Part shown: in pieces, positions 1 to 64,000 of the stretch
How positions within the stretch are numbered: position 1 is the first letter of the stretch
How the letters are laid out: every line of letters begins with the position of its first letter
Source of the DNA: Rhodamnia argentea
Taxonomy: Eukaryota; Streptophyta; Magnoliopsida; Myrtales; Myrtaceae
Assembly (NCBI RefSeq): GCF_020921035.1
Contig: NC_063154.1
Coordinates: 27,475,948 to 27,539,947, forward strand
Direction: 5' to 3'
Length of the DNA stretch: 64,000 bases
Translations under genes and position numbers: made by a program
Notes under the pieces: model-generated
Told to the model about the DNA's origin: nothing
Database searches by the model: none
What the model saw: only the letters and a program-made list of their open reading frames with translations

Positions 1-850
1 GAAAGAATTCTACGCGATTTTGCATGTCAAAATTCTGTGAAAAGCTTCAACTTTTTCGCGTTGAAAGAGAGGTCAAAGTGTGAAAACCGGGAAGGGTTGT
101 TTGTCCAGACTTATCAAATAAAAAGTAACTTTCACTTTTCGCCAACAATTGTAAAAGACAATATTCGATAAACTATTATTATTCGCAAATCGACTTGTCA
201 ACACGTGCGCGTGCAAAAACTATATATATATATATATATATATATAATGAATATTTCAGATGTTTAAAAAAAAAGGTCAAACTACGTCCGCTGCAAAAAA
301 AAAAAAAAAAATATATATATATAAATATATATAAAGGGCACTCCTTTGACACAAAAAAAAAAAAAAACACTCCAAACAAATGCTCCTATAAAAAGAAAGG
401 ATAATACTACTAAATACCTCAAACCGATAAACTTATGACAATTTTATTCTAAATTATTTATTTTACCATATAAAATTTCAAACCGGTACACATGTGATAA
501 ATTTATCCCAAACTAATTTTTTTATTATAAAAATTTTCAAACCAAGATATCCGTGACAAATTTACCTCAAACTGGTATATTTGTAATAAATTTAACATTC
601 GTTAGTTTCCATCAAATTGAGTTAGCATCGCAAAAAAATTCGAACTATTACATATGTGACAAAAAGAGGGTAAAATATAACGGTAATTTCATTTAATTCA
701 ATATTAGTATAAGTAGAACTTTTTCTAAATTCAAGTTTAACACGATTTGATGCGATTATAAAACCCAATTACAACATGTGAAGATGAATTACGATTACGA
801 GGGCTCATTTTTAACTCATTCCTACGGTGGAATGCAGATTTACCGTGGGT
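1..850. other. AT-rich distal upstream region of LNK1
   Basis: I find no gene here. It holds a TA dinucleotide run near 220-246, several poly-A runs, and from about 408 to 665 a series of degenerate repeats built on the words 'caaacc', 'gtgacaaattta' and 'cctcaaac', repeated about every 60-80 bases. The same vocabulary recurs at 58760-59105, so this is probably a decayed fold-back repeat. Confidence 0.5.
221..246. repeat. (TA)n microsatellite
   Basis: An uninterrupted run of TA dinucleotides, followed by poly-A at about 295-308 and further AT repeats to about 330. Confidence 0.9.
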
Positions 851-853
851 CGA

Positions 854-1211
854 CACGTGTCTTCAAACGATATTTTCATTTATTTGAAATACTACGTAGA
901 TGAAATTACTTGTTGTCTTTAAATTTAAGACAGATTCTATTAAAAAAAAAGCCAAAAAACCACAGAGCACGTTCGATACGACGACGGATTAGCAGCGCAG
1001 AACCACGTGGGTCCCCCCACCCCAGTTAAAGAAAACGAATCCAAGTCCCGACGAGCACGTGCTAGCCGTACACGTGTCGGCATCACAGCGCTGGCAGCCA
1101 CGTGGACCAACCAGGCGGCCTAAACTGATCGGATCTCCCAACGCGCTCTCGTCCACGAATTCTGATATCGCATCGAACACCCGGCCTTCGCTTCGAGCTC
1201 GTGGCCACGTG
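854..1211. promoter_or_regulatory. G-box cluster upstream of LNK1
   Basis: Six perfect CACGTG palindromes are present at 854-859, 1004-1009, 1056-1061, 1071-1076, 1099-1104 and 1206-1211; five fall within 208 bases. They lie just upstream of the probable transcription start near 1290. The CACGTG G-box is a known binding site for bHLH (PIF) and bZIP (HY5, ABF) factors, and LNK1 is light-induced and clock-regulated in Arabidopsis. That this cluster drives light or abiotic responsiveness here is inference. Confidence 0.65.
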
Positions 1212-1289
1212 GCGCTCCCTCCGTGACTCCCTTTATTTGACGAAACTAAAGTTGAAAAAAAAAAAAACACTTCTTTATTGGCACTACTC

Positions 1290-1476
1290 GTTGAGTGCTG
1301 TGGTTCGCAAGCAGAGAGAGAGAGAGAGCGCTCCGGAACCTCCCAGAAGATCAATTTAACCATCGTCGAGCTCGAAGTTAGGGTTTCTCGTGCTGAATCG
1401 AGCTTCGTTTCGGGGGATATTCACCGGCTCGGTGGTGTTGGATCGTTCATTTCGTCGAAGGGATTGGAGTTTTGAG
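1290..1476 (+). other. LNK1: LNK1 5'UTR exon 1 (approximate start)
   Basis: The segment contains a GA-rich leader (1314-1328) and ends at a good donor, GAG|gtgagt, at 1476/1477. It has no coding similarity that I recognise, and the start is only estimated. It would splice to exon 2 at about 2679 (acceptor tttgtttgcag), which carries the start codon. Confidence 0.5.
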
Positions 1477-2707
1477 GTGAGTTTTGGATATCAGATCTGT
1501 GTTTGATGAGGTCTTGGGATTTGAAGTTTCGAGGGATTGTAAGGAAAAGAAGAAGGAGAGGAGATTTTTGAGCTGAAGTAGTTCACGCTCCAAGCTCTGT
1601 TCGCTTGTGTTTGTTCCAGTTTTACAGTTTGGTGGAAGTTGAGGATAGGAAAGTTCTCAATTTTGCTGAAAAAATCGGTGGAAGCAGGATTGGGGGGAGT
1701 ATAGATAGAATTAGAAGTGGTAAAAGCTAGTCTTACATGATTTAATTGATGGGCTTCGTTGTTTGGTTGCTATTTGTACTCGCTGATTTTGGTCCTGTTT
1801 TGTGTGCAAAGTAGAAAAAAGCTATGGTTTTTCAGGGAAGAATTATGAGGGGTTAGGTGCAGTGGACGTATTGATTTTTGTATTGAAATTTGAATAAGTT
1901 TATGATAGTAAAACCAAGCTGTTAGTTCTACTCAGAAGAATTTCTTTGATGGTGGAGTGGAGCTGGAAGATGTTGACAAATGAAGACTGAACCTTCTCAA
2001 TGTGACGTTATGCTTGAGTTTTTTGGAGTGACGGTGTTGCTGCAATTTGCTTTGGCGATTGAGTGAAGATATGCTCAACTTTTATCTAATGCGACTAACT
2101 GGAGTTGTTAAGTGGAGTTCTTCTGCTTTAACAGAGCCCAACTTGATTGAATGTGATTTTTTGTTGTATATTGAAATTATAATTTAAGTTTAGTGAGTTT
2201 TTTCTGCATATTTCCTGTTTATTGATCGTACTAAATCTTGCCAATACAATTATGATACTTCGGAAACTAACTGAAAGGCATTACCCTTACTTCTTCATTT
2301 GAGATTCATCTTCTGCCAGTTCTTATAACGTGTGCAGAGCTTGAAGATGGGATTCTTCATGCGCTGTCTCCTTTATCTTTAATACACTGATAAACACCGA
2401 TGCAAATCTTTATTTTTTGACTTACGGTTGCTTGTCATTGGTAGCTCTAATAATGATTAGGCAAATCAAACAATTGTTATCTGCTAGGAACCCAGGAAAG
2501 TTGTGATTTTCTGAGTAGTGCTGCAATGGATTTCAACTGGTATGCTTGTGTGACAATTATTTATCTGATAGTAATTTAGCTGGGTAGTTGAACTAAAATC
2601 CTGCCTTGATATATCTGCCCGCACCATTTCTTTGAAGCGCCTTTCTACACCATTTTGAATGGTCAATTTTGTTTGCAGAAAAGTGCGTGTGGGTCGGCCA
2701 AAAAAAT

Positions 2708-2772
2708 ATGAAATTGGATCATCCAGCTATATGTGTATTCGGGGGCGGGTAAAAGATCTCAAAGGAATGTGA
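2708..2772 (+). promoter_or_regulatory. uORFs and AUG-UGA pair before the LNK1 start
   Basis: The probable exon 2 (2679-2790) contains an ATG at 2708 opening a 14-codon reading frame that stops at 2750-2752. A second ATG at 2731 opens a 13-codon frame that ends at TGA 2770-2772. The last codon of that second frame is itself ATG (2767-2769), giving an immediate ATG-TGA. This lies in the same frame as, and nine bases before, the proposed LNK1 start ATG at 2782. AUG-stop elements are known to stall ribosomes in plant leaders (for example NIP5;1); a similar role here is inference. Confidence 0.5.
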
Positions 2773-2781
2773 GACTTGTGC

Positions 2782-5700
2782 ATGTATGAGGTGGGAATTT
2801 TGTATCTTTAGTTGGACTTTCCTGATTTATGTATTATTTTTGCATTTGACACACGAACCATGATGAGGTCAATGGGAGTTCGTTATCCTGCATGAGCTGC
2901 AAATTATCTCCGTCTCTTGATATTTATGGCCAGTGGTGAGTTTGGTGACGACAAGCTTATGCACAGATGTTCCAAATGTGACCACGAAGTTAAAGAAGCC
3001 AACTCTAGCCTCATGTAACATAGCTGTTACTCAAATTTTCAACCAATTTAGCATTTATGAATTTGATTTTGGCCTCATTATGATCGATGAGATTTCCAAA
3101 AAAAATTTCAGTCCAGACGAGAGTGTAGTCATGTTAGATAGATTGTAGTAGTACTATAGAGTAAAGAAAGAACCGCCACTTTGAAGTAATCGATTCTAGC
3201 AAATACTTGCAAGTGTCTTTCCTCATTGGCCTGCCTGTTCCAATGCACTCTTATTTAGACGAGTCTCAGCATTACTGCACTTAAAAGGGCTTCTAGGCAT
3301 CTTATTCCATTTTGCCACTCGAATATGGGAGCTTAGGAAGTTTGAAGCTATATATTCAGCCAATTATAAATGTTGCAATAAAGCTAGCACTGCATGCCAT
3401 GACTATTATGCGATTTTGTCGCATACTTTTGCAGTACATTATTGTTGGTCATAGTTTGACATTCTTCTTCTAATTATCCTATGTAGTTAAAGATGTTGTC
3501 CTTTCTATTTCATGTTGAATTCCTAAATATCAATTTGTCTAACCAGTTTTATGAGTCATTCTGCTTGAGGCTCTCTCTCTCTCCCTCCCTCCCTCTCCCT
3601 TTTTTTCCTTTTTTTTTTTTTTTGTTTGGAATAAGCCACTTGAGTTGAGGTTACGTTTGTTATCAGAAACACATGCGATTTTGTATTGCATTGTCCTCTT
3701 TTGTGTGGATGATCGAAAAATTTTGATATCCAAAAGAAAGCAGCACAAGCCCTAGTCATGTTAAAGGATTCACTGAATACCCCACCTAATACACAGTTGC
3801 ACATGAAAAACACAAGCCATTTACTATGAAACTCATTTGAGTACATTAGTTGAAAATCTAACATTGTGGACACTCTTTGTAAAAACAGTGCTGAGAGAAC
3901 AAAAGATCATGCAACTTCTCTTCTGAGCCATCAGGATGTCGCAGAATCAATATACTGTTGTCGCCTTATTTCTGAAGCATGATAATCAGGACCTCCAGTT
4001 AAGGATGAAGACTGGTTAAAAGATAGAGATCTCCCTAATTGTTCCCGTAGTAATACCAATAGAAAATAAGGATGCTTAAAGCAAATATTTTAAGAGAAGG
4101 ACCAAATTTTTCTTTTCCGGCATATCCATCTTAAGATCAAGGTCATAGTTCGAGTCATGTACTGTTTTTATGTTCAGTTTATGCATGATGCTTGATCTTC
4201 TCTTCTAGGTCAACTATTCAATCAAATGATATTGAGCATATTTCCCATCTCTTCTCAATAACTATTCAATCAAATGGTATTGAGCATTTTCCCCATCTCT
4301 TCTCAATAAACAAGCGGGCTATTCTTTGCAAAATTGTGCTCAATTCATATGTGGCAATTCCGCCAAGATCTCTTCGTTAGTTGGGGGAAGAATCTGTCCG
4401 AATCGGGTTTGAGGAACATATCGAGAGAGAATTGGATTGAAGTTTTCTTGAGAGTGATGAGATTCACGGATGTCTTTTTCTCCTCAATAAAGGCAATTTG
4501 GAGTTATCTAGCAACAGTCCTGTAATCTAAAATTTTGCACTTGGTATTTTAGCCTGTGCTCTCCATCGTAAGCAATATGCATGATTCCTTAAGTCTGGCC
4601 TTAACCTTTTCAGATCAATGGTGATCAAAATATTTCACACACTGGAAAGAAAATTGAGGAAGAAAAAAGGACAAAATTGTTTTGTTCTTTCTAACTATGC
4701 TAGAAGAAGGAAAGAGAGACTGCCCTGTCTTGGGGCACCATGCTGGTACAGAACTCTTTCACTGCCATATGAACTTTGTCCTCAGGGAGCTCTGACCTGG
4801 CCGTGATAGTATGACGTAAAAGGGGAAATCTATCTATTTTAGCTTGAACATCCACGACTTTCTCTAATTTTGTCTGTCCAGTATGAATTTTCCGCCAACT
4901 GGATTTGGTCTTGGCTAATTATTATCATGAATACAGCTTCAAGACAATGTGTGGGATGAATTTGGTGAGAATGATGACCATATAGTTCCCCATCCTGCTG
5001 ATGAAGCCGAGGATCAGTGCCTAGTTCAGAATGATAGCCGCAAGAAACTTCGTCTTCAATTAACTGGGGTCACAAGTAATGCTGACGGTGGGACTAACTC
5101 TGTTGTTTTGGGAAAGGAAGAATCGAATTCAGAGACTCTGATTAAGAAGGAGAAAATGCTGGAAAAGGATGCATGGTCTCACACACCTGATGGCATGTTT
5201 CCTGCTTCATGTGATAACCTGTCTTCAAAAGAAGTTAGAAGCATGGCATCTGATGATTCAAGAATGTCTTCACACTGTTTCAAAAGCAACGCCGATGGTG
5301 TTTTTTGTGCTGATGGTCATGTTATTGATGAGAGATGTGCAGCAGTGGACAATAGCATGTACAGTTATTCTCTCAACCATATTTCTCCAACAGAGAATAA
5401 TCTCAACTTTTTCAATCACGAAGACAAAGAAAGTAATGATCTTTACTATGGATGGCCTGATATAGGGAATTTTGAAGATGTTGACAAAATATTCAGGTAA
5501 TCGTTGAAGCTAGTGGTACTTTCTCATGATGTTTATAATTACTTTTTGAGCATCTATCCTGACATCAGTTCTTCCAGGAGCTGTGATTCCACATTTGGAG
5601 TTGGAAGTCTGAGTAACGATGATGATTTGGGGTGGTTCTCAACTTCTGAGGCTATTGAAGGATCTGAAGATGCCATAAAATCCGGGCTTGAATTTTCATG

Positions 5701-8700
5701 CTCGGATTCGAAAATAGTTAACAGAGCATCAGAAACTTGCGGGAATTCTTTGCCACACGGCAATTTCCTTTCACACGATGATCCAAGGAAGAAAAGTGCA
5801 ACCTTGTGTGACAATATGAGCATGCAGGTTAATGGTTCTGGTGAAACTGCTGCTCTTGGTCACATATCGTCTATGAACGGATCAGGTGCACAATCAGAAA
5901 GTAAGGAAGACTCAATGAGTGAAAAAGAGGTTGTAAAATTCTACTGGTTTGTACTTATTATCAATATGATTGTTGTTGGTGAGGTTACTCCATATTATTA
6001 TGTTTGAATGTGTTCCATGGTTACTATACTACAGTTGAAATTCAGGGTGCACCTAGCTGCATGGCGATGCTGTAATGATACTTCAGATTTAGGGTTTCTA
6101 AAATATGACAAGAACTGAACTTTGAAAGAGACAGCAATTTCTCATGACCTCACTTATAGCCCATGTTTCATCACACCGCTGCTTTTTTTGACAGAACTCT
6201 GTGTGTGCACGCACGTTTTATATTTCAAATTTTCCAGTTTCACTTGATTCTTGCATGAGTGAAATGGCTATGATTGTCTAATATTACAAAGAACTAAAAC
6301 CCTTTCTAGGATTCTTCTTGGAGCTTCCTTCTGTCATTCCCATTGGTTTATAAGCTTGTCACAGGTTCCGACTTTTGGGGCGAGTAGCACCAGAATATTC
6401 ATTGTCACCCAAGTTTCTATCTCTTATTCGAACGGTGCAACTAAAATGCTCCATTTTTGGTCGGCCTTTTTACTAAATTCTTGCTTTATTTCAAATGCTC
6501 AGAAACCGGTTTTATCAGTGTGGCTTTTCTTTTTTTAATTCATGGTTTCGATCAATGATATGTATAATGACTTTGCTCATCCTCTTTTCTGTGGCACACA
6601 CCTACACATAAGAGGATATTCAGAAATTGTAGTAACTTGAGGTGTTCTTTAAGTATTGAGCCAAAGAAGAACAAATGTTTATTTTTGAGTGAATCCTTGT
6701 TTGTTTCTAAGCATTAGATACTACTCTAGTGGAGCAGTTTGTGGTTAACAACCTCATTTTATGTGAAGAAATTTTTCACATGAAATACTTCTTTTTGTCC
6801 ATTCAATAGATATCTTTGCCCTTTATGATTGTCATTGGCTTGCAAATTTGAATACAATGTTTCCTTGGAATTTGGGCATTGTACAATTGTCATTCTTGCG
6901 CTTTTGCGGTATTGCTGGTCTTTACAAAAATGTTCTTATTCGAATTCTGACTGTTTCATGACAGATGAATAAGCACAAAAAGCAGTCAAATCTTCAACAC
7001 CGATCAGAATTAAAAAGGAAAGACAGATACCTAGAAAATGGTGGTTCTTTCCGACATCATAGCATCCTAGATCAATTTCCTCATGTGGAAGTTCCCTTTT
7101 CTGACTCATCCAACCAGGTTTATTCTTGTCATATTTTGTATCATTTGTTGCCAGATTAGGATCTAATTCTTTGATACATCTGCAGATGCATAACGAATAC
7201 TTGCACTCGGGCTACTTTCATCATGTTAACCAAATCTCAGGATGCTCAACTTTATCTAGTGTAAAGTCTGATGACCAGCTCTCTCCTACTCCAAAGGAAT
7301 CTTCTTATTCGTCTAATCAGGTGCGGTCCGTTGAATTTCAAATCATTTTTATTTTGGGCCTTAATTAGTGGCAATAATGACATTGATAGGAGAGAAAAGC
7401 ATCTGACTGCCAAATTTGCAGGTCTCTTTGGCTACGAACTTTAATCCCGCTGATGTGACAAGTCCAAGTGCATCAATCTGTGACCCAGATGTTGTTTTGA
7501 AATGTCTGCATCCAAGTGAAAATGGAATAGAAAGTCGCAGTAATGGTGAAGTCAACCTCAGGGTACCAGCAGATATGGACTCTTCCCTGATGCAGGAAAG
7601 CTCTTGCATGAGCTCTGCATTGGATGAAATGTCACTAGAAGCTGCCAGCTTTCGTCAGCTTCAACGAGTCATGGAACAGGTAATATTCTCCACTAGTCTC
7701 AACTTCAGTCTTCCTTGGGTCCAATGATTACTTTAGACACAACATCTAAGAAATGTATGTTGCAAGTGGGCAGAACATAGGGAACAACTGGCGATAATGA
7801 AAGAGCGTAATCAGAATACAATTTGATCTTGAATCTTCTTGCCAAGGAGAATAAATTGTCTGGTGGCTTCATGCTGACTCAATAATGCTAGAAATCGGAA
7901 CAACCACTAGATCCACATGGGGGGAGCCTTTCCAGTGGATTGTGTTTTTTTGGGTCAAAGTGGATTATGTCTTGGGGTTTTTATTTTAGTACATTACCCA
8001 ATACACAATTTATTGTCTTGTAGCGCTGTTTCTTTGACTTGTAGACTGGCCTTCTTTGATACAAGGGATAGGCTTTCCTACTCTCTATTTTTGGGGTCTT
8101 TGATTATTATTGCGTGTTTCTTCTAGTTTACTATGAGTTAAACAAGTAATCACAATCTTCCAGTCAGTTGATACAGCAGCTCCAAGTGCAGAGGATGGAG
8201 AATCTCAAAGAATTGATTTTCTATATGTTGGATGGATATGTGACTTCCATTTTGGTTTATGTGTAGCTTAAAAATATCCATTGATGGGCTTTATCTATGG
8301 TACTCTTTGCTTGTTGCCTTAGGATAGATCACTTGATATTTTCTTCCTGCACAATGAGCATTTAACACTGATTCACACAACTGAAAGACTGTCCCTACTT
8401 TTACAGATAGGATCTTTTCTTTGTCTGAGGTTTCTACTCTTTTGGTTCATTTCATATAGTTTGCTGTTTCTTCTTTTTCCTTCTTCCTGAGGGATGACTG
8501 CTTCTAGTGCCATTCTTACGTTATGGCCACTAGAATGTCTACTGATCTGCATCATTCTAGTCATTTTGAACTTGTGGGTGTCCAACCCTATTGAGAAGCA
8601 TAATTTTTGTTGCCATTTCTACACAAAGTAATGAAAAGGAGAGTAATCATAGTAAAACAAGTTGTATTTTCATTATTCCATTGCCACTGCAATGCGAAGT

Positions 8701-11700
8701 GTTTACTATCATTGCATATAGTTCAATGCTGGCTCTTCAAAATTAGGAGAAAAGCTATCCTTCTAGGTTGTTTGGTCCTTCTCAATGGTCTGACATGTTC
8801 TTTTCTCTGAAAAAACATCTTTGGATTGAACACTTTCTCTGGAAATGGGATGTTTCCGGTGATGTTGGAGCAATGTTAAGTACGGAGAACCATTGGAGGA
8901 GTTAGTTGAGGAACACTTGTGATGCACCTAGCTGGCTTCCATTTTGGTGGATCAGTGGTCCTCTTTTATTCCTTATGCTTTTGTGTGTAAAAAAAAGTCT
9001 TTTTTTGTTTTCCTGAAAGGAATAAGGTTGTAAGGGGTCAGGTGGCTTGTAGATAAACAATTCTGGTTCATAGCATGGTGGTAATGGAAGAATGGCATTC
9101 CTTTCAGTGATGAGGATGGTAACAGGCGTGATTGACTTTTTTTTGTTTGGTCAGATGGAATAGAAGAGAAATTAATTGTTCTCACTTAGTGTCCACTTTA
9201 TGCTTGATGGAACCAGCAGTAATTTTTTTCTGCGCTTCCTGGATTGACATAAAGATGAAGCTGTTGATTCACTGTTAATTTGGTGCTTCTAGTGAGAGGT
9301 ATGTTCTGTGTATAGATGTGTTATGTTGGCTAATATGTATGACCATTGTCTGTTATGCCAACAAGCACTAAACATGAGGAGAAACAGGGAATCTCAGTTC
9401 TCAAATGAAGTTGGGTGTCTGCTGCATTTACAAGAATTTTGGTTTCTGCTTTATGGTTTAAGTACCTATCACCAACTCCGTTTTGAGTTCAAATGTCCAC
9501 AAGGGAGATAAATTGTGGTTGGGAAAAATCATTCAATGTAACCATCAAAATAATGTTATTGCCAATTATTAGAATGCAGCAATTTTAAGTGCTTCTCTTG
9601 ATTCATGAGAGACAGAACTGATTTGAGCTACTGGAAAGAACCTGTTGTCGGAAACTTTCAAGTGGGTTGCCTTTAGGAAGAGTAAGATGGTCCTAGGCAG
9701 TCAGCTCGGCTCATTCAGTGCAAGTTGTTACACTGTGCAATTCTTTGCCCTTCTTAGACTAGACAATTCGGATTTTTGGTCAACCTGCCTGTGTCTTGAG
9801 CTATTATTCTTAACCGGTGTATGCTAAATAGAGTGCACCCGAAATTATGGTACTTTGCTTAATAGAGTTCGGAGCACTGCATATTTTTCATTTCTCATTT
9901 GATAGAGTGTCAATTTTCTTTTCATGTGTTGTTGGTCCACTCTTATGAAGATACGATCATCAGGTGCAATTCCAATCTACCCCACTACTTGCCTATTGAA
10001 GGCATGTTAACATAAAATGGAAGAGAGATACTCTTTGCATTTGCTATGTCTGGGAAAAAGGTTCTCTTCAGTTTGGTAGAATTATGCAAATTTAATAGGT
10101 GAATGAAGTAAGATGTGAGTTTGGTATTCTGCATGAAGGTTAAATGCCATGTAATCTCAAGGGAGAATCCTATAGGACAGCTATAAGACCGGGATGCTTT
10201 ATGATATAGAATGCTGGACAATTAAAATACCAAGATATGCATGAATTGAAGATGGCGCTGATAAGAATGTTTTGTTGGATGTGTGGACAGACAAGAAAAG
10301 GCGGTACTGAAGATGAATTTACGCCGTGAAAGTACGTGTGGTTCCAGTTGAGAACAGAATGTTTTGCGGACACACGAGAAAAGACAGTACTAGAGATGAA
10401 TTTACCCGGGGAAAAAAAAAGGGTGCCAGATGAGGATGGATAAGAGGCTCGTTTGAGATGATTTTGTTTCATTGGATATACACCTTCGGATGGTCCATAG
10501 AAGAGATGTGTTCAGGCGAGGGAGATCTGGGTAGGAGGGGTAAGGGGAGGACACAAAAAAATATGAAAGCAGACGGTAAGGAAAGATATATAGCACCTAT
10601 AACTTACAGAGGGCTTCATATAATTTAGCCCAATGGCATGAAAAGATTCATATGGACGACCCAACCTAGGGGATAAAGGTTAATTAGTATCGTTGTCCAT
10701 GTAAGTTCATTTGCTCTTTGTTATATTGTACCCTTTGCTTTGTACATGTCTTGACCATTGTCTCCAATATGTAATTATTTATGCTGTTAAACCTTCACTT
10801 TGATTTATAGACCTAGGGTCTTTTTGAATAAACTTTTTCCATTGCACCCTCTGCTTTCATGGTAGTGCAAGTTTTTACTGTTGTCTTATTTCTCTCTTAG
10901 TTGGACATCAAGACAAAGCTTTGCATAAGGGATAGTCTGTACCGCTTAGCAAGGAGTGCTGAACAGAGGCATAATGGTGTGATTCCTGTCATTGATAGCA
11001 AAAACGATGGGGCTCATAGTGGAGTAATGACTGCTGAAGAAACAAACAAGTAAGTAAAAGCATCGCTGCATCCTTTTGAGTTTTCCTTAACAGGTTGTTG
11101 GTAAGTCTTGTTTAGATAGATTATACACTGATTCTTGTTTGGCACCATACAAACCTCAGTCAATCCTTTGACAAGAACAATATGGTTGGTTATTAAGCAA
11201 TTGCATCTGTAAATTGGTCCTTCATCCTACTTGGGCAATCTATTTAGAAATTTATGATCTCTTACGATGATCTAATATGCAACTAAATGGAAAATCCCAA
11301 TCTCTGTAGTAAATCCGATATCACAAAATGTTAGGAGGTTTGATATACCTTTGTTGGGGGTGAAAAGTTGCTAAAAACACCTATATAAAGTCAAATCTCT
11401 CTTCTAATATTGTTGAATCCTAGAAGTTCCAAGTTCTCTGTATCACTCCTGTCAAAAACAAAAGAGCGGAACAATTAAGTAGACCTTGTAATTTTCCTTT
11501 TAAGGTGAAATAGATCATATAATTGGTGCTCCTTGTTTGATATATGGTTGAGAACATCATGCTATAGTCATGCGAATCACATGTGGTTGGGAGTTCATCT
11601 GAAGTAGTTGAAAACAAGTTTACCCCGGTTGGTTTGGATGGAGAAGGAAACCAGTTCACAGCTACTTTGTTTTATCCTGCACATAAAGCATTGAAGGACA

Positions 11701-12330
11701 TGCCAGTAGAAATATAGAAACCCACATTCTTCAACAATATTCAATGGATTTCACTTAATTTTACTTTAAGAAAGGTGTTGTAGTAACACAAAGGTTTTGT
11801 TCTTGTTATTCGTTTTTCTTAGATGCTAGGTTAGTGTGGTAGACTTAAATCAATTACATAATAGGAAGGAGTCTTCATATTTTCTTAACTTGGTGTAATT
11901 TGAGCCTAATGTTATGCTACACAGAGGAGCTTGCTGTTACAAGTTAGACCTTTCTTAGGCTCTTATTTTGAAAAGCGTTTATTGATTTTCTACAAATCTA
12001 TGGTTCAGGTGTAGTGGATTTTTGGATATGGAAACTGACACTAATCCAATAGATCGTTCTGTGGCGCATTTATTGTTTCACCGACCCTCGGATCTGTCTG
12101 TATTGCCTGGTAGTGATGCTTCCTCTCCCAAGTCCATTGTCATGGTGAGCTCTGACTAGCTTCGTATGTTCCAGGCAAATCATTTCCTCATCTTCATTTA
12201 TTTTTTCCATTGTGCTCATCTGTTCCTTCTTGATCAATAGATTCATAGGTCTGTCGCCAGTCCACCTGTAAAGAATGAGAGAGACGCTGGACAAGAGGAA
12301 GCTGTCGCTGAAGCGGAAAAGGCGTCCTAG
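2782..12330 (+). CDS. LNK1: LNK1-type night-light-inducible, clock-regulated co-activator
   Basis: LNK proteins bind RVE8/RVE4 MYB factors in the nucleus and act as co-activators of evening clock genes. Coding exons: 2782-2790, 4937-5496, 5578-5929, 6965-7117, 7186-7320, 7422-7679, 10901-11049, 12009-12144 and 12241-12330. They total 1842 nt, encoding 613 aa, close to Arabidopsis LNK1. Family marks are the N-terminal VWDEF...DDHIVP, the block [16 protein letters not shown] at about residues 170-187 followed by SCDSTFG, the segment [11 protein letters not shown], the hallmark [20 protein letters not shown] at about 491-510, and [20 protein letters not shown] near 548-567. The first exon (Met-Tyr-Glu, donor GAG|gtggga) was chosen because its upstream codons read D-L-C-M-Y-E, matching the LNK1 N-terminus (Met-Ser-Asp-Leu...), except that the expected Ser codon is TGA. 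Intron 7 (7680-10900) holds a LINE remnant. Identity is confident; the exact start is less so. Confidence 0.9.
9970..10710 (+). mobile_element. Decayed 3' end of a plant LINE (non-LTR retrotransposon)
   Basis: Read on the plus strand, this stretch of LNK1 intron 7 follows the C-terminal region of plant LINE reverse transcriptases, with stops and frameshifts. Around 10190-10290 is a degenerate 'Y-G-x-E-C-W ... M-x-R-W-M-C-G-x-T-R-K' region (aatgctggacaatt, ttgttggatgtgtgg). Near 10440-10480 is 'R-L-R-x-F-x-H', near 10500-10585 the G-R-P-x-K-T / TVRKD-like segment, and at 10630-10680 'tggcatgaaaagattcatat' followed by the 'gacccaacctagggg' tail typical of these elements. An imperfect duplication of about 82 bases lies inside it (near 10288-10322 and 10370-10404). 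Recognition is from memory of the family. Confidence 0.7.
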
Positions 12331-12640
12331 GACTGACGCTGATGATGGAAAGCTTTCGCCATTGTACAACACATACCTATTTATGGGTGAATTTCCACAC
12401 GATCGCTGTATAAACAATACCTGACAAATCGGGATTTTACTGCATTCTCCGTGGGTCTATGCCGTGTCGCTACTTGCTTCCGCTGATGTAATTACAGAAA
12501 GCTAGGTTGGTTCCCCTCATACCTTTCTGAGGTTCAGGCTTCTTCTTTCTCCCATTTGACAATTTGGTCTTTAGGTGCATCCCAAAATTCTTTTCTGTGG
12601 TTTATGGGATCGTGGCCGCAAACTCGGTCAATGCCGTTAC
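12331..12640 (+). other. LNK1: Probable LNK1 3'UTR
   Basis: The sequence after the TAG stop is less AT-rich than the following intergenic DNA and carries no recognisable reading frame. The end is an estimate; I did not identify a clear polyadenylation site. Confidence 0.4.
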
Positions 12641-13093
12641 CATGAAGATGGGCGAATAGCGGGCCACTTATCACGCTTGCTTGCGGTCATGTTTCGTGTA
12701 TGTCCATGTATGAAGACCTACCCGAATACAATTTAGCCGGAGAGCTTCTGGATTCATTAGGACTGTAGCTGCTCTTAGTGTAACGAATAGGAGGTTCTAA
12801 TGTCTTGGGATGTCTAATGTATATATACTCTTGGACCAATTTTTCTTGAGTATTGCCAAACAGAGACAGCGTACGACCACTAAAGCTGCAATTACGCCAA
12901 GTAAGACTCAAAAGGCTCAAGTTGTAATTAACAGCAACTTAGAGGGTGCTTTTTTCGCTGCTTGACGTTCGGATCCTTTTCCGGCTCCTAAGAGTTGGAG
13001 AGCCAAACATTTTCCGCGAGCAAATAGTTCAGTTCGGGGGAGTATGGTATGTATATTTCGCTTTGCATAACGAATTGGAAGTTATTATATTGG

Positions 13094-13628
13094 GGAAAAA
13101 TTACCAAAAAGATTATAAATTTATTATAATTGTGTTAATTGTTTTTTATAATTTAATCCTAAATCTTTTATATTTGCGTCAATTCAGTTCATTCGATCAA
13201 TTTTGATCGAAAATTGTTGAAATGGTGCAGTTGGTGATGATGTGGCACGTGGACAATTCTTAATAATATTTTAATATTCCTAATTTTTTAGTTTTTTTCT
13301 TCTCATTCTTTTTTCTCTGGTTGGTCACCCACTCGTAAGTTTGATAGGCACTAGAAAAAAAATTTATTCACAAGAAGAAAGGGGAAAGAAGGAAAAATTA
13401 AAATTAAAGAATATAAAATTAGTATTAAAATTTATCCACGTAAGCGTCACGTGTGAGTCGCGCCACGTCAGGACCGGTCACACTAAGTAAGCGATTTCGG
13501 ATCAAAGTTGATCGAAAAGGACTGAATTAGTTCAAATGCAAAAGGTTTAGGACAAAATTGAAAAAAAATGTTTATGAGTGAATTGAAAAAATTTCAATAG
13601 GTTTAAAATTGTTATGATAATTTTTTCA
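13094..13628. mobile_element. Fold-back (MITE-like) element, family A, copy 1
   Basis: The left arm begins 'gaaaaattaccaaaaag' and runs through 'aatcctaaatcttttatatttgcgtcaattc'. The right arm is its rough reverse complement: 'gttcaaatgcaaaaggtttaggacaaaattg', ending 'gttatgataattttttc'. The centre carries cacgtgg/tccacgt words. The same arms recur at 33050-33466 and 50960-51546. No coding capacity is visible. Confidence 0.65.
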
Positions 13629-14089
13629 TAAATTGAAGATTTTCATATAGTCCTGCTTTGATGAATTGGTTATGTTGTACTGACATACAAACCGTTTATT
13701 ACACAACTGAAGATCACTCGAGGACCATATCGCATATGACTCGACCCTACACAACATTGAAAAATACGTGACTAGAAATTATGTTTCCTTTTTCATTTGC
13801 CACCTTGGAAAGTACAATGTCAAAAGCATAGGGAGTTGTGGGCAACGTAACGAGCATGTGAATAACATAAAGGTTGTAAGGGCGTGCATGTCATCAATTT
13901 TGATTCTCTAGTTCTGTTTTCCAAAACAAAAAAAGATGAGAAACATATTTGGTAATATAAGTTATTATGATTTTGTTCTCGGGAATAGTTGTAGAGCAAA
14001 AACAAGACTAAAAAATGTTGATTATGGAAAAAAGAATCATTTTTCAAAAACACAAAACAGTATGAAGTCCCACATCTTTTACTTTTCGG

Positions 14090-14976
14090 AAGAAGAACTG
14101 CAAAAGTACCAAAAGTTTTGTACAACACTCATTTTAGTGCCAAAAATTTTCGTCGGAACACTTAAGTGCCAAATTCGAGAAAACGATCACTTAAGTACCT
14201 TCGGCAAGATATTCCGATCAACATTAATATGTGACATTTATTATTAAATTTTTAATATAAAGTGGCATTATTTTAAAAAAAATTAAGTCTACATGGACTT
14301 CTCAACTTTAAAAAATTAAAATTAGATTTTAAAAAATTGCAAAAAAATATTTTTTAACTATGATTTTCTTAAATTAAATTTAAAAATAAACCTAAAATTC
14401 TAAAAAATTTTAAAATTTTCAAAAAGAGGGGGATATTAAAAAAAAATTAAGAAATTAAAAGAAAAAATTTAAAAGGGGATATTAAAAAAATTAAAAATAG
14501 AAAAAAATTAAAATTTAAAAAAGCTACATTTTTTTGAAAAACATTTACCTTCGCCTAGTTCTCCCCCCTCCCAACTTTTTTTGTAAAATTTTAAGCCTAT
14601 TTTTAAATGTAATTTACATAAAATTTGTATTTTAAGAAAAATTAGTATTTAGAAAATTCTTACATCTAATTTTAATTTTTTTAAAATTTCTGGAAAAAAA
14701 CATTTAGCCAAAATTTTTTCTTTTTTTGGAATTTTTGGCTTTTTTATTTTTAATCTAATTAATTTTGTATTTTTTGTTATGTTTTTCCAAATTTTATCTT
14801 TTTTTTTATTGCTGATTAGACATCTGGCAAGTCACATCAGCTATATATATTAATAAAAAAATCACGTCGGATTTTCGGCTAAGCATATTGAAGTCGGCAC
14901 TTAAGTGATCCGAGCGAAACTTTTATCACTAAAGTAAGCGTTGTACACAATTTTTCGCTTTTGTGGTATTCTTCTC
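14090..14976. mobile_element. Fold-back element, family B
   Basis: The left arm, about 57 bases from 'gaagaagaactgcaaaagt' through 'ttgtacaacactcattttag', is matched in reverse complement at the right end by 'ctaaagtaagcgttgtacac' through 'tttgtggtattcttctc'. A second matched pair, 'cacttaagt', lies inside. The interior is extremely AT-rich and non-coding. I see only one copy in this window. Confidence 0.65.
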
Positions 14977-15039
14977 CTTTCACATTTTCCTTTAAGTTTT
15001 CTCATCACTTTCTCTCAACCTAAAACAAAATGAGGTCTT

Positions 15040-15230
15040 AGTTCACTCCCTCGTTCGCCGCTTCTATGACCGGGTGGTGGACCGGCCGGCTCCGCCACCG
15101 CCGCCGTCGTCGCACGACTTTGGTGAGTTTTGCATGACTCAGTTCTATCCATGGTCTCCTCGTTCGAGACCGATTAGGGTAGCCCTCGCCCAAATTGACA
15201 TGGGCGGTTCTCGCTCGAGAGCCTAAAATC
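15040..15230. repeat. GC-rich island between fold-back elements
   Basis: This short GC-rich stretch (ccgccgtcgtcgc, tagccctcgccc) is surrounded by AT-rich DNA and has no gene-like reading frame. It resembles the GC-rich cores at 34200-34490, 54690-54860, 59400-59560 and 63820-64000. Confidence 0.4.
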
Positions 15231-15761
15231 TATTTGGATAAGTGAGAATTAAAAGGTAACTAATTAAATTAATATGAAATCACACATAGCTTAACATGAT
15301 CTCTTTTATTTTAAGCTTAAAATGACTCGTTATCACGGGAGGTTAGATGGAATAGCACAAAAGAAATATCATATGCAATATGTTACATGAAAGAATCAAT
15401 ATAAATTAATATTTAATTAATTCGAAATGTAGGATAAAATTTCATAAAATAATTACATAATTATTTGACTCAAATAACCAAAATTAAGAAGAAAAATTAT
15501 TTCCAGGTACATAAATTTTGTCTAGTTACTAAAAATGTTCGGATTCTCTAAAACTCGTCTAAGGAACTGAATTAGAAAAAATCAATTCTAATCGGAATCA
15601 CTTTTTCGGATCAAAATCGTCGCCATGCAGGCCCCTACTTGAAATGAAAGGGCAAAATTGGGAGCGACCATTAAGAATTTTGAAAATTGTGATGTGTGTG
15701 CAAATGTGGGAGCAATTTTTGTAGTTTAGAAGAACCTCTCGGTAGGTGTGAAAAATCGTAA

Positions 15762-16372
15762 CTTCTTAGAAAAATTTTAAATAAGAGCTTGAAATATTAG
15801 GTTTGAAGTGGATATTGTATCAAATGAGGACTTGAAGTGTCATTATTTTCTCAAATAAGAGCCTAAAATGTACATTATTGTTTCCAATAAGGGTTAGAAT
15901 TGTCCTCATTTATCGAAGAAGAGCTTGAGAAGGACCTTGACCATATTCGCTATGTTAATCTCAAAGAAGGGCTTACCTTAAAGCTGGTCAAGAGTATTTT
16001 TGTTTTTTTTTTATTTTGATTTTTTCACTTTCTTTTCCTTTTTTCTTTTCTTTTTGCCGACGATTGGCGGTGCCCGCTCGTTTGGGCGAGACCGCCCTTG
16101 AAAGCCACAAGTGAAACATCGCTCATCGGAGCAAAGAAAAAAAATGAAAAAAAATAATTTAGAATTAAAAGTTTCTTTGATGGAAAATGTCATTGAATAG
16201 TGAGAATATTTACGGAGTCAACGTCATGCTCTTATTCGAAATTATCATGATCATTTCAACCCTTTATTTGAGATTAATATGATCACTTTAAATTTTATTT
16301 GAAATAAAATTCGGTTCAGATTTTTATTAAAAAAGAATAAAGATACTTCCAATTCTTATTTGGAATTTTATC
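15762..16372. mobile_element. Fold-back element, family C, copy 1
   Basis: The left arm carries 'ttctcaaataagagcctaaa' and related words. The right arm carries their inverse ('ttatttgagattaatatgat', 'cttatttggaattttatcc'). The same arm vocabulary flanks the elements at 53262-55063 and 59138-59839. Boundaries are approximate. Confidence 0.5.
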
Positions 16373-16614
16373 CAAACTTTTCTATTGAACCCCAGTGTGT
16401 TTTTCCTAGGTCAATAAAAATAAACGTTTCCTGTTGAACGGTTGACCAAGGCCAAGGCATCCACCAAGACGAATTCGTTGACCAGTTCTTCCGTCTCCGT
16501 CCATCCTCCCTTCAATTCAATCATTCGATTTCGCAGCTTCGGACGAGTTCATCGAACAAAAACCCCAATCGATCCATCAGATCTCTCTTTCTCTCCCAAC
16601 ACGAAGCTCTCAGT

Positions 16615-16616
<2 letters not shown>

Positions 16617-16654
<38 letters not shown>

Positions 16655-16655
16655 A
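16617..16655. repeat. (GA)n microsatellite in the ERGIC3 leader
   Basis: A run of about 18 GA units lies roughly 110 bases before the ERGIC3-like start codon, so it is probably transcribed as part of the 5'UTR. GA/CT tracts in plant leaders are common. Confidence 0.85.
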
Positions 16656-16765
16656 GGAGAGGGAGAGCGAGAGATTCCTTCCTGAGAACAATCGCCTGAT
16701 GCGCGAGAGAAGAATCGGTGGGCATTGAAGGGGCTTTTGGGTTGTGGGGGTTTGCCTGCTTGGAC

Positions 16766-19700
16766 ATGGACAAGGCGTTGAACAAGCTGCGGAACTTGGA
16801 CGCCTACCCTAAGATCAATGAGGACTTCTACAACCGCACGTTCTCGGGCGGCGTCATCACCCTCGTCTCCGCCATCGTTATGCTCCTCCTCTTCTTCTCG
16901 GAGTTCAGTACGTCACTTCCTCCGTCGCCCTGCTCTGCCTGCTTGTTCCGCTGAATTTCGCCGGTGTCTGTTTTCTCTTTTTCTCTTTTATTTATTTTTC
17001 TTTTTTTGGCTAGGAAGTAGAGGCAACTCGAATTCGATGCTGATTTGGGTTTTCTTTTACCCACTTTGAAGTTCAAAAAGAGAAAAAAACAGACTTGGAG
17101 CTTGCAAGGTGGTAGTTTTAGGGACAGACTAAGATTAAAAGTAGATTTTGAGTGTGAATTCTGCAGTTGAGCCCCCCCATTGACATTGCCTAGTTGCTGA
17201 AGGAGTGATGCTGTTGATGGGTTTTGAGGTGGGAAACCTGTTACCCGCCAGTGTGTGGATGGAGTCTAAACTAGTTGACTCCAAACGTCTGTTGCCTGTT
17301 CTTGGACGGGTTTTCGATAGAACAGGGGCTGTCAAGAGTGAGAGCTATCGGGCCATTGGGATTGTTGTTAATCTCTAACGTGGTGTTGTTTGCTTGCCTA
17401 CCTTCTCAGATGCCTTAGCTCTTTCCTTCAAGTGCCTTTGTAATATCATTGCAATCACGACCACCCATTGGTTATACTGTGAAATCTGAATTGGGTTATC
17501 CACTCACATTTGTCTTTCTCTGTCATTTTGCAGGAAATTATCTTCATACTGTTACTGAGTCAAAGCTAGTCGTTGATACTTCAAGAGGAGAAAAGTTGAG
17601 AATAAATGTAATTCCCATCCATTTCCATCACATAAAGGGACAAAAAGTGTGTTTTGTTACATCAAAAAGTAGTACGATTACCATGTAGTGAAATGAAACA
17701 CATCTACAAATAAATGTATTCTAAAATTTTTGGCGGCATGAAGTTCTCAATAATCTTGCCGTATTGTGTTATTCTCGTTGATATTAGTATAATTTTACTG
17801 TTTGCCAAGTTTCCATTTGGATGGCTGATATTGGGCTCATAACTCTTTTCCGTCTTTGTAAATGTGCAGTTTGATGTTACATTCCCCGACATTCCGTGTT
17901 CATTACTCAGTGTTGATGCGATGGATATCAGTGGAGAGCAACACCTTGATATAGTATGCACTTCTTTGACCAAGTAACTTATAGCTCCTCCTTTGTTTCC
18001 ATGAGACTTGTTTGACTGTTACTGGTTTGCATTCCTATTACCTTATTTTAGGCTTTCGCTGTATTTCTGACTCGTCTTTGATGTTAATTTGTTTTCCTCA
18101 GAGGCATGACATAGTCAAGAAAAGAATCGATCCTCACCATAATGTTATCGAAGTCAGGCCTGATGTGATCGGTGCACCAAAGGTGACTACTAGACTTTTT
18201 TTTTTTTTGGTGTTAAATTTGGTTGGAACTGTGTTTAGTCTTTTGGTAATTCTCACTTTGTGGTGGACAGTAAAGTGGACTTGAGACCGGCAATATTCGT
18301 TCCCCTCTTCTTTTTGGGTTCAGTGGGATTTTTTTCTTGCTTGTCGAATTGTTGTGCACTAAACCTCAGAACCAACCATTTTAAATGGTCAAATAAACGG
18401 ATGAAAAATTCAGATTTCCTTTTTACTGCACTTAAGTAATGAAATGATGCTATTTGTGGAAAGAGGCCCAGCATTTTAAGCGTTGGATTTTTGTCTGTAG
18501 CATCTGTCCACCTGTTTCCTGTTAAACAGCTGGTCAAGTCTGGGTCTGCTAGTCAGCTTTCACTTGAAAGGAACTCTCAGAACTCGTCAATAGGTCCCTT
18601 TGTTGTTTACTACCAAATTCTTACTTGAATCTCGCTGAATTGTTTGAGCGAGTATTATCACGTGCATTGTTGTTACTTAAGCGGTGCCATTTTTGCTATC
18701 TTTATCACATCATTTACTGTAATTGCTGTTTTCTTTAGTAACTTTTCACTATATGTAATTCAGGTTCATCTTGTTTCTCTCATTTTTTTCTAATCACTGC
18801 CCTTTTTCTTTGTTCAGATTGAGAAGCCTTTACAGAAACATGGCGGTAGGCTTGAGCATAATGAAACGTATTGTGGGACCTGTTATGGTGCTGAAGCGGT
18901 ATGATGACTGTTGTTAGTCTCTGTCACTATTTTGCACTTCTGCGTGGAAATGCATTGTCTGATATGCACCTATATTTGACACTTTGTTCAAGATGCTGAA
19001 TGCCATCCTTAATGCCTTCTCTTGTTGTAATGCACAATACGAAGTGTATTAGAATTTTCTTGAGTGTGTATTGATCGAGATTCGAGAGTGGTACCAAGAT
19101 GCACTGAGATGTCATTTTTTGGCAAACCCTTACTAAATTTGCATGAAAAATGCTGCACTCCTCGTAAGTTATCAGCAAAAGTTGTCTGCAAGTCTTGCTT
19201 CTTTTTTTTTCTCCCCGGTAAATAATGGCTCTGCCATCAGTGGTGTGCACTTTGGGGAGGCAACTCTTTGTATCGATTGGATTATCCATGATAGCAGCAT
19301 TGTCCTCTTGTCAGATATATATACATGGTTGGTTGCCTGTGATGGTTTATATGCTTATTCTTGTTTCAGGAATCAATATCCATGTCCTTTTCATATTTTA
19401 TAGCTTTCTTATGGGAAATGGTCACCACCGGTTCTACTTTTTTTGAGAAATCTATTTAAATCTATTTATTTCTGCTTTTATTTTTTAGTATATATACTGG
19501 TGGTGGACGTATCAATATACTTTGCTTAATTTAGTTGGTAAACATTCATGTAGACCTAAATTTTTTTTGCTTTAACACCACCCAAGAGGCTCCAGAGTAG
19601 GTCCTCATGTGGGTCTTTTGAATAATAGTTTGTAACACAGATTAGATAGGTGCTCACCTTGTCTCTGGGGTACTAACTCTAAAGTCCCCGATTTATAGTG

Positions 19701-22700
19701 GGCAACAGGATAGACGATCTGCTTTGATTTGATCGCATTTGTTTGTCCTCCCCTTTCTTGCATGATAGTACTACAAAAGCTACTTTAAAAAATCAAGTGT
19801 CAAGAATTTCTTTCCTATACTGGACTGGGGCTTGGAATGCGATTCTGATTGCTGAGGACCTTGGAGACTGTAGTTCCATTCTCACGTTTTTGTGTCTGAT
19901 GTTCTCACTTTCTGTCTCATATCCGTCCAGTCAGACGACGATTGTTGCAATAATTGTGAAGAGGTTCGTGAGGCATACAGAAGAAAAGGTTGGGCGGTGA
20001 CAAATGTTGATCTAATCGACCAGGTTAGTCTGAATTTCCTATAAGACCCCTGAAATTGTTTCTCTTGAAACTCAAGAAATGTAGGTTTTATTACTTTTTC
20101 ATTTAGAACTAGGTTTATTCACACCTACATCACTGCAACAGGCCATATGAAATTTGGGCAGACACAGCAATCCTTTGTGAATAGCCCATGCTTTTATAAC
20201 TTTGATTTAGCTGCTCCAAGTACTACTAGGTCTAGTAAAATAGACCAAAGATTTGCTTGCTATTCTCAAATTGCTGATTGCCTGTTTGAACATTGAGTGC
20301 CAGTGGCATGTCGGAAATACTCTTTTTGTGGGTCAGATGTTTATAACATGGCTAGTGAATATGAGTTTATGTGAAGTTTCTTGTGGAATCACATGGCATT
20401 TATGAATCTCCATTGTACAAATGTAGGGTTAAGTATGTGCGAACCACCCACTGAATTCTAGACAATGAGATTACTTAGCACCTTTGACAAATTCTGTAGG
20501 TGGCAATGAACTTGTTAATATCTTCAAAATCATTATTTTCCTTGCCTTGCCTAGCTCATTTCTCCAGATGCTTGTTTAATATGGGATATGGAATCTCAAA
20601 GAGTTAGTACCAAAATTAAAAGGGAAAAACATGTTATCTGACTATTGATAGCATGTCCAATTAGCAGAAGAAAGAAGAGGGCAAGAACAATGTCTTTGCA
20701 TTAATTGCGTCAGACAGCCACTTATTCTAGAAACTTAAGCTAACTTTTGAGTTAAGAACATCCTTTCATCAAAGCCAAGTTCCAATTTCTTGATCCAAAT
20801 TACATTTTGCTTGTGTGTGGAGTTTTTTGGTCTAGTTTCCCCTTCTTCAGTTTCATGTAACGTTCTTCATTTGGTTTGCATGTGAAAAAGTTTGTCAAAG
20901 TTAACTTCACATTGCCTGATTACGAAACTTTCCCTGATTTATATGTGTGCATCTTTGGGCTGGAAAGCCTTGAATCTTTCTTATTCCTTTTGATGTAGGT
21001 TTAGAAACAATAAACATTTGGTGTTGTCATCCTGATGCCTCCTCAAACCTGAGCGTATGGGGAGCTAATTTTTTACCTATATTTCACCAGTTTTAATGTA
21101 TATCTTGCTAAAGTTCTTTTTATTTTCTTTGCCATCAGTGTAAGCGAGAAGGTTTTGTCCAAAAAATAAAAGATGAAGCAGGTGAAGGATGTAATATCCA
21201 CGGATCTCTAGAGGTTAATAAAGTGGCTGGAAATTTTCATTTTGCAGCTGGGAAGAGTTTTCACTTATCGAATTTCAATGTGCAAGATTTGATTGCTTTC
21301 CAATCACAGAGCTACAATGTAAGACGCAACACTTACTTGCCTATTCAATTGGAGGAATTAATCCAGTATTTGTACTTTATCATCCAAATGTTCTGATCAG
21401 TGTTGTTCTCTTGCTGGATTTTGAATCAGATCAGTCACAAGATCAACAGCTTAAGTTTTGGTGATTACTTTCCCGGTGCGGTGAATCCTCTAGATGGGTA
21501 ATTTTTTCCTTCTCCTTACCCCACCCTACCCAAAACAAAAATTAAAGGAAAGGGAACTCTCCGCACTGTGGGAAACCCTTTTTTTTGGGCATTTATGGCA
21601 TAGCGTGATTTTAGGGTTATAAATTGAAGAAACCTGAGGAACTTTTGTTGATTCTTAGTAGAATTAGTGTGGAAATTTCCCTGTGATACAAAAATTGGGA
21701 TCTAATTTTCAACACGTTTAATTACTTATTTTATTGTCCTAATTTCCTATTGTACCCTTTTTATAAGGATGCTATAATTGCCCTGTAGCATCCATTTGCT
21801 GATCTAACTTTCTCTTTTTAAGTCTTATTCTGTACGCTTTTGTCTTGTTATGTCTTTTGTCAAAATCACCACTAGGCGAAGTAAAACCCTTGAATATGAA
21901 TATTCTATCCACTCTGCGGGTATTAGAAAAGGATTAGCTCATCTTCTTGGATTATCTCCTTAGGAATAGAGGGGAGTCGAGTCTATAGTCACTACTTGTG
22001 AAGAATTTGCCTCTTGAGAAGGCTAAACCCCTTAAGAGGTTGTTGTTACAGCTTGGCCGCAACAGCTAATAGCTAAAAAACAGGGTGACAAAACTTTCAT
22101 TATGTGTTTAAAAACACCTCATTGCTGCATCACCCTCATGCTATGGCAGTTACAACAACTTTTGAGAAGCTGCCTCATCCAGTCTTAAGGTATCGCAGCT
22201 TTAGAATATCTATTGCCAAGTACTCAAGCTACATCATTGTGCAGTTGTTGTCCAAACCCTGTTATACATGGACTGTTAGTATAGTTGCTATAGTCCTTAA
22301 TCTTGTTTATATGGGTCCAGTTTCATCTTCATACTGTCTATGTATGATAGGAAGAAGCAACTGGAAAGACCTAATTTGCTCCCCTGTTTTAAGAACCTGA
22401 TTGATAGGAGAGTGAAGGTAATTGAGCAAAATTACAACTACAAACCCACTGAGGAAAAACACAGAGGGACCTACTTTCTTTTGTTAAGCTCCAATGCCTT
22501 ATAGTACAAGTGGATCCTGCATGCGGTATAATGTTCAATCATCAAAAAACAGTTTTCTGGAAATCAAGCTACCATGATGTAATTTGGATAGGATTTTCTG
22601 TTTATATGATCCTTGAACTTGATTCTTTGGTTGACATTTTGCTACCTTTATAGGGTGCAATGGGCGCATGAAACACACAATGGCATGTACCAGTACTTCA

Positions 22701-24328
22701 TCAAGGTTGTTATATTCATATGAACAATATCTTCTGTTAATGCACGACTGTTCTAACTTAGGGATTATTCTTGTCCATATGGCTACTATATCCTTTTTCA
22801 TTAGATCTACGAATTGTGGTCTTTAGTGCACAAAAAAAAAAAAAGGAAATAAAGAAAGTTCTTCTGGAAGAAACAAACAAGGGTTGTAATTGACTAATAA
22901 CCAATGGGTGCAGGCAATTCTGTTGACATGCTTTCACTAGTGCATCTCGTTGATAGAAATAGATGATGATTGAAGCAATTGCAGAGGTCAAAAAGAGCTG
23001 ATTCACAGGAAAAAATTCAAAAAGTGACTCTTTTAAATTTGTAAGAATTTTTCTTGGCGTTGAATCTAAAATGTTTCTTTTGAAAGAAACCATCTTAAGT
23101 GAAGAAAGGAGTGAATTGAATCAGGATATGAAATACAACAAAACAATAACCTTTGAGAATCTACTTGGCAAAAGATAAGACTCATCCCGAAAGATTTCGT
23201 GGGACCACAGTCAACTGTTCTAAAAGCTTAAGCTGATAGAAGAAGGTGTGATTTAATATTTATATATTCCAACACATCCTAATTTGACACAATTCATTGT
23301 AAGGTTCTGGGAACACGTAGAGAGTCCTAAACTGTCTTTTTGTTTCTATAGGTTCGCGCTCTCTTGTGTGTGAGAATTATGAAAGTAAGCAAATGAGTAT
23401 GGATTCACAGTTAAGATGAGTTGTAAGCCATGTGAAAAGGACTTTGCTGAATCTTTAGTTAGTTGCTTCTTCATTTCTTCTTTATTTTTCTTTTATTTTT
23501 AATTTCAGATTGTCGATTCATCAACTTTATTGGTTATGCACTAGTTTTCCTTTTGTTCTTGATAATACGCGCGCCTTAGTTGTGATGAAAGCATTCTGAC
23601 ATTGCTTAATCTATCAGAGAGTACAGGGAACTTGTTCTCTTCTATACATAAGCCCTCGTATAGTTTTCCTTTTCTGTTCATCTTGGCTATATGGACATGA
23701 CTTTTCTTGGTCAGCATGCGACTTAAATATCTATTTCGGCATCACTTTGCACTGCAGGTTGTCCCCACGATATATAAAGATATCAGAGGCCGAACAGTAA
23801 ACTCAAATCAGGTATATTAACAGATTGGAGGAATACTTTTCTGGCTATGGAATGTTTGGTTGAACAAGTCTTGATGCACCACTTTTGTTTCTGCCCAGTA
23901 TTCTGTCACCGAGCATTTTAGGAATTCTGAGATGGGTCGTCCTCAGTTACTTCCTGGAGTATTTTTCTTCTATGATTTTTCTCCAATAAAGGTAGTGTCT
24001 TCTATTTGTGTATTTTATTGGAAGACTTACATGACTATCGAACTGAATAAACTTTTCGTGGAGATTTGGTTATTGTCTTTATTACTCTTTCCATGGTAGT
24101 CTTGCTTCACTCTCAGTATATTTCGATGCACTGTTTTTGGCCAAAAAAATTACATTGTAATATAAATAATTGCATCAGTGTGCAAAATGTTCAATTAAGT
24201 CTATATTTTTCTTAGTTATGATTGTTTCAATGTACTTGAGGATATCATGTGGCAGGTTACCTTCAAAGAGGAGCACGTTCCGTTTTTGCACTTCATAACC
24301 CACATTTGTGCTATAGTTGGGGGTGGGT

Positions 24329-24379
<51 letters not shown>

Positions 24380-25859
24380 GCGCGCGCACGTGTGCACGCA
24401 CATGCGGGTGGTTGGTGATTCGAGTGTGCCCCTGTTTCCAATGCATGTTTGTTGTCTATGCACCTTCCAACATACTCTTGTGCATACATGCATGCATGTA
24501 GGCATGCATATACTTTTTCAGTGTGAGGGACTGTACATCCAAGTGTGCCTACTCTTACATTGTGCTTTATTTGACACTGGCTGCCTATCTCAATTCTTGG
24601 TAATTCTTTTGCTGCAGTCAAAGATTTTCCAATGTTATTATATAATGACAATCTGTTGGGGAATCATAGTATTTGGTTTCGCTGATCCAATTAAGACCCT
24701 GGCCTATTAGCTTCTACTTTTCTGACAAATTCCTTCTGGAATCTATCACTACAGCCAGCAATCTATACAACATGAGTTGTGTCAACTTTTAAAGCATTTC
24801 AAATCCTGACCCTAGAGACACTTGTATGCCCTTTACAAGGAGGGGAGGTGGGGGAATTCAAGGAAGAAGTTTGCTAAGAAAACCCGATATTTAGGCTGTG
24901 TTTCCCAAGGTCATAAGGGGAAAAGTTAGTTTAGAGAGAAGATTGCCCCTCGAGGGAATTATTTTAGGGGATTGATCGCATTTTGTCTCCACAATTTCTC
25001 ACAATTACATTGGATTCCCTACGTGCTTGCACAAGCAAGATAGATTGTTCTAATTTTAATTTGCTATTCATTATATGTTTCTACCATCTGACTATTTGGA
25101 ACTATTACACTTAATCCTAACTAGGGTAAAACATATATTGATAGGAAAATGTTAAAACAGCGTCCCTTAGAACTTGTTTAATTTTATTTTACCATTTGAA
25201 GTGAGTGACTTTAGTGAAATGTGCAATTCTTCCTTTTTCAAAATGTCTTGGAAAGTGTTATTTCCATTTTTCGTTAACTTATCTAGTGCCCTAGGGATCA
25301 CTTGTTAACAATGCCCATGTCGATTTTACCTTCTAAAGTGAGATCCTTTCTGAAGTTATGTTTTTTCTGTCATCCAATATTAATTTTTTTAGTTCCTTTT
25401 GTTTTAGTAACATTTCCAAATAGACCTTCGTTATCAACATGAACATAACATACATAACATGACGCGCTAATTATGAGCTGGTAGCTTTAGCAAGAGATGC
25501 CAGTAGCACATTTGTGTACGACATAAAATGTTGTTGGTTTCAACTACTAAACTAATGGGAGCAATAAATTGAAAGAATGGGAGCCTTATCATTGGGTGAT
25601 TTACACACTATAATGTATGAGAAAGCAGGGAGCAGATTCTGAGCTTATTTTATTGGATTTCAGCATGAAACGAGGTTTCGTCCTGTTTTTCTGCTGGGTA
25701 TTAATATTAGTTCTTTGGTCATGCTTTTTGATTGGCTGAAACGGTTATGTACATCATTTACTTGGCTCAGGAGTATTCACGGTTGCTGGCATAGTTGATT
25801 CATTCATCTACCATGGGCAAAAAGCTATCAAGAAGAGGGAAATCGGAAAATTCAGTTGA
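16766..25859 (+). CDS. ERGIC3/Erv46-like ER-Golgi cargo receptor
   Basis: The Erv46/ERGIC3 family cycles between ER and Golgi in COPII/COPI vesicles, with Erv41, as a receptor for lumenal cargo. Thirteen coding exons: 16766-16907, 17534-17607, 17870-17953, 18102-18182, 18818-18898, 19931-20023, 21139-21318, 21430-21497, 22654-22705, 23758-23811, 23899-23991, 24256-24322 and 25771-25859. Together they make 1158 nt, or 385 aa, the usual length for the plant form without a thioredoxin domain. The protein starts MDKALNKLRNLDAYPKINED, has a transmembrane segment at about 29-48, and a large lumenal region with the conserved cysteines CGTC (146-149), CC (159-160) and C163. VPTIYKD, HFRNSEMGRPQLLPGVFFFYD and a second membrane segment near 345-372 follow. 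The tail ends KKREIGKFS, so it lacks a terminal KKxx signal. Orthology is probably to Arabidopsis At1g22200/At1g36050 (from memory). Confidence 0.93.
24331..24390. repeat. (TC)n plus alternating purine-pyrimidine tract in ERGIC3 intron 12
   Basis: About 22 TC units begin eight bases after the exon 12 donor (24322/24323). They run directly into 'gcgcgcgcacgtgtgcacgc', an alternating purine-pyrimidine stretch of the kind able to form Z-DNA. Further 'catgcatgcatg' words follow at about 24487-24498. Confidence 0.85.
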
Positions 25860-26259
25860 CTTTTGCCACATGCTCCTGTCGAACGCGTAATCTGGTTAGG
25901 CCTCGGTGCAGAAGATGATGCAAAACTGTTCTATACTAAGGCAAAGGGTTGTTAGAGTTCTAAAATTGGTGTGACGAATAGGAGGTTTTCATGGCAGTTT
26001 GCACGAGAAGGAGTTTGTAACTTTGTTTTCAGTGACCTCATCTCCAGTTAAAGCCATTTGCAGGTTTTCCGAGGATTTAATCATTAATGGCAAATTCTTT
26101 CTTCTATGTGTCTGGTTTCTTGAGTTTCCATGGTTAAATTTTCTTTCATCTCTTGGTAGAGACATTGACTTTGTCTTAATCTCATCTTATACAACGGACT
26201 GAGCTTCGTACTTGTGGTCGAGAATTATTCGATGAAAGGAGTGCATCAACTGAGGTTGG

Positions 26260-26400
26260 GTTGTGGCTGTCTGAAGTTTGCCAGAGTGGTATGGCGGCCT
26301 GGCTCTGGCATAGGGTCGTAGGGATGTCAATGGACCGGTCGGGCCGGGTATCATAGAGAACCGACCTGAGCTCAGCCTGGCCCGATACCCGAATTGCATA
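26260..26400. repeat. GC-rich 'ggatgtcaatg...cggg' repeat
   Basis: A short GC-rich tract contains 'gggatgtcaatggaccggtc', 'gggccgggtat' and then 'ggcccgatacccg', which is partly its reverse complement. A related stretch of cgggccgggc words lies at 31880-31985. It is non-coding and I cannot assign it to a named family. Confidence 0.35.
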
Positions 26401-26691
26401 GGACCAACTTGGTCCTAATGAACTAGAGGGTTAATGATCGTTGATTGCATGTGAGTAGAGAACTGAGGATGAGCCCTCACATCCAAATTACAGAATTTAA
26501 ATGCCGGACTTTGGCACATGCCATTCCTTAACTGGTCTTTGATTGCACATATTTATATGTCTACCTCGGTACTATGTAACCTGATTTTCCATAAAAAAAA
26601 AATATGCAATCAAATTTAACTGATTTATAGCAAATGATTCCCATTTGAGCTTGCACCTTATTTTTTCAGTAACTCTGTTTTTCAGATAATC

Positions 26692-27030
26692 ACTCAAATT
26701 GTCTTTGAACTTTGGCCGTATATGTAATATGGCCTATGAACTATATTAATTTATTCAATAAAATCTCTAAACTTTAACTTAATTTGCAATTTTAACCCCC
26801 AAAGTTTTAATTTGTTCAAATATAATTTCTAATTTTTTATAAATATTTAATTTGCTCCCTCAATTATATCTTTGGATTCAATCTAATCCCTCGATTATCT
26901 AGTCCGATACTAAATTGAAAAACACTAAAGAGTTGAGAACCATATCAAACAAATTAAAAGTTCATGAAATATTTAAGGATTAAAGTGAACAAATTAAAAA
27001 TTGAAGAACTAACTAGCACATTGCATCAAA
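26692..27030. mobile_element. Fold-back element, family D, copy 1
   Basis: The left arm contains 'tttgaactttggccgtatat' and 'aaactttaacttaatttgca'. The right arm has the inverted words 'aaattaaaagttcatgaaat' and 'aaattaaaaattgaagaac'. It is similar to 32028-32640. It lies between the 3' ends of the convergent ERGIC3 and PHP genes, and no gene is seen in 26200-27240. Confidence 0.5.
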
Positions 27031-27514
27031 TTTCAAAAATCACTTTCGTCATTTTCCCTGTGTGTTTTGAACTGCCAACCACGGCGCTCTTTTATTTTGG
27101 CTTAGGATCAGCTTTGAAAGATGAATCCTACGCCAAAGAGGTTTCATAACACGAGAATGAATCCAAAATGCGACTGATTTATCAAAGCTAGAATGACACA
27201 ACAAATCTATGAGCACAAAATCAAGAGTAGACCACGAAATTAATTATACGACAGGAGCGAACAATATACGAAGTGTATCTTTGTATAAATCTAATTGATG
27301 GGTATATGGCCAGGCTGCCCAATGGCCATGCCAGCAATTTACCTGTACTAAAACATTTTCTCGTAATTGCAACCAACGGAGGGGAAAAAATGTAAATTGA
27401 CCTGCACCTTCAGAAACATCATATTTGATTCCATAAATCCCACAAGAAAAAGAATGTAGCTCCCGCAAAATTCAATTGCTCTTCGATGCTGATGCTACGC
27501 ATACCTGAACCAGC

Positions 27515-30500
27515 CTATTTTTTCTCAACAGTCACCTCAGCAGATGCCTCCTGTTCAATCAAGATTTTTGAACACCTAGATCTGATGTCCTCAAACTCGG
27601 CATTTCGCCTTTCATCAACTGTTAACCATGATGATAGGCAACGGTCGATCAAGTCTTCCCCTTGACTTGGAGGCAGACTTCCTTTTGGAATCCTGATTTT
27701 TGCGAATCTTGTGATCCTTGCCAAATTTGCATCGGAGGGCTCGGTGGCATATGATTGCAGCATGTCAGTTATGGCCCTGCACCAAATTGGTCGCGCTACC
27801 GTCAGGAAGTCGTGCAAGGCAAGAACAGGAAGGTTAACACTTCCAAGATCAGATTCACTGTGCCCCCCTCTTCCATGATAATCAGATCCCCCAATCTTCA
27901 AGAGACCGTAAGCATCCGCGAGGTCGCTGTATGCTGTTCAAGAAACAGAGTCAATCTATAGTACATAGATGCTAAGCTAAAAATATTTTATTATTTTCTT
28001 TTTCCAAGAATATGTGAAATTGCACGCACAAATTTCAAAACTAGTCCAACATTCTGTACAGTTTCAAGTTCTGAACAGTTAAAACTCTAAACCTTGACAT
28101 ACATCTCTTATAACACACATTTGGATATCAACCATATGTCATACTGACTCATCTGAAAAATGGCAAACAGGTTGAATCATTCATAATAGCAATATCATCC
28201 AAAGCCATAAAGCAGAAACTGAGACATCATAGCACCTTAGCGTTCAAAAAGTCCATATATTTACCTGCCAATTGGCCATCGCTTCTATAGACTTCCACTC
28301 CATGAAGACCGGCATCCTTCAAACTTTTAATAATTGTCGCAGGGTTTTTCAGTGCCCATGGATGAGCAAGCACAGCTACGCCCCCTGTATCAGATATTAG
28401 TCGCACGGTTTCTTCAGCGGGAGGTTCGCTACCTCTGAGAAGGAAAAACATAATCATACTTTCATGTCTGCTAACTGCAAGTCACTTGCCTCTCGAAAAG
28501 ACAATACTAAAACAAGTTAATTACATAGCATAAGCAGGTCCACCGTCAAAAAGGTATCTTGCAAAGGCTTGTTTTAGATTCTCCACATGACCTGCTTCAA
28601 CCAAAGCACGAGCCACGTGCAGTCTTCCTGGAGCGACATCCTTGCCAGCAATCCTAGCAACTTGCTCCCACTTCAGAGGTAGCTTAAGCTTGTTCAGCTT
28701 TGTAACCATGTTCTTTGCCCGTAGAAATCGACCATCCCTTATGTTACCCAAGACCTTCTCCAACTCCTCAAGCCTTGTGGGTCCACAGCTACTGTAATAA
28801 GCAAGAATGTGCACTGGTTCTTCCATAGATGACTCTCCTCTGAAGATTTCGTCACCCAGATGTCAGATTAAAGAAACAAAAAATGAAAGTTGCATCAACA
28901 AAAGGCAATGATCATTAAAGCTTTATCAGACCCACTACCGCCAAGTAACATATGATTATAATCTCAAATGGGGTGGCGAGCAACACTAACTCCCAAACCA
29001 ATAAAGGTAAAAGTTCAGTTATCATTGGCAAGATTTGTCTGCTCTTAGTACAATGCACCAAGATTGCTCGTTATGTAGATGTAACAAATAGATGACCCCT
29101 ACAACTTCCATCACCCTAGTCAGAAAGCAGGAGTAGCACCTTGAATTGAATATGGTGCTTATTTCAACGCCTGGAATAATTTTCATGCCAAATTTCCGAG
29201 CTGCTTCCAGTGCCTCAGGGATACCCGATAAAGTGTCGTGATCTGTCAGAGCAAGAACTTTCACCTGTTATGAGTACATTGTACTAATTAACTTGTGATA
29301 CCCAAAGAGCATCAACAGTAGAAGCAACAGCTAAACGCATCCACAGAAAATAAGGAATAAACATCAGTAATTCGAGTCAAGCCTTGAGAGTTGCTTGTGA
29401 GTCCTCTTTAATTAACCACTCTTTTCTTTGTTAGGTAATGATGAATATTCATGATAAGAGGACCTTACAACACTGGATGTCTACAGAATGTAGAGAAGCT
29501 AGTAAACATAAGGCTAATAAAACTTTAATAAAAAAAGACAACCATAAAAAATTCCAAAAGAGAGCCGAAGTCCTGTCCAATAAATAATTCGGTAATGCTT
29601 CGGAGGTTAACAAAGGTAAGTTTTTTCAATAATTACAACTTCCACTGAATGCAATGTGGAATATCTTCCCCTATTTTGAATCATCGAATCTCTTATTACC
29701 ACCAATAACCCCCAGCTTTTGCAAAAGCCTTTAACTAACTTCGGCATGATCAAAATAAGAATAGATTTTGCTGGTTCTGAATACCAAAGCCGAATGGCAA
29801 CAACAGTGAGGAATTGATGATTAACTGACTCACGATCTCTTCTACAGTTTGAATAACATCCATCTATAATCACCTTCACCGTACACATATTAAAAAATTT
29901 ATCTGATTACACAGAGAAGTAAAGTTAACTTTAGAAGGGGATCCAAATTTTCTAATCTGCTCCTAAGGAAACTGGATTTGCGTGAAACTACAAAACCTTG
30001 TAAAAAGACTTGAAAGTAACCAGACTTTTTTTTAAGATTTCATATCAGTTTCTGTTTATTACCATCCTGGATTCTCAATCCAATTAACTTCCAAGGAAGT
30101 TTGAAATGTAGATCGCTCAAAGATCCTAGAACAGTGAAAAATTTTAGGACCCAAGCAAACATCCAATCATTTCCCCTTAATAACTTTGGCTCCAATCCCA
30201 TCTTTACAGACAGAAATAAGAAAACAGTCTAAAAGAGAGTTTATAAACGCTGGAAATTACGCTGTCTACCAAACCAGAACATTGCTTTTCTCCCATCACC
30301 CATGGTGAAAGTGGTACTGAAAGCAAAAACATCCTTAACCTTCCCGATAAAATTCCAACCTGTCAAATCTCAAGAACACCAATTTGTATGGCCATGTTCA
30401 ATAGTTTTCTTCATAATTAGCTCACTTTTTCTTTGGCAAACGTTCTTAAGCATTCAACAAAAAGAGTGAATTAATTAAAAAATGAAGCTTTCTGATACCG

Positions 30501-31503
30501 CCCCTCATTCGCAGGATGCCAAGGAACCAAATGCGTTTGGACAGACAGCTTATCCAAATAACTTTCTAGAAACTTAATAGGCCCCTCACATGGAAAAACT
30601 ATACGAAACATGTGACTCTAGTAGTACTTTTCACGACTAGTACATGTCTCCTTGTGCATAAACATACTAGTTTCATTAATCATCTGCATTTTGTATCAGA
30701 GTAGAGGTCAAAGTTTGAATCATGCCATTGCCTCTTATGAACATTATCCATATCCGTAGCATGGTTATCTCCTATTGATTGTTTGAAGCGGCTATTTTCA
30801 CGTCCGCATCCTGCGAGAAGTCTAGTATACAAGCGATGGGGAGTATTGAAAGATGGTCCCATTTCCCAACACTTGAGCTTTCGGACAAACACAGTTTCCA
30901 ACAAGATGTACCATCAATATGCACCGCAAGTGAAAACGAAAGGAAGCTAAATGAAGTTTAAGAGCAAGAATCAGGGTTCGTTTTAACTTTGAGGTACCCT
31001 CCATTTCTGCGAGCCACTTAACTGAGAAGATACACGACGCAAACACCAAGCAACACACTCCTCTGTTTCTCTTTTTCTTTCTTCGGATGAACAAACAACT
31101 TCAAATCTAGGTAGAATAACCTCAGAAAAACATCTCAAACCCCAAAATCATCCCCTTAGAGATTGCAAAAATAGAAGGGCTAAAGAAATTAATAACCTCT
31201 TAAGGAAAAAAGATTACTGACCCCATTGGCATGAGCTCGTTCAACGAGCTTGGAAGGAGACAAGTAGCCGTCGCTGCACTTGGAGTGGCAGTGCAGCTCG
31301 AAAACCACTCTCTGCCCCGCACTCTTCTGGACCCCAAAGTCGTCGACCCACTCGCTCAACGACGACGACGGCTGAGAATCCAAGTAGGCCCACTCGCTCA
31401 CGGACTTGAAGGCGAGCGCCTGCTCGACCGTCATCTTCCTCTTGCTGCCTCCGCGCTTCTTCTTCTTGCTCCTCTTCTTCGCGTCTCTCTCTCCCCCCGC
31501 CAT
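27515..31503 (-). CDS. PHP-domain metal-dependent phosphoesterase
   Basis: Exons in transcription order: 31503-31222, 29264-29140, 28839-28525, 28434-28265 and 27933-27515. They make 1311 nt, or 436 aa. The N-terminus is very basic (KKRSKKKKRGGSKRK, residues 9-23), which looks like a nuclear or nucleolar signal. PHP metal-site motifs are intact: HCHSKCSDG (H71, H73, D78), TDHDT (D102-D104), PGVEIS (E128), HILAYY, LAHPW and GGSDYHGRGGH. The domain matches the COG0613/TrpH-YciV group, whose bacterial members are 3',5'-nucleotide bisphosphatases or 5'-3' exoribonucleases acting on short RNA. The plant substrate is unknown to me; Arabidopsis At2g13840 is the likely counterpart (from memory). Intron 1 is about 2 kb (29265-31221); I saw nothing recognisable in it. 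Confidence 0.88.
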
Positions 31504-32027
31504 CTTTACTCTCCTCTCGCCGAGCTCTTTCTTGGATCAAAGGGGAGGCAGAGATTCAAATCAAAACCAAAAATTTAAAGCCAAAAGCCAGAGTGTGATT
31601 GGTGGGTCGTCGTCAATGGGTCCCGAGAAGGTGGGGCCGAGTGAATTGTCGTTGTTGCTGCAGGAGTCGATTTGGGTGTGACCGCTCTGAAGATTGCGAA
31701 GCGTGCGTGCCAAGAGGATTGGGTTGGATCGCGTTGTTGAAGCCGCGCGAGTTGTCGCTGTTTCTTGCCGGCTTTTGGTCAGACAGGTGTCCCTCCTTTT
31801 GGTGGGGAAGACGGCCCTCTCCAACGATCCTTCGTGCAACAGGAACGAGTGCAAAATAGTCCGACAACACGGAAGCCCGCACGGCCCGGATCCATTTTTG
31901 TCGGGCTGGAATAACATCGGGCCGGGCTACCGGGCCGAAGATTTTTTGGTTCTGGCCCCATACCGAAGCCCAAAGAGGCCTGGAATCCACGTGAAACTTG
32001 CAGAGAAAAAAAAAAATGGATTTACTA

Positions 32028-32640
32028 GGGAAATGGTCCTCGAACTTTAGCTCGACGTATAATGCCACCCTTTAACTTTTAATTTGTTCATCATGGTACA
32101 TGAACTTTTGGTGAATATTCAATTTAACCCCTATCTTTCCATCAATTCAAGTTAACGAGATTTGCAAATTTGGCTTCTACTCGGGTATGTTTGGATGGTG
32201 GGCATAAAAAAAATTACACCTGGATTATTCACGTAAGATATTCAGCTCAAATTAGAGTATAATAATCCTTTTAACTTGTTCAATTTGGAAAAATTATTAT
32301 GAATATCGTTTGACGGCGTGGATAATTATATCTTGATTGTGTTGAGTATCTTACGTGGATATATATATATATATATGTAACGTTATTTTTCTATCCACCG
32401 TTCAAACTCATCGGGTTGGATGCCAAATTAGCAAATTTAGTTAATTTGAATTAACAAAATGACAACATTTGATATTCTCATCTATTTTATGTACTAAGTT
32501 GAATATTTACAAAAATTTTAGGGATCACATTGAATAAGTTAAAAGTTCAAGGTAAAAATTGTAAATTAGGATAAAATTCGAGAGCCACATCAGACAGGTT
32601 AAAAGCTTGTGGACACATTGTACGTTGGGCCAAGATTCGG
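32028..32640. mobile_element. Fold-back element, family D, copy 2
   Basis: The left arm starts 'ggtcctcgaactttagctcg' and continues 'ccctttaacttttaatttg'. The right arm has 'aataagttaaaagttcaag' and, further right, 'acaggttaaaagcttgtgg'. The arms are inverted with respect to each other. A smaller MITE (32181-32412) is nested in the middle. Confidence 0.55.
32181..32412. mobile_element. Nested MITE inside family D copy 2
   Basis: The left end reads 'gggtatgtttggatggtggg', leading to 'cacgtaagatattcagc'. The right end is the inverse: 'gagtatcttacgtggatat' leading to 'tatccaccgttcaaactcat'. A TA run sits in the right arm. The inverted repeat spans nearly the whole element, as in many plant MITEs. 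Confidence 0.65.
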
Positions 32641-33049
32641 GAAGCATTTGTGATTTTTCCTCGGCAAAAACAAAAGATCATATTGATCCACTCCCATGTC
32701 AAGAACACGACCGTTCTATGATCGGCGGATTTCGAATCGGAAAACAAGCTTTTTGCTTTTGATGATTCAAATGGAAAAAATAAACCCTAAAATGATCATC
32801 TTCTCCTGAAAACTCTCTCTTTGTTCAGCTGAAGTTTCATTGATATGCTAGGGTTCTAGACTCGTATCATGCGCCTGAGCGCCACGAGGGACGCCCGACC
32901 CTTGTTGGTTTACGAGTGGCGCCATCGCGGGCAGTTGCCCCCTGGCGTTTTCCTTCCACTCGGCCATCTCTTTCTCTCTCTAGGATTTGTTCTTATTCTT
33001 ACTCCCTATGTTATTTTCTTTCTGGACAAAAAGGCCTATCATATTGGGG

Positions 33050-33466
33050 CAAAATGTGCTAAACCCTTTTTTTTAATCAATTGAGTCCTAAATAATTTGT
33101 ATTTACGTCAATTCAATCCATTTGGCTTGCCGATGTCGACGTGGACAATTTTTAAAAATATTTTATTTATTTATTCCTTTTTTCCTTTTCTTTCTTTGTC
33201 TTTTTTTCCCATGTGGCCGGGGAGAACCGTCGGAGCCATTAGCCACAGGGGGCAAGGAAGAAAGAGAAAACATAGAAAGAAAAATAAAAGGAAAAAAAAA
33301 AAAAAAAAATCCAAAGTTATTCACGTCAGCTCGTCGGCCGGCCAAATGGATTGAATTGACATAAATGCAAAAGGTTTAAGATTCAATTGGCAAAAAAACA
33401 AAATAGGTTTAGGACTAAAATTGATATAATTATAATAAATTTAGGATTTTTTTCGATAATTTTCTT
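33050..33466. mobile_element. Fold-back element, family A, copy 2
   Basis: Arms match 13094-13628: left 'gagtcctaaataatttgtat' and 'tacgtcaattcaatcc'; right 'aattgacataaatgcaaaag' and 'aaatttaggatttttttcga'. The core has 'tgtcgacgtggacaattttt' and 'ttcacgtcagctcgtcggcc', as in the other copies. The left end looks worn. Confidence 0.6.
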
Positions 33467-33879
33467 TCCCCGAAAGATCACCGTTGGAGCCTTTCCATTT
33501 GCCCATGTCAACACCCGTTTGGGCCCAAGACATCTACGATGGAGTTTTCGGAACTTGTAATGGGTGAATGCGGATTGGTGGGCACGGCTAGTGATTGATT
33601 TACTTATGTCTTTAATGTTTTCGAAGTTCCCAAGTCCGAGTCCTTTCACTTATAGCAAGTGCATTCTCATCGTAAATAATTCCAAAATTGAGTTTGACAG
33701 CACATGAGAATTACTATCGAGGGAGCTCGAATTCCATTTCAGTTCTTCTTCGTCCAATTCCTTGGTGGTGGTGAAGCTCGAGTGCTTTACCCGCGTGGAC
33801 GATGGTCCGTTCCTTTATGCCTTGGAGGCGGACTTCATCTATCTTGACCTTTATTTCTTATTTTTGGGATATTTGAACT

Positions 33880-34510
33880 AGAAATCCTAAACTTATCGTG
33901 AAAGTGCAATTGATGCCTAAAAAGTTCAGAAAGTGTAATCAAGTCTTAAAACTTATCAAATTGATACAATCGAATCTTTTCGTTAATTATGTCTAATTCT
34001 ACTAATGGAAAAATGTTGACATGACATTTTTTTTATCACTTTCTCTCTCCTATTGACATTCAAGTGGCAAAAACAAGAAAGATAACTCCAAACACGACAT
34101 CGTTTTTGTTACAATGTTGATTTTTAATGTATAGTAATAGAATTAAATTAAAAACAATCTAAATTACAAAGAGACAAAAAACAAAACAAAACAAAACTGG
34201 AGAGAGCCCTGTAAACCCTTGCTGCCGTTGCCTGGGGTCTTTGGGCCCTACCTAGTGGTCAGCGACCTTGGTTGATTGCAAAAGCGGGTTGCAGCCATCA
34301 CCCAGATCGAGCGAGGGTCGCGGACCCTCGCCTTGATTGGGCCGAAGACCACCACTAGCTAGGGTGGGTCTGGGTGGCGTCCTTGCCAATGGAGGCCCTT
34401 GGCCCAATCCGTAGGCTAGGATTGCCAGCCATTGGTAGGGGGCTTGGTGACCCTAGCCGACCCTCGCCTCACCATCGTTGGGTAGGGGTGACTGCGGCAG
34501 CTGGTTTTGT
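33880..34510. repeat. Half fold-back repeat with GC-rich core
   Basis: From 33880 there is an arm-like stretch ('ctaaacttatcgtgaaagtg', 'caattgatgcctaaaaagtt'). A GC-rich core follows (34200-34490: 'gcgagggtcgcggaccctcg', 'accctagccgaccctcgcct'). A convincing right arm was not found, so this is either truncated or too diverged. Confidence 0.4.
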
Positions 34511-35480
34511 TTTTTGTCCTGTCATTGTTTGCTCACATAGGATACTGATTAGTTTCTTCCTGCCCTGTTGCTCGTTTCCTTATCAATTTCCCTTTTGGAC
34601 CATTATGCCTTCAAACATCTCAATCTCATTCAATACCATCAGAAGTTCACCCAATAACAAGGTCATCAAGTCCAAAGGAGTGAAGACATTGTTGACTGGA
34701 AGGGGAAGATTTGGAATGGAATGAGGATCCCAAATTGGAAAGCTCCATTAAGCAATGATCACTCATTAAGTTGCTAGGTTTAGTGTCCACTTTCTCATTA
34801 AAGATGATTCTCTTAAAATAGAAAAAAAAAACATAATAATACAAGCTGGACTTGCATTTGGAGCAGTTCCTATGAATTCACACTTGTTAATATCATGCTC
34901 TCTAGTATTATTGGGATTTGGCTTACTATGCTTATACTATGTTATCGTACACTACATTGCGTTATGTTGTTTTCATTATTTATTGTGTTTGGCTCGAAAG
35001 ATAACAAGCATGTACGGGCATGGTGTCAGAGTATGGCGGGATATGGCTCGTTATAATTGAGTCGTGGGCATGTCTTATTAAATGAAATTGATCATTACTA
35101 GATGATTTCGTCATATTATTGGGATCGGACTAGCATGACTCACCCAAGTGTTGACATCACATTTCTTAAGTTAGGTTGGCAATGTCACGACCCATGCGCT
35201 GTCATGCCCCGTTGGCGCGTCGAGAACGAGCTTAGAAGACTCATCCTGATCTCTTTTTTTCCTTTTCTTTTCTCATATTATTAGAATGTAATAAAACAAT
35301 CCCAAACTAGCGTAGGATAAGCTAAAACCGGGTTTTGTTTGGACTTATCCGTGCTTAAAAACGCCGGGATAGGGTTAAGTCCCAACCCAATCAGCCTACC
35401 AAAACTCGCCCGAGCCTGCGACGGTGGAGGGCCAACTTTCGACCACGGAAGAGAAAATTTCAGTAGCCGAAGCCTACGTT
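34511..35480. other. Intergenic DNA upstream of the PPR gene
   Basis: I recognise no gene or repeat here. A CT-rich tract at about 35484-35510 marks the probable leader of the PPR gene. Confidence 0.4.
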
Positions 35481-35661
35481 CCCCTCTCCCTCTCTCTCTC
35501 TCTCTCTCCCCGCCCAAGTTGGCTCACGACCATTGAGATTGACCCTCACAGTCGCAGCCGTCAAGCTCCCACCTTGGCCTCTCTCAACCCCTCCGAGCTC
35601 GAACGACGTCCTTCTCTTCAATGTCTACACGGAGGCGGGGTCGCATTAGCTTCACTCCTCA

Positions 35662-37866
35662 ATGACCCTCTCTCTCAAAGCTTCAAAAGCTTTGGCCACG
35701 ACCCTCCCTGCTTCGCACCCCCACTATCTCAAGGTACGGTTGCTGTTCCCGCTCTGTTTATCTTTCCACAGCTGCTCACCATCGATTTCCGACGAGCCCA
35801 CGTCGGTTTCTGAATCTCTGTACCGAGACTTGATCTTGACTACGATAGCAAGAAAGCCCCGGGCTTTTGCGAACAAGAAGTGGGTGTCTGATGAGTTCCG
35901 GGAACTGGTTATTAACCCCGGGTTGCTCGTCCGGGTCCTGAGCTCGATTCGTGCAAAACCCAGGATCGCTTTGCGGTTGTTTAGATGGGTCGAGATGCAG
36001 GACGGTTTTATCCTGTCTGAGCACGCGTTCTGTGTGGTTCTTGAAATTTTGGCAGAGAACAATTTGATGCGGTCGGCTTACTGGGTTGTGGATAGGGCGG
36101 TGAGTCTCAACGTGGATGAGATTCTCGATGTTTTGATTGGTGGGGGAGTGCGGTTAGAGGTCTTGGGGAAGCTTCTCGATATTCTGCTGTGGGTGTACAC
36201 CAAGAAGTCCATGATTGGGCATTGTCTATCGACCTTTGATGAAATGGTACGGAGAGGGATCTTGCCGGACGTGAAGAATTGTAATAGGATTCTCCGGATT
36301 CTTAGAGATAAGAAGCTAGTAGTTAAAGCTCGTGTAATCTATAGGACGATGGAGGAGTTTGGCATAAAGCCGACCATTGTCACGTATAATACTTTGTTGG
36401 ATTCGTATTGCAAGGAAGGTGAAATGCAGCAGGCGCTGGAGCTCTTGGCGGAGATGCATAAGAGACAGTGCTTCCCGAATGATGTTACTTACAATGTGTT
36501 GATAAATGGGTTGTCCAAGAATGGGGAGCTAGACCAGGCCAAGGGACTGATTGAGAAGATGCTGAAGTTAGGATTAGAGGTCTCGGCACACACTTATAAT
36601 CCTTTAATTTCTGGGTATTGCAGTAAGGGATTGCTTGTTGAGGCTCTAGGTATTGAGGAGGAGATGGAAGTTAGAGGGGCATCTCCTACTGTGGCAACTT
36701 ACAATGCCATGATGTATGGCCTCTGTAAATGGGGGAAGATGGTTGATGCTAGACAACAACTCGCAGCGATGGTCAAGAGGAATTTGCATCCGGACGTGGT
36801 TTCTTACAACACTCTTATCTACGGCTATTGTAGATTGGGCAATATGAAAGAGGCCTTGCTCTTGTTTGAGAAGCTACAATATCATGATGCTGTTCCTACT
36901 ACAATCACTTACAATATCCTTATAGATGGCGCTTGCAGGAACGGCGACTTGGAGTTTGCTCAACACTTGAAAGATGAGATGATTAATCGAGGGATTCCTC
37001 CTGATGTTTATACTTACACCATCCTGGCTAATGCATCGTGTAAGTTGGGTGATTTATGTTTGGCCGAAAGCTTCTTCAGTGAAATGTTGCGCAAAGGATT
37101 GGAGCCTGATCGTGTCTCGTACTCAACTCGTATAGTTAGTCAGCTCAAGCTAGGTGATTGTGGTATGGCAGTTGGCCTGCAAGAAGAAATGCTGGCAAAG
37201 GGTTTCCCTCCTGATTTGATCACTTACAACATATTTGTGCATGGGCTTGCTAAATTAGGCAACCTAGAAGAAGCATGTGACTTATTGCAAAAGATGGTTC
37301 ACAATGGTTTTTTGCCGGATCATGTAACTTACACCAGTATAATCCATGCTTTCTCAGAAACGGGCGAGCTCGGAAAAGCAAGAAAGCTGTTTAAAGAGAT
37401 GCTGAGCAAAGGATTAGTACCTTCAGTTGTGACGTACACAGTGTTGATCCATGCCCATGCCGGCGAGGGTGGGCTACAGGGGCTACAAATGGCTGTTTCT
37501 TACTTCTTGGAGATGCAAGTGAAGAATATTACCCCTAATGTGATCACCTACAATGCTCTCATCAATGGTCATTGCAGAGCGAGGAAGATTGATCAGGCTT
37601 ACAAATATTTTGACTTAATGGAGAGGAGAGGTATCCTTCCTAACAAGTATACCTATACCATATTAATAAATGAAAACTGCAATAGAGAAAATTGGCAAAA
37701 AGCTCTGAGTTTATACATAGAAATGTTAAGGAGAGACGTGCAGCCTGATTTTGTCACCCACAGTGCTTTGATGAAGAAATTGAACCAAGACTACAAGCTG
37801 CATGCAGTTCAATTGCTGGAGGATCTGATTACAGATAGTGCAGAAGTTGCTTCTGCAATGACTTGA
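35662..37866 (+). CDS. P-class pentatricopeptide repeat protein, probably mitochondrial
   Basis: A single uninterrupted exon encodes 734 aa, as usual for plant PPR genes. The N-terminus (residues 1 to about 45) is rich in Ser/Leu/Ala with Lys/His and only two acidic residues, fitting an organelle transit peptide. From about residue 203 to 730 there are about 14 tandem 35-aa repeats of the plain P type (for example TIVTYNTLLDSYCKEGEM, DVVSYNTLIYGYCRLGNM, NVITYNALINGHCRARKI), with no E, DYW or SMR tail. One repeat near 590-630 carries a short insertion (GEGGLQGLQMAV). P-class proteins bind organelle RNA and aid processing, stability or translation; the target is unknown. The arrangement resembles Arabidopsis At1g22960 (from memory). 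The ATG at 35662 is the first in frame. Confidence 0.92.
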   Translation: MTLSLKASKALATTLPASHPHYLKVRLLFPLCLSFHSCSPSISDEPTSVSESLYRDLILTTIARKPRAFANKKWVSDEFRELVINPGLLVRVLSSIRAKPRIALRLFRWVEMQDGFILSEHAFCVVLEILAENNLMRSAYWVVDRAVSLNVDEILDVLIGGGVRLEVLGKLLDILLWVYTKKSMIGHCLSTFDEMVRRGILPDVKNCNRILRILRDKKLVVKARVIYRTMEEFGIKPTIVTYNTLLDSYCKEGEMQQALELLAEMHKRQCFPNDVTYNVLINGLSKNGELDQAKGLIEKMLKLGLEVSAHTYNPLISGYCSKGLLVEALGIEEEMEVRGASPTVATYNAMMYGLCKWGKMVDARQQLAAMVKRNLHPDVVSYNTLIYGYCRLGNMKEALLLFEKLQYHDAVPTTITYNILIDGACRNGDLEFAQHLKDEMINRGIPPDVYTYTILANASCKLGDLCLAESFFSEMLRKGLEPDRVSYSTRIVSQLKLGDCGMAVGLQEEMLAKGFPPDLITYNIFVHGLAKLGNLEEACDLLQKMVHNGFLPDHVTYTSIIHAFSETGELGKARKLFKEMLSKGLVPSVVTYTVLIHAHAGEGGLQGLQMAVSYFLEMQVKNITPNVITYNALINGHCRARKIDQAYKYFDLMERRGILPNKYTYTILINENCNRENWQKALSLYIEMLRRDVQPDFVTHSALMKKLNQDYKLHAVQLLEDLITDSAEVASAMT

Positions 37867-40800
37867 AGTTCTATGCAGCATCTTGAATCTGAAGGCCTTG
37901 TAAGCTGCAGATGTGCTAGTTCTTAAGCTTGCCACTTTGGTAAATTCAAAGTGGTTTCAACCACGCATGAATTCCCTGAACAGTTCCACAAGTAAGAGTT
38001 GCATTATCTTAGAGTTTGTCAGTTGCTTGTGGTGTATCTTTTGTTCTTTGCATTTACCATTCATTTTTAGCATTCACTAATATTACTATCCTGCTTAATT
38101 TCTTTCTGGTAATATGCTTTTCAGGTGGAACTTCTAGTACATCAAGGTCAGAGACTAAACCTGCTGGTGTGGTTATATATACAAGATTCTTTCCCCCTTT
38201 ATGGGCATAAATAATCTATACGTGACCAGATTTTGAAACTATCTTCCAGTCAGAGGCTAAAATAATGATATTGCGGCAATACTGAGCATGAAGTTGAGAT
38301 CCATAGCATAAAGATATTGTATTTTCCCAGGAGATCCTAAAGCTGTGAATAATACGATATTCAGAGATTTCTGTAATCTCTTCTTTTTGGTTGGTTCTCG
38401 GTGAAGAGCGAAGAAGTAGGATTTAGATAGCCAACACTTGCTAGTCGCATGGTTGAGCCATTCTGCTTCTTTGTATATTATACACATTTTTCTTGGAGAA
38501 TCAAAGTATCCATTTTCATTGGCCTCATTAAATTAATGTACTTTTCATTCTTTAACTAAATTTAAGCCTGAATTTGATATTTGGTGATGATTTAGCATCT
38601 TCTGCTTTACTAATTATACACCATTCTGTGTTGTCTTCCAGAGCAAATGTGACATAACTCAGAGACATTCTATGCAACAACACAGTCTTTAAAAGTAGTA
38701 AGTTAGGAAAGAACTTATTATAATCTTTTGTATGCACGTATTTTACAATGATTGGCATGTTTACAGATTATTGTACTTGTTTATTTATTTCCAAAGAAGT
38801 ACTTCAGTTTCTGATCTATGATAATTGATTCCTAGACAGTTTCTGACTATGGTAATTGGTTCCTAGCGTACAGTCCTTTTTGGTGGATCATAAATAATTG
38901 CAATTTTTTCTTGAGGTGTTAAAAACAATACTAAAGAGTGCATCGTTATGTATATACGTGACTTCCCTTCTGAAGCTGTTTTGTACAGGCCCTATAGGGC
39001 GGTACTCTCTTCTTGGACTTCTGTTTATCTTTCAGAAGGAAAGGAAAAAGAAAAGATAAAACATTATAGGTGACGAGATTGGAATATTTCTAATTAAATG
39101 GAGGATGCACAAAGTTATTGGACCAGTAGTAACTGCTAAGAATAAGCTGGGGAGATTGGGGAAGGGGCAAGGGTAAGGATTGTTGACAATCCTGACTTTA
39201 AAATATTGGAGACTTGTGCATAGTCACCCTGCTGGATTTAGTCCTTACATTCATCTAGTTTTGTTCAAACTATTGCAAACGACCTATCGTGTACTTTGTT
39301 TATGGCAATATCTGGATGATAAGAAGTTTTAGGATGGATGATGAACTCTACCCTACAGAATTCATTCTCGAGTAATGGATTGGTCAACCAAGACATCTGA
39401 AGATTTGATCAAGAATAGGAAGATCTTACAAATTCTAAAAAGTACAGGAAATATGGAAAGTGAGTTGAAATTGGATATTTTATGCTTTCGGTAACTGTTA
39501 AGATCAAAATTACAAAGAACTATGACCTTAACTGCCTGCATCATCTCTAAGTGCAACCATAACTGGGAATATGTTGTTTACCAAAAAATGAAAATATAAA
39601 AAAAAAAGTGGGAATGTATTATGTCATTCATCTTACACATGCTATTTATTTACCCCTAGCTTTTTTATATCTGTCAACAGATCACTTAATGTTCGTTGTC
39701 TTTTGCCCGTACATGGATAGTTTGCTCTTATGCTGATGATAAACCAATTTTCTATATTTAAGTGCTGAACTTAGTATATTTTGTTTTGTAATAGAGCTCT
39801 TTTAATGGGTTCTTGAAGTCTTTTTGCATATCAATTTGTTCCTTCTTGGTGCCCTATAGTGAAGTTACTTTTACCTATCAAAACTTTAGTAAAATGGTGA
39901 ACTTAGGTTCCAGATTTGTTTCTCTTGAGTGATGTTTTCATCCTTGATGACATTTATCTAAATAGTTCAACCGCTGACTCATCTTTGTCAAGCATTGTAT
40001 TGGAACCTAAGTTGTGCATGAAAAATGTATGTATTGCTGCAATATAGAAAGTCAGGGGACACCCAAATGAAACAGAATGCCTAATCCATCATCTTCTTGT
40101 GTTTATGCAAACTGAGTGAAAAGCTGGACTTTCACACGAGTTGCTTAATTACTAGGATCTTCCTGGTTACAAATAGGTGCACGGATGGACCTCGGATTAA
40201 TGACTTAATGAAGCAAGGTTTATAGTTATGAGAAATTTGTAACACATTGAGGGGCAAAATTAAGCCTTTTTAGTTCGATTTATTTTTATTTGTCTTGATT
40301 TAATTTTTTTACATTTGACATTGCTCTGTAACGTATAAGAAGCTCTCCTTTCATGTATTCAGTATGGGAAATTCCATGGTTTACTACTCTAGATTGGACA
40401 GCTTGTCATTCGTTTGCTTAATCATTCTATTTTTGAAGAATTTCCTATGAGTGTATAATCTTCTTCCAGTATATCTTAATGGAGGGTTGAGACTCTGGTC
40501 TCGGTGTTAATCTGGAGTTTTGTTTGATAGTAGAATCATGGTTGCTCCACATGTTATGTACAAGCCATGCCTTAGCATATGACTATGCCTTTCGTAGGGC
40601 CGTTCAGACATTTTCTTTCTCCATGGTATTTCCGCTGGAATTTTCTATTTCTTGTTGTTGTTGTTTCTTTACTTGTATTTATTTTTCAGTTTAGATTTTT
40701 CTCCACCGGTAGTTATAGTTATGGTTTGATGCTGTCAATACTATGGCTTTTGTTATGTTAATCTGACAATCGCCTCTATAAGAAATTATGGCAACAGAGC

Positions 40801-41160
40801 ATTCCGCTGCTGAGTATTCACACGACTAATTCTTAAGCATCCATACTTTGATTGTAAACGCTCCACGCCATTCAGTGAGGTTTTTATACACTAAAAACTC
40901 GATGTCAATCAGATCTCTCCTACTCTGGAATTCGTTCAGTAGCAGAATGGTTATCCTGTACAGCACTGTATGAGTTTCTTTTCCTTTTTGCATCCCCTAT
41001 AGCTCAAGATTCAATCTAAAGGGGGAACTTTGGGAGTTCACATTTATTCCTGTGTACACTAAATGACAAATTTTTGAATTCTCCATTTATTATGTGACTC
41101 ATAATCTATCTCATCATTGCAAACCAAGACTACTTAGCTCACCGCTGTGATATTTATGTT
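37867..41160. other. PPR 3' region and long intergenic stretch
   Basis: A possible 3'UTR intron ends at 'atatgcttttcag' near 38125. The rest, to 41160, has only short random reading frames, no clear inverted repeats and no RNA gene that I recognise. It reads like old unique intergenic DNA. Confidence 0.4.
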
Positions 41161-41204
41161 GGTGGTGTTTTCACAGCCAATCTAATGATAATCCTTATCA
41201 TTTA

Positions 41205-44200
41205 TCATCTGTCATCAGCTGCAGCAATGGACGATGTGGTTGCGAAAGACTCATCAGTGAGGGACCGCTCGACCGACACGTCCTCCTCGTCCTCGGAATC
41301 AACAGCCGCCTTCATTTTCTCAATCTCCTGTGCAATCTCCGCCATCTCAGGGCGCTTATCTGGCGACTTGTCACAACACCGGATTGCAATCTGCAGCAAC
41401 TGGAGCATCCCGTGGGCAGCACTTCTCTGCACTGATATCTCAGAGTCAAAGATCTCAGCAGTCCATTCCTCTCTCACTGCCCGGTGGACCCAGCTGCAGA
41501 GATCCACGCCTTTGACTCCTGGTGGGGCTGCATTGGCGCAGACTCGGCCACTGAGTAGTTCGATAAGCATGCAACCGTAGCTCCAGACGTCAGTGTTCGG
41601 GTAGATCCGTCGTGTAGTTTGGTATTCAGGGGATTTGAAGCAGACCATGGATTGCGCGGCGATGGGGAGCGCGATGAGAGAAGAGAGGCCGTAGTCAGAG
41701 ACAAGGATAATGTTGTTTTGATTGAGGAGGACATTGGTCGATTTGAGGTTCCCATGGGGAATGATGTTATTTGTTCTTGAGTTGGCGTGCAGGTGCTGTA
41801 GGGCTCGAGCCACACCTCGAGCAGCTGATAGTCTGGAGTTCCACCTGAATGGGACCCGTTCTTTGCTTCCCCTTCCACCTACAGTGATGGTTTTTACTAG
41901 ATGATAATCACAGCATGCACAAAGTGACACAAAGGAGCATATTTATGCACATTAATTGTTGGAACTTCTATATTTTTCTAATTCTTGGAGAGTGAGATTA
42001 TGACAATGTAAAAGAAAGAAATCTCGATCATGAAGAAGTCTTATTAAAATGAAAAGGGAATGGATAGTAATGGATGGAGTGAATCAGTGCGTAACCAACA
42101 TTCTCATTCCCAGATAGGAAGGCCTGGTTCGATTGGACTGGTTTGTTTCTTTTCTTCTTTTAATTATGACCTGACCAGTCAAGAATCCGTCAAGTGTGAT
42201 GTTGACCACTGTTGAACTGGTTGACCAAAACTTTGACTTTTCAAAAAGTTGAGAGTTGTTTGCAGTAACATGCCGTGACCTCTGGGATGTGCAATGAGCG
42301 TGTTGGCCATCTGAGCTAGGCACTCACTCTGGACACGGTGGCTAATGTAAATCTTTTACTACTGAACTGTGCAAGCCCGTGCACCAGCGATTCCATCTAG
42401 TTGGTGCATTTCCTACAGAAAAATGAGGACTTACTATTTCGTTTGTGTGTAACTTGCTTGCGTAATGATTTGATGTAGGGGGGTTTTCAGAAGTACTAGC
42501 TGAGAAAGAAGGCTTCATGCTTGCTAAAAATGGGGGATGGCCAAAAATAGCTGTTGAGACCAACTCAGAACTGGCGTTCAAGCTGCTTTAAAGGCCACAA
42601 CGTGGAACTGATTGGCAGCTGGAACCAGTGGTTACTGATATTTGATCTACAAAGCAGCTTTCAGCGGTAGGATTTGCTTGTTTTCCTTAAATTTTTTCAA
42701 TGTTTATAGACATTGCATGTTATAAGTATGTAATTAGGTTCCATAGCTCTACAAGCTAACTAGCTTTTTCTGACTTGGTATGCTGGGTTATACGGAATCT
42801 TGTTTACTTCCTCATGTTTCTAAGACAAATGACCGATAATTATAATGTTTAATGACTTGTCGCTGAATGAGTTGAGAAGGACATCCTAAGGCTAATACTC
42901 AGGTCGTGAATAGTGTTGTTCATGGTCGTTGATGTGCTTTCCTGTACACGAATAGATTTGGTTCGAAAGCCATAAGAGAGAGAAGGAACTCACCATGAAT
43001 GCGGTTGAACAAGTTGCCTTTCTCTGCATATCTGTAGATCAACAGCTTCTCTTGCTTAGAGAAGAAGTAGGCAAGAGGAGGAATCAGATTTGGGTGCTTC
43101 TGATTGGCGAGCAACTGCAATTGCCTCGTGAACTCCTCGCTGGTCATCGGCTTCAGATCCCTCATTCTCTTCACCACAAGGGCCTTCCCGTTATCCAAGA
43201 TTGCCTTGTAAGTGTTGCCGAAGATGCCTTTCCCAAGTCCCTCGGCAGATGCTTTCAAAAGATCACTCAATTCAAACCCTCCACCGTTTTCCAAGAATAT
43301 AAGCTTCCCTCTATCTTCTCCTCTCTCAACAACTGTACCGCTCTCGACCGCCTCGCTTTTGTCTTCTTTCTTGTCCTCTGCTTCTACAGCTCGCCGATTC
43401 TGTTGGGTCACAATATTTTTGAGCTCCTTGGCCTTCTTGTTGTACAAGATTAACAGCAAGATCACAGCAAGTAGAGCCACCACGGCGAACAGCAGAAAAA
43501 GAAAAGCATAGCCAGAAATGGAAGACTGTTTGCTTTTTTTAGTATCATTATCTGCAGTTCCAGAAGGATTGGAAGATGATGGGCCATCGCTCACCGAGTC
43601 GTGGACGCTGGAGTTATTACAGGAATTATGTGTGGGCGATCCGCATAGTCCCAGGTTGCCCGAGAATGAATCCAAGCTGAATGATTGAACAACTTGCGTC
43701 AATGGGATTTGCCCACCTAGATTGTTGTTTGACACATTAAAGTAGATCAAGGTAGGTTGATTGAACTCCGGTATTTTCCCTGACAAGTTGTTGTTCTGGA
43801 GCTTCAATGATGCTAGTAAAGCTAGACTCAGGAGCGACTCCGAGATTGGACCATGGAACTTGTTCCCCGAGAGGTCGATTTGGGCCAACTTCTGATTTCC
43901 TGAAAAATTCATTATATTGCCCAAAAGTGCATTGTTCTTGAAGCTCAGGATGGACAGCTCGGAGAAGTGAATGAGGGCATCGGAATTGACTACCCCCTTC
44001 AGCCCCATACCTTCCAGTGCTATAACTGTGACACGGCCATTGTTGCACTGAATTCCGTACCATCTCGGCGGGTCGTCCATATAGCAATGTATGCCCCTCC
44101 AGTTACTGTTCAAGAGAGAGTTGTTGAAAGCAGCTCTCAGAACATAAAGAGCCTCTCTCTCGTCTCCATCGTAACCTAGCGGCAGAGCACTACTTGCAGT

Positions 44201-44281
44201 GATCCTGTGGTTTAGCAGCAAGATGAGTGAGGTTAGGAAGAATTTTCCAAGCGACATCGAAGAGCGCATTATGCTGAACAT
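41205..44281 (-). CDS. LRR receptor-like pseudokinase (LRR-III type), copy A
   Basis: Exons 44281-42994 and 41878-41205 give 1962 nt, or 653 aa. An in-frame ATG 12 codons upstream (44317) exists; I chose 44281 because the paralogue starts with the same MF-I-M context. Features: signal peptide (about 1-30), an LRR N-cap with WYGIQC, four to five short LRRs (LSILSFKNNAL, LAQIDLSGNKF, LASLKLQNNNLSGKIP, LIYFNVSNNNLGGQIP), a Ser-rich stalk, a transmembrane helix at about 258-281, then a kinase domain. The Gly loop GKGIFGNTYKA and Lys (VVK, about 371) are present. The catalytic loop reads HGNLKSTN instead of HRD, with no catalytic Asp; the DFG site is SDYG and APE is SPE. It is therefore probably an inactive or atypical kinase, like many LRR-III members (pollen receptor-like kinases belong to this subfamily). 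Ligand unknown. Confidence 0.85.
41940..42580. other. Extra intron segment present only in copy A
   Basis: The kinase intron is about 1115 bases in copy A and about 450 in copy B. The two align at both ends ('gtgacacaaaggagcat' / 'gtgtcacaaactagcat', and the 'ggccac..cgtggaactgattgg' region), but about 640 bases here have no partner. This is either an insertion in A or a deletion in B; no clear terminal repeats are seen. Confidence 0.5.
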
Positions 44282-45094
44282 GAGAAGGTGGAGGTGCGTT
44301 TCTGGGGAATTCAGCATTGGCGATAGTGTAGTAGAAATTGCTTATAGATATGCTCGGATGCTCGATGAAATCACGGATATACTCCTAGGTGAAACCATGC
44401 CACAGCTATTAGGTGGCTTTTTTTGAAGATGGAACCAAGACAGTCTGGTTGCATCTGTACTGGACACTTCTGAGCCGAACCTTCCTAGACAGGCTGTCGT
44501 CGCATTGTACCTCATTGAAACTGCTAAAACTTACAGGATATTCCCCCTGTTATTGACCACCTAATGATTATTTACTACCTATTTGTCATCACCATCCTTG
44601 TTGCAGAATCCAGTTTGTCTGTGGAGTGAACTGTTTGTTTTTTCTGGGTTTAATATTGGTGCAATCTGGTTTTCGCAAATTGGCGAAAGATTTCCTTGAT
44701 TATATCTACTTCTTTTTGTGTTTCTAAAAAGCAGAAAAGAAACAATATTTTGGTAATGTCTTTGCTTTGACTGTGTAACCGTAAGTATAAAGTTGCAACG
44801 TCCATTTGTTGATGGATAGTCCTGTATTTTGAATTTGGTAATTTGAATGCTTTTATGGTTTCAATTACTGGTCATTACCCACTTCGATAAACTCTATCCG
44901 AAAAATCGTCCTTCTTCATTCCATTCGATTAAAAGTATCAAAATTTGACATTCTCGTAGGATATTCTTCAATCACTCTATGGATCACAGTCTCTCGGACA
45001 ACATAAGAGGCTGAAATCTGCCAAAGTAGTCAATTTTTTCCCCAAAGTCCGATTTTTTTTTTTGGTCGGACCCCAAGTCCAACCTATCTACTAG

Positions 45095-46350
45095 TACAAC
45101 CATTCGATTCATTCAAGTCCAAATTCTTTGCAATGCAAGAGTCCAGCCTCAAACTAAAAGATCAAAGTGGCCAACATAAGAATCCCGGGCATGCTTGATA
45201 TCGGCCAGCTGCAACCTCTTCAACTTCTCAACCTCTGGAGTGTAGACCCCGTCCCTGTTTATCCTGCTGAGGTAGAGTGCGTCGAAGAACTTGCCTCATG
45301 GGTAGCCCTAATCACCCGTGGCATTGGCTAATTCTTGGCAGTCTTTGACCTGGTTTGGCTCACTCCACTGACTGTGAGTCTGGGTTGATGAAAGTCGACG
45401 CACCACTTGCTCTTAACCCACCCAATCTTTGGGTGTGGTGCATACTCCTCATTGAAAGGAGGGCATGTGGGTCTTGCTTCCAGGATGGAGTCCGGAGGGC
45501 CACCCGACGAGAGGTGCAGGGGATAGTGCGCCCAGGCTGTCAGAGAGCTTTTATAGTTTTGGTCCGTATTTTGTTTGTAGATTGGGCTTGGACTCATGAA
45601 TAATTGTTATATCTTGCATATATTATCCATTTCTCTTGTAATGGTGAGATGTAACAGAGGTGGGGGTACTAATTATAATGTCATCGTCTGTCGGATGTAG
45701 CCTCATTTAAGGGTGAATCGGGATAAACCATGTATCTCGTTCTCTTTATCGCATTTGCTCTCTATTTTCTTGTATTCGTGTGCCTAATCCTAAATCCCAT
45801 GAGGATGAGTTGAGTCCCGAAGGAGAATGGGGCGGTTGTGCCAGGAGTGGCCCAGGCCTCGAATCAAGGGATGCTACTCCAGGCCTAGCCCACGAAGATG
45901 CCGACCACGACTGGCCCACCGGCTGTGGATGAGCTTGACCTCTCGGTACCACTTGAGGAATGCCTGGTCCTGCGAAGCCTGAGTGGGTCAAATGTAAAAT
46001 CACCTGGGAGCCTGCATTTTGTTATTCCATATCTCAGGAGTTGGGAAGGAGATAGTCCACAAATTGGAAGTGAAAAGCAAAACTATGAACAAGCTTGGAG
46101 AACGACAAAACTTACATAATACACATCCTTATCATCATTCACTCTGTTTTCTGTCAGCGGCACAAATTGGCTTTTTCAATCTCATGGCACATAATTACTT
46201 CAGGGATAAGTGCACCAAAAGTTCAGAACTTGTTGGGAAGGTGTAATTGAATCTTAAAACTTTCAAAAAGGGAAATAAATTCATTCCGCAAATTTATGAG
46301 CCATCTGGGGTTGATGAAGTCACCATCGCCCTTCACATGCACCGGGTATC
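45095..46350 (-). pseudogene. Degenerate LHCB6 copy, copy A
   Basis: Antisense to the plus strand, 45095-46010 follows LHCB6 exon 2 of copy B almost throughout, and about 46300-46350 follows the end of exon 1 (gagcc..ggggttgatgaagt). It is dead. In the GYPGG region the Gly codon has become TGA at 45296-45298. The adjacent ENFAN region has lost one base and gained TAG. About 370 bases are inserted at 45425-45797. The transit-peptide end of exon 1 is missing beyond about 46350. The intron gap (about 46010-46300) is longer than in the live gene. Confidence 0.85.
45425..45797 (+). mobile_element. Insertion in the LHCB6 pseudogene, likely solo LTR fragment (copia-like)
   Basis: These bases interrupt LHCB6 homology exactly between 'aacccaccc' and 'cccatgaggatgag', which are adjacent in the intact gene. 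The 3' part ('gggtgaatcgggataaacca', 'ttcttgtattcgtgtgccta') resembles the R/U5 end of plant Ty1-copia LTRs, where 'gggtgaaccgggataaa' is common. Clear terminal TG/CA ends and a target duplication were not established. Confidence 0.45.
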
Positions 46351-46598
46351 GGTTATGGAGAATGTTAATTATCTTGCTTAAAGAGCAAAACTGAAAAGAG
46401 GAGCACAGCAGAAGGATATCCAGTTATTTTGAGCAAACCAACCCATGACAGATACTGATCTTGTGAACTCCATGTCGTCTTTGTTTTCGTGCGTTAATGT
46501 TGTTTGGACACAGTTCAAAGAAAATTCAATGACGTGAAACAATATGATCTGTTTTCACAGCCAACCTAAGAGAAGTCCTCATCATTTATCAACTGTCA

Positions 46599-48949
46599 TC
46601 ACCAGAAGCTCTGGACAATGCCGTCTGGCGACGTGACAAAGTTGTCCTTGCAATCGCCTGCCACCTTTATATTCTCAACCACCTGCGCTATCTCCACCAT
46701 TTTGGGACGCTTATCAGGTGACTGGTCACAGCACCGCATCGCTATCTACAGCAGCTCGACCATCCCGTCGGCTAACCTTCTCTCCTTCCTGATCTCGGAG
46801 TAGAAGATCTTGGCTGTCCATTCCTCCCTCACTGCCCGGTGAACCCAGCTGCAGAGATCCACGCCATTGACTCCTGGCGGGGCTGCATTGGCGCAGACTC
46901 GCCCAGTGAGTAGTTCGAGAAGTAGGCAACCGTAGGTCCAGACATCGGTCTTCAGGCTGATCAGTCCCACGGTTCAGTATTCAGGGGATTTGAAGCAAAC
47001 TGCAGATTTCACGGCAGTGGGGACCAAGACGAGAGAGTAGAGGCCATAGTTAGAGACAAGGACCGTGTCGTCTTGATTGACGAGGACATTGGTCGATTTC
47101 AGGTTCCTGTGTGGGACAACGTTCGGTCTTAAGTTGGAGTTGATGTGGAGGTAGTGTAGGCCACGAGCCACGCCTTGAGCGGCTGATAGTCTGGAGTTCC
47201 ACCTGAACGGCACCCGCTCCTTGGTTCCCCTTCCTCCTGTGGTGGTGGTTTTCATCAGATGACAATTACATTATGCACAAAGTGTCACAAACTAGCATGC
47301 AGCTTTCAAGGCCACGGCATGGAACTGATTGGAGGCTGGAACTGCGTTTACTGATATCTGATCTACCCAGCAGCTTTCAATGGTAGGATTTGCTTGCTTT
47401 CGTTGTTTACAGTGTTCTAGGAATTACATATTTTAAGTATGTGATTTGTTTTCATAGCTCTAATAGTTAGGTGGTTCTTTCAACTGGGTATGCTGGGTTC
47501 TTCCTCATGTTTCTGAGACAAATACCAAAGTAATAGAATGTCTAATGACTTGTCATTGAATGAGCAGAAAGGGAAATCCTAAGGCTAATATCCTGGTCCT
47601 GGTGAAATTCCTGGTCATTGATGTGCTTTCCTGGACACAGATAGATTTGGTTTGATTGCCATAAGAGAGATGGAGAGAGCTTGCCATGAATGCGGTCGAA
47701 CAAGTTGCCTTTCTCTGCGTATCTGCAGATCAACAGCTTCCGTTTGCTTCGATAAGAAGCAGGTGAGTGGAGGGTTCAGATTCGGGTGCTTCTGATTGGT
47801 GAGTAGCTGCAATTGCCTTGTGAACTCCTTGCCGGTCATCGGTTTCAGATCCCTCAAGATCTTCACCACGAGGGCCTGCCTGTCATCCAAGGTCGCCTTG
47901 TAGGTGTTCCCGAAGATGCTTTTCCCAATTTCCTCCGGAGATGCCTTCAGAAGATCAGTCATTTCGAACTCTTCACCGTTTTCCAAGAATACAAGCTTCC
48001 CTCTATCTTCTTTCCTCTCTGCGGCTCTGCCACTCTCAACCGCCTCGCTTTTCTCTTTTTTCTCGTCTGCTGCTTCTTCTTCTCTGTTATTCTCTTGGTT
48101 CATGAATTGTTTGTGCTTCTTGGCCTTCTTATAGCACAAGATACAGAGCGAGGACCCGGCAAGTAGAGCCACCACGCTGAACAGCAGAGAGAGAATGTGA
48201 AAGCCAGATTTGGAAGGATTCTTGGTTTTTTTGGCATCATTAACTGCACTTGCAGAAGGATTGGAAGATGACGGGCTTGAGTTATCACAGGAGTTATGCG
48301 AGGGCGGTCTGCATAGTCCCGGGTTGCCCAAGTATGACTCCCAGCCGAATAATTGGAAACGTTGCGTCGATGGGATTGGCCCGCTTATATGGTTGTTTGA
48401 CACATTGAAGGAGATCAAGGTAGATTGTTTGAACTCCAGGATTTCCCCTGTTAAGTTGTTGTTCTGGAGCTGCAATGATGCTAGTAGACCTAGACTCAGG
48501 AGCGACTCCGATATTGGACCGTGGAGTTTGTTCCCTGAGAGGTCGATTCGGGCCAACTTCTGGTTTCCTGAAAAGTTCATTATTCTCCCTTGAAGAGCAT
48601 TGTTCTTGAAGCTCAGGATGGACAGCTCAGAGAAGTGCACGAAGGCGTCGAAACTGATCATCCCCTTCAGCTCCAAACCTTCCAGTACTATTCCTGTGAC
48701 CTGGCCATTGTTGCACAGAATACCGTACCATCTCGGCGGATCATCCATATAACAATGTATGCTAGTCCAGTTATTGTTCAAGAAAGGGTCATTGAAAGCG
48801 TCCCTCAGAGCATAAAGAGCGTCTCTCTCGCCTCCATCGTAACCTAGTGAAGGAGCACTACTTCCGGCAATCCTATCGTTCAGCAACGAGATGGATAAAA
48901 CTAAAACTAATTTCCTGAGCAACTTTGAACAACCCATTATGCCGAACAT
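46599..48949 (-). pseudogene. Degenerate LRR receptor-like kinase, copy B
   Basis: This is the paralogue of the 41205-44281 gene. Exon 1 (48949 to 47685) keeps signal peptide, LRRs, membrane segment and Gly loop. One extra base near 47738-47746 shifts the frame, so that SKQ is followed by TEAVDLQ instead of KLLIYRYAEKGN; the true frame resumes as ICRYAEKGNLFDRIHG. The donor after CATG is gc (47684-47683) instead of gt. Exon 2 from 47236 carries HRNLKSTN and SNYG (the DFG Asp is lost). A TGA at 46974-46976 follows SPEY, and a TAG at 46746-46748 replaces a Gln codon; homology continues through both to a TGA at 46599-46601. A truncated product ending in the juxtamembrane/N-lobe could still be made from exon 1. 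Confidence 0.85.
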
Positions 48950-49712
48950 CAGAAGGCGGACGTGTTTGGTTCTGTGGGAATTTGGCGACTATCGTAGTGT
49001 AGTCAAAATTGCTTATAGATGCTCGGATGCTCAATGGAACCGTGGATATCCTCCTAGTTGACATCATGCCACAGCTATATTAGATGTCTTTGTCTGAAAA
49101 TGGATCCAAGACTCCTTTTCTGTTCCATCTGCATTGGAACTTCTCAGCTGAAAATTCCATGGCAGGTTGCTTCCACATTGTCCTTCATTGACCTGCTTCT
49201 GTCTCATGGAACGTTCCCTCAGTTTTGACCACCAATGATTGTTTACTACCTCTTTTCCATCACCATCCTTGTTGCAGAATCCAGTTTGTCTAGGGCTAGG
49301 ATGGTTCATCTTTCTGGGTTGATATCATCAATCAAGCAACTTCAGTCCGGCGCACTCTGATTTTCGCCCATTCGCAAAAGATTTCCTCGAAAATGTACTT
49401 TGGTCTTTGTAATTAGTGAAAACAGAAACAAGATTCTAGTAATGTCTTAGCTTTGGATATGTGACTATGAGTATGAAGATTGCAATGCCCTTTACTAAAA
49501 TTTTCTCGATCGCGATTTATCATACGATAAACTCTTCTTACAAACACATCACTAGTTCCTAGCAATGAATCCGGGATGGAATACTAGGCCGGGGACACGA
49601 TTTCTTGTCCAACATTGGAGGCTCGAATTTGACTAAGCTTTCAATTTTTGTCCCCCCAAATCCAATTTATCTACAAGTACAACCATTCTTGATTCATTCA
49701 AGTTCAAACTCT

Positions 49713-50626
49713 CTACAATCCAAGAGCCCCAAGAGGGGTCTTGCCCTGCCCAGCCTCAAAGTAAAAGATCAACATGGCCAACATAGCAATCCGGGCGTGC
49801 TTGATCTCGGCCAGCTTCAACCTCTCCAGCTTCTCGACGTCCGGGATGTAGACCCCGTCCTTGATTGTCCCGGCGAGGCCGAGCGGGTCGAAGAACTTGC
49901 CTCCCGGGTAGCCCTGATCGCCTGTGGCGTTGGCGAAGTTCTCGGCGGTCCTAGACCAGGGCGTGGCCCACTCCACCGACTGCGAGTCCGGGTTGAAGAA
50001 GTCGACCCACCGCTTGCTCTCGACCCACCCCATGAGGATGAGCTGAGTCCCGAGGAGGGTGCCGAAGGAGAACGGGGCGATGGCGCCAGGGTCGGCCCCG
50101 GCCTCGAACCATGGGATGCCGCTCCAGGCCTGGCCCGCAAAGATGCCGACCACTGCGACCATGGCCCACCGGCCGTGGATGAGCTCGGCCTCTCGATACC
50201 ACCTGAGGAATGCCGGGTCCTTGCCAAGCCCGAGTGGGTCGAACCCGTAATCACCTGGTAGCCTGCGGTCGATTTATTTTTTCCAAAGTACGAATGTTAG
50301 GCCAAAAACCGTACTCTGAATTATCTAAGAACTAATCTAGGAACTTGTCCTGAACATAAAACACCATCCCTCTCGAGACAAGTACGTGGGGACACTTACG
50401 AGCCGTCGAGCCACTCGGGGTCGATGAAGTTACCGCCGCCCCTGACGCCGGGGACCCAAGACTTCTTGGGCTGAGCCGCCGCGACAACCACCAAGTTCCT
50501 AGAACCGGCGCCGCTCCCCGCCTTGGCCCCGAAGCCGACCGCGCTCAGCAAGGACCGGCTCCGCCTCCCCCCGCACAAGAAGGCCGACCCCAACCCGTTC
50601 ACCACCGCGCCGGAAGTCGCCGCCAT
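49713..50626 (-). CDS. LHCB6: Light-harvesting chlorophyll a/b protein CP24
   Basis: Exons 50626-50400 and 50262-49713 give 777 nt, or 258 aa, the length of Arabidopsis LHCB6. CP24 is a monomeric antenna of photosystem II in the thylakoid; it bridges the inner complex and the M-trimer with CP29. Residues 1 to about 50 are a Ser/Gly/Ala-rich plastid transit peptide. The mature part begins near [20 protein letters not shown]. Helix B motif [12 protein letters not shown] (99-110) carries the Glu and His chlorophyll ligands. [20 protein letters not shown] and [15 protein letters not shown] are LHCB6-typical. The last helix has EIKHARIAM (228-236), and the tail is [12 protein letters not shown]. 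An upstream in-frame ATG (50677) is in the CT-rich leader and unlikely to be used. The intron is 137 bases. Confidence 0.97.
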
Positions 50627-50900
50627 GTCGGCCTCTCTCTCTCTCTGTCTCTCTGTCTCTCTAAAAGTGTGCTTCAAGGTGTAGAGTTGGGGATGTGAGA
50701 CTGAGAGGCGAGAGTGAGGGAGAGAATCTAAATCAACGTTTCTGGAGTGTCCGATCTGGTGAGGAAATCCAGGCGAGTGACACTGGATAGATTACGGACC
50801 AATAGGAACTTGAGCTCCATCCTCTTCCACGTCTTTATGTTGGCCACGTGGACCATTCCTGTGCCTCTATTTCCTTGGGTCTTCTTGGCTCTCTCCTTGT
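50627..50900 (-). promoter_or_regulatory. LHCB6 upstream region with G-box
   Basis: The leader next to the start is CT/GA-rich. A perfect CACGTG lies at 50846-50851, within 'ggccacgtggacca', and a CCAAT word at about 50799-50803. A G-box is common in light-regulated LHC promoters. No clear TATA box was assigned. Confidence 0.45.
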
Positions 50901-50959
50901 TAATCCAAACCTCGTAAAATCTGAAAAAAAAAAAAAAAAAAAAAGCAGCTTTGCAAAGA

Positions 50960-51546
50960 GGGGAAAATTATAAATTTTTTTTCTAAATTTATTATACTTT
51001 AATCAATTCAATCTTAAATTATTTAATTTTTTCAATTTAGTCCTAAACATTTTACATTTATACTAATTGAGTCATAAACTCTTTTTTATTTGTGTCAACT
51101 CAATCCATCCGATCAATTTTTAGCGGCCGACGATGACATGAGCGTTGGCGATGACATTGATAATTTTTAACAATAGTTTAAGAATTTTTGAATTCTTCCT
51201 TTTTTTTTTCTTTTCTTCGGGACCTGCTAGAGGTAGAAGAAAGAAAGAAAGAAAAATAAAAAGAGAAAGAAAATAAAAAAAATAGAAAAATGAAAAATAA
51301 TTCAAAAATGTATCAATATATTATCAAAAGATTATCCACGTCAGCGACCGGTGTCCACGTCATCATCGGCTAGCCAAAGTTGGCACAAATGCAAGAGGTT
51401 TAGAACTGAATTGGCAAAAAAAAAAAGTTTAGAACTAAATTGGTACAAATGTAAAATGTTTAGGATTGAATTGACCAAATTAAAAGGTTTAGAATTGAAT
51501 TAGCAAAAATGCAATACATTTAGGGCTTACTTTTGATAATTTTCCC
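50960..51546. mobile_element. Fold-back element, family A, copy 3
   Basis: The left arm 'ggggaaaattataaattttt' ... 'tagtcctaaacattttacat' is inverted at the right end as 'gcaatacatttagggcttac' ... 'tttgataattttcccta'. The core contains 'gacgatgacatgagcg' and 'atccacgtcagcgaccgg'. This is the clearest copy of the family. Confidence 0.7.
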
Positions 51547-52012
51547 TATAAAGAGTATCCACGTGAATCTACCAAAATTCCCAACTTTGAGGGATAAAAA
51601 ATCAACATATCGATTCCAATCACCTCACCCTTTGCCATTTCTTGGATTATGTACTACCATATGGCTATATTTGATGAACCAAACAACTTATATCCTGTCG
51701 GATATTTTAAAAAATATTTGGTGTAGCACTTGATCTGAATATAACCAGGATCAAGAAATTTCACATAAGGAATGGGATTAGGGGGGAATAGGATATTCCC
51801 TATCTAGAAAGAAACAAAAAACAAAACATTGAGAAAAGAAGTAAATAGAAACAAGAGAAAGAGCAACATGGTGGCCGTGGCCGCCACCTTGATGGTGGTT
51901 GCTGCCCTGGATCTAAGCTCAACGTGGTGGTCGTGGCTGTTATCACCATGGCCTGTAAGACGTCGCATGTTGGATAGCATATAACGGCTTCCATGTTATA
52001 CTTCGGATGTTC
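51547..52012. other. Intergenic DNA
   Basis: No gene was recognised. A short GC-rich patch ('ggtggccgtggccgccacct', 51870-51960) sits in AT-rich sequence. Confidence 0.4.
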
Positions 52013-52014
52013 GG

Positions 52015-52312
52015 GGCGCGCATGGCAACACTTTTGCTCTAAAAATCAACTTCCTGGAAAAAGTTGATTTTTCTACTTCTATTTTTGAGTAGAAGTTGAT
52101 TTTTTTACTTTTGGAGGGTAGCAATTTTTTTTTAAACTTCTTCAAGTGGCTCTAAAACTACTTCCGAGCGAAAAAATTATCCCGAAGTAGAAAAATGAAG
52201 TTGTGTAAGCAAACGGATTTTTGTTCCATAAGTTACGTTACTAAATGGATTTGTGCTTCAGAAGTTCTTTTGAAGCAGAAATTCTACTTCAGAAGTGTTG
52301 TCATGCGTGCCC
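52015..52312. mobile_element. MITE, family E, copy 1
   Basis: The left terminus 'gggcgcgcatggcaacactt' is the near-perfect reverse complement of the right terminus 'aagtgttgtcatgcgtgccc'. The interior is dominated by 'agaagttgatttttctactt' motifs. A second copy is nested at 53609-54183. Confidence 0.75.
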
Positions 52313-53261
52313 TAATATCAATCGGTGTACAAGATATCGGAATCTCATCATAATTCTAATCAATCCGACTTTATCTTATTCGACACAAAAAGTCTAGATG
52401 ACGAAACGCAACCTATGTGTCATTGATATATTATCCATCCAAAAGAAACCAAAATACGTATTGAGACCCTTTATGTTGCGACTAATTCTCTCCCTCAACT
52501 ATGATTTGATGTGAGAAGATTATGTCGCCATGACGAAAGATAAATCAGATTTCTTTGATTGGTTTTTGGCAGTGCTAGTTCTCTAAAGGGCTTGAGACAT
52601 TTGGACTGAAGACAACATAAAATTTATTTTATACAAGAAAGCATATTGACCAAAATATAAATTCACTCAAAATGATAGAAGTATCAAATAATTATTATGT
52701 GGTGTATTAGCGAGTAACTCTAGAGAGTTATGGCGTCCGTTACTTTATTTTAACACTAGCCAATATCTAGGTGAACGTACCAAGAGTCTCTCCATCGTGT
52801 GCCTCTATATGTGTCATTTATATTATCCATATGAAAACAAGCTAGATACGTAACAAGATCATGTATAATGCGATTAATTTCTCTCCCGCGACTACGCTTT
52901 AATGCAAGGAAATTAAGTTGCTTCGCTGAAAAAGAAGTGAGGTCCCTTCGAATGCCTTTTTTTTTTTTTTTTTTTGGGGAGGGGTGGCGATGCCAGTTCC
53001 CTAAAGGGTTCGGGAGAACTCGAGCGAATACAATTGAAAAATGGACCGTATGAGAAAGCATATTCACAGAAAGAGAAGATTTGATCGAAATAATAGAACG
53101 GTAAAAACGTTAAAAATTTGTTTTCGTAACACATTAATTATTTTATTGTCAATTACAATTATTTCAAAGTTGATTTCAAATTACTGAACTTCATTTTTTT
53201 TTGTCCCAAAAAAAATCACTTTTTGGTATTAAAAAAATAGCTTATGAATATGTTTAAAAAA
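52313..53261. other. Intergenic DNA
   Basis: No gene was recognised. Two stretches (about 52395-52700 and 52760-53130) look like diverged direct copies of one another: 'atgtgtcattgatatattat' / 'atgtgtcatttatattatcc', then 'gctagttctctaaagggctt' / 'gccagttccctaaagggttc', then 'agaaagcatattgacc' / 'agaaagcatattcaca'. This is an old tandem duplication of non-coding DNA. Confidence 0.5.
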
Positions 53262-53608
53262 GGGGAAATTTTCAAAAAAGGCCTCAAATACTTTTATTTT
53301 CTCAAATAATGGACTGAAGTGAACCTTGTTTCAATTAAATGCCTAAAGTGCATTTTTTGTTTTAAAAAAGGGCCTCAGTAGGGTTATATTCGTCCTTTTA
53401 CATTTATGATTTTTTTTCCATTTTCCTATTTCCATTTTTTTCTTTTCCCTTGGTTTTTTCTCGACCCCTCGCGGACGGTTGTGGGCTGGGGAGCAACTAA
53501 ACCAATCAAGACTAGAATAATAATACATTACAAAAGAAAAGAGAGCTAGCTAAGCACAAGCTTCTCCTATGGGAGCCACAGAGAACGGGGCATGGAGATT
53601 CCGCGGCT

Positions 53609-54183
53609 TAGGGTGCGCATGATAACATTTCTCTTCGAGAAATCAACTTTTGATCAGAAGTTGATTTCTCTACTTTTTCTCAAAAGTAGAAGTTGATTTT
53701 TCTACTTCTACTCCATATTAACCTTCGATAAGAAAAATTCGTTTGGTAATGGTTGAAAATTTCTACTTTTGAAACATTATTAATAAAAGGACAAAGACAA
53801 CAAGCGGTTGGCGGCGGTCGTTGGGCGGTGGCGGTTGGTGGTCGGCGATGGTCGGCGGCAGAGGTGGCGGTTGGCGGCGGTGGGTGGGCGGTGGTCGCGG
53901 CGGCTGTGGTCGGCGGGCGACGGTCATAGCAACGGTGGTCGACAGAGGCGAGTATGGTCCAAGAAGTGATTTTGGAGCCGAGAAGTTAAAATTTTTTACT
54001 TCTCAAAATTGACCAAAAATCCTATCAGAAGTGAAATTTTTTACCATAAGTGAAAAATCATATCATAAGTCAATTTTTTTACTAAATAGATTTCTACTTC
54101 GATCGGATTTTTATCAAACGCATTTCTCTGTCGGATGGGCTCCGTGCAGAGAAATGAAATTTCTAAAGTGATTTCATGCGGGC
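53609..54183. mobile_element. MITE, family E, copy 2, nested
   Basis: Ends 'gggtgcgcatgataacattt' and 'gtgatttcatgcgggccc' are inverted relative to each other and match copy 1 at 52015. The element is flanked on both sides by TTA, fitting the 3-bp TTA/TAA target duplication of PIF/Harbinger-type MITEs. The interior has the same 'agaagttgattt' words plus a GGCGG-rich tract at 53805-53945. Confidence 0.7.
53805..53945. repeat. GGCGGT-rich tract
   Basis: Irregular repeats of ggcggtng / ggtcggcg lie inside the nested MITE, strongly G-biased on the plus strand. A comparable tract lies inside the MITE at 57328-57955 (57540-57700). Confidence 0.6.
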
Positions 54184-55458
54184 CCTTAAAGATTAAAGTA
54201 CCTATTCTTTGGCGCGTCCCTCCTCTCCCCGCCGATCGGCTTCTTCTTCTTTGGCGGGTGGGGGATAGATGACGGGCAGCGGAATTCTGCACTCCTCGTG
54301 CTTGGGCGTCTCGCAACCTTCCTCCTCTAAAAACAGAGGACTTCACTGCGGTGACGAAGAATAACAAGATTTTAAAAACGCAGCTCGAAATCTTCGGGGG
54401 AGGTGCGGCTTCTGCGAATTGAATCGTGGACTGATGGTGGGTGATGGGTGACAGCTAAGTGGAGCTTCCGGATGGCTGACATGGTAGGGCGAAGACTTGG
54501 CCCGTGTTGCCTTTGCGCCTTCATCGCCATTCTCAGGTCGTTCCTACGAGAGTCGATGAAATGCGGGAGCGAGAGACAGAGATGTCGAGGATAGATAGAA
54601 GCGAGATTTGTGAATTGCGAGAGGAGAGGGAAGGAGGGAGATGAGCGTCATCGATCGGCACCGCTGATATAGAAGTTAAGCATGTATCTGTGGTGGTTGG
54701 GAGAGAGAATGTTTGTCGGTCGCCAGATTGGGCGAGAGCGGTGAGGGCTCCCTCGTCGGTGGCCACAAGGCCGGCCCTCGCACTTGCCGGGCGAGGCGAG
54801 ACCTCGCGGTCGCCCGTGAGGCCAGCCCTCGCCTGTGGCCGGTGAGGCGCCTAACCCACGGTAGCCGGCAAGGAGAAGAGAAAATAAGGAAAAAGGAAAA
54901 AAAAAGGAAATAAACCAGAAAATGTAAAAAGATCAAAATATCTCCGATCAAACCCTTATTTGAAACAAAGAGGATATTTTAGGTTCTTATTTAAAATAAA
55001 GTTCACTTGAAGCCTTTAATCGAGAAAATGAGGGCACTTAGGGTTCTTTTTTGAAATTTTCCCAAAAAAAACTAGACAAAAGGAAATAATAACTATTTTC
55101 TTTTTCTCAACCAACCCACGAGGTCTCAAAATTAAATTCTGAATACATGGAGGGGGGGGTTAGAGCAGTTTATTGCAAAAAGAGTGGGGTCCAAGTAATT
55201 AGTAATTTGAGCAACCGAAGGGGTGCCGAAGTAATTAATGAAAATGCGCGGGGGTGCCTTTGTAATTTGATCAAAATTCGAGGGAGGCCAGAGTAATTCA
55301 TTCAGAAAAATTCATTTTGGTCGTTCGGATTGGGTTAAGAGAGAAGGCACCGGCAGGCTCGCATGGACCCTCAAGAGGGGCCATGGCCGTTGCATTGTTG
55401 CTGTGCTGGGCCCCTTCGATTTAGTAGCCTGGACCATAACACATTCTAAATGACCCGA

Positions 55459-55908
55459 GAAACCAAACTTTCGGCTCGACCAATCTCCATCGATGCACTT
55501 AAATCGTTCCGGTCCACATTCATTAATCACATTAAGTCGATCGATCGAGATCAAATGCTTGACCACGCAATCAACCCCCCTCAGGGATCAAACTTTATTT
55601 AGCCGGTCCTTGACCAAATCCAATACCCTCTAACTTCTTCGATCGTGATTCCGAGCTCGTTTTTACCCAAAACCCTCACCAACCCCAGGAAACCAAACTT
55701 TCAGCTCGACCAATCTCCATCGATGCACGTAAATTGTTCCGGTCCACATTCATTAATCACATTAAGTCGATCGATCGAGATCAAATGCTTGACCACGCAA
55801 TCGACCCCCCTCGGGGATCAAACTTTGTTTAGCCCGTCCTTGACCAAATCCAATACCCTCTAATTTCTTCGATCGTGATTCCGAGATCGTTTTTACCCTA
55901 AATCCCTT
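55459..55908. repeat. 230-bp tandem duplication
   Basis: The segment from 'gaaaccaaactttcggctcg' (55459) through 'cgtttttaccc' recurs 230 bases later (55689 onward) with few differences. A third, shorter and more diverged copy lies at about 56393-56480 ('gaccataacac', 'ctcggctcgaccaatt'). No protein is recognised in any frame. Confidence 0.85.
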
Positions 55909-57325
55909 GGCGAGATCGCCAGAAGCCAAAGTTTAAGGTATAAAAAAACAGAAAAAAGAGTTCAATCCTCAGAATTGGTTTACTTGGTAGGATGCTAGGG
56001 GTTTCCATCTTGCGAAATAGAAATCACTCCTTCAAATAATATCAATTTCATGCAAACTGATTTGGGTAAGGACGACCTGCACGCATTAATATTCTAAAGT
56101 CGACCGGTTCATGAGATCTGCCGAGTGTCTTAGTCTCTCGACGACGACTTTTGAAACTTTCCTGAACAATCTCGAGGTAGCAAGAGCAGGACCTACTCAA
56201 ACATACGATTCTTCAAACATGCAATTAGCTCGTCATTTACCAACGACTCTCATTAAATTGCAATTTTCCGCAGTTTCCAACGGCACATGAGAACTGAGCT
56301 CAAGTTGTCCGCCAACAACTATCAATCTCCCACGCACCTGTCGCCCAGCCCAAAACTTTTGCAAGCCGTAGGCCAACCCCGTGGACCATAACACGTCTTA
56401 AATGATCCCAAAGTCTCGGCTCGACCAATTCCATCGATACACATGTCAATCGTCCCGGTTCACATTCATAAATTCATAATAACATGGGTAGAGTCTCAAA
56501 TTACTTTACATAGGAGACCCTGGAGTTTAAATACGACGAGCGACCGCTCAACAATGCAATTAGAGCTTAATTTATTTTTTTAGCCCGTGAGTTTGTGCTT
56601 GCGCGTAGGTTCACACACATCCTAGTGACCAAACGGTCCATCGGATTCAGAGCCGGCATGCGGGGTTCGGGACTTGGGGAACTTTCACCTTAGGAAGCAG
56701 AGATCGCCCGTTTCAAATCCTACCAATAACCTAGCAATCGCCTTGAAACGCCATCAAAACGGATCGCTCCCCCGATCCCACAAGACCCACACAAAACACC
56801 TAATTCTTAACACAATGTCGCAAGAAGTCACTTCATCATTTACCAACGACTCTCGTCCGAATGCGTCCCCACACACACACCCCTCAAAACACACTTTCGA
56901 TTTGTCTTTACTGGTGCAGACACGACACGACACGACATTCGCCGGAACGCCCACGCGAAGACTTTAGATGTTTGTCTTTGTGAGGTTCATGCGGACGTGA
57001 TGTGATCTGATTGTTGAAACGTCATTTGTCACGGAGTCAACCAAAGTCTGCTTGCTCTTTCCATGGCTAAAACGCAACCAGCTTCTAGAACTACGTTCAC
57101 TCGTTCATCCACTAGGCGACACTCATTAGGAAAGTGCAATTAAGTAAATTATGTTTAGAAAACGGGATTATTCTGATCGTGAAGGATCTTTCCTTCTTTC
57201 TTTATGAAAGGCCATGTTAAAGAGTGTACTCGAAACATTAGCTAAAATAATTGTGCATGACATTAGGATAATCAATAATACATTGGAAGGTATAAAAGTG
57301 TTCTTAATCGATTGCTTGGGGCCTA
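55909..57325. other. Unassigned low-copy-like DNA
   Basis: It is less AT-rich than its neighbours, with a third partial copy of the 230-bp unit and a repeated phrase 'catttaccaacgactctc' at about 56235 and 56838. Reading frames here (for example 56674-56967) show no family features. I cannot assign it. Confidence 0.35.
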
Positions 57326-57327
57326 TT

Positions 57328-57955
57328 TGGTAATAATTCTGTTCTGGGGAACAGTTTTTTTTTTTTGTGTAGAAATAAATTTGTTTATTCTATTCTCGTT
57401 AACGGTTTCCGAGCAAAAGAACGTGTTTGGTAACCACACAAAATTCATACTCCTGAATTAGAAAAAAGAACAAAAACGAGTTTTGTACGACCCTAAAAAA
57501 ATTACGTTCTCAATTTTTTTATTTAAATATAAAAATTTGACTGGAGGTGGCGGGGATTGGTGGTGGTGGAGACCGGAGGCAGCATTCGGTGATCGGCGAA
57601 GGCGGTGGAGACAACGGTGACGACAATCGGCGACCGACGGCCGTGGCGGCGACGATTAGCGACCGACGGCCGTGGTGAGGACCGGCGGTGAATTTGCGGC
57701 CGTAAAAAACGAGCACTCGGTTACTCCGAGTTTATTTTTTAAAAATGACTCTCTCCGGGTGAGGTCGTTTCTTGAAACTGTTCCCGAGAACAAAAGAGCA
57801 ACTTTTTTTTTTTTTTTGATTTCCAGTTTCTGTTCCAAATTTGTTCCCGCAAGTAGGAAGTTTACCAAACAGATTCCTGTGCTCTTTCTGTTCTCGAGAA
57901 CAAAAGAAGGAGAATCAAAGAATCCGGATTATTACCGAACATGCCCTCTTTTAGT
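57328..57955. mobile_element. MITE, family F, with G-rich core
   Basis: The left end 'ggggcctatttggtaataat' and the right end 'attattaccgaacatgccc' are inverted repeats. Inner words ('ctgttctggggaacag' / 'ctgttctcgagaacaaaag') continue the symmetry. The centre (57540-57700) is ggcgg/gacgg-rich. Confidence 0.65.
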
Positions 57956-58759
57956 GTGCTGGTTAACAAATTCCTCCTCCTTCTTCTGTTTTTTTTTTTT
58001 TTTTTGGGCAAGGATTATTTAATAGGGTGAACGTGTGAATCGGGTGGCAAGTCGATGAAAGGGAGAGCGGCGTTTTTGTTTTAGCGATAAATGACAATTT
58101 CAGCTCAACACATGTACTGGTGACAGCTCCGTTCAACCACATACCCTCCCCTCCTCCTCTTCTTCTTATTTTATTTTATTTTTTTTTTTATTGCTGCTTA
58201 TTTTTTTTAATTTTTATTTTTATGCCGATGTCATTTAACGTATCTTAGGACAAAAAAATTTAACACCATTGCAAACGTAAGAAAGGGACTACAGATCAAA
58301 AGGACTTCCAAATGGATCGTACACCTTTGTACGCGGGGGGTGCTACGTTGGCAACGATCCAAGATCGACCGGAAAGCAATCTTCCGGAGGCACTTCCAAT
58401 AAGAATTTAAAGTGTCGGGACAAGGCGATTTGAGGGATTTTTTTTTTTTGGTTTCCCTTTCGGGAAAATCCCCTTCTAACGTGGCGAATTGCGACGATCG
58501 ATTCTTTTTTTTCAGGATATTCAAGAGCCAAATAGGGCGAAAAAGGGACGTTGAACCGGAACTTAGAGCAGAGTACCCTGGCCATCTTCATTACTTTCCA
58601 CTAGAAAGTCCTGCTGTGTCTATGATAAGCGTGAGGCGAACAGAATGGAACATTCGATCAGGACTAATTGCTTGTTGAAAAAGAGTTCTGGCTTCCCCTG
58701 TGTATAAAAAAGAGTTGCAGTATAAAAAATGAATAAGTTAGCATTACATAACAAGGATT
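57956..58759. other. Intergenic DNA
   Basis: Poly-T runs (57988-58005, 58180-58210, 58440-58450) are interspersed with unassigned sequence. No gene was recognised. Confidence 0.35.
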
Positions 58760-59105
58760 CACACTCCAAAAAGCCTCAAATTATGTTTATTGTGACACGA
58801 ATACCTCAAATTTTTTTTTTGTCATTGAAGACCCTAAACATTGTGACACAAATACACCAAATTTTTTGCTGTCATAAAAAATTTCAAATTTAAACTAGTG
58901 TGACAAATATACCTCGGATGTAACTGTGATAGAGGTTACATATGTTAAACGCGTATAGTTTGGGGTTTTTTCTCCACACAAAAATAGTTGGGGATATTTG
59001 TGACACGGTGTACAAATTTTGGATTTTAATGGCGGCATAAAAAGAAAAGTTGAAAGTATTCCTATGACAATGGACATAATTTGAGATTTTTTTGTAGTAT
59101 TTGCC
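58760..59105. repeat. Fold-back repeat with 'tgtgacaca...cctcaaat' units
   Basis: Repeats of 'ttgtgacacgaatacctcaa' type on the left are mirrored by 'atttgtgacacggtgtacaa' and 'cataatttgagattttt' on the right. Similar words occur at 408-665. Confidence 0.45.
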
Positions 59106-59137
59106 AAAAAGAAAAACAAAGCAAGACCAAAATCTTA

Positions 59138-59839
59138 GGAAAAATTTCAATTAAGGGTCCTAAGTATCTTCATTTTTCTCAAATAAGAGCATGGAATGGT
59201 TATTATTTGAAATAAGGGGTCTAAAGTACTTTTCTTGTTTAAAAGAAGGGTCTAAAGTGATTATGCCCGTTTCAAATAAGGGTTTCATCTCATCGGCCGA
59301 TCAATGACATTTTAGTTAAAAAACAATTTTAATTCAATTTTTAGTTAAATTAAATTAAAAAAATTAAAATTAAAATACAAAAAAAAAGGAAACACAAGCT
59401 ACGGTTGCCGTTGAGGTCACCGACTAGTGGCGAGGGCCAACAAACCCTTCCCCTCCCCCCTCGCCCTCTCGTGGGGTTAGACCAAGGGTTGACAACCCTT
59501 GCCCAGATTTGGGAGAGGGTGGCGGTCCTGTCCCGGGGACCCCGACGGCAAACGTCTATGAGGAGGCGTCCCACCTATGTTTATATATTTTTTATTTTTT
59601 AAAAAAAATTTAGAAAATAGAAAGAGGAATAAATAAAAAAATTTCAAAAAAATTTAACAAAGTAAATGACGAAATGCCCCTATGCAACTTGTGAGAGGTC
59701 TTTTTTTGAGAATGATACGATCACTTTGGATCCTTATTTAAAATAATATATAAATTTAAATATTTATTTTAAATAAAGTTCACTTTCGATTTTTATTTGA
59801 GAAGATAAGGACAATTCGGGCCCTTATACGGAATTTTCA
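59138..59839. mobile_element. Fold-back element, family C, copy 3
   Basis: The left arm has 'aaaaatttcaattaagggtc', 'ttctcaaataagagcatgg' and 'aagaagggtctaaagtg'. The right arm has 'ttatttgagaagataaggac' and 'cccttatacggaattttc'. The core 59400-59560 is GC-rich ('accgactagtggcgagggcc'). Confidence 0.6.
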
Positions 59840-60009
59840 CAAACCTCACATGCGATTCAAATAAAAGAAAAGAAAAACACGAAACAAATACGCGAGAGGG
59901 AGAGCACAGACACGGGTAACACACAGATGATGACGTGCGTAAAAGTGACGTGCGGCTTGTTTAAGAATCCCCCCCTGCAAATCATCATTACTCGCTTTAT
60001 TATCAATGC

Positions 60010-60172
60010 GATTAGTTTTCCCTCTGTTCCACCCCCCACAAATCTCTCTCTCTCTCTCTCTTTGATGATGATGATGGTGATACTGAGCTCGTTCGTGCGT
60101 GTCCGCGGTAGGTGAATTCCGTTCAAATCCACCGATTCCACTCTGATCGTCTCCTTCTCCGTCGCTCTACAG
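60010..60172 (+). other. F-box/kelch gene 5'UTR exon (approximate)
   Basis: It has a CT-repeat leader (60046-60062) and a donor CTACAG|gtacct at 60172/60173. A likely acceptor ccatgcag is at 60926-60928, giving a leader intron of about 755 bases. The start is an estimate. Confidence 0.45.
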
Positions 60173-60954
60173 GTACCTCTCTTCGCTCTCTTCTACGTTC
60201 CCCGTGGAATCGAACTTTCCTTTTGCGTGCGGTGCTTTTCTTCCTCGCAAAATCCGAGCTTGCTTCGAATGTGACGGACCCTTCTGTTCGGCTGTCGCGA
60301 CGGATGGGTTTTCCGAGATTCTTTGTGCTTTTCCAGCTGAATCTGTTCTTCTCGGGGTGCCTTGTCGTCGGAACGATCCTGTTTTCCAAATGGGTTGCGG
60401 AGTTTTAGGGTTTGCGACGCCCTTCTGTTTTGTTGGAGATGAAGCTCGGACCGTCGGATCTTTTCCTCGATTGATCCAGGTTCCTTTGGGTTTGGCTGGG
60501 GAAAAGGGAAAAGGGAATTGAGTGCGATGGAGGTTTCAACTCGATGACTCTGCTTGATTCTGAAGTTTTGCATATTCATATGCGACGATTACTTTTTTAA
60601 GAACGTGCGAAGTGAAGGGTTTGATTAGAAAATGATTTTAATTAGTTGTTGGTTGTATTTCATTGCCCAGGCAGGTTGGAATTTCCTCTGGTTTTGTAAT
60701 CTTTATTCCATTCTCTTGCAACTTCCATGGTTTTCTCTTTTAGGTTTTTTTTTCCCCCGCTACCCATTGTTGACTGGACGCTTTCAGCTTTATGTAACGT
60801 AGCATTTTGTTTGTCATATATACTTCGCTTATGTAATTGCTTACATAAGTGGCTGCATATAAAATTTGCTGTCCTGGTTGGTTCTACACTTGTGCTTGAT
60901 TTGGGTCGCTCTGTATTGGTCCATGCAGTTTGGGGGAGATCAACACAGCTTTTG

Positions 60955-60963
60955 ATGATCTGA
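60955..60963 (+). promoter_or_regulatory. Two-codon uORF (Met-Ile-stop)
   Basis: ATG ATC TGA lies in the second leader exon, ending 22 bases before the F-box/kelch start codon. Such a short uORF could reduce translation; this is inference. Confidence 0.5.
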
Positions 60964-60985
60964 ATCATCTCTACTCTGAGTACTG

Positions 60986-62404
60986 ATGGGGGCTATTCTG
61001 AGCTTGAATGGTTCCAGATGCAGAGCGAGGGAGACCTATGAGATTGCGCCGGGTGAGATTTGCAAGAGGCAGAAGGTGTCATCAAGCTCGTTCGAGGATG
61101 ATACGAGGTTGATACCCTGCCTTCCGGACGAGATATCATTTCAGATTCTGGCCAGACTTCCTAGAACCTGCTATTTGAAAGTAAAGTCAGTGTCACGATC
61201 TTGGAAAAATGCGATTACAAGTGCTGAACTCTTCAGTTTGAGGAAGGAGCTCGGAACATCTGAGGAATGGCTCTATATTTTGACCAAAGTGGATGAGGAT
61301 AAGCTTTTGTGGCATGCTTTGGATCCTTCGTCAATGAGATGGCAAAGATTGCCCCCAATGCCTATGGTTTCGTTTGAAGATGAATCGAGGAAAGGCCTTG
61401 GGAGCTTACGCATGTGGAACGTTATGGGTTCAAGTATTAGAATTGCAGATGTCATCAGGGGCTGGCTCGGGAGAAAAGACGGACTAGATCGGATGGCTTT
61501 TTGTGGATGTGCAGTTGGGGCTGTTAATGGATGCCTCTATGTGATCGGTGGCTTTTCTAGAGCCTCGGCCTTGACTAGCGTTTGGCGATATGATCCCACT
61601 CTAAATACGTGGAGTGAAGCAAGTCCCATGTCCATTGGTAGAGCTTATTGTAAGACAGGCATATTGAACAATAAGCTTTATGTTGTTGGTGGGGTCACTC
61701 GTGGTCGTGGTGGTTTGACCCCACTTCAATCAGCAGAAGTGTATGACCCCCTCACTGGTTTATGGTCCCAAATACCCAGCATGCCTTTTGCCAAAGCTCA
61801 GGTGCTTCCTACTGCATTCCTTGCTGATCTACTTAAGCCTATTGCCACTGGAATGACTTCATACAGGGGAAGGTTGCTGGTGCCTCAAAGTTTGTACTGC
61901 TGGCCTTTCTTTGTAGATGTCGGAGGAGAAGTATATGATCCTGAGATGAATTCATGGGTCGAAATGCCGACCGGCATGGGCGAGGGTTGGCCTGCAAGGC
62001 AGGCAGGCACGAAATTGAGTGTCACTGTAGAAGGGGAGTTGTATTCGTTGGATCCTTCTAGTTCTCTTGATAGTGCTAAGATCAAGGTATATGATCAACA
62101 AGATGATGCTTGGAAAGTCATTGCGGAAGAAGTTCCTATTCGCGACTTTGCTGATTCAGAGTCTCCCTATTTACTTGCTAGCTTACTGGGCAAGCTTCAT
62201 GTTATCACTAGAGATGCAAATAACAATATATCGGTTATGCAAGCAGATGTCCAGAACAATCTCAACCCCTTTCCAATGGTTTCATCATCTTTAGCAGAAG
62301 ATTCTGTCTTCAAGGTGCAATCAGAAAGAAATCTTTGGAAGGTCATAGCCACTAAGTGTGCGGGATCTGCAGAGCTTGTAAGCTGTCTGGCCCTTGACAT
62401 TTGA
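60986..62404 (+). CDS. F-box/kelch-repeat protein
   Basis: A single coding exon encodes 472 aa. The F-box spans about residues 42-88 (LPDEISFQILARLPR, then VKSVSRSWKNAI), the part that binds the ASK/SKP1 subunit of an SCF ubiquitin ligase. Kelch motifs follow: about 175-225 (NGCLYVIGGFSRASALTSVW, YDPTLNTWSEASPM) and about 230-275 (NKLYVVGGVTRGRGGLTPLQ, VYDPLTGLWSQIPSMP). A less regular blade region lies to about 345 (GEVYDPEMNSWVEMPTG). These form a beta-propeller that should recruit the substrate, which is unknown. Length and layout match Arabidopsis At1g22040 (from memory). The ATG at 60986 is the first in frame and the conserved start (MGAILSL). Confidence 0.93.
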   Translation: MGAILSLNGSRCRARETYEIAPGEICKRQKVSSSSFEDDTRLIPCLPDEISFQILARLPRTCYLKVKSVSRSWKNAITSAELFSLRKELGTSEEWLYILTKVDEDKLLWHALDPSSMRWQRLPPMPMVSFEDESRKGLGSLRMWNVMGSSIRIADVIRGWLGRKDGLDRMAFCGCAVGAVNGCLYVIGGFSRASALTSVWRYDPTLNTWSEASPMSIGRAYCKTGILNNKLYVVGGVTRGRGGLTPLQSAEVYDPLTGLWSQIPSMPFAKAQVLPTAFLADLLKPIATGMTSYRGRLLVPQSLYCWPFFVDVGGEVYDPEMNSWVEMPTGMGEGWPARQAGTKLSVTVEGELYSLDPSSSLDSAKIKVYDQQDDAWKVIAEEVPIRDFADSESPYLLASLLGKLHVITRDANNNISVMQADVQNNLNPFPMVSSSLAEDSVFKVQSERNLWKVIATKCAGSAELVSCLALDI

Positions 62405-63200
62405 GAAGGGAGTCGGTAATTTTCTTATTTTCGGCCACATTAGTATATATCTACAGCGTGCTATTAACATTCGAATCACTGTATGGTTTGATTTAAAATT
62501 TATCTTCTTGTAAAGATAGCAAGCAGAGATAATGAAGAAATCTCGCTTTAGTTATCTCCACTGAAAATGCAAATTCAGTGTCAAGCTTTCACACTTATGC
62601 TCCTCGGCTTTTGGATTCTAATAGAGAGTTACTCTGATCTAATGAAGCCAGATTGATGCTTCTCCAAATACACCGAAGCACTATGCAGCTACTCGGTCCT
62701 TGCATTCTGCGCAGTGCCTTCTTTAAAATCTGATTGCCCAGCATAGATTATGGAAGGAACCATATGCCACTTGTTATAATTTATAAGTGGTCATATTAGA
62801 GAGATGGATTGTTTGGCCGACTTTTTAAGAAGTACCACATCGATCATCTCAGACGATGCGTGGTTTCTGTAGTTTTCTGTTGTAGTGGAGGGAAGACAAG
62901 TAGAACTTTACAATACATGGCAGTGTTTTAGCTACCTTTGTAGCAAGGAAATGGTGCTCTTCTTGATATAAGTTTTGCAGTTTATACCTTGAGCTCCTAA
63001 GAGGAGCTGTATCATCGTGTTCTGATTAACACGATCTTTTCCTCTAGTATAAGAGCATGTTACTCGGTCAATAAAGGCATATCACCTTGTTGCTTCATTT
63101 CCCCGACTGGGACGTGGTTTATGTGCGGATTGATTGAGTGAAGGACCTAAGAGAGAAGCCATTCAATGAATGTTAAATCATGGTAGCTGGAGCTTATGAG
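62405..63200 (+). other. 3' region of the F-box/kelch gene
   Basis: No other gene is seen. An AATAAA at 63070-63075 is a candidate polyadenylation signal, though it is far (about 670 bases) from the stop; nearer variants may be used. Confidence 0.4.
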
Positions 63201-63205
63201 CTTTC

Positions 63206-63444
63206 GGCTCCGTTTGTTTCATGAAAAATAAGCAATTTGGAATACATTTTTCAAAAGGTGATTGCTTATATCGTTTAGAAAAATTAGTCAACGAAAAATG
63301 TTTTCATCATCGATGACAATATATGCCTAATTACTTTCATTGGTGATGAAAAAAATTCATTTATTCATTTTTTTAGGCAATATAAGAGATTACTTTTTGA
63401 AAATTTTTTTTCAAATCGCTCATTTTCCGTAAAACAAATGGAGC
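63206..63444. mobile_element. Small MITE, hAT-like ends
   Basis: The left end 'ggctccgtttgtttcatgaa' is inverted at the right end as 'tttccgtaaaacaaatggag'. CTTTC flanks both sides. The 239-base interior is AT-rich and symmetric ('aagcaatttggaatacattt' / 'tttttcaaatcgctcatttt'). Confidence 0.65.
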
Positions 63445-63573
63445 TTTCATTTACTCTAATTACATGCTACTGGCAATTTTCTACTTCCCGCAATTCATTT
63501 ATTTGTTAGTTCTGCTTTCACATTATTGGGAATACTTTAAACACGAGAATTTCTCCTCCAAGACCTACATTTA

Positions 63574-64000
63574 GGGTGTGTTTGGTTTAGCATTCTGAAA
63601 GCGCTTGGAAATAGTTTGGGGTGTTCGGAAACCATTCCCAAGGTGCTCTGAGGTGAAAGTTGGCCTTGGTAAGGCACTAGCATGGAGCTTTGAGCATTTT
63701 TCGGAATATTGAAGGCCACTCGGCTATCTACTTTTTCCTTAAAACCTTACTAAAAATTTAATTTTACCCCTTTGAAAAAGTGAAATCCTAGATTTACTGT
63801 TTATCTTTCTTCTTGAGTGAGGGCGATCGGCGAGGGCGGATCTGGTCGGTGAAGGTTGCCTGGGGTCGGGTGACCCTCGACAAGGGCAGCTTGGGTCGTG
63901 TGACCCTTGGCCACGGTCCCTATGTCACTCGACCGAGGGGCCCCTCGCCGGGGGTCGCCGATGCCAAATCTGGCTCGTCGGCGGCTTGAGCCCTTCGTCG
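63574..64000. mobile_element. Left part of an element cut by the window end
   Basis: It begins 'gggtgtgtttggtttagcat', a typical MITE-like start, and runs into a GC-rich core from 63820 ('ggtcgggtgaccctcgacaa') like those in the other elements. The right end is outside the window. Confidence 0.4.

Follow-up and report, generated by a model that had tools for sequence, protein, structure and literature searches.

A block made up of a receptor-kinase gene and an LHCB6 gene is present in two tandem copies in the Rhodamnia argentea genome, within the 64,000-nucleotide stretch analysed here (the window), and the survivors are complementary: the left copy (unit A) holds an open kinase, the right copy (unit B) holds an intact LHCB6, and the remaining two genes are broken. 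One copy of each redundant gene has thereby been lost (LHCB6-A and kinase-B), as judged from sequence and not from expression. A previous sequence-only reading had described this as reciprocal gene loss in a duplicated two-gene block. The two-gene duplication, the complementary pair of survivors and the death of both inner genes are all confirmed, but that term suggests two copies that were complete at first, and the evidence favours a lopsided history. We consider it fairly probable that the duplication was incomplete and was followed by one near-immediate and one delayed pseudogenisation.

The tandem units and their surviving genes

A self-BLAST of the locus gave a same-strand chain of six pieces, 79-89% identical by piece, between unit A (41166-46336) and unit B (46550-50446), the bounds being those of detectable homology. 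From left to right, the chain pairs 41166-41217 with 46550-46601 (88.7% identity), 41289-41940 with 46644-47298 (79.2%), 42579-44620 with 47296-49291 (78.8%, E=0.0), 45071-45134 with 49654-49719 (84.8%), 45143-45423 with 49750-50030 (81.6%) and 45814-46015 with 50059-50266 (82.8%). The diagonal anticipated at an offset of about 5.4 kb is there, although its offset is 5.38 kb at the left end only and shrinks to 4.25 kb at the right end, because unit B lacks about 640 bp of kinase intron sequence and about 370 bp of LHCB6 sequence that unit A contains. A genome search for relatives of the intron segment (41941-42578) returned only itself; such searches ignore very common words, and a self-only result does not prove uniqueness. 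The order and orientation of kinase and LHCB6 are unchanged after the duplication, and only their spacing has increased.

It is hardly credible that the stops and frameshifts described below are artefacts of assembly, given that the copies differ by about 20%, which is not expected of haplotype duplicates, and that both kinase-B stops and the GYPGG stop of LHCB6-A arise by substitution. No third close kinase copy was found among the 68 of 2336 genome-wide candidates that were scored, everything beyond the two units showing at most 47% identity and the next match by E-value 41%. Rfam and tRNA scans of the whole window gave no matches.

Unit A has kept the receptor pseudokinase, as had been claimed. 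Kinase-A, on the minus strand, consists of two exons (44269-42994 and 41878-41204) with a GT-AG intron and 649 open codons, and its product is a 649-aa LRR receptor pseudokinase. Exon 1 (42994-44269) is open and encodes a signal peptide-like start, LRRs, a transmembrane-like segment and the kinase N-lobe; exon 2 (41204-41878) encodes the C-lobe and is open up to the stop at 41204. In the translation HGN replaces HRD and DYG replaces DFG, the catalytic-loop aspartate thus being missing. The kinase domain lies above the Pfam cut-off (E ~6e-29 with Pfam kinase models) and the ectodomain matches LRR receptor chains by phmmer; no Pfam LRR model reached E 0.001 on kinase-A, this level being attained for kinase-B only.

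The retention of LHCB6 in unit B was likewise confirmed. LHCB6-B, also on the minus strand, has an intact exon 1 with the ATG and transit-peptide region (50626-50400) and an exon 2 that is intact up to the stop (50262-49712), joined by a GT-AG intron into 258 open codons. It extends rightward beyond the homology of unit B, where the beginning of exon 1 and the upstream sequence lie. The 258-aa product is LHCB6 (CP24), with a chlorophyll a/b-binding domain (PF00504, E=1.8e-43); its four closest solved chains (8z9d, 5xnl, 7oui and 5mdx, two of them named CP24) align over 209-254 of the 258 residues with E 2.6e-141 to 7.9e-129, as against 3e-55 or worse for the next antenna proteins. A second intact LHCB6 gene lies on C11, at a dS from LHCB6-B of 1.4-1.8, far above that between the tandem copies. 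A segmental duplication shared with C11 was considered and rejected; another stretch of similarity close to the two genes (53610-54186) lies in opposite relative orientation, so that synteny is not established.

The broken inner genes and the seam

Both dead genes face the seam, with homology ending inside LHCB6-A exon 1 on one side and 38 bp past the kinase stop on the other. These currently detectable edges are directly observed, as are the block and its lesions, and we infer that they represent the original breakpoints. The seam itself (46337-46549, 213 bp) is without detected relatives: it does not significantly resemble LHCB6-B exon 1 and upstream sequence (143 of 200 shuffles as high) or the 5' region of the C11 gene (183 of 200), and its best score against both strands of 5 kb of left flank was 37 (5 of 60 shuffles as high), which is weak but not nil. 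Searches of the window and the genome with the seam gave nothing significant, with itself as the only genomic match, and the left flank (40566-41165) also found only itself in the genome; the caveat on very common words applies to both.

In the exon 2 remnant of LHCB6-A (45130-46009, minus strand), 165 codons align, of which six are in-frame stops and 159 are not; it also carries several frameshifts, several indels of 1, 5 and 25 bp, and an insertion at about 45424-45793. The GYPGG stop and the ~370-bp insertion reported from the sequence alone are among these lesions. The same report had the end of exon 1 missing, which is wrong. It is the end that is present, as a last ~39 bp (46298-46336, minus strand, GDGDFINPRWL), and the start that is missing. 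The alignment score of this end (42) was reached in none of 500 shuffles when LHCB6-B exon 1 was the sole target, and in one of 200 simpler shuffles with a larger 734-bp exon-plus-promoter target. Comparison with the 5' regions of LHCB6-B and the C11 gene revealed no recognisable ATG, transit peptide or promoter. The introns of the two LHCB6 copies are weakly similar (11 of 300 shuffles as high), and the retention of split exons together with stops and frameshifts fits a duplicated, non-processed pseudogene.

The 370-bp insertion (45424-45793) is a dispersed repeat that is 69-81% alike at 39 other genomic places scored, and 14 of 19 family members examined stop matching at the same base (45793). 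A possible 4-bp target duplication (CCCA) has one base mismatched. A search within 1.5 kb of the 19 members for four short retroelement protein motifs and one primer-site pattern gave no match; we suspect the insertion to be a solo LTR.

Kinase-B exon 1 (47685-48937, minus strand) is open from its ATG until a 1-bp frameshifting insertion near 47742 and has a 24-bp in-frame gap relative to kinase-A. Exon 2 (46610-47236, minus strand) is a pseudogene with a TGA at codon 512 (~46974-46976), a TAG at codon 588 (~46746-46748) and a gap in the C-terminal tail. The frameshift and both nonsense codons had been listed before; the GC donor, listed with them, does not belong there, as the alignment has GC donor and AG acceptor joining the exons in kinase-A phase, and such a donor is a legitimate splice class and no lesion in itself. 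A retained intron with disabling mutations fits, here too, a duplicated pseudogene.

Kinase-B might instead be alive as a young, still expressed truncated receptor, comprising LRR ectodomain, membrane span, partial N-lobe and shifted tail, and acting as a decoy or as a partner or co-receptor fragment for kinase-A; the kinase of the unit would then be not lost but split into a full and a short form. The open exon 1, the 479-codon frame as spliced, the in-phase GC-AG site and a 5' flank that shares 76.6% identity with the kinase-A flank speak for this reading, which we nevertheless find improbable. Conservation of the ectodomain does not surpass that of the broken exon 2 (w 0.48 against 0.43, the rest of exon 1 standing at 0.39; the intervals overlap, and no clearly better-preserved region emerged). 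Kinase-B also departs from sites conserved in the covering paralogs (P167L, 12/12; G210R, 11/12; G348S, 16/16), and its open part has LRR matches in Pfam, but none of the kinase models there reaches E 0.001.

Relative timing of the two losses

With the C11 LHCB6 as outgroup, the changes placed on LHCB6-A are distributed over codon positions 1/2/3 as 28/18/21 (67 of 503 sites; uniform, p=0.31), compared with 1/3/9 for LHCB6-B and 11/2/51 for C11. This neutral pattern is accompanied by a share of change (0.133 of sites, uncorrected) close to half the noncoding distance between A and B, which is 0.235 and 0.281 in the two longer stretches (halves 0.118 and 0.141); a sequence that was neutral for roughly its entire life would show this. 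Since its 5' end is absent at the seam and codon constraint is lacking, LHCB6-A was probably already dead at birth or died shortly afterwards, and it was probably never copied whole. A true reciprocal loss would have begun with a duplication that took in the entire block and the LHCB6 promoter, followed by a phase in which both pairs functioned, a separate 5' deletion in LHCB6-A and the pseudogenisation of kinase-B; such a course appears unlikely to us. Intergenic and kinase 5' sequence is still recognisable in both units, and the 213-bp seam could be filler at a later deletion, but this history requires an extra event, and the LHCB6-A branch, whose amount of change corresponds to roughly the entire half-share of the noncoding distance, bears no trace of a constrained phase.

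The lesions of kinase-B are few, and for this reason a late death is probable. No stop occurs in its 415 aligned exon 1 codons, where neutrality throughout predicts 4.5 in 425 at K=0.12 (P=0.008; with K=0.10 or 0.08, P becomes 0.019 or 0.046), and its indels number at most 5 in ~1.88 kb, where noncoding DNA would predict 16.6 (P=0.0009), the yardstick being 14 indels in 794 bp over both branches. Kinase-B also has fewer indels than LHCB6-A (9 in 549 bp, p=0.001) and fewer stops and frameshifts combined (5/648 against 13/183 codons, p=8e-6), but the stops of LHCB6-A exceed its own neutral simulation (6 where 2.4 are predicted at K=0.133, P=0.028), so that this yardstick exaggerates the contrast. 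Indels were counted by hand from alignments, adjacent lesions may be non-independent, and the counts leave out two gaps in LHCB6-A, one of 2 bp where exon 2 begins and one of 5 bases bordering the insertion.

Substitution rates alone do not demonstrate a late death. Pairwise w between the kinases is 0.44 by NG86, which excluded stop codons and codons touching gaps, and ~0.63 by YN00 (0.202/0.319), and the ratio of dN to noncoding distance is ~0.7, so kinase-B could have been neutral throughout if kinase-A was moderately constrained. In a weak test of 31 conserved sites, the paralog consensus was matched by kinase-A at 16, by kinase-B at 7 and by neither at 8 (one-sided p=0.047). It is thus conceivable that both inner genes were crippled at birth, LHCB6-A by want of its 5' end and kinase-B by want of its native 3' flank, and have decayed neutrally since. 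The YN00 estimate permits this and the homology does stop just 38 bp beyond the kinase stop, yet kinase-B has too few stops and indels for its age by the tests above, and we rate this history as more doubtful than a true reciprocal loss. The evidence suggests that kinase-B died late; it was probably constrained during most of its life, and the two losses were probably not simultaneous. The locus is dateable, as had been proposed, in relative terms only (kinase A-B dS 0.32-0.42, noncoding distance 0.24-0.28).

Under the incomplete duplication that we prefer, a segment of ~4-5 kb would have been duplicated in tandem, with the right edge inside LHCB6 exon 1 and the left edge a short way beyond the kinase stop. 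LHCB6-A would thereby have arisen with no promoter, start codon or transit peptide and would have decayed neutrally from the outset, the dispersed repeat entering at some point in this decay. Kinase-B, nearly complete with its 5' flank present and its 3' flank cut ~38 bp beyond the stop, would have been constrained for most of the time and then broken late by the frameshift and two nonsense codons, and the outer genes would have survived, each with its native outer flank.

Comparison with known systems

The pattern, with inner genes at the seam dead and outer genes with native flanks alive, raises the possibility that the position of a duplication edge, rather than chance, may decide survival among neighbouring gene copies, and one of the dead genes offers a rough clock for its counterpart. 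No functional change is implied, because the genes are ordinary and LHCB6 has an intact paralog. Incomplete copying at a duplication edge is an ordinary route to plant pseudogenes. Literature searches combining LHCB6 with pseudogene and tandem duplication, or with Myrtaceae, found no paper in the collection searched; a table lists 17 Lhca/b genes for Eucalyptus grandis (PMC9820578), and a few Lhcb tandem duplications are mentioned for Rosaceae (PMC10566169). No difference from LHCB6/CP24, the minor photosystem II antenna, was seen in LHCB6-B, which is closer to CP24 than to other antenna proteins. According to another study, most members of LRR-RLK subfamily III are without the catalytic-loop aspartate, are classed as pseudokinases and have 5-7 LRRs (PMC12277581). 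Kinase-A resembles them in its HGN and absent aspartate, with nothing distinctive seen, and is a candidate member by motifs.

In a survey of plant pseudogenes, tandem pseudogenes exceed functional loci in all species studied except grapevine and are not clearly tied to fragmented types (PMC7935947). As in the duplicated pseudogenes described there, introns and flanks are retained here, disabling mutations are present and the origin is tandem; unlike that pattern, LHCB6-A looks like a fragment, and two different genes of one block have been hit. The locus also recalls tandem duplication-random loss, which has been described for mitochondrial gene orders (PMC5569537), in that a block was duplicated in tandem and one copy of each redundant gene was lost. 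It differs in being nuclear and in its unchanged gene order, and the loss of LHCB6-A, which coincides with the edge of the repeat, looks hardly random.

Layout of the tandem unit and its surviving genes

Self-comparison of the window (C5:27475948-27539947 in a genome of 346.7 Mb and 74 contigs) gave a single direct-repeat chain, 41166-46015 against 46550-50266, with pieces 79-89% identical, and thereby the diagonal implied by a sequence-only reading that had proposed reciprocal gene loss in a duplicated kinase-LHCB6 unit. The offset between unit A (41166-46336) and unit B (46550-50446) falls from 5.38 to 4.25 kb along the chain, because A has two stretches that B lacks, one of about 640 bp within the kinase intron and one of about 370 bp within LHCB6. 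All four genes, kinase-A, LHCB6-A, kinase-B and LHCB6-B, lie on the minus strand. The presence of LHCB6 suggests a plant source. The 370-bp insertion (45424-45793) is a dispersed repeat, with 40 places (itself included) scored among 438 candidates and a match ending at the same base in 14 of 19 examined copies; it may be a solo LTR. For the ~640 bp of kinase-A intron a genome search found only the stretch itself, so that insertion in A and deletion in B are indistinguishable.

The survivors are kinase-A and LHCB6-B. Kinase-A has 649 open codons in two exons. Pfam recognises its kinase domain (E about 6e-29), and in a structure-sequence search it resembles LRR receptor kinases with solved structure; no Pfam LRR model matched it at E 0.001. 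In place of HRD, the catalytic-loop motif of active kinases, it carries HGN, and its later motif is DYG. The catalytic-loop aspartate is likewise missing from most LRR-RLK III proteins, which are classed as pseudokinases (PMC12277581). LHCB6-B has 258 open codons in two exons, and its nearest solved chain is named CP24 (alignment over residues 3-256).

Genome search revealed one further intact LHCB6 on another contig (C11:18225904-18226806; about 5402-6309 of L052, the 9.9-kb stretch around it), with identity of 94% over exon 2 and 66% over exon 1 and no kinase match within the 9.9 kb. Its dS to LHCB6-B is 1.4-1.8, against 0.39 between LHCB6-A and LHCB6-B, and it is therefore an outgroup to the tandem pair. 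Window positions 53610-54186 share pieces up to 85-88% identical with its neighborhood (L052 4372-4904), in opposite orientation relative to LHCB6 at the two loci; translated in two frames, this stretch matched nothing in Pfam. The window also contains a PPR open frame (35650-37863; 738 codons, many PPR repeats, PF13041 E 1.1e-160), an F-box and kelch open frame (60980-62401; 474 codons, motif matches), a tandem repeat (55459-55907; a 230-bp unit present about twice, at 94% identity) and mutually similar short repeats (33068-33448 and 51005-51514) with inverted pairs at 33.07-33.40 and 51.0-51.5 kb, the latter including tandem copies at 51380-51514.

Lesions and probable order of loss

The stop, frameshift and ~370-bp insertion earlier attributed to LHCB6-A are all found, with 6 stops in 165 aligned codons and 7 frameshifting indels (hand count from the alignment). 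In exon 2 (45130-46009), the 6 stops exceed the 2.4 predicted by neutral simulation at the LHCB6-A distance (P=0.028).

With the C11 gene as outgroup, 503 exon 2 sites gave 67 changes on LHCB6-A (28/18/21 by codon position), 13 on LHCB6-B (1/3/9) and 64 on C11 LHCB6 (11/2/51), and at 13 sites all three differ. On LHCB6-A, the spread of changes over codon positions is compatible with uniformity (p=0.31); comparing positions 1+2 with position 3 sets this pattern apart from those of C11 (p=7e-8) and LHCB6-B (p=0.02). Without correction, the LHCB6-A share of changes amounts to 0.133 of sites, roughly half of what separates the units in noncoding DNA (0.235, 0.281). Together, this uniformity and this share indicate that LHCB6-A probably evolved as dead sequence for about its whole life.

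In kinase-B, as had been claimed, exon 1 is frameshifted close to its end by a 1-bp insertion, and exon 2 contains both TGA and TAG. Its GC donor, also listed as a lesion, is not one in itself, since in the alignment splicing from it to the AG acceptor keeps the two exons in the same phase as in kinase-A; the unedited sequence gives a frame of 479 codons. Between the kinases, dS is 0.416 and dN 0.181 (NG86), or 0.319 and 0.202 (YN00). These values do not settle when kinase-B died, because the YN00 values would be compatible with a neutral B beside an A under moderate constraint.

Lesion counts are more telling. Exon 1 of kinase-B has no stops in 415 aligned codons; at K=0.12, neutral simulation expects 4.5 in 425 (P=0.008), and with K set to 0.08 P is 0.046. 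Even when every A-B difference is charged to B, kinase-B has at most 5 indels in ~1.88 kb. This is fewer than the 16.6 expected (P=0.0009), and LHCB6-A, by comparison, has 9 in 549 bp (p=0.001). By rough estimates, kinase-B has been dead for 9 to 28% of its life. The kinases differ at 31 sites at which distant paralogs from 16 loci show ≥60% agreement; kinase-A matches the consensus at 16 of these, kinase-B at 7 and neither at 8 (p=0.047). We conclude with fair confidence that LHCB6-A was lost before kinase-B, a likely order that a single genome allows one to read.

The seam and comparison with known systems

The end of LHCB6-A exon 1 had been regarded as absent, but its last ~39 bp are kept at 46298-46336, scoring 42 against LHCB6-B exon 1 (reached by 0/500 shuffles) and 34 against C11 exon 1 (1/500); against a larger target, 1/200 simpler shuffles scored as high. 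Upstream of this remnant, the start codon, transit peptide and promoter are all unrecognisable. On the other side of the 213-bp seam (46337-46549), kinase homology ends 38 bp beyond the stop codon. The seam has no significant relative in window or genome, and its best match to the left flank of the kinase is equalled by 5/60 shuffles. The dead genes thus adjoin the seam face to face, and both survivors are the outer genes, each with its native outer flank.

This locus is a real event of an ordinary kind, well preserved. An excess of pseudogenes from tandem duplication has been reported in plants, with no clear tie to fragments in that study (PMC7935947), which would put LHCB6-A among the less typical tandem pseudogenes. 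The nearest concept is tandem duplication-random loss (PMC5569537), from which this locus differs in that gene order stays as it was before and one loss appears to be built into the breakpoint.
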